This document shows, one piece after another, positions 1-46,187 of a stretch of DNA of 46,187 nucleotides. Numbering within the stretch: position 1 is the stretch's first letter; every line of letters begins with the position of its first letter. The notes under the pieces are model-generated. The model was not told the origin of the DNA. It saw only the letters and a program-made list of their open reading frames with translations, and ran no database searches. This DNA is from Pseudomonadota bacterium. GTDB taxonomy: Bacteria; Pseudomonadota; Gammaproteobacteria; Burkholderiales; Methylophilaceae. The position numbers were made by a program, and so were the translations under genes. The DNA lies in the NCBI GenBank assembly GCA_029556915.1, contig JAKQIT010000143.1, forward strand, positions 1 to 46,187, written 5' to 3'.

Positions 1-134
1 AGGATGATAAGGTGCTACTCAGCATATTCCATCAGGGATAGAAGCGATGAGCTTCATATAAAATCCGGATGTATGGCTGCAATCTTTACCAACTCAAAAT
101 CATCAAATGAAAGCTTGGCAAACTGTGGGCGTCC

Positions 135-980
135 ATGTATGCTAAAAAGGAATTCAACAATGACCCGCAAGGCAACCTTGCGCGCGCTAAAGACCACTTT
201 GCTGCGGGTGAAACCACCCAAACGGCCGATGATATGGGTAAATACAGCGTGGAAGATGTGAAGCAATGGTTGGATAAACACATCCAAACAGAAATGCATA
301 AAAATGACGGAAAATATGCTTTTTATGATGCACCGACCGGTGAAAAACTTGCACTGACTTACGAAAAAATTGATTTTATGCGGACGTTGCATGGATACGG
401 ATTTTTCCCGGAAGTGGTATTTAATCACGCGCAAGATAAAGACAAAAAATACCTGATAGATTTTTGGATAAAACCGAAAAATGGGGAATTGAGTTTATAC
501 GATGTCCGCATTTATAAGGCTCCGAAAAAGCAAGACGGTAAATGGGCGTTGGTCAAACGTCAACCTAAGCCATGGTGGTGGATTCCTGCCTCGGAACACC
601 CAGGTGAAAGTGAACAAAAACGTAGTTGGGAAGTGATTTCCGCCATAGAAGAGCATATTGTAGCCGAGCGTAGTCAACATGCAGGTTTATACCAACTTAA
701 AGATGATAAAACCGGTGAAAAGGTTGCACTGGAGTTTGTTGGAGTACATCAGCCAGTACGCAAGTTGAAAGATGGAAGCGGGTTTTTTGCCTGTTCTGAC
801 TTTCGTAAGCAAGGTAGCAAAGATGAATACTACGATATAGATTTTTGGTTAGATGAAAGCACCGGAAAGGTTCGGGTTAATAGTGTGCGTGTGCATAAAG
901 TGCCAGAGTTGCGTGATGGTGAATTGATACAGGTGCCACGTTATCTACATGACCCTGCTAAAACAGAGATTGTTCCTTAG
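135..980 (+). CDS. Hypothetical protein with a tandemly duplicated domain
   Basis: A 281-residue soluble protein of unknown function. Two copies of one domain of about 70 residues can be aligned by eye: roughly residues 59-130 and 185-257. Each runs through a T-G-E-K-x-A-L motif, a G-(Y/S)-G-F-F motif, an (I/Y)DFW motif and a closing V-x-(V/I)-(H/Y)-K-(V/A)-P. The linker contains a W-rich stretch (PWWWIP). There is no signal peptide on the ATG chosen; the frame is open only back to a TGA at 108, so an upstream non-ATG start could add at most eight residues. Related one-domain proteins that I recall from methylotrophs are usually exported, so the N-terminus here may have been lost. Bases 1-134 hold nothing I can support. 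The gene is followed by inverted repeats and a terminator-like hairpin. Confidence 0.7.
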   Translation: MYAKKEFNNDPQGNLARAKDHFAAGETTQTADDMGKYSVEDVKQWLDKHIQTEMHKNDGKYAFYDAPTGEKLALTYEKIDFMRTLHGYGFFPEVVFNHAQDKDKKYLIDFWIKPKNGELSLYDVRIYKAPKKQDGKWALVKRQPKPWWWIPASEHPGESEQKRSWEVISAIEEHIVAERSQHAGLYQLKDDKTGEKVALEFVGVHQPVRKLKDGSGFFACSDFRKQGSKDEYYDIDFWLDESTGKVRVNSVRVHKVPELRDGELIQVPRYLHDPAKTEIVP

Positions 981-992
981 TAATAATATTGG

Positions 993-1025
993 GAAAAATT
1001 CCTATATTTATATAGGAGAATTTTC
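993..1025. repeat. Imperfect inverted repeat downstream of the duplicated-domain gene
   Basis: The arms GAAAAATTCCTATAT and ATATAGGAGAATTTTC pair with one offset base around a short AT centre. It lies 13 bases after the stop codon. It may be a weak terminator for the upstream gene or an operator for the next one. There is no T-run after it. Confidence 0.4.
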
Positions 1026-1053
1026 ATAGCCGATAATCAACAGCAGTTCTAAT

Positions 1054-1071
1054 ATGTCGACATGTGCACAT
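1054..1071. promoter_or_regulatory. Two overlapping perfect 10-bp palindromes (candidate operator)
   Basis: ATGTCGACAT (1054-1063) and ATGTGCACAT (1062-1071) are each perfect palindromes and share the central AT. They make a tandem array of ATGT/ACAT half-sites about 110 bases before the beta-propeller gene. A transcription factor site is the simplest reading; the protein is unknown. Confidence 0.4.
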
Positions 1072-1120
1072 TTTTAAACTTGGACTGTTTTTTTAATGTA
1101 TGCAAACTCCAAAGGCTTAA

Positions 1121-1160
1121 GCTGAGCGCCCACTGGGCGTTCAGCTTTTTTTATTTTTTT
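1121..1160 (+). terminator. Intrinsic terminator hairpin, possible attenuator of the beta-propeller gene
   Basis: An 11-bp stem (1121-1131 with 1135-1145, one G-T pair) closes a three-base loop and is followed by a T-rich run to 1160. It ends only 17 bases before the start codon at 1178, leaving no room for a promoter in between. It therefore either terminates the upstream gene with the next one read by escape, or acts as an attenuator in the leader of the next gene. Confidence 0.75.
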
Positions 1161-1177
1161 ATTTACGAGAGTACGCA

Positions 1178-2140
1178 ATGAAATTTAAATTCAAAATCAT
1201 TTTAGTCAATCTAGGTTTGGTGATGTTATCTGCTTATGCCCAAGCTGAACCGCTTGCCTATGTTCCGAATGAGAAAGACGGTACAGTTTCGGTGATTGAT
1301 ACCGCAACTGACAAAGTAGTAAGGACGCTACCGAAGAAGGGCAAGTTCGGCAAGAAAATTCAGGCAGTAGCAATGGATCCGAGTGGTGAGAAGCTTTATG
1401 TCGTGGTACGCGACAAAAATGCAGTCGCCGTGGTAAATTTGAAAAGTGGTTTGCAAGAAAAGTTAGTGAAAGTTGGTGATGAACCGGAAGGCATTGATAT
1501 TTCACCTGATGGCAACACTTTGGCTGCGTGTTTGGAAGAAGAAAACGCGATTTCATTTGTAGATATTAAAACCGCCAAACTGGTACACACCGCCAAAACG
1601 CAAGGCAAGAATCCTGAGCATTGCGTATTTTCACCCGACAATAAATGGTTGCTTGCCAGTAATGAAGAAAGCGGCAATGTGGATGTGGTTGACTTAACAA
1701 CGCATCAATCCGTGCATTTAATTCAATCTACCAAGCATCCGCGCGGCATCGGCTTTAGCCCAGATGGCAAACTTGCTTACATTGCCAACGAGGCGGCAAA
1801 TTTAGTGGAAATTGTTTCAGTGGGTGATTGGAAAGTGTTGGAAAAAATCCCTGTTGGTTTGCGCTCTAACGGCGTAAAAGTCAACCAAGATGGCAGCCGT
1901 GTTTATATCAGTAATGGCGGTGATCATAACGTGATGGTGATTGACGCGCAGGCCAAAAAAGTGATTGCCACCATCCCGGTTGGTCAACGTCCTTGGAATA
2001 TGGCACTGACCCCCGATGGCAAAAAATTGTACGTTGCTAATGGCCGCAGTGGCTCGGTTTCGGTGATTGATACGGTGAAAAACGAGAAAATCACCGATAT
2101 ATCTGTAGGCAAATTCCCTTGGGGTGTGGTGATTCACTAA
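1178..2140 (+). CDS. Exported YVTN-type beta-propeller protein, PQQ-catabolism associated
   Basis: A 320-residue periplasmic seven-bladed propeller. A Sec signal peptide (MKFKFKIILVNLGLVMLSAY, cut after AQA) is followed by repeats carrying the YVxN and (V/I)xVIDTxTxKVV signatures (VSVIDTATDKVV, VDVVDLTTHQSV, VMVIDAQAKKVI, VSVIDTVKNEKI) and F/ISPDGKxxY/A turns. This is the family often found beside PQQ-dependent alcohol dehydrogenases. Its exact role is not established; a scaffold or sensor role in the periplasm is plausible. The start has a GAGAG ribosome site seven bases upstream. A terminator hairpin ends 17 bases before it, so expression probably depends on read-through or attenuation. The SoxYZ-like gene follows in the same direction. 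Confidence 0.85.
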   Translation: MKFKFKIILVNLGLVMLSAYAQAEPLAYVPNEKDGTVSVIDTATDKVVRTLPKKGKFGKKIQAVAMDPSGEKLYVVVRDKNAVAVVNLKSGLQEKLVKVGDEPEGIDISPDGNTLAACLEEENAISFVDIKTAKLVHTAKTQGKNPEHCVFSPDNKWLLASNEESGNVDVVDLTTHQSVHLIQSTKHPRGIGFSPDGKLAYIANEAANLVEIVSVGDWKVLEKIPVGLRSNGVKVNQDGSRVYISNGGDHNVMVIDAQAKKVIATIPVGQRPWNMALTPDGKKLYVANGRSGSVSVIDTVKNEKITDISVGKFPWGVVIH

Positions 2141-2153
2141 CTGAAAAGATGAC

Positions 2154-2182
2154 AAAGGCCGATAATTCGGCCTTTTTATTTT
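2154..2182 (+). terminator. Intrinsic terminator directly in front of the SoxYZ-like start codon
   Basis: AAAGGCCGA (2154-2162) pairs perfectly with TCGGCCTTT (2167-2175) around a TAAT loop, and a T-rich tail runs to 2182. The next start codon is at 2184. The hairpin covers the place where the ribosome site of that gene should be. Confidence 0.8.
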
Positions 2183-2183
2183 T

Positions 2184-2936
2184 ATGGTCAAGACACTATT
2201 CTCATTTTTTTTGTTCCTTCAAAGCAGTTTTGCTCACGCTGCCCCCATTGTAGAAAACTGGAAAGTCATTCATGAGGCATTTTTTAACGGGCGCGAAGTA
2301 CGAGAGGCAAAAGAACAAATCAGCATTCAAGCGCCCGAGCAAGCTGAAGATGCTAGCCTAGTGCCGTTTGCCTTTAAGGCAGATTTCGCGTCGCATATCA
2401 TTCAGAAAATTTACCTATTCACTGATGCTAACCCGATTTTGCATACTGCTACATTTTTTCCCGCGTCAAATACGCAGCAATTTTCAGTCTCTACGCGTAT
2501 TCGACTAGAAAAAAACAGCGTTGTTCGCGTCATTGCCGAAACTCAGGAGGGCACCCTGTGGATGGCGCAAGCGAATATCAGAACGCCCGGTGGCGGCTGT
2601 GGCGGCGGCGGATACAGTGATGAAGCGCAACTGCGTGAAAGCGCCGGTAAAATGAAATTACGCCATCAAGAAAACACGCAGTTTGCTTTTAATATCAAGC
2701 ACCCGATGCGAACCGGTTTTGAACGCACAGCGCAAGGCTATTTTGCTAAAGCTTGGTACATCAACCATCTCAGTTTCAAAAACGGCGATTTGGAGTTGCT
2801 GAAAATTGAGGTTGGCCCGGGTATTAGTGCTGACCCTTATTTTTTGTTTAGCACGCAGCAAGTTGTGCAAACGATATGGGTAGAAGCAAAAGATAACGAA
2901 GATAAAGTGTTTCAACAAAATTTCATTTTTGACTAA
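2184..2936 (+). CDS. Quinoprotein dehydrogenase-associated SoxYZ-like carrier protein
   Basis: A 250-residue exported fusion. After a signal peptide (MVKTLFSFFLFLQSSFAHA) comes a SoxY-like half that ends in a glycine-rich GGGCGGGG motif at about residues 136-143 holding the carrier cysteine. A SoxZ-like half follows (HPMRTGFER, then AWYINHLSFKNG). In sulfur oxidisers SoxY carries the substrate on this Cys and SoxZ is its partner. The fused form is associated with PQQ-dependent alcohol dehydrogenases, where its cargo is unknown. The start codon is the only ATG that yields the signal peptide, yet it has no visible ribosome site and sits one base after a terminator tail. No catalytic dehydrogenase gene is in the window; it probably lies upstream. 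Confidence 0.85.
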   Translation: MVKTLFSFFLFLQSSFAHAAPIVENWKVIHEAFFNGREVREAKEQISIQAPEQAEDASLVPFAFKADFASHIIQKIYLFTDANPILHTATFFPASNTQQFSVSTRIRLEKNSVVRVIAETQEGTLWMAQANIRTPGGGCGGGGYSDEAQLRESAGKMKLRHQENTQFAFNIKHPMRTGFERTAQGYFAKAWYINHLSFKNGDLELLKIEVGPGISADPYFLFSTQQVVQTIWVEAKDNEDKVFQQNFIFD

Positions 2937-2965
2937 AATTTTTTACTGTTTTAATTGCCATTAAA

Positions 2966-3031
2966 CCCCCGAGAAAATTTTATGCCTCTGCAAGCCGCAT
3001 GCAGACTGGCTTGGCAAGCAGGTCAAAAGAA
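2966..3031 (+). repeat. Dispersed stem-loop repeat, copy 1 (GCATGCAGACT loop type)
   Basis: The unit begins CCCCCGAGA, passes an AT stretch ending TATGCCTCTG, then CAAGCC, the loop GCATGCAGACT, the arm GGCTTGGCAAGCAGG, and ends TCAAAAGAAG. It is one of eight copies in the window and is in direct orientation with copy 2 at 4281. The two bracket an orphan gene pair. Confidence 0.8.
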
Positions 3032-3112
3032 GAGTTAAAAAAATTGCACGAATTTTATGCATGAACTTTTTGCATTTTAGACACTCATAAGCAAAACATA
3101 CGGGAGATTGCC

Positions 3113-3526
3113 ATGAAAAACACACTCTTTTCAGTTGTTCCATTTGTTTTTGCAGTTATCGTGTTCCCGGCGGTAGCGGAAGAAAAAAATCCCTTACAAG
3201 GCATCTGGGAATGGGTAAATATCAAAAATAGTTGCATGGAAACCTATATTTTTGACGCGGCAAACACTGGACATATCACCAGTGGCGAAGAGACTTCTAA
3301 CACCAGTTACACCATTACAAAAACACCTTCTGCCCAAGGTTATTACGAAGTTAACCTTAAAATCGAGAAAGATAACGGTGGAAAAGACTGCGGTGAAAGT
3401 GTAGAAGACAACACCGGCGAGACATATAAAAAATTTGTGATGTTTCACCCATCCGGTAATCAGTACGTGTCGTGCGACAAAGAAGATACATCCAGTTGTG
3501 TCGGGCCGTTTCAACGCCAACAATAA
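3113..3526 (+). CDS. Hypothetical small exported cysteine-containing protein
   Basis: A 137-residue protein that I do not recognise. A clear signal peptide (MKNTLFSVVPFVFAVIVFPA, cut after VAEE or VA) is followed by a short, mostly polar domain. Four cysteines in the mature part (NSCMET, GKDCGES, YVSCDKE, SSCVGPF) could form two disulfides in the periplasm. The ribosome site is GGGAG, seven bases before the ATG. It is followed after 11 bases by another exported orphan, so the two are probably co-transcribed. Both lie between direct copies of the dispersed repeat. Confidence 0.7.
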   Translation: MKNTLFSVVPFVFAVIVFPAVAEEKNPLQGIWEWVNIKNSCMETYIFDAANTGHITSGEETSNTSYTITKTPSAQGYYEVNLKIEKDNGGKDCGESVEDNTGETYKKFVMFHPSGNQYVSCDKEDTSSCVGPFQRQQ

Positions 3527-3537
3527 AGATAGCCAAC

Positions 3538-4242
3538 ATGCGCTTATTCTGGGTGCGCAATTTAATACTCGCTAGCATTAGTGCCTGTGGGCTGCCTTTG
3601 CAAGCCGATGAGGCAGATTTCAACATCAATCCATTAAAAACCCCCATAATTACCGAGAGAAATTGGGTATTGCCCGAGTTTAACCAGCAACTCAACCAAT
3701 TTTTTGCTTGGTTACCTAAAAAAATATATGTGGATGAAGAGCCGGAACAACATTCCATCACGGATTTTTCTTGGGTTCAGAAAAATAATTATCAGTTAGG
3801 CTTTACCGACAAGATATTGATTCGCGGCATGGTGCTATCTACACGCGAATATCACGATGACAACAAATCTGACATTGCGCCGATGGATATTGTGATTGGT
3901 TGGAAAAAGATGTCCGACCCCGATGTGGTAAGCAAAGTGTATATCATGCAAAACAGACGATTTTATTTCTGGAAGGTCAATGAATTTCCTATTTCGCGCG
4001 GTGAAATCGAAGGTTACAGTACTAACTTGCATATCGTGCCGGACAATGAGCAAATAGCAAGCCGCCTAAAAAATATGCGAGTCGGCGACATCGTAAGCTT
4101 GGAAGGTTACCTTACCGATGTGAAGGACGAGGACGAACGTATTTGGGTAACTTCGCGCGTGCGAAACGATAGCGGCGATGGCGCGTGCGAGATTGTGTTG
4201 GTGAAAAATTTCAGCATCATTGACCGCTTAAAACCTAACTGA
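3538..4242 (+). CDS. Hypothetical exported protein
   Basis: A 234-residue protein of unknown function. I chose the ATG at 3538 because it gives a signal peptide (MRLFWVRNLILASISACGLP, cut near LQADEA) and does not overlap the preceding gene. A longer frame from 3472 would put about 22 basic residues in front of the signal. The SACG stretch could also be read as a weak lipobox. The body is rich in aromatic and charged residues (WVQKNNYQLGFTDKILIRG, RRFYFWKVNEFPISRGEIEG). Near residue 185 the phrase MRVGDIVSLEGYLTDV resembles OB-fold-like segments in other exported proteins; that is a guess. No catalytic motif is seen. Confidence 0.65.
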   Translation: MRLFWVRNLILASISACGLPLQADEADFNINPLKTPIITERNWVLPEFNQQLNQFFAWLPKKIYVDEEPEQHSITDFSWVQKNNYQLGFTDKILIRGMVLSTREYHDDNKSDIAPMDIVIGWKKMSDPDVVSKVYIMQNRRFYFWKVNEFPISRGEIEGYSTNLHIVPDNEQIASRLKNMRVGDIVSLEGYLTDVKDEDERIWVTSRVRNDSGDGACEIVLVKNFSIIDRLKPN

Positions 4243-4280
4243 AAATTGCGGCAGTTTTAGGCCAATTTCTCGCTAAAATT

Positions 4281-4346
4281 CGCCCGAGAGATTTTGATGC
4301 CTCTGCGAGCTCCATGCAGACTGGCTTAGCGGGCAGGTGAAAAGAT
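4281..4346 (+). repeat. Dispersed stem-loop repeat, copy 2 (GCAGACT loop type)
   Basis: The unit starts CGCCCGAGAGATTTTGATG, followed by CCTCTGCGAGC, a loop ending ATGCAGACT, and the arm GGCTTAGCGGGCAGG, then TGAAAAGAT. It has the same orientation as copy 1. The remaining intergenic stretch up to mxaR (to 4502) also has a short CCCGATTTCGGG palindrome and no gene that I can support. Confidence 0.75.
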
Positions 4347-4502
4347 TTGCTATGATAATATGTGCCTAAACCGTTTAAAATTTATGCGGCTTTTCTGCCA
4401 TAAATGCAGCAAATACATCCCGATTTCGGGAAAAACTCCCTATCAAAAACTAGCCGTTTTCTGGTTTACTAGTAAGTCTATTTTTACACCAAAGTGTGGC
4501 CT

Positions 4503-5528
4503 ATGGCGGCAAATAATCAACAACAATTACAAGATTGGCGCGACCGCGCAATGACCTTAGAAGCAGAACTCAACGGCATTATTTTAGGCTTGCAACCAGC
4601 AATTCGCAGCTTGCTCATCGCCATTTTTGCGCGCGGCCATGTGTTGCTTGAAGGTAATGTGGGTGTTGGTAAAACGACGCTGCTACGGGCGGCAACGCGC
4701 GGTATCGGCGGTGGTTATCAGCGCATTGAAGGCACCATTGATTTAATGCCGCAAGATTTAATTTACCACACGTATATTGATTCTGAGGGCAAACCCAAAG
4801 TTGACCCCGGCCCATTGCTGATGCACGGCGAAGATTTGTCCGTTTTCTTTTTTAACGAAGTCAATCGTGCGCGCCCGCAAGTGCATTCGCTATTGTTGCG
4901 GGTGATGGCAGAGCGCAGCATTACCGCATTTAACCGTGAATATCGCTTTCCATATTTGCAAGTGTTTGCCGACCGCAACGCGGTGGAAAAAGAAGAAACT
5001 TTTGAGTTGCCAGGCGCGGCGCGTGACCGTTTTTTGATGGAAATTGAAGTAGCACCGGTGGAAGATAGTGCCGTGCATAAAGCCTTGACCTTTGAAACGC
5101 GCTTTCATGACACCGATAAACTGATTGCCCAAATTACGCCAGACCGTTTGCACCATAAAGCATTGACCGAATTTGCGCCGCAGATTCAAGATTCGGTGCA
5201 GGCCAATGTAGCGGTGCAAGATTTTGTCGAACATATTCGCAAAGCCACACATCGCCCGCAAGATTACGGCATTCAATTGCCCGATGTAGAAATGGACGAA
5301 CTGATGCTGGCCGGCATGGGGCCGCGTGGTAGCAGTATGCTGGTGCGTGCGGCTAAAGTAGCGGCTTGGCTGGATGGGCGCGATTATTTGGCTCCTCAAG
5401 ATATTGCCGCTGTGCTACATGAAGTGGTGGCGCACCGTTTGTTCTTCACACCGATTTATGAATTACAACGTGGCTGGCTGGCGCGAGCGTTCACCCAAGC
5501 GGTGCTGCAACACGTGCCAACGCCTTAA
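4503..5528 (+). CDS. mxaR: MxaR, MoxR-type AAA+ ATPase for methanol dehydrogenase maturation
   Basis: A 341-residue MoxR-family AAA+ ATPase. In the mxa system it is thought to work with the VWA proteins MxaS, MxaC and MxaL to activate methanol dehydrogenase, including its Ca2+. Walker A is GNVGVGKTT (about 51-59), Walker B with the MoxR-typical FFNEVNRARPQ is near 118, and the sensor/arginine-finger segment GAARDRFLMEIEV is near 171. The C-terminal lid runs to the end. I chose the ATG at 4503; a GTG at 4494 in frame is possible, and neither has a strong ribosome site. It leads the mxaRSACKL run, with three bases to mxaS. Confidence 0.93.
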   Translation: MAANNQQQLQDWRDRAMTLEAELNGIILGLQPAIRSLLIAIFARGHVLLEGNVGVGKTTLLRAATRGIGGGYQRIEGTIDLMPQDLIYHTYIDSEGKPKVDPGPLLMHGEDLSVFFFNEVNRARPQVHSLLLRVMAERSITAFNREYRFPYLQVFADRNAVEKEETFELPGAARDRFLMEIEVAPVEDSAVHKALTFETRFHDTDKLIAQITPDRLHHKALTEFAPQIQDSVQANVAVQDFVEHIRKATHRPQDYGIQLPDVEMDELMLAGMGPRGSSMLVRAAKVAAWLDGRDYLAPQDIAAVLHEVVAHRLFFTPIYELQRGWLARAFTQAVLQHVPTP

Positions 5529-5531
5529 GCG

Positions 5532-6380
5532 ATGCAGTCTTTGATTCACTATCGTATCCGCTGGAAGCCTGCCGGTAATCAGCCGGGCAGCAAACGCGGA
5601 CAATCAGCTGGTATGGGTGACCAACTACGCGCCTTAGTGCTGTTGCGCGATCATCCCGACCCGCGTCGGCTGGATTTGCGTACCAGCTTGCGCGATCCGT
5701 TTGAGCGGCTGTGGGTACGTGATTTTTATCTTAATACTGCGCTGAATGTCATTGTGCTGGTGGACGCATCTGCCTCAATGGCATATGTCGGTCGATCAAA
5801 CCGCATGGCGGTGGCACAAGACATTAGCGCACAACTGGCACTTTCTGCTTACCGTTCTGGTGATGCCTTTGGTGTGTATTTAGCCAACCAAAATATTCTA
5901 AAAAATGGTGTATTGCCGCCGCGCATGAACCGCTCGGCGTACTGGTGGGTGAAGCAACATTTTGCGCAAATTGCGCCCAGTGGTGAAAATGCCGATGGCT
6001 TGCTACAAGTGGCAGCGCAGCTTTCCAAACGACGTAGCTTAGTGTTTGTGGTGTCGGATTTTCGCTGGGAGGCCGGCAAACTTAAAGCCTTGCTTAAGAC
6101 CTTGCGTCATCACGATGTGGTGCCGTTGGTGCTACGTGACCCGGCCGAATACGATGCCATGCCGACAAGCGGCATTGCCACCTTGCAAGATGCCGAAACT
6201 GGGGCTACACGCTTTGTATGGATGCGTAACGGGCTCATTGAAAAAGTGCGAAATGCACGGCTAGCGCATTGGGGGCAAATTGACGCGACTTGCCGCACAT
6301 ACGGTTGCAAACCGCTGTTGGTACATGGCGAATTTGAAAATGCGCAACTCACACGCTATTTTATGGAGCGCATGGCATGA
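5532..6380 (+). CDS. mxaS: MxaS, DUF58/VWA-like methanol dehydrogenase maturation protein
   Basis: A 282-residue cytoplasmic protein of the DUF58 type that commonly pairs with MoxR ATPases. The N-terminal part carries the GMGDQLRALVLLRDHPDPRR segment, then a VWA-like core whose metal site DASAS (from VLVDASASMAY, about residues 76-86) is intact. A second acidic strand, VFVVSDFRW, is near residue 172. No signal peptide or TM helix is seen. It begins three bases after mxaR stops and overlaps mxaA by ATGA, so it is translationally coupled. By family knowledge it is the MoxR partner and probably passes conformational work to MxaA and MxaC at the membrane. Confidence 0.92.
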   Translation: MQSLIHYRIRWKPAGNQPGSKRGQSAGMGDQLRALVLLRDHPDPRRLDLRTSLRDPFERLWVRDFYLNTALNVIVLVDASASMAYVGRSNRMAVAQDISAQLALSAYRSGDAFGVYLANQNILKNGVLPPRMNRSAYWWVKQHFAQIAPSGENADGLLQVAAQLSKRRSLVFVVSDFRWEAGKLKALLKTLRHHDVVPLVLRDPAEYDAMPTSGIATLQDAETGATRFVWMRNGLIEKVRNARLAHWGQIDATCRTYGCKPLLVHGEFENAQLTRYFMERMA

Positions 6381-7234
6381 TGCGATGGCTCTTTTTTGTA
6401 CTACTATTTTTTTGTCAGCTTGCATGGGCAAACTTGCCAGTTAAAGTGAGTATGCGCGATAGTGGCTATACGCTTGGAGACACCTTGCATATGCGAGTGG
6501 AAGTTCCACTCCCAAATGCACAAATTGATATGGAAAGCCTGCCATTGGAAGGTCGTGCGGCTTCTTGGCTGGATTTGCAAACCTTAAAAGTGAGCGAGCA
6601 ACACGGTAAAACCGTGCTGGATTTAACGTGGCAGTTATTTGGCACAGTGGAATTTACTCAACCAATCAAATTACCAGAAATTGCCATTAAAACCGTGGGC
6701 AAAAATCCACAAACGATTCAGATTCCAGCACAAACATTTTATTATTCTGCAGTATTGCCTAGAACTATAGAAAATGAACAGCCGCGCCCTAATTTGCCGC
6801 CGTTGCATCTTGACGAAGTCACACCAAAAACTTGGGCGATTATTTTTGCAGCCCTTGCTCTGTTAACGGGTTTAACATGGGCTTGGGTGCTGGATAAGTT
6901 ACCAATTTTGCCGTTTCAACCCGGTCCGCTTACACGCTTATCACGTCAATTTAAGCTAGAAAATGCGCAAGTTTTAAGCCAGCAGGAATTACAACAAGTA
7001 CACCACGCGCTAAATCTTGCTGCAGGGCAAAGTTTGTATCCCCAAACCTTGGGCAAATTGTTTGAAACTGCACCGTATTTACAAAGCGAGCAAGTGAAAA
7101 TTCGCGACTTTTTCGCAGCCTCTTGGCAGGGTACATATAGCGGGATTACGCGAAATATTTCTGCCGGATCAGTACAAGATTGGCTTAAACGTGCTGCGTT
7201 GGCAGAACGCATGGCGCGTAAAACCAAACGATAG
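6377..7234 (+). CDS. mxaA: MxaA, membrane-anchored methanol dehydrogenase maturation protein
   Basis: A 285-residue protein needed, in studied methylotrophs, for calcium insertion into methanol dehydrogenase. The signal peptide MMRWLFFVLLFFCQLAWA leads a periplasmic beta domain of about 125 residues. A single TM helix follows (AIIFAALALLTGLTWAWVL, about 153-171), then a cytoplasmic tail of about 110 residues that includes SQQELQQVHHALNLAAG. The start overlaps the mxaS stop as ATGA. The topology would let it link the periplasmic enzyme with cytoplasmic MxaR and MxaS. Assignment rests on position as well as on shape, since the family is poorly conserved. Confidence 0.88.
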   Translation: MMRWLFFVLLFFCQLAWANLPVKVSMRDSGYTLGDTLHMRVEVPLPNAQIDMESLPLEGRAASWLDLQTLKVSEQHGKTVLDLTWQLFGTVEFTQPIKLPEIAIKTVGKNPQTIQIPAQTFYYSAVLPRTIENEQPRPNLPPLHLDEVTPKTWAIIFAALALLTGLTWAWVLDKLPILPFQPGPLTRLSRQFKLENAQVLSQQELQQVHHALNLAAGQSLYPQTLGKLFETAPYLQSEQVKIRDFFAASWQGTYSGITRNISAGSVQDWLKRAALAERMARKTKR

Positions 7235-7245
7235 GGCAGGGTGAG

Positions 7246-8304
7246 ATGAGTCAGTTTCATTGGTTCAAACCAGAAATATTATGGCTGTTGCCGTTAGCGT
7301 TGTTGCCTTTACTGACGCATGGCATTAAAAGATTTCCATTTCCCAGTTTGCAGGATTGGCCGCAAGATCGCGCTTCTCGGTTATTGCAATGGGCAGCGCG
7401 TGGCTTGGCAAGTTTAGCATTAGTATGCCTGATTATCGCTGCCGCTGCGCCATATCGCGAAGGTGGAGTTACCAGTAAAATCGGCGAAGGCGCGGAAATC
7501 GTGGTCGTGTTGGACAGAAGCGGTAGTATGTCCGAAGGTTTAAAAGGGCGCGATTACAATCGCCAAGCTGCAGAAGCGCATGAATCGGATGCGCATTTTT
7601 TAAGCAAAATCGAGGCCTCTCGTGCTGTTCTACTCAAATTTATGCAAGCACGCCCAGCAGATACTTTTGGTTTGGTGGTGTTTAATGCTGCGCCGATTAG
7701 CGTTGCACCGTTGTCATCTGACCGCGCCCTGCCAGAAGCCGCACTCTTAAGTGCACAAAGTCAAAGCACCGGTTTTACCGCACTAGGGCGAGCTTTGGGC
7801 TTGGCATTAGATTATTTTGAAGGAAGACCTCACACCGCCACACGCTTGATTTTGCTGGTATCAGACGGCGACGCCTTAATTGAGGAAGAAGATCAGCAAA
7901 TTCTCAAACAGGCTTTTGCCCGCCAACGTGCGCAACTAATGTGGATTTACGTGCGTGGCGAGCGTGAGTTGAGCATTTTAGACTCTGTCATTGCGGGTGA
8001 TAACGAATATATTACCCAAGCCGACAAAGATTATGCCGCGCGCAAACAATCAGCCAGTATGCATGAAGTCTTCGGGCAGTTGGGCGTGCCATACCAAGCG
8101 TTTGAGGTCGATAGCGAAGAGGGTTTTAACAGCGCGATTGCTGCCGTTTCGCACGCCACCAACAAACCGACCCGTTATGAATATCGATTGCCGCGTCAGG
8201 ATTTTGGGCAATATTTTTACATACTCACCCTGATGCTTTTGGCCGCGATGTTTTGGCTAAAGAAATCAGAAATTCAGTTTTGGAGGCCGCATCATGCGCA
8301 TTAA
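7246..8304 (+). CDS. mxaC: MxaC, VWA-domain methanol dehydrogenase maturation protein
   Basis: A 352-residue BatA-like membrane protein. Hydrophobic segments lie at about 10-25 (LWLLPLALLPLL) and 56-74 (LASLALVCLIIAAAAP). The VWA domain, about 85-290, has a perfect metal site DRSGS in VVVLDRSGSMSEG. It also has the second-site Thr region STGFTALGRALG and the acidic strand LILLVSDGDALIEEED. A C-terminal TM helix (FYILTLMLLAAMFWL) closes it. The topology places the VWA domain between membrane segments, as in other MoxR-partner VWA proteins. The ribosome site is GGGTGAG just before the ATG. Its end overlaps mxaK by 11 bases. Confidence 0.92.
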   Translation: MSQFHWFKPEILWLLPLALLPLLTHGIKRFPFPSLQDWPQDRASRLLQWAARGLASLALVCLIIAAAAPYREGGVTSKIGEGAEIVVVLDRSGSMSEGLKGRDYNRQAAEAHESDAHFLSKIEASRAVLLKFMQARPADTFGLVVFNAAPISVAPLSSDRALPEAALLSAQSQSTGFTALGRALGLALDYFEGRPHTATRLILLVSDGDALIEEEDQQILKQAFARQRAQLMWIYVRGERELSILDSVIAGDNEYITQADKDYAARKQSASMHEVFGQLGVPYQAFEVDSEEGFNSAIAAVSHATNKPTRYEYRLPRQDFGQYFYILTLMLLAAMFWLKKSEIQFWRPHHAH

Positions 8305-8881
8305 GTTGTTTTTTCTGCGTTATGCCGCCAGAATATTAGCCGTGTTTACCTTGGTATTTTTTGCACTTGCTTTTTGGCAGGGTTATGCATGGAGAGAAGC
8401 GCTGGCAGGAAATGTAGCACTTGTTAATCGTAGTTTAGCAAAACATACAGTGAACCCGAGCGATCATTGGCAGGCATACGGCATTGGCTATTTGCAGGCG
8501 GCAGATAACAAGCCACAACTTGCGGCGCGGGCGTTCACATATGCTGAGGCCTCAAATGACTCAGAAATTCGTGCGCGTGCCAAATATGCTTTAGGCAATC
8601 TTTATTTTGGCCTGGCTATGAAATCAGCCAATATCGAAGCAGGAGGTGCTCATCAGCAAGCTGTTGCGCAAATCGAGTTGGCACGTGAGGCTTACAAAGG
8701 CGCGATACGGCTAAAACCAGAGCTTTATGATGCGCGCTATAACTTGGAGTTGTTAGACAGGCGTAGTCCAGAACGACGCACGATGGCATGGAAAGCAGAA
8801 ACAGATGGCGTGACTCTACAGCCTTTCAAACGCAATGGTACCGCGATGATGAGAGACAATGCGCGGCGGGGACTTCCGTAA
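8294..8881 (+). CDS. mxaK: MxaK, small methanol dehydrogenase accessory protein
   Basis: A 195-residue protein with one N-terminal TM helix (ILAVFTLVFFALAFWQGYAW, about 14-33) and a helical body. The body has TPR-like phrasing (AARAFTYAEASNDSEIRARAKYALGNLYF and AREAYKGAIRLKPELYDARYNLELLDRR are read as two hairpins). In the mxa system MxaK is required for active methanol dehydrogenase but its chemistry is unknown. The gene overlaps mxaC by 11 bases and stops six bases before mxaL, which supports one operon. The call rests mainly on gene order RSACKL and on length. Confidence 0.88.
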   Translation: MRIKLFFLRYAARILAVFTLVFFALAFWQGYAWREALAGNVALVNRSLAKHTVNPSDHWQAYGIGYLQAADNKPQLAARAFTYAEASNDSEIRARAKYALGNLYFGLAMKSANIEAGGAHQQAVAQIELAREAYKGAIRLKPELYDARYNLELLDRRSPERRTMAWKAETDGVTLQPFKRNGTAMMRDNARRGLP

Positions 8882-8887
8882 ACCCCT

Positions 8888-9892
8888 ATGTTGCATAAAT
8901 TTGTCTTTTGGTGGAAACGCTTTTTGCTCGGCGCGCGTCACGCTTGGCAAAACGGCTCCTTATTTTATGTGTTGGCGGCTTTGTTGTTGTTACCAGTGTG
9001 GTTTAACCCTGTCACGCAGCAGCAAAGTTCCGTGCAAGATACACTGTATGTGATTGATATTAGCGAAAGTATGAACGTGCGTGACGTGGATTACCCCAAA
9101 CCGCACAGTGCACGGCTGGAACTTGCCAAGCACGCTGTACGCAGTAGTATGAGCCAGCTAGCATGTGGTTCACGCGTTTCAGTAGGCTTATTTGCTGGCG
9201 ATGAAACCGTTGTACTATTTGAGCCGCTGGAAATCTGCCAGCATTTTCCCGCCATTGAGCAAGTAGTGGCAAGGCTGGATAGCCGCATGCGCTGGATTGG
9301 GGATTCGTGGATCATTCGCGCCATGCTGGGTGGTATTAAAGAAGCGCAAAAACGGAAACTTAACTTGGTGTTCATCTCTGATTTTGATGAAATGCCGCAC
9401 CGTAGCGCACCGCGCCTAACGGATTTGTTGGAGGTAAAAGGCAAGGTCAAGGGTGTGTTACTGGGCGTGGGTGGCGAAGCCCCGCAACCTGTGCCACGTT
9501 TAAACGGTGTGGGTGAAATCATCAGTTATTGGACACCTGAAGAAGCTGTGCTTGAAGGCAACCACCCCAATTTGCTATCTTATGTTAAAGAACTCAAACC
9601 GGGAGAAAAGGCTCCGGATGGTGTGCTAGATGAAGTGGGCGAGCATTTATCCGCATTTAACCGTAGCATGATGCAATCTACTGCCGCTGCAGCTACGATG
9701 GATTTTTTGCATATTAAAAGGCCACAGGAAGCTTTACCCATATTGCAAAACGTGAGTTACCAAAAAGAGGCACTTGCTGAACGCGATGCGCGATGGTTAT
9801 ATACATTACCAGCGATATTCCTGATTTTAATTGGCTGGTTTTGGCAAAAACTATCGAGAATATTCACTAGGAATTTTTATTTCCGATTTTGA
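8888..9892 (+). CDS. mxaL: MxaL, VWA-domain methanol dehydrogenase maturation protein, with altered C-terminus
   Basis: A 334-residue membrane VWA protein. An N-terminal TM helix (LFYVLAALLLLPVWF) precedes a VWA domain with an intact DISES metal site (YVIDISESMNV, about residue 57) and an acidic strand LNLVFISDFDEMP near residue 155. A C-terminal TM helix (LYTLPAIFLILIGWFW) is present. The last residues after KLSRIF are encoded, out of frame, by the start of a second mxaL-like fragment, so the normal tail appears to have been replaced at a recombination joint near 9870. The domain and both helices are complete, so function is probably kept. Confidence 0.9.
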   Translation: MLHKFVFWWKRFLLGARHAWQNGSLFYVLAALLLLPVWFNPVTQQQSSVQDTLYVIDISESMNVRDVDYPKPHSARLELAKHAVRSSMSQLACGSRVSVGLFAGDETVVLFEPLEICQHFPAIEQVVARLDSRMRWIGDSWIIRAMLGGIKEAQKRKLNLVFISDFDEMPHRSAPRLTDLLEVKGKVKGVLLGVGGEAPQPVPRLNGVGEIISYWTPEEAVLEGNHPNLLSYVKELKPGEKAPDGVLDEVGEHLSAFNRSMMQSTAAAATMDFLHIKRPQEALPILQNVSYQKEALAERDARWLYTLPAIFLILIGWFWQKLSRIFTRNFYFRF

Positions 9893-10336
9893 CGAAATGC
9901 TGCGCCATTCTATACATAGGTTAACTGATCTGATAGAAGTCAAAGGGAAGGCTAAATGGTTATTATTAGGAGTTGGGGTGAAGCACCTCAACCAATCCCG
10001 CGCCTAGATGGAAATAATCAAATTATTGGCTATTGGACTCAAGAAGACGCAGTGCTTGAAGGTAAGTATCCCAACTTGCTCGCTTATGTTAAAACGCTAC
10101 AATCAGGCGAAAAACCGTCAAAATGAACTTTAGATGATGTTAGCGAACACTTGTCAGCTTTTAATCTTAGTTTATTGCAACCGGCTACACAGGCTGGAGC
10201 ATTAGAGTTTACAAAAGTCAAAACCCCAGCCGATGTAATTAGTGCGTTGAAAAAAACGGTGTTTATCAAAAAAGTAGATGGCATAAAGGGATGCACATTA
10301 GATTTTTTCCATAGTCAGGTATGTTGTTCGTGTTAA
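9873..10336 (+). pseudogene. Degenerate second mxaL fragment
   Basis: Starting inside the last codons of mxaL, a second frame encodes FISDFDEM again and continues as a diverged copy of the MxaL middle: RLTDLIEVKGKAK, LLLGVG, EAPQPIPRLDG, IIGYWTQEDAVLEG, YPNLLAYVKTLQSGEK, LDDVSEHLSAFN. I estimate about 60% identity to MxaL residues 158-280. It has lost one base after LLLGVG (near 9977) and has an in-frame TGA near 10124 where the intact copy reads DG. Similarity fades after about 10280, and the C-terminal helix is absent. It also lacks everything before the second acidic strand. The divergence is too large for a recent tandem duplication, so a remnant of an older or foreign mxaL is likely. Confidence 0.85.
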
Positions 10337-10392
10337 TAGATTGGTTCTGGGATTAATTTAATGGAGTTTCCTAACTTATCCTTCTTTATGAG

Positions 10393-10432
10393 TACACCTT
10401 AGGTGTAATTGTGAATTTATCGCACTCGCGAT
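10393..10432. promoter_or_regulatory. Two adjacent palindromes upstream of the cupin gene
   Basis: TACACC-TTA-GGTGTA (10393-10407) is a perfect inverted repeat, and ATCGC-ACTC-GCGAT (10419-10432) is another, their centres about 25 bases apart. They lie 40-80 bases before the cupin start and look like operators or a leader hairpin. No regulator can be named. Confidence 0.4.
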
Positions 10433-10472
10433 TAAATACATCACAGTTAAATCAACCCCGAGGAGAATAGTA

Positions 10473-10826
10473 ATGGCAACAAAAGGCTTTAAATATAAAA
10501 AACAAGCAATCAAAGACCAGCAACCATCGATGAATGTGCCTGGTGTTCCAGCTTGGCTCGGCGATACATTTGTATCAGCTGACAAAGATAAAACAATTTG
10601 TGCAGGCTTCTTCCGTTTGGAAAAAGGCGATAAATTAGTTTATGACTATGATTATGAAGAAATGAAAATTATCGTTGACGGTACTTTTATCATTTCTGAT
10701 GAAACTGGTCAAAAAGTAACTGCAACAATGGGTGATGTATTTTACTTCCCAAGTGGCAGTCGTATTACTTTTGAAACTCCTAACTTTGCAGTAGGATTTT
10801 TCTGCGGCCAACGTGCGCCTTTGTAA
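10473..10826 (+). CDS. Small EutQ-like cupin protein
   Basis: A 117-residue single-domain cupin. It shows the conserved beta-barrel phrasing: YDYEEMKIIVDGTFIISDE in the first half and TMGDVFYFPSGSRITFE in the second (about 63-100). The histidine metal ligands of classic cupins are not present, so it may not bind metal in the usual way. The shape resembles EutQ/DUF861-type cupins that occur near amine degradation genes. AGGAG lies seven bases before the ATG. It converges on the GNAT gene across a shared terminator. Its substrate is unknown; a link to amine use is inferred from position only. Confidence 0.75.
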   Translation: MATKGFKYKKQAIKDQQPSMNVPGVPAWLGDTFVSADKDKTICAGFFRLEKGDKLVYDYDYEEMKIIVDGTFIISDETGQKVTATMGDVFYFPSGSRITFETPNFAVGFFCGQRAPL

Positions 10827-10847
10827 TTCAAATTAGCCTGTCACAAG

Positions 10848-10876
10848 TTACATCTGCAATTTGATTGCAGATGTAA
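10848..10876. terminator. Bidirectional intrinsic terminator
   Basis: A perfect 13-bp stem (10848-10860 with 10864-10876) surrounds a TTG loop between the convergent cupin and GNAT genes. Downstream on the plus strand is an A-rich then T-rich run (ATATTTTTTTAT). Confidence 0.85.
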
Positions 10877-10896
10877 TCGCAAAAGAAAATATTTTT

Positions 10897-11352
10897 TTAT
10901 AAAAATAAGCGCCTTGCTTGTAGTTGAGTTGACTCCCACTTTAGGTGATCGTAATAACCTAGTGCTTTGGTATTTTCTATGTCTACTAATAGCTGCGCGC
11001 GCGTTGCACCGTTATGTTTAGCCCAATCTAATGTGTTTTGTAGTAGTTGCTTACCTATTCCTTGTCCGCGATATTTTACATCAACCACCATATCTTCAAT
11101 CCATGCTGAAGCCGCGCCTTCTGCTGTGGAAATGACTAACTGTGAGGTGACCATACCAATAACCCTACCCGAAGCATTTTTAGCTACTTGGATGTTGGCA
11201 GTAGTGTTGTTTCTAACAAGTAGCTCAAGACCTCTTTTTTGTTTAGAAAAGTCTGGTTTAAAGTCCACTTCAATTGTAAATAAAACTGATAATAAGTTAA
11301 CTAAGTCTGGGATGTCTGACACTTTTGCTTCGCAAAAAAGGATTTTTTCCAT
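10897..11352 (-). CDS. GNAT-family N-acetyltransferase
   Basis: A 151-residue GCN5-related acetyltransferase. The acetyl-CoA loop is KYRGQGIGKQLL (about residues 94-105), preceded by the beta-4 strand WIEDMVVDVKYRG and followed by NTKALGYYDHLKWE, the usual C-terminal motif. The substrate is unknown. It starts seven bases after the HTH-cupin regulator stops, so the two are one transcript. That placement suggests a small amine or an amino-acid intermediate of the methylamine pathway as substrate, but nothing in the sequence proves it. Confidence 0.88.
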   Translation of the reverse strand: MEKILFCEAKVSDIPDLVNLLSVLFTIEVDFKPDFSKQKRGLELLVRNNTTANIQVAKNASGRVIGMVTSQLVISTAEGAASAWIEDMVVDVKYRGQGIGKQLLQNTLDWAKHNGATRAQLLVDIENTKALGYYDHLKWESTQLQARRLFL

Positions 11353-11359
11353 AAATTAA

Positions 11360-11998
11360 TTACTCTTCAGAGTGATTCTTATCTGGCGCATCGTAATGAA
11401 TAATTGCTAGAAATTTAATTGGAGTTTGAATAAAACTTTCGGGTCGGTGCGGAATATCTCCTTGGAAGGTTAGGGAGTCGCCTCTGCTAAGTACAAATGT
11501 TTCTTTTCCAACTCGATACTCAAGTTTTCCCTCAAGCATGTGTATGAATTCAGTTCCAGGGTGCTCAAACGCTGGAAACTCTTCATGAGAATCTTCTAGT
11601 GTGATTAAAAATGGTTCAAAAGTTTTGTGGGGACCTTGATCATACGCTAGTAGATGATAAGTATGACCAACTCGCGTTCCCCTTCTGACCACTTCCATAC
11701 CTTCACCATCTTTAACTAGCTGAGCTGCTCCACGAGGTAAGTTATAATTTTGAAAAAGCTTCGATAAAGTCACCCCTAAAGCATTTGCAAGTTGCTCTAA
11801 CGTTTCAAGGCTAGTGGCGGCTAAGTTATTCTCTATTTTACTCAACATGCCTCGGCTAATGCCTGCGCGCTCTGAAACTTCCGCTATCGTTAAATTATGA
11901 TCTAATCTTAATTGTCGAATGGTTGTGCCTAAATGTCGCCCAAGAGACTTGTTTTGTTCTTCTGCTTTACCTTCTTCAGATTCTTTATATGCGGTCAT
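11360..11998 (-). CDS. HTH-cupin (PuuR-like) transcription regulator of the methylamine region
   Basis: A 212-residue regulator. An XRE-type helix-turn-helix lies at about 25-80 (IRQLRLDHNLTIAEVSERAG, then ISRGMLSKIENN). A C-terminal cupin sensor is at about 130-205 (EEFPAFEHPGTEFIHMLEGK, then GDSLTFQGDIPHRPE). The architecture matches PuuR, which represses the gamma-glutamylated putrescine pathway in E. coli; here the neighbour pathway also runs through a gamma-glutamyl amide. The gene is divergent from the Fae-like gene, and the shared 235-bp gap holds one copy of the paired GTTTCA box found twice more before mgdA. I infer that it controls this region and itself, probably as a repressor. 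The ligand is unknown. Confidence 0.88.
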   Translation of the reverse strand: MTAYKESEEGKAEEQNKSLGRHLGTTIRQLRLDHNLTIAEVSERAGISRGMLSKIENNLAATSLETLEQLANALGVTLSKLFQNYNLPRGAAQLVKDGEGMEVVRRGTRVGHTYHLLAYDQGPHKTFEPFLITLEDSHEEFPAFEHPGTEFIHMLEGKLEYRVGKETFVLSRGDSLTFQGDIPHRPESFIQTPIKFLAIIHYDAPDKNHSEE

Positions 11999-12113
11999 TA
12001 TAATTTTCCGTTGCAGTTATTAAATCGCATATTACTAGAGACTGAGCCAAGCTTGCAAAATAATTCGTATAACTCACTAAAGTTGCACTTAATTACAGTT
12101 ATTTGTGATAAAA

Positions 12114-12140
12114 GTTTCACTAAGTTAATAATTGTTAATG
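12114..12140. promoter_or_regulatory. Paired GTTTCA box in the regulator/Fae-like intergenic region
   Basis: GTTTCAC at 12114 and GTTAATG at 12134 are exactly 20 bp apart. With its flanks, the element matches 19 of 27 bases of the pair at 13780-13806, and both are followed by an A-rich AAAAAC run. It is a candidate operator for the divergent HTH-cupin regulator, controlling the Fae-like gene and possibly the regulator itself. Confidence 0.6.
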
Positions 12141-12233
12141 TATTATAAAAACATATTCAATTTTATTACAGCAATTGAATCAGTAATGTCAGTATTTATG
12201 CCAGATAGTTTTATTGTTTATTAGGAGAGTAAT

Positions 12234-12782
12234 GTGAGTGAACGTATTGTGATGAGAACTGGTGAGGCGCTGGTTGCAGGTGGCCCTCCAGGTACTGCAG
12301 CAGAACCTGAAATCATTATTGGTGAGTTAGATGGACCAGTTGGAACGGCTATTGCCACATTAACAGGCGATCAAGTAGCTGGTCATACACGAGTTTTTGC
12401 AATATTAAATACTGATATACAAGTTCGACCTGTGACGTTGATGGTCAGTAAGGTTACGGTGAAAGAAACCAAATATACCAATATTTTAATGGGTACCGTT
12501 CAAGCTGCGATAGCAAATGGTGTTTTAGATGCAGTACGTGCTGGTGATATTCCTAAAGAGCGTGCAAATGATTTAGGTATTATTGTTTCAGTCTGGCTGA
12601 ATCCAATGGTAACTAAAGATGAAAATTTAGATCATAAAATTTTGTTTGAGATTCATCGTAAAGCCACGGCTACCGCAATTCATAAAGCTATGAATAATAA
12701 GCCTGATATTGATTGGCTGCTCGAAAACCAAGACAAGATTACACATAAGTATTATCAAATGGGTTTGGACGGTAAGCTTTAA
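12234..12782 (+). CDS. Formaldehyde-activating enzyme (Fae) paralogue lacking the catalytic His
   Basis: A 182-residue Fae-fold protein. Authentic Fae condenses formaldehyde with tetrahydromethanopterin. The start motif GEALV (10-14), the strand EIIIG, the segment VTLMVSKVTVKE (matching Fae PNTVMFNKVTIKG), AGDIPKERANDLGIIVSVW and RKATATAIHKAM all align. The residue that should be the catalytic His of Fae (in VAHIDLIIG) is Glu24 in AEPEIIIG, beside a two-residue insertion, so normal catalysis is doubtful. The C-terminus also differs. Translation starts at GTG, with AGGAG six bases upstream. It probably shares control with mgdA through the paired boxes. A formaldehyde or pterin sensor, or a carrier, is possible. 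It ends one base before the convergent deformylase gene. Confidence 0.85.
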   Translation: MSERIVMRTGEALVAGGPPGTAAEPEIIIGELDGPVGTAIATLTGDQVAGHTRVFAILNTDIQVRPVTLMVSKVTVKETKYTNILMGTVQAAIANGVLDAVRAGDIPKERANDLGIIVSVWLNPMVTKDENLDHKILFEIHRKATATAIHKAMNNKPDIDWLLENQDKITHKYYQMGLDGKL

Positions 12783-12783
12783 T

Positions 12784-13593
12784 TTACTTGTTTTTATTTG
12801 CCCATTTAAGACATGTTTCAATAAGGTCGCTAAGCAATGGCTTAAGCTTTAATGCTAACGCTTCGTCATATTTATATGGGGGTTTTTCCTCCATATAGAT
12901 AGACTGGCTCATTTCCAACTGAATTGCATGTATATTTTTTTCAGGCGCCCCATAGTGTCTTGTAATGTATCCACCTTTAAATCGACCGTTAAATACATAG
13001 CTGTAATTCACAGCATTATCAGATTGGATCATCGTTTTTTCGATGGCTTCTTGTAAAGAAATATTGCAAGAGCTTATATTTGCCGTTCCAAAATTTAAAT
13101 CTGGCAGTTTACCGTCAAAGAACCTTGGAACATGAGAGGCGATTGAGTGCGCATCCCAAAGTATCGCTATGCCATGAATGCTATGAATTCTTTCTAACTC
13201 AGCTTTTATTTTTTTATGATATGGCTGCCAATATTGCTTAATTCTTTCTTGTACTTCTTGCTCATTCGGTTGCATATTTTTAAGATAAATTAGCTCTTTC
13301 GAAAAAGTATCAATTGGGCATAAACCAGTCACATCTTGACCTGGGTAAAGCGAAGTATTTTCAGGAGGTCGGTTAAGGTCAATCACATTGCGTGCAAATT
13401 CTGCGTGTAATACAGAAATATCATATTTTTCTACTATGCTATAGAGTAGCGGGAGATGCCAATCTACATCGGGAAGATTCTGAGCGTTGGTCGTTAATCT
13501 ACTTTTGAGTTCATTGGGTAGCGCTGTGCCAACATGGGGCATAGAAATCAAAATCGGTGAGTTTCCGCCGTGAAAATGAAACGTTTCATCCAT
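12784..13593 (-). CDS. N-formylglutamate deformylase (HutG/FGase family)
   Basis: A 269-residue amidohydrolase that cleaves N-formyl-L-glutamate to formate and glutamate. It has the family landmarks PILISMPHVGT, FARNVIDLNRPPEN, ILWDAHSI, FFDGKLPDLNFGT, NGRFKGGYITRHYG and QLEMSQ. These include the metal-binding His/Glu/Asp residues. I chose the ATG at 13593 (MDETFHFHGG) because a GAGGG ribosome site is ten bases upstream; in-frame ATG (13614) and TTG (13620) lie before it. No other hut (histidine) gene is near. Its place between a Fae-like gene and mgdA, sharing the mgdA promoter region, suggests it handles N-formylglutamate arising around N-methylglutamate oxidation. Confidence 0.9.
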   Translation of the reverse strand: MDETFHFHGGNSPILISMPHVGTALPNELKSRLTTNAQNLPDVDWHLPLLYSIVEKYDISVLHAEFARNVIDLNRPPENTSLYPGQDVTGLCPIDTFSKELIYLKNMQPNEQEVQERIKQYWQPYHKKIKAELERIHSIHGIAILWDAHSIASHVPRFFDGKLPDLNFGTANISSCNISLQEAIEKTMIQSDNAVNYSYVFNGRFKGGYITRHYGAPEKNIHAIQLEMSQSIYMEEKPPYKYDEALALKLKPLLSDLIETCLKWANKNK

Positions 13594-13705
13594 CCTAAGT
13601 TTTCCCTCATGCATTAGCAATGTACTACTTTGGTGGTACTACCAAATATCTAAGTTCTCTAAGTTATTAATATCTATAGTAGGAGTTAATAAGACTTTAA
13701 CATAA

Positions 13706-13732
13706 GTTTCATAATAATAAAAAAAGTTTCAT
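13706..13732. promoter_or_regulatory. Paired GTTTCAT box, upstream pair of the mgd promoter
   Basis: Two identical GTTTCAT heptamers start at 13706 and 13726, exactly 20 bp apart. They lie just upstream of the -35-like TTGACT and between the divergent deformylase and mgdA genes, so they could serve either direction. Confidence 0.65.
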
Positions 13733-13739
13733 TTATGTG

Positions 13740-13770
13740 TTGACTTCAATAAATTGATATGGCTTAATAC
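13740..13770 (+). promoter_or_regulatory. Candidate sigma-70 promoter of the mgd-gmaS-mgs operon
   Basis: TTGACT (13740-13745) and TAATAC (13765-13770) are 19 bases apart; TTAATA at 13764 gives 18. The site lies between the two paired boxes, the downstream pair of which would cover the start of transcription. Confidence 0.45.
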
Positions 13771-13779
13771 GTTAACAAA

Positions 13780-13806
13780 GTTTCATACAGATTAAAAAAG
13801 TTTATG
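13780..13806. promoter_or_regulatory. Paired GTTTCA box, downstream pair of the mgd promoter
   Basis: GTTTCAT at 13780 and GTTTATG at 13800 are again exactly 20 bp apart. Position just downstream of the candidate -10 element would suit repression. The sequence after it (ATATTAAAAAC) matches the end of the 12114 element. Confidence 0.65.
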
Positions 13807-13876
13807 ATATTAAAAACACAAAACATGTAACTTAATTAATTCAAAGTTTAAAAATTAGGTTTGATGGAGTTAAGAA

Positions 13877-15118
13877 ATGCCCTTAAGACTACTAAAATTT
13901 GCACTCTCAAAAGAGCACCCAGCACCTCGCTTTTTCAAGGCGCATGAGACTCCAAAGAAATCTTATGATGTGGTTATTATTGGCGGTGGCGGACATGGTC
14001 TAGCTGCTGCATATTACTTAGCTAAAGACCACGGCATTACTAATGTTTGTGTACTTGAAAAGGGTTACATAGGCGGAGGAAATACAGGTCGCAACACGAC
14101 AATTGTACGTTCAAACTATTTGACACCGGAAGGTGTAAATTTCTACGATGCCAGCGTAAAGATTTATGAAGGCCTTTCTGAAGAATTAGATTTAAATCTA
14201 TTCTACTCAACACGCGGTCACTTCACGCTTGCACACACCGAATCAGCGATGCGTACCATGAGATGGCGTGCTGAGGTCAATAAGCACGTAGGCGTTGAAA
14301 GTCGAGTGGTTGGACCAGATGAAATTGCTAAAGCTTGTCCTCAGTTGGATTTGAGCTGTAGCGGTCAAGCACCAATATTAGGTGCTCTTTATCATGCGCC
14401 CGGCTCAGTGGCGCGTCACGATGGCGTAGCTTGGGGCTTTGCACGCGGTGCAGATCGTTTAGGGGCAGAGATTTATCAAAATACTGAAGTGCTAGGTATT
14501 GATGTTAAAAATGGTAAAGTCTGTGGTGTTAAAACGAACAAAGGCTACATCGAAACTAAACAAGTGTTATCTGCAGTAGCAGGTTTTACGCCACGAATCA
14601 CTGAAATGGTGGACTTAGAAACGCCAATCGTTATTCATCCATTACAGGCTTGCGTTACTGAACCAATGAAACCTTGGTTGGATACTATCTTGGTTTCAGG
14701 TAGCTTGCATGTTTACGTGAGTCAATCTTCTCGTGGTGAGTTGGTCATGGGTTCTTCACTAGATCCTTATGAAGTCCATTCAACACGTTCTACGCTAGAT
14801 TTCGTTGAAGGACTCACTTCTCATATGTTGGATATGTTCCCTTTCTTATCAAATGTCAAAGTGGTGCGCCAATGGGCTGGTATGGCTGATATGACGCCTG
14901 ACTTCGCTCCGATTATGGGTAAAACGCCAATTGAAGGTTTTTATATTGATGCTGGTTGGGGTACGTGGGGTTTCAAAGCTACGCCAATTAGTGGCAAAAC
15001 TATGGCGCAAACCATCGCAAATGATAGTGCGCCTGACTTAATTCACTCATTCCGTTTGTCACGTTTTGAAGATTATGAACTGACAGGGGAAAAGGGCGCT
15101 GCGTCAGTAGGCCACTAA
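13877..15118 (+). CDS. mgdA: N-methylglutamate dehydrogenase subunit A (SoxB-like)
   Basis: A 413-residue flavoprotein homologous to the beta subunit of heterotetrameric sarcosine oxidase. It contains the catalytic site that oxidises N-methylglutamate. The FAD Rossmann motif DVVIIGGGGHGLAAAYYLA (31-49) follows a 30-residue lead. GRNTTIVRSNYL (71-82) is the usual second dinucleotide segment. The His of ARHD (residue 181) aligns with the residue that carries covalent FMN in sarcosine oxidases. Near the C-terminus, WAGMADMTPDFAPIMG and DAGWGTWGFKATP are typical. It is the first gene of the mgdABCD-gmaS-mgsABC run, behind a promoter region with two paired boxes. Confidence 0.95.
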   Translation: MPLRLLKFALSKEHPAPRFFKAHETPKKSYDVVIIGGGGHGLAAAYYLAKDHGITNVCVLEKGYIGGGNTGRNTTIVRSNYLTPEGVNFYDASVKIYEGLSEELDLNLFYSTRGHFTLAHTESAMRTMRWRAEVNKHVGVESRVVGPDEIAKACPQLDLSCSGQAPILGALYHAPGSVARHDGVAWGFARGADRLGAEIYQNTEVLGIDVKNGKVCGVKTNKGYIETKQVLSAVAGFTPRITEMVDLETPIVIHPLQACVTEPMKPWLDTILVSGSLHVYVSQSSRGELVMGSSLDPYEVHSTRSTLDFVEGLTSHMLDMFPFLSNVKVVRQWAGMADMTPDFAPIMGKTPIEGFYIDAGWGTWGFKATPISGKTMAQTIANDSAPDLIHSFRLSRFEDYELTGEKGAASVGH

Positions 15119-15158
15119 TGGCTTATTCACGATAGTTAAATAAACAGAGGAATATGAA

Positions 15159-15437
15159 ATGAAATTACTCACATGTCCCATGAATGGAACAAGACCGCTA
15201 AGCGAGTTTGTTTATGGTGGTGAATACCGCCAAGCGCCAGATCAAGATACTTGTAGTGATGCTGAATGGGCTGCGTATGTGCATAACCGTAGCGGCGCAC
15301 CGGGCGACAAAAAAGAATGGTGGTATCACTCACCAAGTGGCACATGGTTTATTGCAGAGCGCAACACGTTAACAGATAAAGTGACTCGTAGTTATCTTCT
15401 TGGCCAAAATAATACTACTCAGGAGGAAGGCAAATGA
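15159..15437 (+). CDS. mgdB: N-methylglutamate dehydrogenase subunit B (SoxD-like)
   Basis: A 92-residue counterpart of the sarcosine oxidase delta subunit, which in that enzyme binds a structural Zn2+ between subunits. CPMNGTRPLSEFVYGGE at the start, AEWAAYVHNR, and EWWYHSPSGTWFIAERN near the end follow the family pattern. Two of the four usual zinc ligands seem to be missing: the CPxCG pair reads C6-P-M-N9-G, and the Cys four residues after His57 is Gly61. Zinc may be absent or bound differently here. AGGAA is about seven bases before the ATG. It overlaps mgdC as ATGA. Confidence 0.92.
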   Translation: MKLLTCPMNGTRPLSEFVYGGEYRQAPDQDTCSDAEWAAYVHNRSGAPGDKKEWWYHSPSGTWFIAERNTLTDKVTRSYLLGQNNTTQEEGK

Positions 15438-18328
15438 TTTTTCGTACACCCAAACAGGCCGGTGAATGGGTTAACCGTACAAAAAAAGTCAGCTTCACTT
15501 TTGAAGGCGAAGAGTTTTCGGCATTTGAAGGCGATACCATCAGTAGTGCATTGTGGGCTGCAGGTCAAAAAGTATTAGGACGTAGCTTCAAATATCACCG
15601 TACACGTGGTGTGCTAAGTTTAGCTAACCATGACGTCAATGTGATGGTAACAGATGGCATGGATACCAATATTCGTGGTGATGTTGTAGAAGTTAAAGAT
15701 GGTATGAAGTTACTTGCTGTTAATACCAGTGGTAGCGTAAAAAATGATAAGAATAGTTACATTGATTCAATCTCACCATTATTACCAGTAGGTTTTTACT
15801 ACAAGGCTTTCCATACGCCACGTCGCTTATTTCCATTCTGGGAAAACGTCATCCGTAAAGCCGCTGGACTTGGTGTGGTTAATTTTGATTATCCTCGCAT
15901 ACTAAAACGTAAAACACATTCACATTGTGACGTGTTAGTGATAGGTGCAGGGCCAACAGGTTTAACTGCTGCGCTGACAGCAGCCGGAGCTGGACTTGAA
16001 GTCACAATTGTTGATGAAAATGCACATTTAGGTGGTAGTTTGGGCTACAACCGTGCTGGTGATACTAGTTTAGTTTCTCAGCTTGATGGTTTGCTAACTA
16101 AAGTAGCTAGTCTGCCAAATATTAAGGTGATGGCTGGCGCTTATGCGGCTGGTTATTATCCAGACCATCTAATTCCAGTTGTAAGTGATTCTGGCATTAA
16201 TAAAGTGCGTGCTAAGTCTGTAGTAGTTGCCTGCGGTGCTTTTGAACAACCTCCAGTATTTAGATATAACGATTTGCCAGGAGTGATGCTTGGTAGCGCC
16301 GCACAACGTTTAGTTTATCGTTATGCCGTTAAACCATTCAATAACGGCATTGTTGTGACTGCCAATGATTATGGATATCGCGTTGCAATAGATTTGCTTC
16401 AAGCAGGCGTTAAGATTGTTGCTCTAGTTGATATGCGTTCAGCGGGTAGCGTTGCAAATTCAGCAGAGCTTGCAAAACGTGGCGTCAAAGTTTACACAGG
16501 TCATTGTGTGTATGAAGCCCTTGCATCTTCAGACAAGTCTGGTGTCCGTGGTGCAGTCATTTGCGTATATGACGAAAAACAAAATAACGCCTTGACGGAT
16601 AATAAATTCACCCTTGAGTGCGATGGTATCGCGATGAGCGCTGGATGGGCGCCAGCTGCAGCCTTGTTATATCAGGCTGGTACAGGTATGCAGTTTGATT
16701 ATAACGTAGAGCAGTTTGTGCCTAGCCGCTTGCCAAATGGTATGTTTGCCGCAGGTAAAGTAAATGGTGTTTATGAGTTAGAACAACGCTTACAAGATGG
16801 CGTTCGTGCTGCCAATGATGCAATTCGTCATTTAGGTTTACAAGCGCCGCAAAATGAAGCTGTAAAACACGTTGGTAGTTTACCAAGTCATCCATACCCA
16901 ATGGTGCCACATCCAAAAGGTAAAAACTTTGTCGATTTCGATGAAGATATTCAAATTAAAGATTTTGTGAATGCCGCAAAAGAAGGTTTTGACAATATCG
17001 AACTAATGAAGCGCTTTACCACAGTTGGCATGGGTCCTAGCCAAGGTAAGCACTCTAATATGAACGCAATTCGCATTCTCGCTAAGATTCGCCAGTTACC
17101 TGTAGAAAAAATTGGTACAACAACTTCAAGACCATTCTTTCACCCAACACCAATCGGGCACTTAGGCGGACGCGGTTTCCATTCACACCGTTTGACTTCC
17201 TTGCACGATTGGCACCAAGCTAATGGCGCTGTGTTTACTGATATTGGTGCATGGAAACGTGCAGCTTATTATCCTGCAGCTGGTCAATCTAAAGAAGACG
17301 CAATTCAGACTGAAGCTTTAGCCGTGCGTAAAACAGCGGGCATGATTGATGGTAGCTCATTCGGCAAAATTGAAATTCATGGCCCTGATGCGGCACTGTT
17401 CTTAGAGCGCTTCTTTACCGGTGTGTACACAGACCAAAAAGTTGGTTCATGCCGTTATGTGATGTTGCTTGATGAAGCAGGCGTTGTCATTGATGACGGT
17501 ATTGCAAGTCGCCTTGCAGATGACCTATTCTATATTTCAATCGGCACATCTAATGCTGCAGCGGTGTATCGCGAGATGCAACGTTCACAACAAATCTGGC
17601 TGCTCAATATTGGCTTAGTTAATGTGACTGGCGCTTTTGGTGCGCTCAATATTGCTGGCCCAGCAGCACGTGAAATTCTCTCAACATTGACTGATTTAGA
17701 TCTTTCATATGAATCACTCCCCATGAGTAGTGTGCGTGAAAGTCAGGTGGCAGGTGTGCAAACACGCATGATTCGCGTGGCGTTTGTGGCAGACAACGGA
17801 TATGAGTTACATGCACCTATGGGTCAAATGCCACACCTCTGGAATGCCTTAATTGAAGCTGGCAAAAAACATGGTTTACGCCCATTTGGTAGCGATACTC
17901 AACGTTTGCTTCGTCTAGAAATGGGTCACGTAATGCCTGGGGTAGATACGGATGGTTTAACTAACCCATTTGAAATCGGTGCCGAATGGGCAATTTCAAT
18001 GAATAAACCTTATTTCATTGGCCAAAGAAGTCTGGCGATTCTAACTAAACGATCATTAAGAAAACAGTTGGTGCCATTCACTTTAGCTGAAAACTACAAA
18101 GGTGAAATGCCGTTGGACTGCAACTTGGTGGTTGATGGACGTGCCATTTTAGGTCGCGTAACCAGCATTAGTTACAGCAAATATTTGGATCGCTGCATCG
18201 GTTTTGCCTATGTTTCACCAGCTCAAAAAGCTGTTGGTTCAACGTTCCAAATCCGTGTAGATAGCGGAACACTTGTAACTGCAACCGTGGTTAAAAGCCC
18301 ATTTATCAAAACTTTAAAGGGAGCATGA
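15434..18328 (+). CDS. mgdC: N-methylglutamate dehydrogenase subunit C (SoxA-like)
   Basis: A 964-residue alpha subunit. The N-terminal part (FTFEGEEFSAFEGDTISSAL, then GRSFKYHRTRGVLS) has the sarcosine oxidase alpha fold related to 2Fe-2S ferredoxin domains but shows no iron-sulfur Cys set. The NAD-binding Rossmann domain begins at about 158 with CDVLVIGAGPTGLTAALTAA. A central ACGAFEQPPVF segment marks the dehydrogenase core. From about residue 600 to the end is an aminomethyltransferase (GcvT-like) domain (GMIDGSSFGKIEIHGPDAAL, LRLEMGHVMPG) that in homologues receives formaldehyde on folate. The frame overlaps mgdB by four bases, and mgdD starts one base after the stop. Confidence 0.95.
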   Translation: MIFRTPKQAGEWVNRTKKVSFTFEGEEFSAFEGDTISSALWAAGQKVLGRSFKYHRTRGVLSLANHDVNVMVTDGMDTNIRGDVVEVKDGMKLLAVNTSGSVKNDKNSYIDSISPLLPVGFYYKAFHTPRRLFPFWENVIRKAAGLGVVNFDYPRILKRKTHSHCDVLVIGAGPTGLTAALTAAGAGLEVTIVDENAHLGGSLGYNRAGDTSLVSQLDGLLTKVASLPNIKVMAGAYAAGYYPDHLIPVVSDSGINKVRAKSVVVACGAFEQPPVFRYNDLPGVMLGSAAQRLVYRYAVKPFNNGIVVTANDYGYRVAIDLLQAGVKIVALVDMRSAGSVANSAELAKRGVKVYTGHCVYEALASSDKSGVRGAVICVYDEKQNNALTDNKFTLECDGIAMSAGWAPAAALLYQAGTGMQFDYNVEQFVPSRLPNGMFAAGKVNGVYELEQRLQDGVRAANDAIRHLGLQAPQNEAVKHVGSLPSHPYPMVPHPKGKNFVDFDEDIQIKDFVNAAKEGFDNIELMKRFTTVGMGPSQGKHSNMNAIRILAKIRQLPVEKIGTTTSRPFFHPTPIGHLGGRGFHSHRLTSLHDWHQANGAVFTDIGAWKRAAYYPAAGQSKEDAIQTEALAVRKTAGMIDGSSFGKIEIHGPDAALFLERFFTGVYTDQKVGSCRYVMLLDEAGVVIDDGIASRLADDLFYISIGTSNAAAVYREMQRSQQIWLLNIGLVNVTGAFGALNIAGPAAREILSTLTDLDLSYESLPMSSVRESQVAGVQTRMIRVAFVADNGYELHAPMGQMPHLWNALIEAGKKHGLRPFGSDTQRLLRLEMGHVMPGVDTDGLTNPFEIGAEWAISMNKPYFIGQRSLAILTKRSLRKQLVPFTLAENYKGEMPLDCNLVVDGRAILGRVTSISYSKYLDRCIGFAYVSPAQKAVGSTFQIRVDSGTLVTATVVKSPFIKTLKGA

Positions 18329-18329
18329 T

Positions 18330-19007
18330 ATGCAACAGTTTGACGTCAAAAGAATCATTCAAACATCACCTGTAGCGCATGCTCAGCCAAGAGCATCTGC
18401 TAAATGGGAAGTAATTAATGACATGGATACTGCAGTTGAGTATGAAAGCGCTGCCGTAGAAGAAGCAAGAAAAAAAGTGTTAGGTGTTGCTGATGTCAGC
18501 TGTCTCTCACGCTATGGCGTGAAAGGCCCAAATGCAACGCAGTGGTTGCTCGAGCGTGGGATTGCGATTCCAACCACACCAAACTCATGGACTTTGTGCG
18601 AACAAAAAACATTGGTACTACGCCTTGGTTCAAGCGAATTTTTAATTGAAGACCAGTTAGGTGGAACGGCTTGTAGCCGACTAGCTAGCGACACTGCTCG
18701 TGTTGCAAGTGTTTACAAAGTTCCACGTGCAGATGCTGCATTTATCGTGAGTGGTAGTGGGGCACTTAACATGTTGTCAGAACTTTGCTCTTTAGACCTA
18801 CGTGAAAAATCACTTGCTGCTAAAGATTTGATTATGACTCAAGTGGCAGGTATTTCGGCAACAGTCATTCGTCAAACATTAAACGGTGAGCAAACTTATC
18901 GTATTTGGTGTGATGGTACTTATGGCCCTTACATGTGGGAAGTTTTAACGGAAATAGCTACTGAGTTTGGCGGCGGCGCAGTTGGTTTATCAAAATACCA
19001 AAACTAA
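18330..19007 (+). CDS. mgdD: N-methylglutamate dehydrogenase subunit D (SoxG-like)
   Basis: A 225-residue gamma subunit related to the sarcosine oxidase gamma chain and to GcvT-like folds. VADVSCLSRYGVKGPNATQW, then LRLGSSEFLIED, and FIVSGSGALNMLSELCSLDL follow the SoxG layout. It completes the four-subunit enzyme. It begins one base after mgdC ends and is followed by a 78-base gap with a GGGAGA ribosome site for gmaS. No odd features are seen apart from the relatively diverged N-terminal 40 residues, as is usual for this subunit. Confidence 0.92.
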   Translation: MQQFDVKRIIQTSPVAHAQPRASAKWEVINDMDTAVEYESAAVEEARKKVLGVADVSCLSRYGVKGPNATQWLLERGIAIPTTPNSWTLCEQKTLVLRLGSSEFLIEDQLGGTACSRLASDTARVASVYKVPRADAAFIVSGSGALNMLSELCSLDLREKSLAAKDLIMTQVAGISATVIRQTLNGEQTYRIWCDGTYGPYMWEVLTEIATEFGGGAVGLSKYQN

Positions 19008-19085
19008 ATGGTATTAGTGCCACACAGTATGCAGAACAGATTTTTATTAACAATGCGGATACATTAGATTTTCAGGGAGAAGTAA

Positions 19086-20420
19086 ATGAAATCATTAGAT
19101 GAAGCAAAGAAGTTTTTAAAAGACAATAACGTTAAATACGTTTTGGCTCAGTTCGTAGATATTCATGGTGTGGCTAAAGTTAAATCTGTACCAGCTTCAC
19201 ATCTAGAAGATATTTTAAAATCAGGTGCAGGTTTTGCCGGAGGTGCAATTTGGGGCATGGGAATTAAACCCAATGGCCCAGACTATATGGCAGTAGGTGA
19301 TTTATCAACTTTAAGCTTAATTCCATGGCAGCCAGGCTATGCCCGAATTGTGTGTGATGGTCACGTTAACGGTAAGCCTTATGACTATGACTCACGCGTA
19401 GTTTTAAAGAAGCAAATTGATCGTCTAAACAAAAATGGCTGGACTTTATATACAGGTCTAGAACCGGAATTCTCATTGCTCACACGTGATGCTGATGGCT
19501 CTATTCGTCCAACGGATGAAACTGACAAACTGGCTAAACCTTGTTATGACTACAAAGGTATCACAAGACAATCAGCCTTTTTAGAAAAATTAACCGAGTC
19601 ACTTATTGCTGCTGATTTAGATGTTTATCAAATTGACCATGAAGATGCAAATGGACAGTTCGAAATCAACTACACCTATGCTGATTGCTTAAAAAGTGCA
19701 GACGATTTCATCATGTTCAAAATGGCGGCGAGTGAAATTGCAAATGAGTTCGGTATGATTTGTTCACTCATGCCAAAACCATTTAGTAACCGCCCCGGTA
19801 ATGGTATGCACATGCATATGTCAATCGGCGATGGTAAAAAAAGTTTATTTCATGACGACAGTGACAAAACTGGTCACGGGCTTTCGAAATTAGCTTATCA
19901 CTTCATGGGAGGTTTATTGGCACATGCGCCAGCAATTACAGCACTGGCATGCCCTACAGTGAACTCATACAAACGTCTTGTGGTTGGTCAATCTTTAACT
20001 GGCGCAACATGGGCTCCAGCTTATATTTCATACGGTAATAACAACCGTTCAACGATGGTACGTATTCCATACGGTCGTTTAGAGTTGAGACTTCCAGATG
20101 GTGGTTGTAACCCATATTTAACGACTGCTGCTGTGATAGCTGCTGGTTTAGATGGCGTGGCTAGGGAGCTACATCCTGGTAATGGCCATTCAGAAAATCT
20201 ATATGACTATAGCCCAGCACAACTAAGAGAGCATGGCATTGGCGTATTACCACAAAATCTCAATTTAGCAGTTGATGCACTAGAGGCTGACAAGGTCATT
20301 ATGGAAGCTCTGGGTGAAGGTCTTATGAGTGAATTTGTAGCAATTAAGCGAGCAGAGTGGATTGAGTATCAGCGTCACGTGTCTGATTGGGAAATTAATC
20401 GATACGTTGAGTTTTTCTAA
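19086..20420 (+). CDS. gmaS: Gamma-glutamylmethylamide synthetase
   Basis: A 444-residue glutamine-synthetase-fold ligase. It joins methylamine to the gamma-carboxyl of glutamate with ATP. The beta-grasp domain carries [18 protein letters not shown] (18-35). The catalytic domain has [38 protein letters not shown], and the ATP/glutamate segment [20 protein letters not shown] followed by CNPYLTTAA. Residues in these motifs fit type III GS relatives rather than glutamine synthetase proper, and its location between mgd and mgs settles the name. It is the first committed step of indirect methylamine oxidation. GGGAGA is eight bases before the ATG. Confidence 0.96.
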
Positions 20421-20461
20421 ATTTAATATGAATTATTTAACAAGTTAGTAAGGAGAAAAGT

Positions 20462-21358
20462 ATGTGCGGAATTGTCGGATTATTAGTAAAAAATCCCAAA
20501 ATGCGTGACTCGATTGGTGAACTCATGTTGCCTATGTTAATTGGCATGACTGAGCGCGGACCTGACTCGGCAGGCATGGCGATGTTTACAGCGCCAGTAG
20601 CAGCAGACTCTAGAAAATTTAGTCTGTTTTCTGGTACCTCGGACTTTAATTGGACAAAATTAGGTCACGATTTTGAAAAACACTTGAGTGTTAAAGCTAA
20701 AGTTGAACCAAAAGAGAATCATGCCGTTTTAACAACAACACTAGAGCCCGCAACGGTGAAAATGTGGTTGAAAGAGCATTATCCGCAATTGCACTTATTG
20801 TCTGTTGGCCAATTAATGGATATTTACAAAGATGTTGGGACCCCAGCTCAAGTAGCAGATCGTTACGATTTCAAAAACTTTAAAGGTACTCACTTAGTTG
20901 GTCATACACGTATGGCAACAGAATCGGCTGTGACGCCAGCGCATGCTCACCCATTTACTGCGGGTGAAGACTGGTGCTTAGTTCATAACGGTTCTTTATC
21001 AAATGCACATAGCCTACGTCGTAAATTAGAGAAAGAGGGTATCGAGTTTGAAACAGACAATGATACTGAAGCTGCTTGCCGCTTCTTGCAATGGCGTATG
21101 CGTGAAGGTGATGACCTAAAAACAGCGCTTAATCACGGCTTTGAAGAACTTGATGGCTTTTACACATTATTAATGGGTACAAGTACTGAGCTCGCTTTGG
21201 TGCGTGACCCATACGGTTGCAAACCAGCAATTATTGCAGAGCATGATGATTATGTTGCGATTGCATCTGAATTTCGCTCATTAGCTCATTTGCCAGATAT
21301 CAAAAATGCGAAGGTATTTGAGCCTTCACCTAAGGAGATGTATGTATGGAAACTCTAA
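20462..21358 (+). CDS. mgsA: N-methylglutamate synthase subunit A (class II glutamine amidotransferase)
   Basis: A 298-residue Ntn-hydrolase amidotransferase domain. After removal of Met1, Cys2 (MCGIVGLL) is the nucleophile. ERGPDSAGMAMF, HTRMATESAVTPAHAHPF and WCLVHNGSLSNA mark the glutaminase site. LVRDPYGCKPAIIA is near the end. In the enzyme it takes gamma-glutamylmethylamide instead of glutamine and releases methylamine into the synthase. A long insert at about 45-125 is typical of the mgs type. AGGAG lies seven bases before the ATG. Its last 13 bases overlap mgsB. Confidence 0.95.
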   Translation: MCGIVGLLVKNPKMRDSIGELMLPMLIGMTERGPDSAGMAMFTAPVAADSRKFSLFSGTSDFNWTKLGHDFEKHLSVKAKVEPKENHAVLTTTLEPATVKMWLKEHYPQLHLLSVGQLMDIYKDVGTPAQVADRYDFKNFKGTHLVGHTRMATESAVTPAHAHPFTAGEDWCLVHNGSLSNAHSLRRKLEKEGIEFETDNDTEAACRFLQWRMREGDDLKTALNHGFEELDGFYTLLMGTSTELALVRDPYGCKPAIIAEHDDYVAIASEFRSLAHLPDIKNAKVFEPSPKEMYVWKL

Positions 21359-22038
21359 AATTTGATTTAGACACTAAACCGTTGCGCGAAATTAATCAAT
21401 TTCTTCATGGCGATGCTGATACGTTAAATGGTAAGAAAGTAGTGATTGAAAACCCTAATGGTGCACATAGTTTGGCAGTTGGACTGAAAGCTGATGTCGA
21501 TGTCACCATTAAAGGTCATTCAGGATACTACGCAGCAGGTATGAATCAGCTTGCAAAAGTGACGATAGAAGGTAGCGCTGGAAGTGGCGTGGGTGAAAAC
21601 ATGATGTCTGGTGTTGTGCATGTTAAAGGCTTTGCTTCAAATGCAGCAGGTGCAACTGCTAATGGCGGCTTACTCATCATTGATGGTGACGCAGGGCTTC
21701 GCTGTGGTATTGCCCTAAAAGGTGCTGACATTGTTATAGGTGGCTCTGTAGGTAGCTTTTCGGCTTTCATGGCGCAAGCAGGCAATATGGTTATTTTAGG
21801 AGATGCTGGTGAAGGTCTAGGAGATTCAATTTATGAAGCTAAGTTGTTTGTGCGCGGCAAAGTAAAAAGCTTGGGCGCGGATTGCGAAGAAAAAACAATG
21901 AATGCGGAAGATAAACAAATCCTTGCAGATTTATTGAAAAAATCAGGCCATGCTAATGTGAGTCCAGACAGCTTTAAGCAATACGGCTCAGCTCGCACCT
22001 TATACCATTTCCATGTTGATAACGCAGGAGCATACTAA
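21346..22038 (+). CDS. mgsB: N-methylglutamate synthase subunit B (GXGXG domain)
   Basis: A 230-residue right-handed beta-helix, equivalent to the C-terminal GXGXG domain of glutamate synthase. The repeating G-x-x-G-x-G turns are seen through SLAVGLKADVDVTIKGHSGY, EGSAGSGVGENMMSG, GGSVGSFSAF and GDAGEGLGDSIYEA. It structures the synthase complex and has no active site of its own. AAGGAG is eight bases before the ATG inside mgsA, so translation is coupled. The stop is one base before the mgsC start. Confidence 0.94.
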   Translation: METLKFDLDTKPLREINQFLHGDADTLNGKKVVIENPNGAHSLAVGLKADVDVTIKGHSGYYAAGMNQLAKVTIEGSAGSGVGENMMSGVVHVKGFASNAAGATANGGLLIIDGDAGLRCGIALKGADIVIGGSVGSFSAFMAQAGNMVILGDAGEGLGDSIYEAKLFVRGKVKSLGADCEEKTMNAEDKQILADLLKKSGHANVSPDSFKQYGSARTLYHFHVDNAGAY

Positions 22039-22039
22039 A

Positions 22040-23389
22040 ATGAGCGACAATAATCACAAAACCCCTCAAACAAAACCACGTTTTTCCGCGACGTTTGATG
22101 AATATACAAACTCAGAAATCAGACGTGCAGCGGCAACAGGTATCTACGATATCCGTGGTGCAGGCTCAAAACGCAAGTTGCCACATTTCGATGATTTGTT
22201 GTTCCTTGGTGCATCAGTAAGCCGTTACCCACTAGAAGGTTACCGCGAAAAATGCGGTACAGATGTAGTGTTGGGTACACGATTTGCTAAAAAACCAATC
22301 CATTTAAAAACACCAGTTACGATTGCAGGTATGAGCTTCGGTTCATTATCTGGTCCAGCAAAAGAGTCTCTAGGTCGCGGTGCTACAGCAGCTGGAACCA
22401 GCACAACTACTGGGGACGGTGGCATGACGCAAGAAGAGCGTGGACATTCTAAAACATTGGTTTACCAATACTTACCTTCACGCTACGGTATGAATCCAGA
22501 TGATCTTCGTAAGGCGGATGCTATTGAGCTGGTGATTGGGCAAGGAGCTAAACCAGGTGGAGGAGGTATGTTGCTTGGCCAAAAAATTACTAAACGTGTG
22601 GCAAAAATGCGTTGCTTACCAGAAGGTATCGACCAACGTTCATCATGCCGTCACCCTGACTGGACAGGTCCTGATGACTTAGAAATCAAAATCGCCGAAT
22701 TACGTGAAATTACTGATTGGGAAAAACCAATTTACGTAAAAGTTGGCGCAACTCGTCCTTACTTCGATGTGGCACTTGCAGTTAAAGCGGGTGCAGACGT
22801 GATTGTCTTGGATGGTATGCAGGGCGGTACAGCTGCGACTCAAGAGGTGTTTATTGAGCACGTGGGTATCCCAATCTTGGCTGCGATTCGTCCAGCGGTA
22901 AAAGCATTGCAAGACTTAGGCGTTTATCGTAACGGTAAAGAAAGCGTTCAGTTAATCGTTTCAGGTGGTATTCGTAACGGTGCTGACGTAGCTAAAGCGA
23001 TTGCTTTAGGGGCTGATGCAGTTGCGATTGGTACTGCAGCGTTAGTGGCACTTGGTGATAATGACCCACATCTAGAAGATGAATATCAGAAACTAGGTAC
23101 TACAGCAGGTGCTTACGATGATTGGCATGAAGGTAAAGACCCAGCTGGTATCACTACACAAGATCCTGAGTTAATGAAACGTGTTGATCCGATCAAAGCT
23201 GGTCACCGTTTAGCTAACTACATTGCGGTGATGACGATGGAAGCTCAAGTGGTTGCACGTGCTTGTGGTAAATCTCATTTACACAATCTAGAACCAGAAG
23301 ATCTAGTGGCGTTAACTATCGAAGCATCGGCAATGGCACAAGTGCCTTTAGCTGGTACAAATTGGATTCCAGGAGTTTCAAAATTTTAA
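22040..23389 (+). CDS. mgsC: N-methylglutamate synthase subunit C (FMN synthase domain)
   Basis: A 449-residue glutamate-synthase-like FMN protein that adds methylamine to 2-oxoglutarate to make N-methylglutamate. The FMN barrel shows VTIAGMSFGSLSGPAKESLG, STTTGDGGMTQEER, GAKPGGGGMLLGQKI, VDP-containing and VIVLDGMQGGTAATQEVF segments, and SGGIRNGADVAKAIALGADA. CLPEGIDQRSSC (about 194-205) supplies Cys residues for the expected 3Fe-4S cluster. I placed the start at 22040, not at the in-frame ATG at 22013 inside mgsB, because CAGGAG lies nine bases upstream. It is the last gene of the run. Confidence 0.95.
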   Translation: MSDNNHKTPQTKPRFSATFDEYTNSEIRRAAATGIYDIRGAGSKRKLPHFDDLLFLGASVSRYPLEGYREKCGTDVVLGTRFAKKPIHLKTPVTIAGMSFGSLSGPAKESLGRGATAAGTSTTTGDGGMTQEERGHSKTLVYQYLPSRYGMNPDDLRKADAIELVIGQGAKPGGGGMLLGQKITKRVAKMRCLPEGIDQRSSCRHPDWTGPDDLEIKIAELREITDWEKPIYVKVGATRPYFDVALAVKAGADVIVLDGMQGGTAATQEVFIEHVGIPILAAIRPAVKALQDLGVYRNGKESVQLIVSGGIRNGADVAKAIALGADAVAIGTAALVALGDNDPHLEDEYQKLGTTAGAYDDWHEGKDPAGITTQDPELMKRVDPIKAGHRLANYIAVMTMEAQVVARACGKSHLHNLEPEDLVALTIEASAMAQVPLAGTNWIPGVSKF

Positions 23390-23432
23390 TGCAAGGTTAA
23401 AAGTTTCATCAGCTCATTAAATTGGGTTTTTA

Positions 23433-23535
23433 TGAGGGTATGTGTAATGAATATTTTTTTCTACTGCAATATGGCTACATCCTCCCGATACCGAGTTAAG
23501 GTATAAAACTTTCATATTAAATACACATACCCTCA
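23433..23535. repeat. 14-bp perfect inverted repeat enclosing 75 bases (terminator or small element)
   Basis: TGAGGGTATGTGTA (23433-23446) is the exact reverse complement of 23522-23535. The inner segment has a further ATACC...GGTAT hairpin and many T-runs. CTTTTTATT follows the right arm, so in RNA it could end the mgs transcript. The termini also look like those of a MITE, though I see no clear target duplication. From 23536 to 23676 I find nothing else that I can support. Confidence 0.6.
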
Positions 23536-23676
23536 CTTTTTATTGGTGCGGTCTGATAATGGCTACATTTTTTTTGCCTAAGCCTTTTTCTGTATATTTA
23601 ACTCGCTATAAATATTTATATTCACGTTAAATTCAGATGAGTGCTAGCTCAGAGCTTGCTAATAACGTACGCTGGT

Positions 23677-24195
23677 TTATTTGCCTATAGTTATCGCTTT
23701 GACTAGATTTTTTTGTTGCAATTTAGACATCAGCAACACTGCCAGCACATGTAATACCACCATCACTTTTAGCGCAGTTGATAGCATGGTGTGCACTTCC
23801 ACAGGCCAATCCTCGCCCCAATAAGCGTCAGTACGACTAATCCAGCCTGTCAAAGCTAGCAAAAATATCAATAACCATATGCAGTAAACCGCAATCTGTC
23901 CAAGCGGGTTGTGCCCAATATGAGAAGAAACGATGCCAGACCGTAGTTCTTTTAGGTGCGTTTTGATGGCAGAAAATTGTGGCAAGTAAAATTTTGAGGC
24001 GGGATTTTTGCTTATCCATAACCCATCAACCAAGCGAATGAGCACTAACATCAAACAGCCATAGCCAATCATGCGGTGCCAATATCCGGTGTCATTAAAA
24101 AAGTTGACCAGCACGCAAAGTGCCACTAACCAATGCGTTAATCTCACCAAGCGCGACCATGCAAAATGTTTAGAAGGGTGAAGTTCAGGGGGCAT
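23677..24195 (-). CDS. Cytochrome b561 family membrane protein
   Basis: A 172-residue four-helix membrane protein of the cytochrome b561/Ni-hydrogenase cytochrome b type. TM helices are at about 16-36, 40-58, 101-119 and 140-158. Candidate haem-b ligands are His21 (RLTHWLVAL), His40 (YWHRMIGY), the two His of SSHIGHNPLG and HVL in the last helix. It would pass electrons between the quinone pool and a periplasmic partner. Separated from the PepSY gene by 155 bases that contain a repeat hairpin, so it may be a unit of its own or a low-level member of the iron operon. Confidence 0.85.
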   Translation of the reverse strand: MPPELHPSKHFAWSRLVRLTHWLVALCVLVNFFNDTGYWHRMIGYGCLMLVLIRLVDGLWISKNPASKFYLPQFSAIKTHLKELRSGIVSSHIGHNPLGQIAVYCIWLLIFLLALTGWISRTDAYWGEDWPVEVHTMLSTALKVMVVLHVLAVLLMSKLQQKNLVKAITIGK

Positions 24196-24295
24196 TTATG
24201 TATTACGCTAAGGTGTCAAACTGGCTAATTTTAGCCCGTGATTTTTCCACAAAATAGCACTAAAAATTGTGCTTAAATTGTGCCGAGCAAAAAAT

Positions 24296-24336
24296 GCACC
24301 TCCGTAAGCCAGTATCCATGCGGCTTACAGAGGTGC
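24296..24336 (-). repeat. Dispersed stem-loop repeat, copy 3 (inverted loop)
   Basis: Arms 24296-24310 and 24322-24336 pair over 15 bp with one mismatch. The loop reads as the reverse complement of GCATGGATACT. Compared with other copies, a C-G pair is replaced by T-A in both arms (GTAAGCC with GGCTTAC), which is a compensated change. It could also act as a terminator between the PepSY and cytochrome genes. Confidence 0.8.
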
Positions 24337-24350
24337 TTGTATGAAGATGG

Positions 24351-24614
24351 CTATTTTTCAACTTCCGCTTTCACAATTTCTAAGGTTTTAGTGTCAAAGT
24401 AAATTTCGACTTTTTTACCTTGCTTGTTGCGGCCATAAATCTCGTAGCAATTGCCATCTACTTTAAATTTTTTGATGGTATAGCCTTCTTCGGTTAGCGC
24501 TTGTTTGAGTGTATTTTCAGCCGCCCATTCTTCTTTTGGGTGTTCCACGCACTCAGCGCCGGCTAACGCTGTGATAGGTAATAAACTTAAAGTCATCATC
24601 ATTAAAAATTTCAT
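24351..24614 (-). CDS. Exported PepSY-domain protein
   Basis: An 87-residue protein with a signal peptide (MKFLMMMTLSLLPITALA, cut before GAECVE). A single PepSY-like domain follows: LKQALTEEGYTIKKFKVDGN, CYEIYGRNKQGKKVEIYFD, and TLEIVKAEVE at the end. Two cysteines (C22 and C56) may form a disulfide. PepSY proteins of this size often sit beside cytochrome b or ferric reductase genes and are thought to be periplasmic inhibitors or binding modules. The start overlaps the stop of the FMN oxidase as ATGA. Confidence 0.8.
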   Translation of the reverse strand: MKFLMMMTLSLLPITALAGAECVEHPKEEWAAENTLKQALTEEGYTIKKFKVDGNCYEIYGRNKQGKKVEIYFDTKTLEIVKAEVEK

Positions 24615-25693
24615 TTTATTGTCTTTCCTAAATTTAATTGTTTGATTGCGGCTAAATCTTTGGCGCCTGTTAATGCCATGGTCATTTCTAGTTCATCGCG
24701 CATGAGGCGTATCACATGTGCAACGCCCAAAGCGCCAGCGCTTGCTAGCCCCCAAATGAACGGACGGCCTATCATCACTGCATCAGCACCTAATGCGAGT
24801 GCTTTAAATGCATCTTGACCATGGCGAATTCCGCTGTCGAGTAAAATTTTGGTTTGGCCAGAAAAGCGTTCAACCACGCTGGGGAGTACTTCTAAGCTGC
24901 TGGGTACGCCATCTAACACGCGGCCGCCGTGGTTGGATACCACTAAACCATCGCAGCCTATGTGAATCATTCTTTCAGCATCCTCAGTGTGCATTACGCC
25001 TTTTACAATAAGTGGCACACTAATATGGTCACGCAGCCATGCTAAATCCGCCCAATTGGGCGCTTGCGCCATCCATCCGTCAAACACTTTGCTTTGATGA
25101 GCGTTTATGTTGATAGCTAAGGGAGGTTCTAAATTAACCGCTGAAATATTATCAGGTAGCGCCATCACCGCTTGCTTTACTGGGGCGTCAACCGTAAACA
25201 CCACAGCGCTGTAGCCTGCCTCAATCGCGCGATTAAGCAAACGTAAAGTGCGTGTTCTATCGCCCTGCCAATAGAGTTGAAACCAGAGCGCTTGATTTGC
25301 AGTTTCTATGATTTCTTCCAAAGTTTGGCTGGCGAGGCTACTCACCACCATTTGTCCTGATTGCGCTACAGCGGCCATTGCACTGGCTTGCTCACCATCA
25401 ATATGAAACAAGCGTTGATAAGCAATCGGAGCAAGCAGAAGAGGGTGGTTAAACTGCTGCCCAAATAGTTCCAGTTTGCTGTTGCCACCTTTTACATCCG
25501 CTAATGGGCGAGAGGTAAGTTTGACATCATCAAAAGCCGTTAGGTTGGCTTGCATGGTGTGGCCTTTACCAGCACCACCTGCTAAATACTGCCAAATGGT
25601 ATTAGGTACTCTAGGCTGCGCATAAGGTAGATAATCTGTGGCAGTTTGTACATCTTGCGGTGTAGATTGTAGTTTATTGAGTAGCGCAGTCAT
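24611..25693 (-). CDS. FMN-dependent alpha-hydroxy-acid oxidase
   Basis: A 360-residue member of the glycolate/lactate oxidase family, which oxidises (S)-2-hydroxy acids. LLLAPIAYQRLFHIDGE (FMN loop), LWFQLYWQGD, IVKGVMHTEDAERM with the FMN Lys, SNHGGRVLDG with the catalytic His, and DSGIRHGQDAFKALALGADA with IGRPFIWGLA are all present. I chose the ATG at 25693, which overlaps the upstream dioxygenase stop by four bases, instead of an in-frame TTG at 25702. The substrate is uncertain; lactate is the usual guess. Being translated from an iron-regulated operon is unusual and may relate to a hydroxy-acid siderophore. Confidence 0.88.
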   Translation of the reverse strand: MTALLNKLQSTPQDVQTATDYLPYAQPRVPNTIWQYLAGGAGKGHTMQANLTAFDDVKLTSRPLADVKGGNSKLELFGQQFNHPLLLAPIAYQRLFHIDGEQASAMAAVAQSGQMVVSSLASQTLEEIIETANQALWFQLYWQGDRTRTLRLLNRAIEAGYSAVVFTVDAPVKQAVMALPDNISAVNLEPPLAININAHQSKVFDGWMAQAPNWADLAWLRDHISVPLIVKGVMHTEDAERMIHIGCDGLVVSNHGGRVLDGVPSSLEVLPSVVERFSGQTKILLDSGIRHGQDAFKALALGADAVMIGRPFIWGLASAGALGVAHVIRLMRDELEMTMALTGAKDLAAIKQLNLGKTIK

Positions 25694-26370
25694 TCTGCCC
25701 AACGCCGTAATAAATTATGATAAACCCCAGTTAAATGCACCACTGCTTCGGTTTCACCTACGGTATGGCGAAGTTGCATGAGTGACATATCCATATCGTA
25801 AAGCAAGCGGCGCTTTTCGGCATCTCGCACCATGCTTTGAATAAACATAAAACACGCGACCCGTGCACCTTTTCTAACAGGTGTCACTTCGTGCACAGAA
25901 GAGGATGGGTAAACAACAATGCTACCGGCTTTGAGCTTGACCGATTGTCTGCCAAAAGTATCTTCTATCATCAGTTCGCCGCCTTCATAGTCTTCGGGGT
26001 CAGTTAAAAACAGTGTGGCGGAAACGTCCGCACGTACATAGCCACTGCCATCTGGCATCATACGCATGGCATTATCCACATGGTAGCCGTAATAATTGGC
26101 TTCGCCGCTGTAGCGATTGAAAAATGGCGGTAGAATTTTTAAAGGAAGTGCGGCGGTAAAAAACAAGGCATTACGATTAAGCGCTTGTAACACCAGCTTT
26201 CTGAGTGCCTGCATTTGTGGTGCTTGTTCAGAAAGCTGTTGATTGTTTTTAACAACCGCCGCTTGTGTTCCTGCTGTTACTTTTCCATCTACCCATTGTG
26301 CTTCAGCGATGAGTTTTTTAGCCCGCAGAATTTCTTCATCGTTTAACACATTGGGAATTTGTAACAGCAT
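25690..26370 (-). CDS. piuC: PiuC/YbiX-type Fe(II)/2-oxoglutarate dioxygenase
   Basis: A 226-residue PKHD-type hydroxylase found with TonB receptors for catechol siderophores. The iron ligands are visible: His and Asp in YYGYHVDNAMRM, and the distal His in SSSVHEVTPV; the 2-oxoglutarate Arg follows in KGARVACFMF. ADVSATLFLTDPEDYEGGEL is the conserved core strand. I chose the second of two adjacent ATGs, as AGGAG is then five bases away. It lies eight bases after the receptor gene. It is thought to modify or release the siderophore, but its substrate is unproven. Confidence 0.9.
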   Translation of the reverse strand: MLLQIPNVLNDEEILRAKKLIAEAQWVDGKVTAGTQAAVVKNNQQLSEQAPQMQALRKLVLQALNRNALFFTAALPLKILPPFFNRYSGEANYYGYHVDNAMRMMPDGSGYVRADVSATLFLTDPEDYEGGELMIEDTFGRQSVKLKAGSIVVYPSSSVHEVTPVRKGARVACFMFIQSMVRDAEKRRLLYDMDMSLMQLRHTVGETEAVVHLTGVYHNLLRRWAE

Positions 26371-26378
26371 CATTGCTC

Positions 26379-28631
26379 CTAAAATTTAAACTCAGTGGTT
26401 ACAATGGCTTGCCTTCTGTTGCCTGGTGTTACCAAGCCACCATTGTCATAAACGGCATCATAATACTCTTTATCAAGTACGTTTTTAACATTTAAACGCA
26501 CCGCCCACTTAGGCTGCTCATAGGCCACCATGGCATCGACTCTTGCATAGCCAGGCGCGTAATTGGGATGGAAACCACCCCCCGTAAACACCGCGCCGCC
26601 ATTGGTTGCACTTGGTTGATAAGCAGTACGCCATGCTTTGGCTTCCACACCACCGCCTATTTTCCATGCGCTATTGAGGCTATAAGTTGTCCAAAAGTTA
26701 AAGGTGACTGGCGGTGTATTGCGTGGACGAACACCTTTAAATCTGGCATCTGCAACGGTAATCGCACCAGTCGTTGCATTGACGTTTTCTGCCACTTCCA
26801 AAATTTCAGCATCCATTAAGCTCACGCCAGTAAATACTTCCAATTTTTCTGTTAGCTTACCTGTTGCTTCTAGCTCTAGCCCATTGGTTCTACGCTTTTT
26901 AGTTAAAATAGCCGAAGTTGACTCTAAGTCGGTATTTCTCTCCCAGTCTTTTGTGGAGGTATATAACGCAGTTCTAAAGGCCAAATCACCATCCAAAAAT
27001 AACCATTTTGAGCCAATCTCAAATGTCTTACTGCGCTCTGGTGGTTGTGGCGCTACCGTCAACTGATATAAATCCGCAGTTGGGCTGAATGAGTCACTCC
27101 AAGCCGCATAATAATGTGCTTCTGGCTGTGGTTGCCATGACAAGCCTGCGCGGTAGCTGTTTTCACCATAGCTGAGTTTGGGCGATGTTGTGCTTGAGTA
27201 ATTTGCGCGCAGCTCATCGCGGCGCATCCCAAGCAGTAATTTCCAGTTAGGAATAAACTCAACGGTATCTTGCACATACACAGCATAGTTATCTGCTTCA
27301 AACTTAGTCGGCACACCAGTGGTGGCAGCGATATGCCTGTTATAAGTGACGCCACTTGCAGCAATGGCCGCATTGAGCGCTGCGCCAGTTTGGGTATAAG
27401 CTAAACCAGTGGTAGGGTTAATTGCCTGTAAGCCATGTCGGTAGTTATCTTCTTTTAAATATTCCACCCCAGCTAATACTTCATGTTTCATCCCAGCTAA
27501 GTCTAGCTTGGTGCTAAAGTCGGACTGCAAATTGAGCGTTTCATAATGCATTTTACGCGTCACATTGCCGCCGATTTTATTATCTTCAGTGGGCAAATCA
27601 TTCGCGGGCGTTTTAGCCCAATAGCCACGCTTATAATCAGCATCTCTGATTTGTGTCCTTATTTGCGTATCTTTACTAAATTTATGGGTGAAGATAGCAG
27701 TTGTCATGCGCGTATCGCTATCATCAAAGTTATCATCATTGCCCCAAAATGTTTTATCAGTACGACCATTGGTGCTACTACTTAAAGGTCTTTTATCTGC
27801 ATCAAACCGAATGCCGTAATCTGGCACATCACGGGTTTGTGTGTAAATATGGTTTAAGAAAAATTCATTATCAGTACCAATACCAGCACCAAAACTGAGT
27901 GCAATGCCTTTTCTGTCAATTTCGGGGTGGTCACCATCAGACGGATTTTTTCGATAAGTTTCTTCATGTCTATCCATCACGTTAACACGAATAGCGGCAG
28001 TATCAGTGAGTTGTCTGTTGAAATCTCCCGTTACTTGGTGATAGTCATCGTTACCTAAACTACCCGTAATCGTATTTTCATTATCTAGTTCCGCCATTTT
28101 GCTGACTTGGTTAATCACGCCGCCCGCTTGACCGCGCCCAAACAACATCGCTGCTGAGCCACGTAGCACATCGACTTGCTCTAAGTTGAAAATCTCGCGG
28201 TTATATTGTGCCGTATCGCGCACACCATCCAAGTAAATATCGCCAAAAGAATAAAAACCACGCAGCATAAAATTATCACCTGCGCGGCCACCTTCTGCGG
28301 CATTAAAAGTGAGCCCAGACACGTTTCGCAGCGCTTCGCGCAAAGAGCCTACTTGTTGGTCATGCATTAAATCATTCGTTACGGTGGTAATCGCTTGCGG
28401 AATATCATGCGGGTCTTGCAAAGTTTTGCCTACACGCGTCTTGGTGGCTTGATAGCCTGTATCTTTAGTAATAGCGGTAGCCTTTACCTGAATTTTTTTT
28501 AGCTCAACTTCCGCAACGGCGGGTGCACTTTCTTGTTGTTCTTCTGCGATTGCAAGCATGGACTGTGTCGCTAATATAACCGCCATATAAACAGATTTTT
28601 TGCTTAAGGGGTTTGGCTTGTGATACTTCAT
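26379..28631 (-). CDS. TonB-dependent siderophore receptor (Fiu/PiuA-like)
   Basis: A 750-residue outer-membrane receptor. The signal peptide is MKYHKPNPLSKK then SVYMAVILATQSMLAIA. The plug domain has DPHDIPQAITTVTNDLMHDQ, LREALRNVSGLTF, GDNFMLRGF and VDVLRGSAAMLFGRGQAGGV. A 22-strand barrel follows and ends in the terminal Phe (VTTEFKF). I chose the ATG at 28631 since GGAG is eight bases upstream and longer frames run into the Fur box. Next to PiuC it most likely takes up a ferric catecholate. The gene leads the minus-strand iron operon. Confidence 0.93.
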   Translation of the reverse strand: MKYHKPNPLSKKSVYMAVILATQSMLAIAEEQQESAPAVAEVELKKIQVKATAITKDTGYQATKTRVGKTLQDPHDIPQAITTVTNDLMHDQQVGSLREALRNVSGLTFNAAEGGRAGDNFMLRGFYSFGDIYLDGVRDTAQYNREIFNLEQVDVLRGSAAMLFGRGQAGGVINQVSKMAELDNENTITGSLGNDDYHQVTGDFNRQLTDTAAIRVNVMDRHEETYRKNPSDGDHPEIDRKGIALSFGAGIGTDNEFFLNHIYTQTRDVPDYGIRFDADKRPLSSSTNGRTDKTFWGNDDNFDDSDTRMTTAIFTHKFSKDTQIRTQIRDADYKRGYWAKTPANDLPTEDNKIGGNVTRKMHYETLNLQSDFSTKLDLAGMKHEVLAGVEYLKEDNYRHGLQAINPTTGLAYTQTGAALNAAIAASGVTYNRHIAATTGVPTKFEADNYAVYVQDTVEFIPNWKLLLGMRRDELRANYSSTTSPKLSYGENSYRAGLSWQPQPEAHYYAAWSDSFSPTADLYQLTVAPQPPERSKTFEIGSKWLFLDGDLAFRTALYTSTKDWERNTDLESTSAILTKKRRTNGLELEATGKLTEKLEVFTGVSLMDAEILEVAENVNATTGAITVADARFKGVRPRNTPPVTFNFWTTYSLNSAWKIGGGVEAKAWRTAYQPSATNGGAVFTGGGFHPNYAPGYARVDAMVAYEQPKWAVRLNVKNVLDKEYYDAVYDNGGLVTPGNRRQAIVTTEFKF

Positions 28632-28659
28632 TGGTGATTCTCCATGCATTAGATTGTTA

Positions 28660-28690
28660 ACAATAATGATAACAATTCTCATTTATATTA
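28660..28690 (-). promoter_or_regulatory. Fur box upstream of the siderophore receptor
   Basis: The segment around 28662-28682 reads AATAATGATAACAATTCTCA then TTTATATTATC, close to the Fur consensus of GATAAT/ATTATC hexamers. It lies about 30-60 bases before the receptor start. Iron repression of the operon is inferred. Confidence 0.75.
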
Positions 28691-28796
28691 TCAATACAAA
28701 TATGCAAAATAATTTAAATGTATTTAATAGCAGCATAAAAATGTTGCGTTGAATAAGGAAAAAATGGACGGCTTCTAATTGCCATCCGCATCTAGG

Positions 28797-28810
28797 TTGA
28801 TGCATATCAA
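28797..28810. promoter_or_regulatory. FNR/Anr-type site, TTGAT-N4-ATCAA
   Basis: TTGATGCATATCAA is a perfect match to the FNR consensus TTGATNNNNATCAA. It is centred 63 bases before the preferred start of the hydroxylase gene. It could place that gene, or the divergent iron operon, under oxygen control. Confidence 0.6.
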
Positions 28811-28866
28811 TGACCATCATTAAGTTTTATTGAATGATGATTGGCGATAAATGGATGGGTAAAATC

Positions 28867-30042
28867 ATGCAGAATGTAGATGTGTTGATTGTAGGTGCAG
28901 GGCCTTCAGGTTTATGTTTTGCACAAATGCTGGCTAACAGTGGCTTGCGCATTACTGTGCTAGAAAAGCAGCATGAAGATGCGATTGCTAACCCAGCTTT
29001 TGATGGGCGCGAAATTGCAATTACCCATCGCTCTGCTCGGCTAATGCGTGAATTGGGCATTTGGCAACACATAGAAGAAAGTGCAATATCACCATTACGA
29101 GACGCAAAAGTGCTTAATGGCGGCGCTTTAAATGCGATGGTAATAGACCATCGTGATACAGCGCAACCTGAATTAGGCTACCTGATTTCTAATTGCGTGA
29201 TTCGCAAGGCCGCTTATGCGGCAGTGAAAGCGAGTCCATCCATCACACTAATGCCGAATGTTACGATAAGCCAAATAACTACTGATGAACATAAAGCCCG
29301 TGTGACACTAAATAACGGGCAACGCATTGAGGCTCAGTTGGTGGTGGCAGCTGATAATCGCTTTTCAGAAACACGTCGTTTGATGGGTATTTCCGCAAGC
29401 ATGCACGATTTTGGTAAAACCATGATGGTTTGTGTCATGGCGCATGCGATTGATCATCAGCATACTGCATGGGAGTGGTTTGACTACGGACAAACTTTAG
29501 CATTGTTGCCCATGCAAGGTGGAAAATCATCGGTGGTCATTACTTTACCGCCCCGTGAAATAGCGCGGTTGATGGCTATGCCAGAAGAAATATTTAATGC
29601 AGAAATTGAACAGCGATTTGGAAATAGACTGGGTCAAATGCGATTGGTCTCTACACGTCACGCTTACCCATTAGTGACAGTTTATTCAGACCGATTTGTT
29701 GCGCAACGGTTTGCCTTAATTGGCGATGCTGCCGTCGGCATGCATCCGGTTACCGCACATGGATTTAATTTTGCACTGCGCGGCGCAGACAATTTAGCCA
29801 CTGCAATTAAAAAAGCAGCGCAACAGAATGCCGATATTGCCTCTACAGGCTTGCTTAGTGCTTATGAAAAATTTCATCAGCGCGCCACGCGTCCGCTGTT
29901 TATGGCAACGCATGCCATTGCCAAAATTTATAGTAATGATCGATTGCCCGCACGTATTATTCGCAGCGCTTCATTACGCATTGGCAGCCATCTGCCGCCA
30001 TTTAAACGCGCCATGGCAAATATGCTCACAGATGTGCGTTAA
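28867..30042 (+). CDS. UbiH/UbiF/UbiM-family FAD monooxygenase (ubiquinone ring hydroxylase)
   Basis: A 391-residue flavoprotein hydroxylase. VDVLIVGAGPSGLCFAQMLA at the N-terminus is the FAD site, DGREIAITHRSARLM resembles the family middle motif, and FALIGDAAVGMHPVTAHGFN is the second FAD motif with the GD signature. Members hydroxylate the aromatic ring of ubiquinone precursors with O2. The broad-specificity UbiM of Neisseria and others is a fair candidate, but I cannot separate UbiM, UbiH and UbiF from sequence alone. The start could be 28834, 28855 or 28867; I favour 28867, which begins at the FAD motif like its relatives. A perfect FNR-type site is upstream. Confidence 0.82.
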   Translation: MQNVDVLIVGAGPSGLCFAQMLANSGLRITVLEKQHEDAIANPAFDGREIAITHRSARLMRELGIWQHIEESAISPLRDAKVLNGGALNAMVIDHRDTAQPELGYLISNCVIRKAAYAAVKASPSITLMPNVTISQITTDEHKARVTLNNGQRIEAQLVVAADNRFSETRRLMGISASMHDFGKTMMVCVMAHAIDHQHTAWEWFDYGQTLALLPMQGGKSSVVITLPPREIARLMAMPEEIFNAEIEQRFGNRLGQMRLVSTRHAYPLVTVYSDRFVAQRFALIGDAAVGMHPVTAHGFNFALRGADNLATAIKKAAQQNADIASTGLLSAYEKFHQRATRPLFMATHAIAKIYSNDRLPARIIRSASLRIGSHLPPFKRAMANMLTDVR

Positions 30043-30149
30043 ATGATTGGCTAATCACGCAGTAAAGTAAACGCATATTTGCAAACATGGCTGAGCTAAA
30101 CGATACGCACAAAATTGTCCTTAAAAACCTCATTTTTTGCGGTTAACAT

Positions 30150-30219
30150 CCCCCGAGCGATTTTTATGCCTCTGGAAGCCGCATGGATACTGGCTTGCAG
30201 AGGTGGTCAAAAGAAGATG
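30150..30219 (+). repeat. Dispersed stem-loop repeat, copy 4 (GCATGGATACT loop type)
   Basis: The unit begins CCCCCGAGCGATTTTTATG, then CCTCTGGAAGCC, loop GCATGGATACT (30181-30191), arm GGCTTGCAGAGG, and TGGTCAAAAGAAGATG. It occupies part of the 367-base gap before lepA (30043-30409). The gap also holds a GGCGCA-TTG-TGCGCC hairpin at 30366-30380, probably in the lepA leader; I see no gene in it. Confidence 0.8.
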
Positions 30220-30409
30220 CGTTATTTTTGCATTAAAAACGTATTTAATTTACAAAGCTTCATCCATCAGATTTCACTGCGCTTAATTACTACTAAGCAT
30301 CAAAGCAGGCTGTAAAAAAGTATCAAAAAATCATGCGTTTGTAGTAAAATCACGGCTGTTATCAGGGCGCATTGTGCGCCTTGTTTGTTTGTATTTTTTA
30401 AAAGACTTC

Positions 30410-32203
30410 ATGAAAAACATCCGTAACTTTTCAATTATCGCGCACATTGACCATGGTAAATCGACACTAGCCGACCGAATTATTCATTTATGTGGAGGCT
30501 TGGCTGACCGTGAAATGGAGGCGCAAGTGCTTGATTCAATGGACATTGAACGCGAGCGCGGCATTACCATTAAAGCGCAGACGGCAGCGTTAAATTACAA
30601 AGCGGATGATGGGCAAACTTATCAGTTGAATTTGATTGACACGCCTGGCCACGTGGATTTTAGCTACGAGGTTTCACGTTCGCTGTCAGCTTGTGAGGGC
30701 GCGTTATTGGTGGTGGATGCCTCACAAGGGGTAGAGGCGCAAAGCGTGGCCAATTGCTATACCGCGCTCGATTTAGGTGTTGAAGTCACGGCGGTGCTGA
30801 ATAAAATTGACTTGCCTTCTGCTGACCCAGAGCGCGTGAAGCAAGAAATTGAAGATGTGATTGGCGTGGATGCGAGTGATGCAGTGCTTTGCTCAGCCAA
30901 AACTGGTTTTGGCGTGCGTGATGTCTTAGAAGCGGTGATTAAAAAAGTACCGCCGCCAGAGGGTAATGTTGATGGGCCACTTAAAGCTTTGGTGATTGAT
31001 GCGTGGTTTGATAATTACGTGGGTGTGGTGATGTTGGTGCGGGTGATAGATGGTGTGCTTAAGCCTAAAGATAAAATTCGCCTCATGGCTACGCATAGCG
31101 ATTTTTTATGTGAGCAAGTGGGCGTGTTTACGCCAAAATCACTGCAAAAAACGTCGCTTTCAGCAGGGGAAGTAGGCTTTATTATTGCGGGTATTAAAGA
31201 ACTTGCCAGCGCAAAAGTAGGCGATACCGTGACGTTGGCGAATAAACCAGCGCCTGAACCGCTTGCAGGCTTTAAAGAGGTGAAGCCGCAGGTGTTTGCA
31301 GGGCTTTACCCTGTTGAATCTAACCAGTTTGAGGCATTAAGAACGGCGCTTGAAAAGTTGAGTTTGAATGATTCAAGCTTATTGTTTGAAGCGGAAAACT
31401 CAACTGCATTAGGGTTTGGCTTTAGATGCGGCTTTTTAGGCCTGTTGCACATGGAGATTGTGCAAGAGCGTTTAGAGCGCGAATACGACATGGATTTAAT
31501 CACTACTGCACCAACTGTAGTTTATGAGCTATTACTTAAAGATGGCTCGGTGGTGCAAATTGAAAATCCATCGCGATTGCCAGAGCCTTCACGTGTAGAA
31601 GAAACGCGCGAGCCGATTATTGTGGTGAATTTGCTGATGCCGCAAGATTATGTAGGGCCAGTAATGACGCTTTGCAACAACAAGCGTGGCATTCAAAAAA
31701 ACATGCAGTACATGGGTCGTCAAGTCATGTTGAGTTACGAAATGCCATTGAATGAAGTGGTGTTGGATTTCTTTGATAAATTAAAATCTGTGTCGCGTGG
31801 TTACGCTAGTATGGATTATGAGTTTTTAGAGTTTCGTGCGGCAGATTTGGTGAAGCTTGATATTATGGTCAATGGGGAACGTGTGGATGCGCTCAGTATG
31901 ATTGTGCATCGCTCAAACAGTCAGCATCGCGGGCGTGAAGTGGCAGCGAAAATGCGCGAGTTAATTCCACGTCAAATGTTTGATGTGGCTATTCAGGCTT
32001 CAATTGGCGCCAATATCATTGCACGTGAAACCGTTAAAGCCATGCGTAAAAACGTGATTGCGAAGTGTTATGGTGGCGATGTGTCACGTAAGCGTAAATT
32101 GCTAGATAAGCAAAAAGAAGGCAAAAAACGAATGAAACAAGTGGGTAATGTGGAAATCCCGCAAGAAGCGTTTTTGGCGATTTTGCGTGTAGAAGATAAA
32201 TAA
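30410..32203 (+). CDS. lepA: Elongation factor 4 (LepA)
   Basis: A 597-residue ribosomal GTPase that can back-translocate stalled ribosomes. The G1 motif is [14 protein letters not shown]2 is in the ERGITIKAQ loop, G3 is DTPGHVDF and G4 is [10 protein letters not shown]. The C-terminal LepA-specific domain has the [19 protein letters not shown] and [20 protein letters not shown] segments. I chose the ATG at 30410, where the conserved [17 protein letters not shown] begins; an in-frame GTG at 30374 lies in the leader hairpin region. It heads the core run lepA-lepB-rnc-era-recO-pdxJ. Confidence 0.97.
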
Positions 32204-32227
32204 AAAAAGTTAAGGTTAAAAATACAA

Positions 32228-33139
32228 ATGATTATCTATTTATTGGTTGCTTTTGCGGCGTATTGCGTGGTGTTGCTAGTTCAGCGCAAATTAACGCTTG
32301 GCTTATTTTTATTTACTGAGTTCGCGCTAGTGGCGTTAATGCTAGCCGTTTCTAGCATTATCCCATTTGGTTTATTTATGTTGCTGATGCTCATGGTGAC
32401 AGGGGGAATTTGGCTCGTTGACAGTTTGTTTTTGAAGAAAAAGCGCGCAAATGGTAGCGAAGACCCAGAAGTGTTGGAATATGCTAAAAGCTTTTTTCCT
32501 GTGATTTTAGTGGTATTTTTTGTACGTTCTTTTATTGTTGAGCCTTTTAAAATTCCATCGGGTTCGATGATGCCAACATTATTGACGGGCGACTTTATTT
32601 TGGTCAACAAATATACTTATGGCTTGCGTGACCCAGTATTAAATCATACCTTTTATGAGGTCAATCATCCGCAGCGCGGCGATGTGTTTGTTTTTCATTA
32701 TCCGCCTGAGCCTACTACTAACTATATTAAACGCGTGATAGGTTTACCTGGAGATAAAATTCGCTATCTTGATAAAAGACTCACCATTAATGGTGAGTTG
32801 CTTGATGTTGCTGAATTGCAACGTTATGAATATGTTGAGAAAGGCCTCAACATGATGACAGCAAAGCGATATAGCGAGAAGTTAGGTCAGGTAGCACATG
32901 ATATTCTGATTCATGATTGGGATAACAGCTACAGTTCAGATGAAATCGGGGCTAAATTTGCCAATGGCGAAGAAATCACCGTGCCTGCTGGACAATATTT
33001 TGCAATGGGTGATAATCGCGATAATAGTAAAGACAGCCGTGTTTGGGGCTTTGTACCCGAGCGAAATCTGGTAGGCAAAGCGTTTTTTATTTGGATGAAT
33101 TTTGATCAAGCTTCACGTATCGGCAATACAATTAAATAG
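32228..33139 (+). CDS. lepB: Signal peptidase I
   Basis: A 303-residue membrane-bound Ser/Lys peptidase that removes Sec signal peptides. Two TM regions lie in the first 80 residues, with a cytoplasmic basic loop KKKRANG between the second helix and the domain. The catalytic Ser is in IPSGSMMPTLL and the Lys in NYIKRVIGLPGDKI. Box E, YFAMGDNRDNSKDSRVWG, is near the end. It starts 24 bases after lepA, the normal order in beta- and gammaproteobacteria. Confidence 0.97.
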   Translation: MIIYLLVAFAAYCVVLLVQRKLTLGLFLFTEFALVALMLAVSSIIPFGLFMLLMLMVTGGIWLVDSLFLKKKRANGSEDPEVLEYAKSFFPVILVVFFVRSFIVEPFKIPSGSMMPTLLTGDFILVNKYTYGLRDPVLNHTFYEVNHPQRGDVFVFHYPPEPTTNYIKRVIGLPGDKIRYLDKRLTINGELLDVAELQRYEYVEKGLNMMTAKRYSEKLGQVAHDILIHDWDNSYSSDEIGAKFANGEEITVPAGQYFAMGDNRDNSKDSRVWGFVPERNLVGKAFFIWMNFDQASRIGNTIK

Positions 33140-33168
33140 CAAGCTAAAGTAATAATGATTGGGAGAAT

Positions 33169-33567
33169 ATGATGCAAAATGTATTAAGTAAGCAGACCCT
33201 TAGTATGAAAAAACAAGCTGGTGCAACCCTCATGGGCATGTTGTTTGTTGGCGGCTTGGTTGTGTTTGTGGCAATGATGGGGATGAAACTGTTTCCTGCG
33301 TATCAGCAGTTTTTTTCAGTGAAATCGGTCATTCGCGCGATGAAGCAGGACTCACTGGGAACGATGAGTAAAAATGAGATTATTGCCTCGTTTGATAGGC
33401 GTGCTGATGCTGGATATGTAACCGCTATTACAGGCAGAGACTTAGAAATTGGTAAAAATGCCAGCGGCGATACTGTAGTTACCGCAAAGTATCAAGTAAT
33501 CACACCATTGGTGGGCAATATTAGTGCGTTAATGGATTTTGAAACTTCGACTGACGCTAAATTGTAA
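33169..33567 (+). CDS. DUF4845 membrane protein
   Basis: A 132-residue protein of the DUF4845 family, usually found between lepB and rnc. The start resembles a type IV pilin ([25 protein letters not shown]) with one TM helix, but the residue after Gly is Ala and no Glu5 is seen. The periplasmic rest is polar. Function is unknown. GGGAGAAT precedes two adjacent ATGs; an internal ATG at MKKQAG would give 120 residues and could be the true start. Confidence 0.85.
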
Positions 33568-33575
33568 TTCTTAGT

Positions 33576-34268
33576 ATGAGTCAGCAGATATTATTTAAAC
33601 GTCTAGGCTATGTTTTTTCTGATAGCCATCTGCTGACGCAGGCACTGACGCACCGCAGCTTTAGTGGGCAAAATAATGAGCGACTGGAGTTTTTAGGAGA
33701 TGGTGTGCTCAATTTTATTATTGCGCACCAATTATATTTGCGCTTTCCGAAATTAGATGAAGGCGATTTAAGTCGTTTGCGTGCGCAGCTTGTTAAAGAA
33801 GCCTCATTGTGCGAAATTGCACTCAGTCTAAATATTGGCGATGCACTCAAAATGGGCGAAGGCGAACTTAAAAGTTCGGGTTGGCGTAGGCCTTCTATCT
33901 TAGCTGATGCTTTAGAAGCCATTGTCGGAGCGGTGTATTTAGATGGTGGTTTTGACGCAGCAGAAGCCTTTGTGCGTAATCTTTATCACGAAAAGCTAAT
34001 TACCATAGACCCTAAAATTATTGATAAAGACCCAAAATCTTTGTTGCAAGAATTTCTGCAAGGAAAAAAAATTGCTGTACCTGAATATGCCATTGTGCAA
34101 ACCAGTGGCGAAGCCCACGCGCAAGTGTTTGTAGTAGAGTGTTTTATTCAGAAATTAGATATTCGCACTGTGGGAGAAGGTACCAGCCGCCGTATTGCCG
34201 AGCAACAGGCAGCGCAATTAGCGATGCAGCAAGTTGAACAACTTAATATTAGAAAACCCAAGAAATAA
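33576..34268 (+). CDS. rnc: Ribonuclease III
   Basis: A 230-residue double-strand-specific endoribonuclease. The signature [20 protein letters not shown] (about residues 36-54) supplies the metal-binding Glu and Asp; Gly replaces the usual Ser in the D-S-V-L part. [17 protein letters not shown] holds the second acidic pair. The C-terminal dsRNA-binding domain runs from about 155 ([13 protein letters not shown]) to the alanine-rich helix [15 protein letters not shown]. It starts eight bases after the DUF4845 gene. Confidence 0.96.
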
Positions 34269-34292
34269 CTTAATCGGAATTTCAAGCAAAAC

Positions 34293-35186
34293 ATGACCCA
34301 AAACCCAGCAGGCTTTAAATGTGGAACCGTCGCCATCGTAGGCCGCCCTAATGTGGGTAAATCAACATTGCTTAACCACATTTTGGGTTTGAAACTGGCG
34401 ATTACCTCGCGCAAAGCGCAAACCACGCGTCATCGCTTATTGGGTATTCACACGACTGAAGACACCCAGTTTTTATTTGTCGATACGCCAGGTTTTCAGC
34501 AAAAACATCTTAACGCCCTCAATAAAGGATTAAACAAAACGGTTACACAGGTGTTAGACGAAGTCGATGTGGTGTTGTTTGTCATCGAGCCCATGAAGCT
34601 AGGTGAAGCAGATGAAAAAGTGTTGACCTTATTGCCTAAAGATAAACCGGTCATCTTGGTCGTTAATAAAGCGGATTTAATGGGCGACAAAAACAATTTG
34701 CTACCACTGATTCAAGATTTTGATTTGTTACACCCATTTGTGGGTATTGTGCCTGTGAGCGCAAAAAAATCATTGCATTTAGACGAACTGCTAGAAACGA
34801 CACGTAAATACTTGCCTGAACAGCCTGCCATGTATGGCGAAGACGAACTCACCGATAAAAACGAGCGCTTTTTGGCGGCGGAACTGATACGCGAAAAGAT
34901 TTTTAGATTGTTAGGAGATGAAGTGCCTTATTCAGTGGCGGTAGAAATTGAAAAGTTTGAAGTGGATAAAAAGTTACGCCGTATTTTTGCAGCTATTATT
35001 GTGGATAAAGACAGCCAAAAGCCCATGATTATTGGCAAGGGTGGCGAAAAACTCAAGCAAATTTCAACTGAAGCACGTCAAGATATGGAAAAATTATTTG
35101 GCGGTAAAGTCTATTTAGAAACTTGGGTAAAAGTGCAGGGCGGTTGGGCAGATAATGCACGCGCATTAAAAAGTTTGGGCTATTAG
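34293..35186 (+). CDS. era: GTPase Era
   Basis: A 297-residue GTPase that assists 30S assembly by binding the 3' end of 16S rRNA. G1 is GRPNVGKSTLLN, G3 is DTPGFQQKHLN, G4 is NKADL and the SAK motif is VPVSAKKSLHLDEL. The KH domain has the GKGGEKLKQI loop near residue 250. It follows rnc after 24 bases, the expected order. Confidence 0.97.
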   Translation: MTQNPAGFKCGTVAIVGRPNVGKSTLLNHILGLKLAITSRKAQTTRHRLLGIHTTEDTQFLFVDTPGFQQKHLNALNKGLNKTVTQVLDEVDVVLFVIEPMKLGEADEKVLTLLPKDKPVILVVNKADLMGDKNNLLPLIQDFDLLHPFVGIVPVSAKKSLHLDELLETTRKYLPEQPAMYGEDELTDKNERFLAAELIREKIFRLLGDEVPYSVAVEIEKFEVDKKLRRIFAAIIVDKDSQKPMIIGKGGEKLKQISTEARQDMEKLFGGKVYLETWVKVQGGWADNARALKSLGY

Positions 35187-35204
35187 CTCACTTTCATTAT
35201 CGTC

Positions 35205-35927
35205 ATGGTGTTGGCAAACAACTTTCGTCAAGACAACCAATCTGTATATGTTTTGCACAGCTACCCTTTTAAAGAGACCAGTCTAGTTGTCGAGCTTTTT
35301 AGCCAAAAGTTCGGGCGTGTCGCGGCTGTGGCTAAAGGTGCGCGAAGACCACGTTCAGCCATGCGCGGAATGTTGCAATCTTTTCAGTTGTTGTCAGGTA
35401 CGTGGTCTGGCAAAAATGAGCTTAAAACCTTACACAGCCTTGATTGGACACATGGCTTGGTGCATCTGCAGGGTGAGGCCTTAATGTGCGGTTTTTATTT
35501 GAACGAGCTTTTGTTGCGCTTGCTACCGCGTGAAGACGCGCATGAAACATTATTTAACTACTACCAAACAACACTCAATACTTTAAGTAAATCGACAGAT
35601 TTAGCCACGCACTTACGCCGCTTTGAGCTAAAATTATTGCAAGAATTAGGCTACGCAGTGCCCTTAATTGCCGACGTGCACGGTGGGCCGATAGTCATCA
35701 ATAAATGTTATCGCTATGAGGCGGAGCACGGTGCGGGCGAGCCTAACGCACATCGAAATGGCGTACAATTATCAGGTAAAACACTGCTTGATATGTTGAA
35801 TAATGATTACACGGATACCACAACCCAAAGCCAGAGCAAGCAGCTCATGCGCTATTTATTAGCGCATTATTTGGGCGATAAACCTTTACATACACGGCAA
35901 CTGTTAATAGATTTACAAGGGTTTTAG
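35205..35927 (+). CDS. recO: DNA repair protein RecO
   Basis: A 240-residue RecO that loads RecA onto SSB-coated DNA. The N-terminal OB fold has VYVLHSYPFKETSLVVELF, GRVAAVAKGARRPRS and FQLLSGTWSGKNELKTLHS. The helical middle includes GFYLNELLLRLLPREDAHETLFNYY, split here as read. The C-terminal part lacks a full Cys4 zinc motif. It starts 18 bases after era. Confidence 0.95.
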   Translation: MVLANNFRQDNQSVYVLHSYPFKETSLVVELFSQKFGRVAAVAKGARRPRSAMRGMLQSFQLLSGTWSGKNELKTLHSLDWTHGLVHLQGEALMCGFYLNELLLRLLPREDAHETLFNYYQTTLNTLSKSTDLATHLRRFELKLLQELGYAVPLIADVHGGPIVINKCYRYEAEHGAGEPNAHRNGVQLSGKTLLDMLNNDYTDTTTQSQSKQLMRYLLAHYLGDKPLHTRQLLIDLQGF

Positions 35928-35944
35928 TAAACTGGTACATTAAC

Positions 35945-36133
35945 ATGCCTGATGACATAGGTTTTATCATTTTTTATACAATCGCTGAACTCTTGCATGC
36001 TTCAACAAATTGTATATTGAGAAAAATGGGTTATTCTGAGGTGTCTGTTAAAAAACTAAGTGTCATTCTAGGCTGGATATTTGTGTTTCTTTTTATTGGA
36101 TTCTTACTTTGGTTAACCATAGCATATAGTTAA
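35945..36133 (+). CDS. Small two-helix membrane protein
   Basis: A 62-residue protein that I do not recognise. A hydrophobic N-terminal stretch ([15 protein letters not shown]) and a C-terminal TM helix ([20 protein letters not shown]) flank a short basic loop ([12 protein letters not shown]). It fits the same-strand gap between recO and pdxJ with 17 and 22 bases on either side. No clear ribosome site is seen. It may be a genuine small membrane protein or a chance frame; the well-formed helix favours the former. Confidence 0.5.
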
Positions 36134-36155
36134 TTTTTTTCAATTAAGGTTAAAA

Positions 36156-36884
36156 ATGTTAAAACTCGGTGTCAATATAGACCACGTCGCCACCATCCGC
36201 CAGGCGCGTGGCACCAAATACCCCAGTGTGGTGCAAGCAGCCTTGCGTGCTGAACAATCAGGCGCGGATAGCATTACCCTACATCTTCGTGAAGACCGCC
36301 GCCACATGCAAGATGCCGATATATTTGCGTTACGTCCCTTGCTGCAAACTAAAATGAACCTCGAATGCGCGGTGACGGATGAAATGATTGCCATTGCGCT
36401 TAAAGTAGCGCCGCAAGACGTGTGCCTTGTGCCTGAACGCCGCGAAGAACGCACCACTGAAGGTGGATTAGATGTGATTGGCCATTTTGATAAAGTAAAA
36501 AATGCGGTAAAAAAATTAGGCGATGCAGGTATCCGCACCTCACTTTTTATTGCGCCTGATTTAGCCCAAATTGATGCAGCGGTAAAAACTGGCGCGCCTG
36601 TGATTGAATTACACACAGGTACGTTTGCGGATGCGCTTAATGATGCTGCACAAGAAACCGAGCGTGAGCGCATTGAAATTGCGCTGCTTCACGCGATAGA
36701 TGCGCGCCTGGTAGTGAATGCTGGGCATGGTTTGCACTATCACAACGTGCATCACATTGCCAAAATGGTTGGCTTTGAAGAACTGAATATCGGCCACGCG
36801 ATTATTGCCCACGCGCTTTTTGTGGGTTGGGATAACGCTGTGCGTGAAATGAAAGCGCTGATGAAAGAGTTTGCGCCTAAATAA
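36156..36884 (+). CDS. pdxJ: Pyridoxine 5'-phosphate synthase
   Basis: A 242-residue TIM-barrel enzyme that condenses 1-deoxyxylulose 5-phosphate with aminoacetone phosphate to make vitamin B6. [49 protein letters not shown] with the catalytic Glu, [10 protein letters not shown] and GHGLHYHNV are all canonical. It lacks its usual downstream neighbour acpS, which is 3.9 kb further on beyond an inserted opposite-strand cluster. Confidence 0.97.
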
Positions 36885-36902
36885 ACGAAAAAAGTCGCTG
36901 AT

Positions 36903-36973
36903 CCCCCCCCCGAGAGATTTTTGTGCCTCTGCAAGCCGCATGCAGACTGGCTTAGCGAGGAGGTAAAAAGATG
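36903..36973 (+). repeat. Dispersed stem-loop repeat, copy 5, with a C9 tract
   Basis: Nine C's (36903-36911) open the unit, followed by GAGAGATTTTTGTG, CCTCTGCAAGCC, loop GCATGCAGACT and arm GGCTTAGCGAGGAGG. It lies in the convergent gap between pdxJ and the inserted cluster and may act as a terminator. It marks the joint where the core operon is interrupted. Confidence 0.8.
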
Positions 36974-37054
36974 TTGCGTGATTTTTGGCTAAAAATCGCT
37001 GAATTTTATACCTGTTTTTTGTTACGGAAAATGCGCTATTTTAGCGCCAAAAAA

Positions 37055-38395
37055 TTAGAGAATTTGACTTAACACTTGCTGGCTTGCCTGCAAATATAGA
37101 GCGGTGCAGGTGCAGATAATCGTGCAAATAAATAACACATCCAGCAGTAAATATCCCAACCCATAACGCTCTGCATCGTAATCCCCGCGAGAAAGCACGT
37201 AACGCGTTTGCGCGTAGCCGCCACGTATCATAGAAAGTGCGATGTACAATAAATAAGCCAGTAACACCGCCAGTGGCAACCAAAGCAGAAACGGATGGTT
37301 TATCCATCCGGTAATGATTTTTAGTTCAAACGGTTTATTTGCTAACGCGGCAACGACAGGGTTGTCTTCAGTGGAGGTTAGCTTTAAGGGAATCATATAA
37401 ACACCTGCGGGCGTGCCTTCAGGGGCGGTGATGTGAATTTGGTAGCGGGCTTTGCCGTGTTTGCCCAGCGAATTTTCGGTGATAGAGGTGTTTATCCAGC
37501 CGGCGTGTTCGTCAAGTGCCATGATGCCGGGTGGCGTTAACAGGGCTTCGTTGATGGAGTCTTTAATCACTTGTGCAGATTGGTCTGCATCCACCAGCGA
37601 GACGGCTTTGCCATTGGTGGCTTGGCTGATGCGTTTGAATTCGGCTACCACTTCACTGTCATTGCGCGTGTGGATGCCTATCACGGTAATCTCTTTTGCA
37701 TGCAATGCGGCTAATACATTTGGGAGTTGCAAGTCGTCTGCTGTGTTTAGCGTTTCATCACGGCCGGGGTCGGCAATTTGCGCGGTGGCATCGCCAAAAA
37801 AGATGATGATTTTTTTAGCCTCTTGCCGCCAAGCCAATTGCGCAGACTCGTATAAGCCGCGGCTATAAGCCTCCGGCGTATCGCCACCATTCACCAATTG
37901 AATTTGCCGGATTGCAGTTTCGATTGCCTCCGGTTTTAAGGAAAAGTCGCTCAAAAGAAGCCATGTGCGGTTATCCGCATCATCGGTATATAAAGGCGAA
38001 TAATCGCTCACTGCGGCAACGGCAAAGCGCGCATCCGGTGCGATTTTTTGTACATCCTGCACGAGTTTTGCCGAGGCTTGGGCGGTAGATTTGATGACAT
38101 TTTCCATGCTCATGGTGCGGTCAAATAAAATCAGCACATCAAGCGGTGCCTTGATGGTTTTGGCAACCGGGGCAAAATATTCAATTTCGGCAGTTGTTTG
38201 ATGGCTGCTAAAAAGATAGTGGGTTTGACTGATTTTCCCGACGCTGGCTTGTCCGTCCGGCGTGTCCACCAGATAAGTGTTGCCAATCTGATTGGAACAC
38301 GCGCTTAGGCCAAGGGCGACCAACAGCACAAAGCCTGTGAGGCAAAGGTGCCTCAGATGATTGAATAGACCTTTCAACGTTATCAAGCCAAGCAA
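37055..38395 (-). CDS. VWA-domain lipoprotein with C-terminal membrane helices
   Basis: A 446-residue protein of unknown role. The lead (LCLTGFVLLVALGLSAC) has a lipobox with Cys33. A VWA domain spans about 85-290, with a MIDAS-type DRTMS motif (ILFDRTMSMENV), the Thr segment NGGDTPEAYSRGLY and the acidic strand IIFFGDATAQ. A beta domain follows, then two TM helices (LLWLPLAVLLAYLLYIALSM and LLLDVLFICTIICTCTALYL) at the end. A lipid anchor with two C-terminal helices is unusual. It is third in a minus-strand cluster with another exported VWA-like protein and a four-TM protein. Confidence 0.85.
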   Translation of the reverse strand: MLGLITLKGLFNHLRHLCLTGFVLLVALGLSACSNQIGNTYLVDTPDGQASVGKISQTHYLFSSHQTTAEIEYFAPVAKTIKAPLDVLILFDRTMSMENVIKSTAQASAKLVQDVQKIAPDARFAVAAVSDYSPLYTDDADNRTWLLLSDFSLKPEAIETAIRQIQLVNGGDTPEAYSRGLYESAQLAWRQEAKKIIIFFGDATAQIADPGRDETLNTADDLQLPNVLAALHAKEITVIGIHTRNDSEVVAEFKRISQATNGKAVSLVDADQSAQVIKDSINEALLTPPGIMALDEHAGWINTSITENSLGKHGKARYQIHITAPEGTPAGVYMIPLKLTSTEDNPVVAALANKPFELKIITGWINHPFLLWLPLAVLLAYLLYIALSMIRGGYAQTRYVLSRGDYDAERYGLGYLLLDVLFICTIICTCTALYLQASQQVLSQIL

Positions 38396-38413
38396 GATTA
38401 AGCCAAGCAGGCG

Positions 38414-39094
38414 CTAAGGGTAGCGCTGCAAAAACATTTCCAGCGTAGAGCCTGTTTTGCTGATGACTTGCTGCCAGAAATTGCGCATAGCTTCTTGTGC
38501 GCCAGCCTTATTCGGCGCGTTTACGCCAATCATATACACTTTGGCTTTTAAATCGGCAGGTAAAACAAGATTGGCCGGAATGGTCTTGGGAATCGCTTTT
38601 TCCATATTGATTTTATTGATTTTGCTTTGCTCCATGCCATCGGTAAATAGCAGAATCACACGCTCGTTTACCGGTATGTTTTTTTGCTTAAAGTAATCGT
38701 TCGCTGAAGTCAGCGCACCAATGATATTGGTCGCGTCCACTTCGGTGGGTTGTTTGAGCGCGATAGGCACCGCGGTAATGATTTCGTCACGCGCTTCGTC
38801 TTCTAGCTCTTTTTTACGTTTGGCTGATAAGCCTTTTGCCGGTGCCTCAATGGTATAAGTGCCAAAAGGTGCAAAATTGTGCGATTCCACAGTAATGCGG
38901 CTTAACACAAAGGTATCACCTGTTTTGGCGTTTGCCACGTACTTTTCAAAATCTTGCGCGTAGTTTTGGTGATACTCTTTTGCCGACGAGCTCGCATCAA
39001 AATAAGCCAAGGTTTGTGTGGCGTAGGCGGCGATAGGCGCGGCAAGCATTAACAAGCCGGTGATTAAACTTGATTTTAATAAAGTGAGTTTCAT
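38414..39094 (-). CDS. Exported VWA-like protein
   Basis: A 226-residue protein with a signal peptide (LLKSSLITGLLMLAAPIAAY, cut after AYA). The mature part looks like a compact VWA fold: the DASSS motif (LAYFDASSSAKEY) begins it, a Thr-rich region (DATNIIGALTSANDYF) is in the middle, and ERVILLFTDGMEQSK gives the acidic strand near 145. It is 18 bases upstream of the VWA lipoprotein gene and 25 downstream of the four-TM gene. Function is unknown. It may sense or bind a metal-dependent partner in the periplasm. Confidence 0.82.
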   Translation of the reverse strand: MKLTLLKSSLITGLLMLAAPIAAYATQTLAYFDASSSAKEYHQNYAQDFEKYVANAKTGDTFVLSRITVESHNFAPFGTYTIEAPAKGLSAKRKKELEDEARDEIITAVPIALKQPTEVDATNIIGALTSANDYFKQKNIPVNERVILLFTDGMEQSKINKINMEKAIPKTIPANLVLPADLKAKVYMIGVNAPNKAGAQEAMRNFWQQVISKTGSTLEMFLQRYP

Positions 39095-39119
39095 CTTTTT
39101 TCCTTGAGAATATTATGGT

Positions 39120-40646
39120 TTAAGTGGCTGCTTGTGTGCGCAGGCGAGCATTTGTCCAGGCTGCGCCGTGCGGCACTTGGCTACCTTCAATAAAGCCCGC
39201 TTCATATTGTTTGTCGCATTCTTCTTTATTCAGGCCGGGCAACCAATGTACACTTTTTTCATCCGCACATTTGTAATCTACAATTGCATCCACTGCTGAC
39301 TCTGGGTTTTTAATACCCAAATTGATGGCATCTTTGGTGCCTTTTTCAAACGCTTCATACAGCACGGCCTCGGTCAGAAACGTGCTGTAACGCAGCCCCC
39401 ATTCTTCCTCATGGTTGGGGATAAATGTTCTTTCGGCATTGGTAAAAGAATGTGGAAGTTCCAAACGCTTGGAAAACTCTTTGTTGATGGCGGAAATCGC
39501 GGCTTCAGCCTTGCTCAAGGTGTTGTTGCCGTTTTCATATTCTTTCAGATTTTTATGTAGCCCTTGGCGCACACCTATCATAAATTGCTCCACTTCCATT
39601 TGTGCGGATTGGCGAAGTTTCTCCCAGCTATTGTTCAGTAAATTGGCTTCATTGCGAAGTTCGGCCGTGAGTTGTGCGCAGCGCGTGCGATAGCGGTTTT
39701 GCTTGAAGTGTCGGGTAATCATGCGGATATCGCCATAGACGCGCCATAAACTGAAATACACCGCCACGATAAAAATCATGATGGAAATCAGCACGAAAAT
39801 AGCCGAGCTAAACATTGCACGTGTGATATAACCGGGTTTCCACTCGTCAATCAGTAACGGCTTTTCTTCAGCGGTACGTCTGCCCAGCGTAATGTCTTTT
39901 TTGAAGGTTTTCACATAGGCTTCATAGCTGGTTTCGATACTTTTAACCTCGTGCGCTTCACGTATCCAAGCCACATCAATAAACACCAAGGCCACCACCA
40001 GCGAAATCACAATTCCGAATACCGGCACCTCGCCATCCAGATAGCTGGAAGCGACCAGTTTGGCAACCACGTGGCCAATCAGCACAATAATCATCAAAAA
40101 CGACATGGTGGAGAGTATCAAAATACCCATCCTAGCCGTGTCGTCATCCAACCCCAACGCCGCGCCGATAGACACCGTATCACTTTCCATCAAGGCTTCA
40201 AACACCAGCAATGTTGGCGCAAAATCGAGCGCTGCCAAGCCAAATAAGCCCAAAATAAACAGCACCCACACCAAAAATTTATACTTGCCCATAAATGCCA
40301 GCGTTTTGGAATAACTAAACAAATCGCGGCGCATCAAGTGTGCGTTGGTAATGCCTTTTTCGGCACACACATCCAGCTTTGCATAAATCCGGTTACTGCG
40401 CTTTCTGAATAGCTCAACCAAGTCAATGGACTTGTTTTCGTAAGCTTGCCGAATTTCTTCAAGTTCCGGGGGCACATGTACACGACCTGCCTCATCTGGC
40501 TGTGCGGCCTCATTAAGCTGAAGCCTCAGTGCCGGCTCGGCTCTTTCTCCCGATTCGACATTGACCCAACGCGGGTTAAAATACCAGCGAAAACTGCGAA
40601 ACTCTCTAAAACGTTCAAACCACCAACGCGCGAAGCTCATAGGCAA
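39120..40646 (-). CDS. Four-TM membrane protein of an unrecognised family
   Basis: A 508-residue protein that I do not recognise. A cytoplasm-like, Arg- and Trp-rich start (RWWFERFREFRSFRWYFNPR) is followed by a helical region, then TM helices at about 123-145, 172-196, 208-226 and 288-311. The last 190 residues are soluble and helical (RCAQLTAELRNEANLLNNSW, EVEQFMIGVRQGLHKNLKEY) with a coiled-coil look. The frame is first of the three minus-strand genes and probably begins their transcript. Together with two exported VWA proteins it could form an envelope machine. There is no ATPase in the cluster. Confidence 0.8.
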   Translation of the reverse strand: MPMSFARWWFERFREFRSFRWYFNPRWVNVESGERAEPALRLQLNEAAQPDEAGRVHVPPELEEIRQAYENKSIDLVELFRKRSNRIYAKLDVCAEKGITNAHLMRRDLFSYSKTLAFMGKYKFLVWVLFILGLFGLAALDFAPTLLVFEALMESDTVSIGAALGLDDDTARMGILILSTMSFLMIIVLIGHVVAKLVASSYLDGEVPVFGIVISLVVALVFIDVAWIREAHEVKSIETSYEAYVKTFKKDITLGRRTAEEKPLLIDEWKPGYITRAMFSSAIFVLISIMIFIVAVYFSLWRVYGDIRMITRHFKQNRYRTRCAQLTAELRNEANLLNNSWEKLRQSAQMEVEQFMIGVRQGLHKNLKEYENGNNTLSKAEAAISAINKEFSKRLELPHSFTNAERTFIPNHEEEWGLRYSTFLTEAVLYEAFEKGTKDAINLGIKNPESAVDAIVDYKCADEKSVHWLPGLNKEECDKQYEAGFIEGSQVPHGAAWTNARLRTQAAT

Positions 40647-40799
40647 GTCACCCGATTAAAAAAGGCCAATCATACTTGAAAAATCCTCAAAATGTAGTGA
40701 TTTTGTGAGTAGCTTGATGTTTTTAAAGCAAAATGTTGAAAATTATCCATTTGGCACATGGCAATGGTATGATGAAACGCATTTAAAAAGAGGATGAAA

Positions 40800-41192
40800 A
40801 TGATTTTTGGCATCGGCACGGATATTGTGGAAGTTGCGCGTATGGAAGCGTCTATCAGCCAGTTTGGTCACGATTTAGCTAAGCGCATTCTTGCTGAAAA
40901 CGAGTTGGCCGGTTATGAGGATATGAAAACCAAAGACACACACCTGCAAGCGCGTTTTCTTGCCAAGCGGTTTGCCGCAAAAGAAGCTTTTTCAAAAGCC
41001 TTAGGTACGGGTCTGCGTGCGCCCGCTACCATGCAAAATATTGCGGTTTCGCACGATGACTTAGGTAAACCTATTTTGGTGCTGGCAGAAGAGTTGCAAG
41101 CATTTTTACTTAGCAAAAACATTACAAAAACACATATTAGTATTAGCGATGAAAAAAACTTAGCGGTGGCTTTTGTCGCGCTCGAAACTTAA
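40800..41192 (+). CDS. acpS: Holo-[acyl-carrier-protein] synthase
   Basis: A 130-residue transferase that puts 4'-phosphopantetheine on acyl carrier protein. IFGIGTDIVEVARME supplies the Mg-binding Asp, and RFAAKEAFSKALGTG the Glu of the second motif. ISISDEKNLAVAFVALE ends it. I chose the ATG at 40800 because AGAGG lies six bases before it; the ATG at 40794 is too close to that site. A TATGAT box with an upstream TG (near 40767) may be an extended -10. Its distance from pdxJ is due to the inserted cluster. Confidence 0.94.
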   Translation: MIFGIGTDIVEVARMEASISQFGHDLAKRILAENELAGYEDMKTKDTHLQARFLAKRFAAKEAFSKALGTGLRAPATMQNIAVSHDDLGKPILVLAEELQAFLLSKNITKTHISISDEKNLAVAFVALET

Positions 41193-41243
41193 ATGTGAGG
41201 TTAAAAATTTAAACGTGTAAAATCACTTTAAAGCACAGCAAAA

Positions 41244-41310
41244 CCCTACGAGAAAAAATATCACCGCTAGAATCCGCATGGATACTGGCTTGCAGCGCAT
41301 CACTAGGGAA
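41244..41310 (+). repeat. Dispersed stem-loop repeat, copy 6 (decayed)
   Basis: CCCTACGAGAAAAAATATC leads to CCGCTAGAATCC, the conserved loop GCATGGATACT, and the arm GGCTTGCAGCGC. The left arm no longer pairs well, while the loop is unchanged. It sits between acpS and the methyltransferase gene. Confidence 0.65.
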
Positions 41311-41420
41311 GTGTAAGTTAATATGTGTTGAGTTTAGTTGAAAATGAGCGTAATTTTGAATACGCGTTAAGTGGTCTGCTGAAGTCAAAGTCAGCGCAAC
41401 AAATTGCTTAAGGAGGGATT

Positions 41421-42056
41421 ATGTTGAACTTGTTAAAAAGTTTACGTGGCAAAAATCTTAAAGCTAAATTACTGCATCCAAAAGATACTTATTATGACCA
41501 CCTGTTGCGTGTTGAAACGTTTGGTTATAAGCAAGTGGACCAATACGATTTGCAAAACCCAACGTGTAAGTTTGACTACATGCCTACCTCGTACCAAGAG
41601 GTTTTTACGCTCGCTAAAGAAGCCAATATTAACGCGGATAGCGTGGTTGTTGATTTTGGTTCTGGTTTGGGCAGAGTCGTGTTTGCAACTGCATATTTAG
41701 GCGCTAAACACAGTATAGGCGTGGAGTTTGACGAAGAACTTCACAATGCGGCTGAGTTAAACAAAAGGCACTCAAAATTTGCTGATAAAGTTTCGTTTGT
41801 TCACCAAGATGCTACTCTTTATGCTATTCCACCCAATGCCAATGTGTTTTTTTTCTACAACCCATTTGGCTCGGCCATTATGTCCACCGTCATTGAACGC
41901 ATTGAGGCTTCCGTCGAGGCTCACCCACGAAAAGTAGCGATTATCTACTTTAACGCTCGGTTTCCAGAGGCACTTAAAGTATCGCGTCAGTTTAAACTAG
42001 CAAAAGAATGGCTAGAAAATGAAAAAAGATATTCTGCTCAAATTTGGCGTAACTAG
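41421..42056 (+). CDS. SAM-dependent methyltransferase
   Basis: A 211-residue class I methyltransferase. VVVDFGSGLGRVVFATAYLG (about 75-94) is motif I, GVEFDEELHNAAELN is motif II, and NVFFFYNPFGSAIM holds an NPFG motif like the NPPF/NPPY loop of N-methyltransferases. The acceptor is unknown. AAGGAGGG is seven bases before the ATG. It stands alone between two copies of the dispersed repeat. Confidence 0.85.
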   Translation: MLNLLKSLRGKNLKAKLLHPKDTYYDHLLRVETFGYKQVDQYDLQNPTCKFDYMPTSYQEVFTLAKEANINADSVVVDFGSGLGRVVFATAYLGAKHSIGVEFDEELHNAAELNKRHSKFADKVSFVHQDATLYAIPPNANVFFFYNPFGSAIMSTVIERIEASVEAHPRKVAIIYFNARFPEALKVSRQFKLAKEWLENEKRYSAQIWRN

Positions 42057-42141
42057 CGAGCATTAAATAGGTTTTTTACGAACCTTAAATACACCTAGAT
42101 TAAGCTAAATATTAGTGTTTTTTGACTGTACATTATTGCAC

Positions 42142-42195
42142 CACCTCTACAAGCCAGTAACCACGCGGCTTGCAGGGGTGTTATTTTTTATCGGG
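42142..42195 (-). repeat. Dispersed stem-loop repeat, copy 7 (reverse orientation)
   Basis: Arms 42142-42155 and 42167-42180 pair, with two mismatches, around a loop that is the reverse complement of GCGTGGTTACT. The flank TTATTTTTTATCGGG matches, in reverse, the CCCGA...TTTTTAT start of other copies, so the whole unit is inverted. It may also end transcription of the methyltransferase gene. Confidence 0.75.
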
Positions 42196-42297
42196 TTAAA
42201 TGATGTAGTTAAATATCAATATTTGTATTTCATAATAATTAGCCTAATTTTAGCGGCATCGTTATGATGTTGGATATTCAATCGTTGAGTGTTCTAA

Positions 42298-43080
42298 ATG
42301 CAAGAAGAAATTGATTTTGCCCGCCGCTTTGGTGGGGTTGCTCGGCTTTATGGTGCAGAAGGTTTGGCTAAGTTGCAAGCGGCACATATTTGCGTGATTG
42401 GCATCGGCGGTGTGGGCTCGTGGGCGGCAGAAGCGGTGGTGCGCAATGCGGTGGGTGCTATTACGTTGGTAGATTTAGATAATATTGCCGAATCGAACGT
42501 GAATCGCCAGTTACATGCCTTGAATGGCGCGTTTGGCAAGGCAAAAGTAAGCGCGATGGCCGAGCGTATCAAGCTGATTAACCCGCTTGTTAGGGTGATA
42601 GAGATTGAAGATTTTGTTTCGCCAGAAAATATTAACAACTTATTAAATCAGCACTACGATGGCATCATAGATTGTATCGACGATGCTAAAGCTAAGGCAG
42701 CGATTGCAGCTTATTGCAAAACCAACAAAACTCCCTTGGTGATGACTGGTGCCGCGGGTGGGCGCATTGACGCTACGCGCATTAAGCAAGCGGATTTAAG
42801 CCAAGTGAGTCATGATAAATTGTTGGCAAAAGTGCGTAATTTACTGCGCCGTGATTATGCTTTTGCCAAAGCCAGTAGCGCAAAACCTACAAAGTTAGGC
42901 GTGTCCTGCGTGTATTCGGATGAAGAAACAATCAAGCCAGTTGCCACATGCGATGCAGAAAATAGCGCAATAACAGGCTTAAACTGCGCAGGATATGGCT
43001 CTAGTGTCTGCGTGACGGCCGCATTTGGCTTTGCAGCAGCAGGTTTATTACTGCAACAAGTGTTACAAAAGTCGGTATAA
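42298..43080 (+). CDS. tcdA: tRNA threonylcarbamoyladenosine dehydratase
   Basis: A 260-residue E1-like ATPase that turns t6A37 of tRNA into its cyclic form. It has the ATP loop CVIGIGGVGSWAAEAVVRN (about 31-49), VDLDNIAESNVNRQLHAL with the adenylating Arg and Gln, CIDDAKAKAAI, and a late CVYSDEE motif. Family proteins end with a GSSVxVTAAFG phrase, seen here as GSSVCVTAAFGFAAAGLLL. No strong ribosome site is seen. It stands next to the ccm operon with a 92-base gap that holds nothing I can support. Confidence 0.94.
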   Translation: MQEEIDFARRFGGVARLYGAEGLAKLQAAHICVIGIGGVGSWAAEAVVRNAVGAITLVDLDNIAESNVNRQLHALNGAFGKAKVSAMAERIKLINPLVRVIEIEDFVSPENINNLLNQHYDGIIDCIDDAKAKAAIAAYCKTNKTPLVMTGAAGGRIDATRIKQADLSQVSHDKLLAKVRNLLRRDYAFAKASSAKPTKLGVSCVYSDEETIKPVATCDAENSAITGLNCAGYGSSVCVTAAFGFAAAGLLLQQVLQKSV

Positions 43081-43172
43081 TTGCGCTATTTATTGCGTCA
43101 CTTCTTATTTTTCATGGTTGTCGTTCACGCTGATTATTTAGCTTTTTCGCCTTATTTTAGAGCCATCTACCC

Positions 43173-43790
43173 ATGCTAGCCGCTCAAGGTTTGGCTTGCT
43201 TACGTGGTGACAGATTGCTATTTAAAAACGTTAGTTTTGACTTGCAATCAGGTGGCTTGCTGTATGTGCTGGGCGAAAATGGTAGCGGTAAAAGCAGTCT
43301 ATTGCGCATGCTTTGTGGGCTGCTTACGCCTGAAGATGGCGCAGTATTATGGCAAGGCAATAAAATCAAACAAGCCGCCGAATCTTACTTGTCAAACCTT
43401 ACCTATTTAGGCCACTTAAACGGCCTAAAAGATGATCTCTCCGCACTTGAAAACCTGCAAACCAATGCCCGTTTAGCAGGCAATAATGTAAGTGATGCTA
43501 GTGCGCTTGCGGCATTAACTGCAATTGGCATTGCGCGGTGTGCGCATTTGCCCGCACGCGTACTTTCACAAGGGCAAAAAAGGCGTGTGGCATTAGCTGG
43601 GCTTTGGCTGGCAAAAACCAAATTATGGATTTTAGATGAGCCTTTTGCTGCGCTAGACGTGGCTTCGGTTGAAGTGTTGGCAACGCGTATAAGCGAGCAT
43701 TTAGCACACGGCGGTATGGCTATTTTAACCACGCATCAGGATGTGGCTGTCAACGCGCAATCTACGCAAACGTTAAGACTAAGCAAATGA
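43173..43790 (+). CDS. ccmA: Haem exporter ATPase CcmA
   Basis: A 205-residue ABC ATPase of the system I cytochrome c maturation pathway. Walker A is GENGSGKSSLLRML (about 34-47), the signature is LSQGQKRRVALAGL, Walker B is LWILDEPFAALD, and the switch His is in ILTTHQD. With CcmB and CcmC it releases holo-CcmE. It overlaps ccmB as ATGA and starts the ccmABCDE run; the pathway would supply cytochromes c for methanol oxidation. Confidence 0.96.
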   Translation: MLAAQGLACLRGDRLLFKNVSFDLQSGGLLYVLGENGSGKSSLLRMLCGLLTPEDGAVLWQGNKIKQAAESYLSNLTYLGHLNGLKDDLSALENLQTNARLAGNNVSDASALAALTAIGIARCAHLPARVLSQGQKRRVALAGLWLAKTKLWILDEPFAALDVASVEVLATRISEHLAHGGMAILTTHQDVAVNAQSTQTLRLSK

Positions 43791-44455
43791 ATAGCGCTTG
43801 GCTCACCGTATTAAAACGCGATTTACTGCAGGCATACCGTCGGCGTTCAGATGTGGCGACCACTTTGTTTTTCTTTGTGATTGTGTCGAGCTTGTTTCCC
43901 TTGGGCATTGGCTCGGATTCTGCTATTTTAAGTAAAATAGCACCAGGTGTGTTGTGGGTTGCGGCATTGTTGGCTGGGATGATTTCGTTATCGCGGCTGT
44001 TTGCTACAGATTTTGCTGATGGCACGCTAGAGCAAATGCTGTTATCACCTCAACCTTTATTTTTGTTGGTTACGGCTAAAATTTTGGCGCATTGGCTAGT
44101 GTGTGGTTTGCCCGTGGTATTACTCGCGCCGGTGATAGGTTTACAATATGCATTGCCAAATAATGCGATTTTAATTTTGGTAATATCATTATTACTTGGC
44201 ACCCCAGCACTCAGTCTCATTGGCGCGATAGGCGCGGCATTAACGCTAGGCGCGCGAGGTAGTGGGTTGTTGGTTGCATTGTTGGTGTTGCCGCTGTATA
44301 TTCCAGTGCTGATTTTTGGTGCTTTGGCAGTATCGGCCAGTCAAAGTGGGATGAGCCCACAAGCGCACCTTTCATTATTGGGCGCAATTTCGTTATTGGC
44401 TGTAGTATTAGCACCGCTGGCAACTGCGGCGGCGCTAAGAATTTCTATCGAGTAA
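43787..44455 (+). CDS. ccmB: Haem exporter permease CcmB
   Basis: A 222-residue membrane protein with six TM helices. The N-terminal KRDLLQAYRRRSDVATTLFF and the segment LFATDFADGTLEQMLLSP are family hallmarks. It pairs with CcmA. It overlaps ccmA by four bases and stops seven bases before ccmC. Confidence 0.95.
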   Translation: MNSAWLTVLKRDLLQAYRRRSDVATTLFFFVIVSSLFPLGIGSDSAILSKIAPGVLWVAALLAGMISLSRLFATDFADGTLEQMLLSPQPLFLLVTAKILAHWLVCGLPVVLLAPVIGLQYALPNNAILILVISLLLGTPALSLIGAIGAALTLGARGSGLLVALLVLPLYIPVLIFGALAVSASQSGMSPQAHLSLLGAISLLAVVLAPLATAAALRISIE

Positions 44456-44462
44456 TTATTTT

Positions 44463-45350
44463 ATGAAAAAAATAATATTTGCTTTGGGTTTCGTCATTGC
44501 CATTGCTGGCGCTGGTTTAATGTTATTTGTGCATGGCGCTAAATATTTAAGTGTAAATATAGCGCTAGTCATGTTGGGTGCAGCTTTAATGCGTCAATCT
44601 GCCTACTTTGCAGATACTTTATTTCACAATGCTTCCCCGCAAACATTTTACCCAACGGCAGGTAAAATGATTCCATGGTTTGCTTGGTTGGCGGTCATCA
44701 TGGCAGCATATGGCTTGTATATCAGCTTTGCTATTGCCCCGACGGATTTTCAGCAAGGTGAAGCTTATCGGATTATTTTTGTGCATGTACCCGCAGCTTG
44801 GATGTCGATGGTGATTTATCTGGCTATGGCATTTTGGGCAGCAGTAGGATTGGCGCTAAATTCGAGGTTGTCCGCCATGATGGCGCAAGCGCTTGCCCCA
44901 ACGGGCGCAATATTTACTTTTTTAGCACTGGTAACAGGTTCGCTTTGGGGTAAGCCGATGTGGGGCACTTATTGGGTGTGGGATGCACGATTAACTTCAG
45001 AACTCATTTTATTATTTTTATATTTAGGTTTTATTGCACTGCAAGCCTCCATTGATGATCCGCGCAAAGCAGACCGCGCGGGCGCACTATTAGCCATTGT
45101 TGGCACAGTGATGGTGCCGATTATTTATGGCTCAGTCAAATGGTGGAACACCTTGCACCAAGGCTCAAGTATTAACATGGGTGCTGCACCAAAAATGGCT
45201 TCCACCATGTTTGAAGCCATGATACTCATGGCACTGGCTTTTTGGATGTACACCATTGCTGTGGCTCTAATGCGAGTGCGTTGCATTATGCTAGAGCGTG
45301 AGCGTCACGCTAACTGGGTGAAATCTATTGGAAGCGAAGGGAAACCATAA
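44463..45350 (+). CDS. ccmC: Haem lyase subunit CcmC with an N-terminal two-helix extension
   Basis: A 295-residue CcmC; relatives are about 245. The core begins near residue 59 (SPQTFYPTAGKMIPWFAWLA). It has the tryptophan-rich WWD motif WGTYWVWDARLTSELIL and two haem-ligand His, in FVHVPAAW and NTLHQGSS. CcmC attaches haem to CcmE. The first 58 residues add two more hydrophobic helices (IIFALGFVIAIAGAGLMLFV and LSVNIALVMLGAALM). An internal ATG (MRQSAYF) would give a length nearer the norm. No good ribosome site precedes the first ATG. It shares its last base with the start of ccmD. Confidence 0.94.
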   Translation: MKKIIFALGFVIAIAGAGLMLFVHGAKYLSVNIALVMLGAALMRQSAYFADTLFHNASPQTFYPTAGKMIPWFAWLAVIMAAYGLYISFAIAPTDFQQGEAYRIIFVHVPAAWMSMVIYLAMAFWAAVGLALNSRLSAMMAQALAPTGAIFTFLALVTGSLWGKPMWGTYWVWDARLTSELILLFLYLGFIALQASIDDPRKADRAGALLAIVGTVMVPIIYGSVKWWNTLHQGSSINMGAAPKMASTMFEAMILMALAFWMYTIAVALMRVRCIMLERERHANWVKSIGSEGKP

Positions 45351-45535
45351 TGCAGTGGCAAAGCTGGCAAGCGTTTTTTAATATGGGCGGCTACGCCTTT
45401 TTTGTGTGGACTTCGTTTGGCTTAACGGCACTTTGTGTGATTTGGGAGGTCATAGCCTTGCGTTCGCGCAACAAAGAAGCCTTGCGCTTAACACATTTGC
45501 TTGCGCAAGATGCTTTTGACTTTTCGCAAGAATGA
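45350..45535 (+). CDS. ccmD: CcmD, small haem exporter protein
   Basis: A 61-residue protein with one TM helix (AFFVWTSFGLTALCVIWEVI) and a charged tail (RSRNKEALR). CcmD holds CcmABC and CcmE together for release of haem-loaded CcmE. The start overlaps the ccmC stop (TAATG). It ends 18 bases before ccmE, which has a CGGAG ribosome site. Confidence 0.92.
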   Translation: MQWQSWQAFFNMGGYAFFVWTSFGLTALCVIWEVIALRSRNKEALRLTHLLAQDAFDFSQE

Positions 45536-45553
45536 TTTTATAACGGAGTAAAT

Positions 45554-46027
45554 ATGGTACTTAAAGCCCGACACAAACGATTTGCCCTGATTGCTGTGGG
45601 TTTACTGCTGCTTGGGTCAGCTGTTACTTTGGTGTTAAATGCACTCAATAGTAATATGGCGTTTTTTTACACACCCACGCAAGTTAGTCAAGGTGAGGTG
45701 CCAAAAGAAACTAATTTTCGCGTTGGCGGCTTAGTTGAAATGGGCAGCATTAAGCGCGGTGACGATGGCTTAACGGTTAATTTTGTGGTGACGGACACTG
45801 CCAAAACTGTGCCTGTGGTGTATAAAGGTGTGTTGCCAGATTTATTTAAAGAAGGCAAAGGTGCGGTAGTTCAAGGTAAAATTGGGGCTGATGGAATATT
45901 TACGGCAAGCGAAGTATTGGCAAAACATGACGAAAACTACATGCCTCCTGAAGCGGCTGAGGCCTTAAAACGTGCGCAAGGTCACCAGCAAGAGCAGAGT
46001 AAAACCTTAGTGTTACCTAAGTCATAA
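45554..46027 (+). CDS. ccmE: Cytochrome c maturation protein CcmE
   Basis: A 157-residue periplasmic haem chaperone anchored by an N-terminal helix ([20 protein letters not shown]). The OB-fold part has [20 protein letters not shown] and [20 protein letters not shown]. The haem-binding His is in [12 protein letters not shown] (about residue 127), with the Tyr four residues on. It is the last gene in the window; ccmFGH are expected beyond. Confidence 0.96.
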
Positions 46028-46092
46028 CATCAAACTTCACGGGCATAGCCCTGAACCAGTACTTGGCATCACCATTCTCACTAAGTGCTAAA

Positions 46093-46142
46093 GCCCTAAG
46101 TCGAATGCGAAAGCCTTATGGATACTGGCTTGCAGGGCAGCA
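46093..46142 (+). repeat. Dispersed stem-loop repeat, copy 8 (partly decayed)
   Basis: GCCCTAAG at the left, a diverged AAAGCC arm, the loop TTATGGATACT and the arm GGCTTGCAGGGC. The loop end GGATACT and right arm are conserved. It follows ccmE. The remaining bases to 46187 hold nothing else that I can support. Confidence 0.65.
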
Positions 46143-46187
46143 TTTTTTGCACGTGGATTATTACCTACAAACAACATCAATATTTTT

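Follow-up and report, generated by a model that had tools for sequence, protein, structure and literature searches.

The window, a 46,187-nucleotide stretch of a Methylophilaceae contig, contains a methylamine gene cluster together with a divergently transcribed regulator gene. The regulator, an XRE-cupin protein with HTH_3 and Cupin_2 domains that we propose as the operator-binding protein, is encoded on the reverse strand (11360..11998). Beside it lie a fae-like gene of the formaldehyde-activating enzyme family on the forward strand (12234..12782; PF08714, with TIGR03126 above its cut-off) and a HutG-like N-formylglutamate deformylase gene on the reverse strand (12784..13620; TIGR02017 above its cut-off). 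These are followed, all on the forward strand, by mgdA, encoding a soxB-like N-methylglutamate dehydrogenase subunit (13877..15118; 480 bits with TIGR01373, whose cut-off is 529), mgdB (15159-15437), the soxA-like mgdC (15434-18328), mgdD (18330-19007), gmaS, encoding a gamma-glutamylmethylamide synthetase that resembles type III glutamine synthetases (19086..20420), mgsA (20462-21358), mgsB (21346-22038), and mgsC, with a glutamate-synthase domain (22013-23389). Among these genes of the N-methylglutamate (NMG) pathway, gmaS scores above the cut-off of its family (TIGR03105), mgdA, mgdC, and mgsC have family matches, and the open frames mgdB, mgdD, mgsA, and mgsB are named by gene order. The name mgdA likewise comes from operon order, as in strain FAM5. 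Together, mgdABCD-gmaS-mgsABC apparently form one operon.

Several neighbors of the cluster recur elsewhere. A GNAT acetyltransferase gene (10897-11352) lies behind the regulator gene in the same direction, as it does in most family loci examined and in some others, so that the two are a conserved gene pair. A EutQ-like cupin gene (10473-10826) is close to the cluster and is retained in several Methylotenera loci; according to the available text of PMC5023230, EutQ-like genes adjoin methylated-amine genes in Gram-positive methylotrophs. N-formylglutamate deformylase homologs are found near the regulator again in several genera, which may point to some connection of N-formylglutamate with the methylamine pathway.

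The initial annotation had drawn attention to three pairs of short boxes in the intergenic regions of this cluster, and all three were recovered at the positions and with the exact 20-bp spacing that it had claimed: GTTTCAC at 12114 with GTTAATG at 12134, GTTTCAT at both 13706 and 13726, and GTTTCAT at 13780 with GTTTATG at 13800. The pattern GTTTCAY-N13-GTTWMWK matches the window three times, while 100 dinucleotide shuffles gave a mean of 0.02 matches and none reached three. Within the whole 3.28-Mb genome, there are four matches; three are the window pairs, and the second box of the remaining one, on contig C118, is poor. Single GTTTCAY boxes are common (28 in the window against a shuffle mean of 14.6), and the signal is therefore carried by pairing and position. 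Since the pattern was composed after the boxes had been seen, the window count by itself proves little; the real test of the boxes is comparison across other genomes.

Such comparison modified the picture of the site itself. The unit is predicted to be a 27-bp operator. Its GTTTCAY half-site is followed, a helical turn further along, by a second half-site that is inverted and in most cases degenerate, then by an A-tract, and at +20 by a third half-site in direct orientation. There are three such predicted operators in the window, all given on the forward strand: one in the gap separating the divergent regulator gene from the fae-like gene, ahead of the latter and over its likely start (12114..12140; position weight matrix score, 14.4, the third best in the window), which has aligned counterparts in Methylotenera relatives; mgd site 1, which ends 7 bp before the −35 element (13706..13732; 35.9, the best in the window) and starts 86 bp from the listed start of the deformylase gene, a possible further target; and mgd site 2, just past the likely start and 74 bp after site 1 (13780..13806; 30.5). 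Logos built from unique sequences, 34 for site 1 and 24 for site 2, showed a near-invariant GTTTC followed by three unconstrained positions, one that is mostly a purine, a stretch of K/W, the A-tract, and GTT at +20, with the second box tending to GTTTCAT in site 1 and to GTTWAT in site 2. Positions 10 and 12 to 19, between the boxes, are conserved. With such a middle, the spacer is not neutral and the boxes are not independent units, and the form first claimed, two boxes separated by 13 blank bases, gives way to one that has an inverted half-site inside.

Inverted repeats are the usual binding sites of XRE dimers. In Methylophaga, the first 17 bp of the site form an inverted repeat, perfect in one locus (GTTTCACTCAGTGAAAC in L248), followed by GTTTACT at +20, so that the two boxes originally noted correspond to half-sites 1 and 3; half-site 2, inverted and degenerate in the window, is near-perfect there. 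An inverted-repeat consensus, chosen after the data had been seen, reached a P value of 0.05 in 24 of the 46 loci L214-L259. Covariation between half-site 1 and the inverted half-site was looked for within the family, and none was found.

The two mgd sites stand in a fixed relation to the promoter. The −35 element TTGACT (13740..13745, forward strand) is conserved in position. Its companion is less firmly placed: the −10 region (CTTAATAC, 13763..13770, forward strand), read by eye from aligned upstream regions, offers hexamer candidates only, and the CTTAAT at 13763-13768, with a 17-bp spacer, appears more likely than the TAATAC at 13765-13770 of the initial annotation, which would require a 19-bp spacer. 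When site 1 was called from 13 or more agreements with a consensus of 20 letters ahead of TTGA[CA], the gap between the two was 6 to 8 bp in 39 of 43 upstream regions (7 bp in 32, 6 bp in 5, and 8 bp in 2). Site 2, for which a distance of 66 to 81 bp was allowed, starts 72, 73, 74, or 75 bp past site 1 in 33 of these 39 (8, 7, 9, and 9 cases, respectively). Beyond the sites and the promoter, conservation in the mgdA upstream regions is low. The remaining six genomes (G004, G005, G014, G024, G026, and G145) have site 1 only, with, as judged by eye, a palindrome near TTCATNATRTGAA over the likely −10 element. Outside the layout fall G041 and G028, with one site before mgdA and one before the fae-like gene; G031, with degenerate sites that by eye lie nearer each other; and G001, a doubtful case with no clear site at mgdA. 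For the fae-like gene of the window, we assigned by eye a likely promoter consisting of TTGCAC (12083-12088), a 17-bp spacer, and TGATAA (12106-12111), thus spanning 12083..12111 on the forward strand; a similar promoter was seen by eye before the fae-like gene in four other loci (L125, L126, L127, and L140).

We compared 150 family genomes. The HTH-cupin regulator is encoded in 43, and an mgdA ortholog with at least 76% identity is present in exactly the same 43; the mgdA search threshold was also passed by a 46 to 48% paralog (G106, G116, and G126) or a contig-end fragment (G045). A refined operator pattern, GTTTCHY-N5-KWAWWAAWGTTDM, gave 62 matches in 37 genomes, of which 35 are among the 43 that encode the regulator (34 having a match at the expected place) and 2 are among the 107 that do not. 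As this pattern was taken from sites already seen in some of the same, related genomes, the corresponding Fisher value of 4e-24 overstates the case. By hand placement, 59 of the 62 matches are at control regions of mgdA, the regulator gene, or the fae-like gene, while the reversed control pattern gave 2 matches. The off-target matches are in G109 and G051, both of which lack the regulator, and on contig C65 of G004, where it is the sole match of that genome; the surrounding open frames, as listed, suggest no connection. A looser pattern of the boxes alone matched 11 of 61 relatives, and in three of the Methylotenera group (G051, G117, and G169) the middle was unlike the operator and the match lay away from the regulator gene, which is absent from G051 and G117. 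The scan of relatives that the initial annotation had called for thus found the boxes conserved before orthologous mgd operons and tracking the HTH-cupin gene, and its proposed fae-like target is retained in the genus of the window and in one neighboring genus; the lack of conservation that was to refute the proposal was not what we saw.

These comparisons also bear on the idea that the conserved stretches are core-promoter elements or bendable, UP-element-like A-tracts, with no specific regulator. While the conserved A-tract ahead of the −35 element would suit it, site 2 is located past the start, the letters GTTTC and GTT are no less conserved than the A-tract, and the refined pattern is nearly confined to genomes with the regulator, making this explanation very improbable.

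With regulator and mgdA present in precisely the same genomes, their joint occurrence is not enough to tie the site to the regulator, and the genomes in which the two genes do not adjoin deserve particular attention. There are six of these, five from genus g10 (the Methylobacillus group) in addition to G031. A site lies beside the separated regulator gene in five of the six; none was found beside the regulator gene in G053 or beside the second regulator copy of G018. Divergent from the regulator gene in Methylobacillus are, by Pfam matches in the L119 copy, genes for a GATase, a GcvT-like protein, a DmmA-like reductase, and a heme-dependent N-demethylase, with similar frames downstream in L122 and L123. 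Such genes make up a dimethylamine demethylation set (PMC13390433). At L119 (3623-8285), the regulator-side operator stands at the head of this gene set, and a LuxR-type response regulator gene lies between the regulator gene and mgdA.

By sequence homology, the regulator has an N-terminal Cro/C1-type HTH_3 domain (PF01381, 58.6 bits against a cut-off of 23) and a C-terminal Cupin_2 domain (PF07883, 47.7 bits against a cut-off of 27.2). The initial annotation had called it PuuR-like, and it does share this architecture, as well as a nearby gamma-glutamyl-amine pathway, with PuuR of Escherichia coli, the XRE-cupin repressor of putrescine use. However, the PuuR equivalog PRK09943, despite being the best NCBIfam match, scores 45 bits, well short of its cut-off of 211, and the regulator is an XRE-cupin protein distinct from PuuR; the PuuR operator sequence was not found in the literature searched. 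In an alignment of 23 regulators, the residues of what we take to be the recognition helix are near-invariant, and H146, E150, and H184, presumably the metal ligands of the cupin, are invariant. The closest solved structure by both sequence and fold is PDB 1y9q, an HTH_3 family regulator from Vibrio cholerae that likewise combines HTH and cupin domains, with about 21% identity in the fold alignment to our model of the regulator (mean pLDDT, 72). In the Methylophilus group (L219, L220, and L130), a helix NISVGMFSKIEN occurs together with the site-1 boxes TATTCCT/TATTCAT, possibly reflecting a changed specificity; a C or K in this place of the helix, however, goes with normal boxes.

Another protein could bind the boxes, with the XRE-cupin gene a mere neighbor. 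Direct repeats about two turns apart beside a −35 element are typical of AraC-type activators, and the response regulator gene at L119 provides a second kind of candidate. For an AraC protein, there is a precedent in TmaR of Ruegeria pomeroyi, which is also encoded beside mgd and, according to the available text of PMC13390433, activates promoters of the NMG and methylamine pathways by binding to them directly; the exact DNA site of TmaR is not given in that text. The window regulator belongs to a different protein family, its HTH being of the Cro/C1 type, and is not of the TmaR type. Moreover, the genome has only two PF12833 (AraC-type) proteins, both encoded on other contigs, and the sites lie beside the regulator gene even where mgdA is elsewhere, accompanying it also in Methylophaga. 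We therefore regard binding by another protein as improbable.

The best explanation, and a highly probable one, is that the XRE-cupin protein encoded next to the paired sites uses them as its operators and would control an NMG regulon. Counting against it are the regulator genes with no site beside them, the lack of a clear site at mgdA in G001, the outside loci and class-wide regions described below that have no match, the matches of the looser pattern away from the regulator gene, the poor inverted half-site in the window, and the absence of covariation between half-sites. Conservation, layout, and linkage of the putative site to the regulator all emerge from genome comparison and support the original assignment to the HTH-cupin protein, whereas the simple two-box form and the PuuR-like identity that came with it do not survive.

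Outside the family, the same association is found at varying strength. A scan for relatives over genome contigs, from which the best 80 of 407 were used, includes, within L214-L259, 40 loci assigned by title or contig match to organisms outside the Methylophilaceae, with uninformative titles for L232, L246, and L251; L180-L213 are largely family genomes already used and were counted once. Among these best 80, a site with a shuffle P value of at most 0.01 is present in the gap beside the regulator gene in 28 of the 40 outside loci, some with a low absolute score, and no match at that level was found in the other 12; 13 of the 40 score at least 18.1, the lowest value of the training set. In the same selection, six of the seven Methylophaga loci carry a pair of sites upstream of mgdA at a distance of exactly 72 bp, and the better cyanobacterial sites are in reversed orientation. 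The cyanobacterial loci among L214-L258 have regulators that are 63 to 71% identical and, in most, a divergent mgdA with 70 to 74% identity. The comparison suggests that the pathway was passed on by gene transfer along with its putative switch, and the pairing of protein and predicted site is present in some of the cyanobacteria, more weakly than in related methylotrophs and Methylophaga. With the dimethylamine operons of Methylobacillus added to Methylophaga and some cyanobacteria, the predicted operator has a wider reach than first supposed.

A draw of 369 genomes across the class contained, besides the window's own, 12 with the regulator (44 to 65% identical) and 19 with mgdA. At a P value of at most 0.01, sites were present in 9 of 25 upstream regions from genomes with the regulator compared with 2 of 10 from those without, a comparison of low power since mgdA may sit inside operons there; scores of at least 15 were limited to the regulator-containing G353, G284, and G314 and the regulator-free G333. 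Once the identity of the regulator drops under about 64%, the site has mostly disappeared. The operator thus holds for close relatives of the regulator rather than for the wider superfamily.

As for how the regulator may act, activators typically touch the polymerase just ahead of the −35 element, and repressors block around the start. By eye, site 1 is at an activator position and site 2 and the fae-like site are at repressor positions; the mgd sites, one just ahead of the −35 element and one just past the start, are 72 to 75 bp apart, about seven turns, from which we infer an inducible switch. Through three half-sites, the regulator could make as many as three contacts along a single face of the helix. 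Without inducer, it would occupy both mgd sites and block the promoter, possibly through a loop; a metabolite of the methylamine pathway bound in the cupin domain would lead to release of site 2, after which the regulator would either leave altogether or aid RNA polymerase from site 1. For the fae-like gene, it would act over the start as a plain repressor. Given these site positions, repression by the regulator is likely, the chances of added activation from site 1 are about even, and looping between the mgd sites is less likely.

XRE-cupin proteins such as PuuR are repressors, and the regulator may be a plain one, with neither activation nor a loop, site 1 serving the divergent gene or providing extra occlusion. 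Site 2 and the fae-like site, on or past the start, are as expected for such a protein, as are the six genomes in which site 1 is combined with a palindrome over the likely −10 element. On the other hand, the fixed gap between site 1 and the −35 element and the recurring spacing of the two sites need more than occlusion. Plain repression is a serious contender, its probability falling somewhat short of even. The fullest version of the switch, in which the XRE-cupin protein behaves like AraC, with three-half-site operators seven turns apart, a repressing loop, and activation from site 1, and in which protein, sites, and NMG genes were transferred jointly among Methylophilaceae, Methylophaga, and cyanobacteria, is speculative and, taken as a whole, rather doubtful.

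Published expression data agree with induction in part. According to the available text of PMC3728764, the NMG genes of Methylovorus glucosotrophus SIP3-4 are on only with methylamine, while those of Methylotenera versatilis 301 are expressed in all conditions, and the differing expression in these two Methylophilaceae was suggested to reflect different regulation. Such constitutive expression is a poor fit to tight repression in the genus of the window. According to the available text of PMC5023235, growth of Methyloversatilis FAM5 on methylamine raises expression of the NMG genes, of fae3, and of a putative regulator gene in the same cluster. An XRE-family gene is repeatedly found near NMG genes in the methylamine clusters of Rhodobacteraceae, where, in the available text of PMC7574528, it is marked in a figure legend only; no publication on the XRE-cupin regulator described here was found in the literature searched, which mostly excluded subscription papers.

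The NMG pathway provides many bacteria with methylamine as a carbon or nitrogen source, and the only characterized regulators of methylamine genes in the literature searched are TmaR and TmoR of Ruegeria, the latter acting on tmm. With a candidate regulator and its operator, the differing regulation of this pathway becomes directly testable. The putative operator furthermore offers a sequence rule for calling members of the regulon, one whose reach extends to the dimethylamine genes of Methylobacillus.
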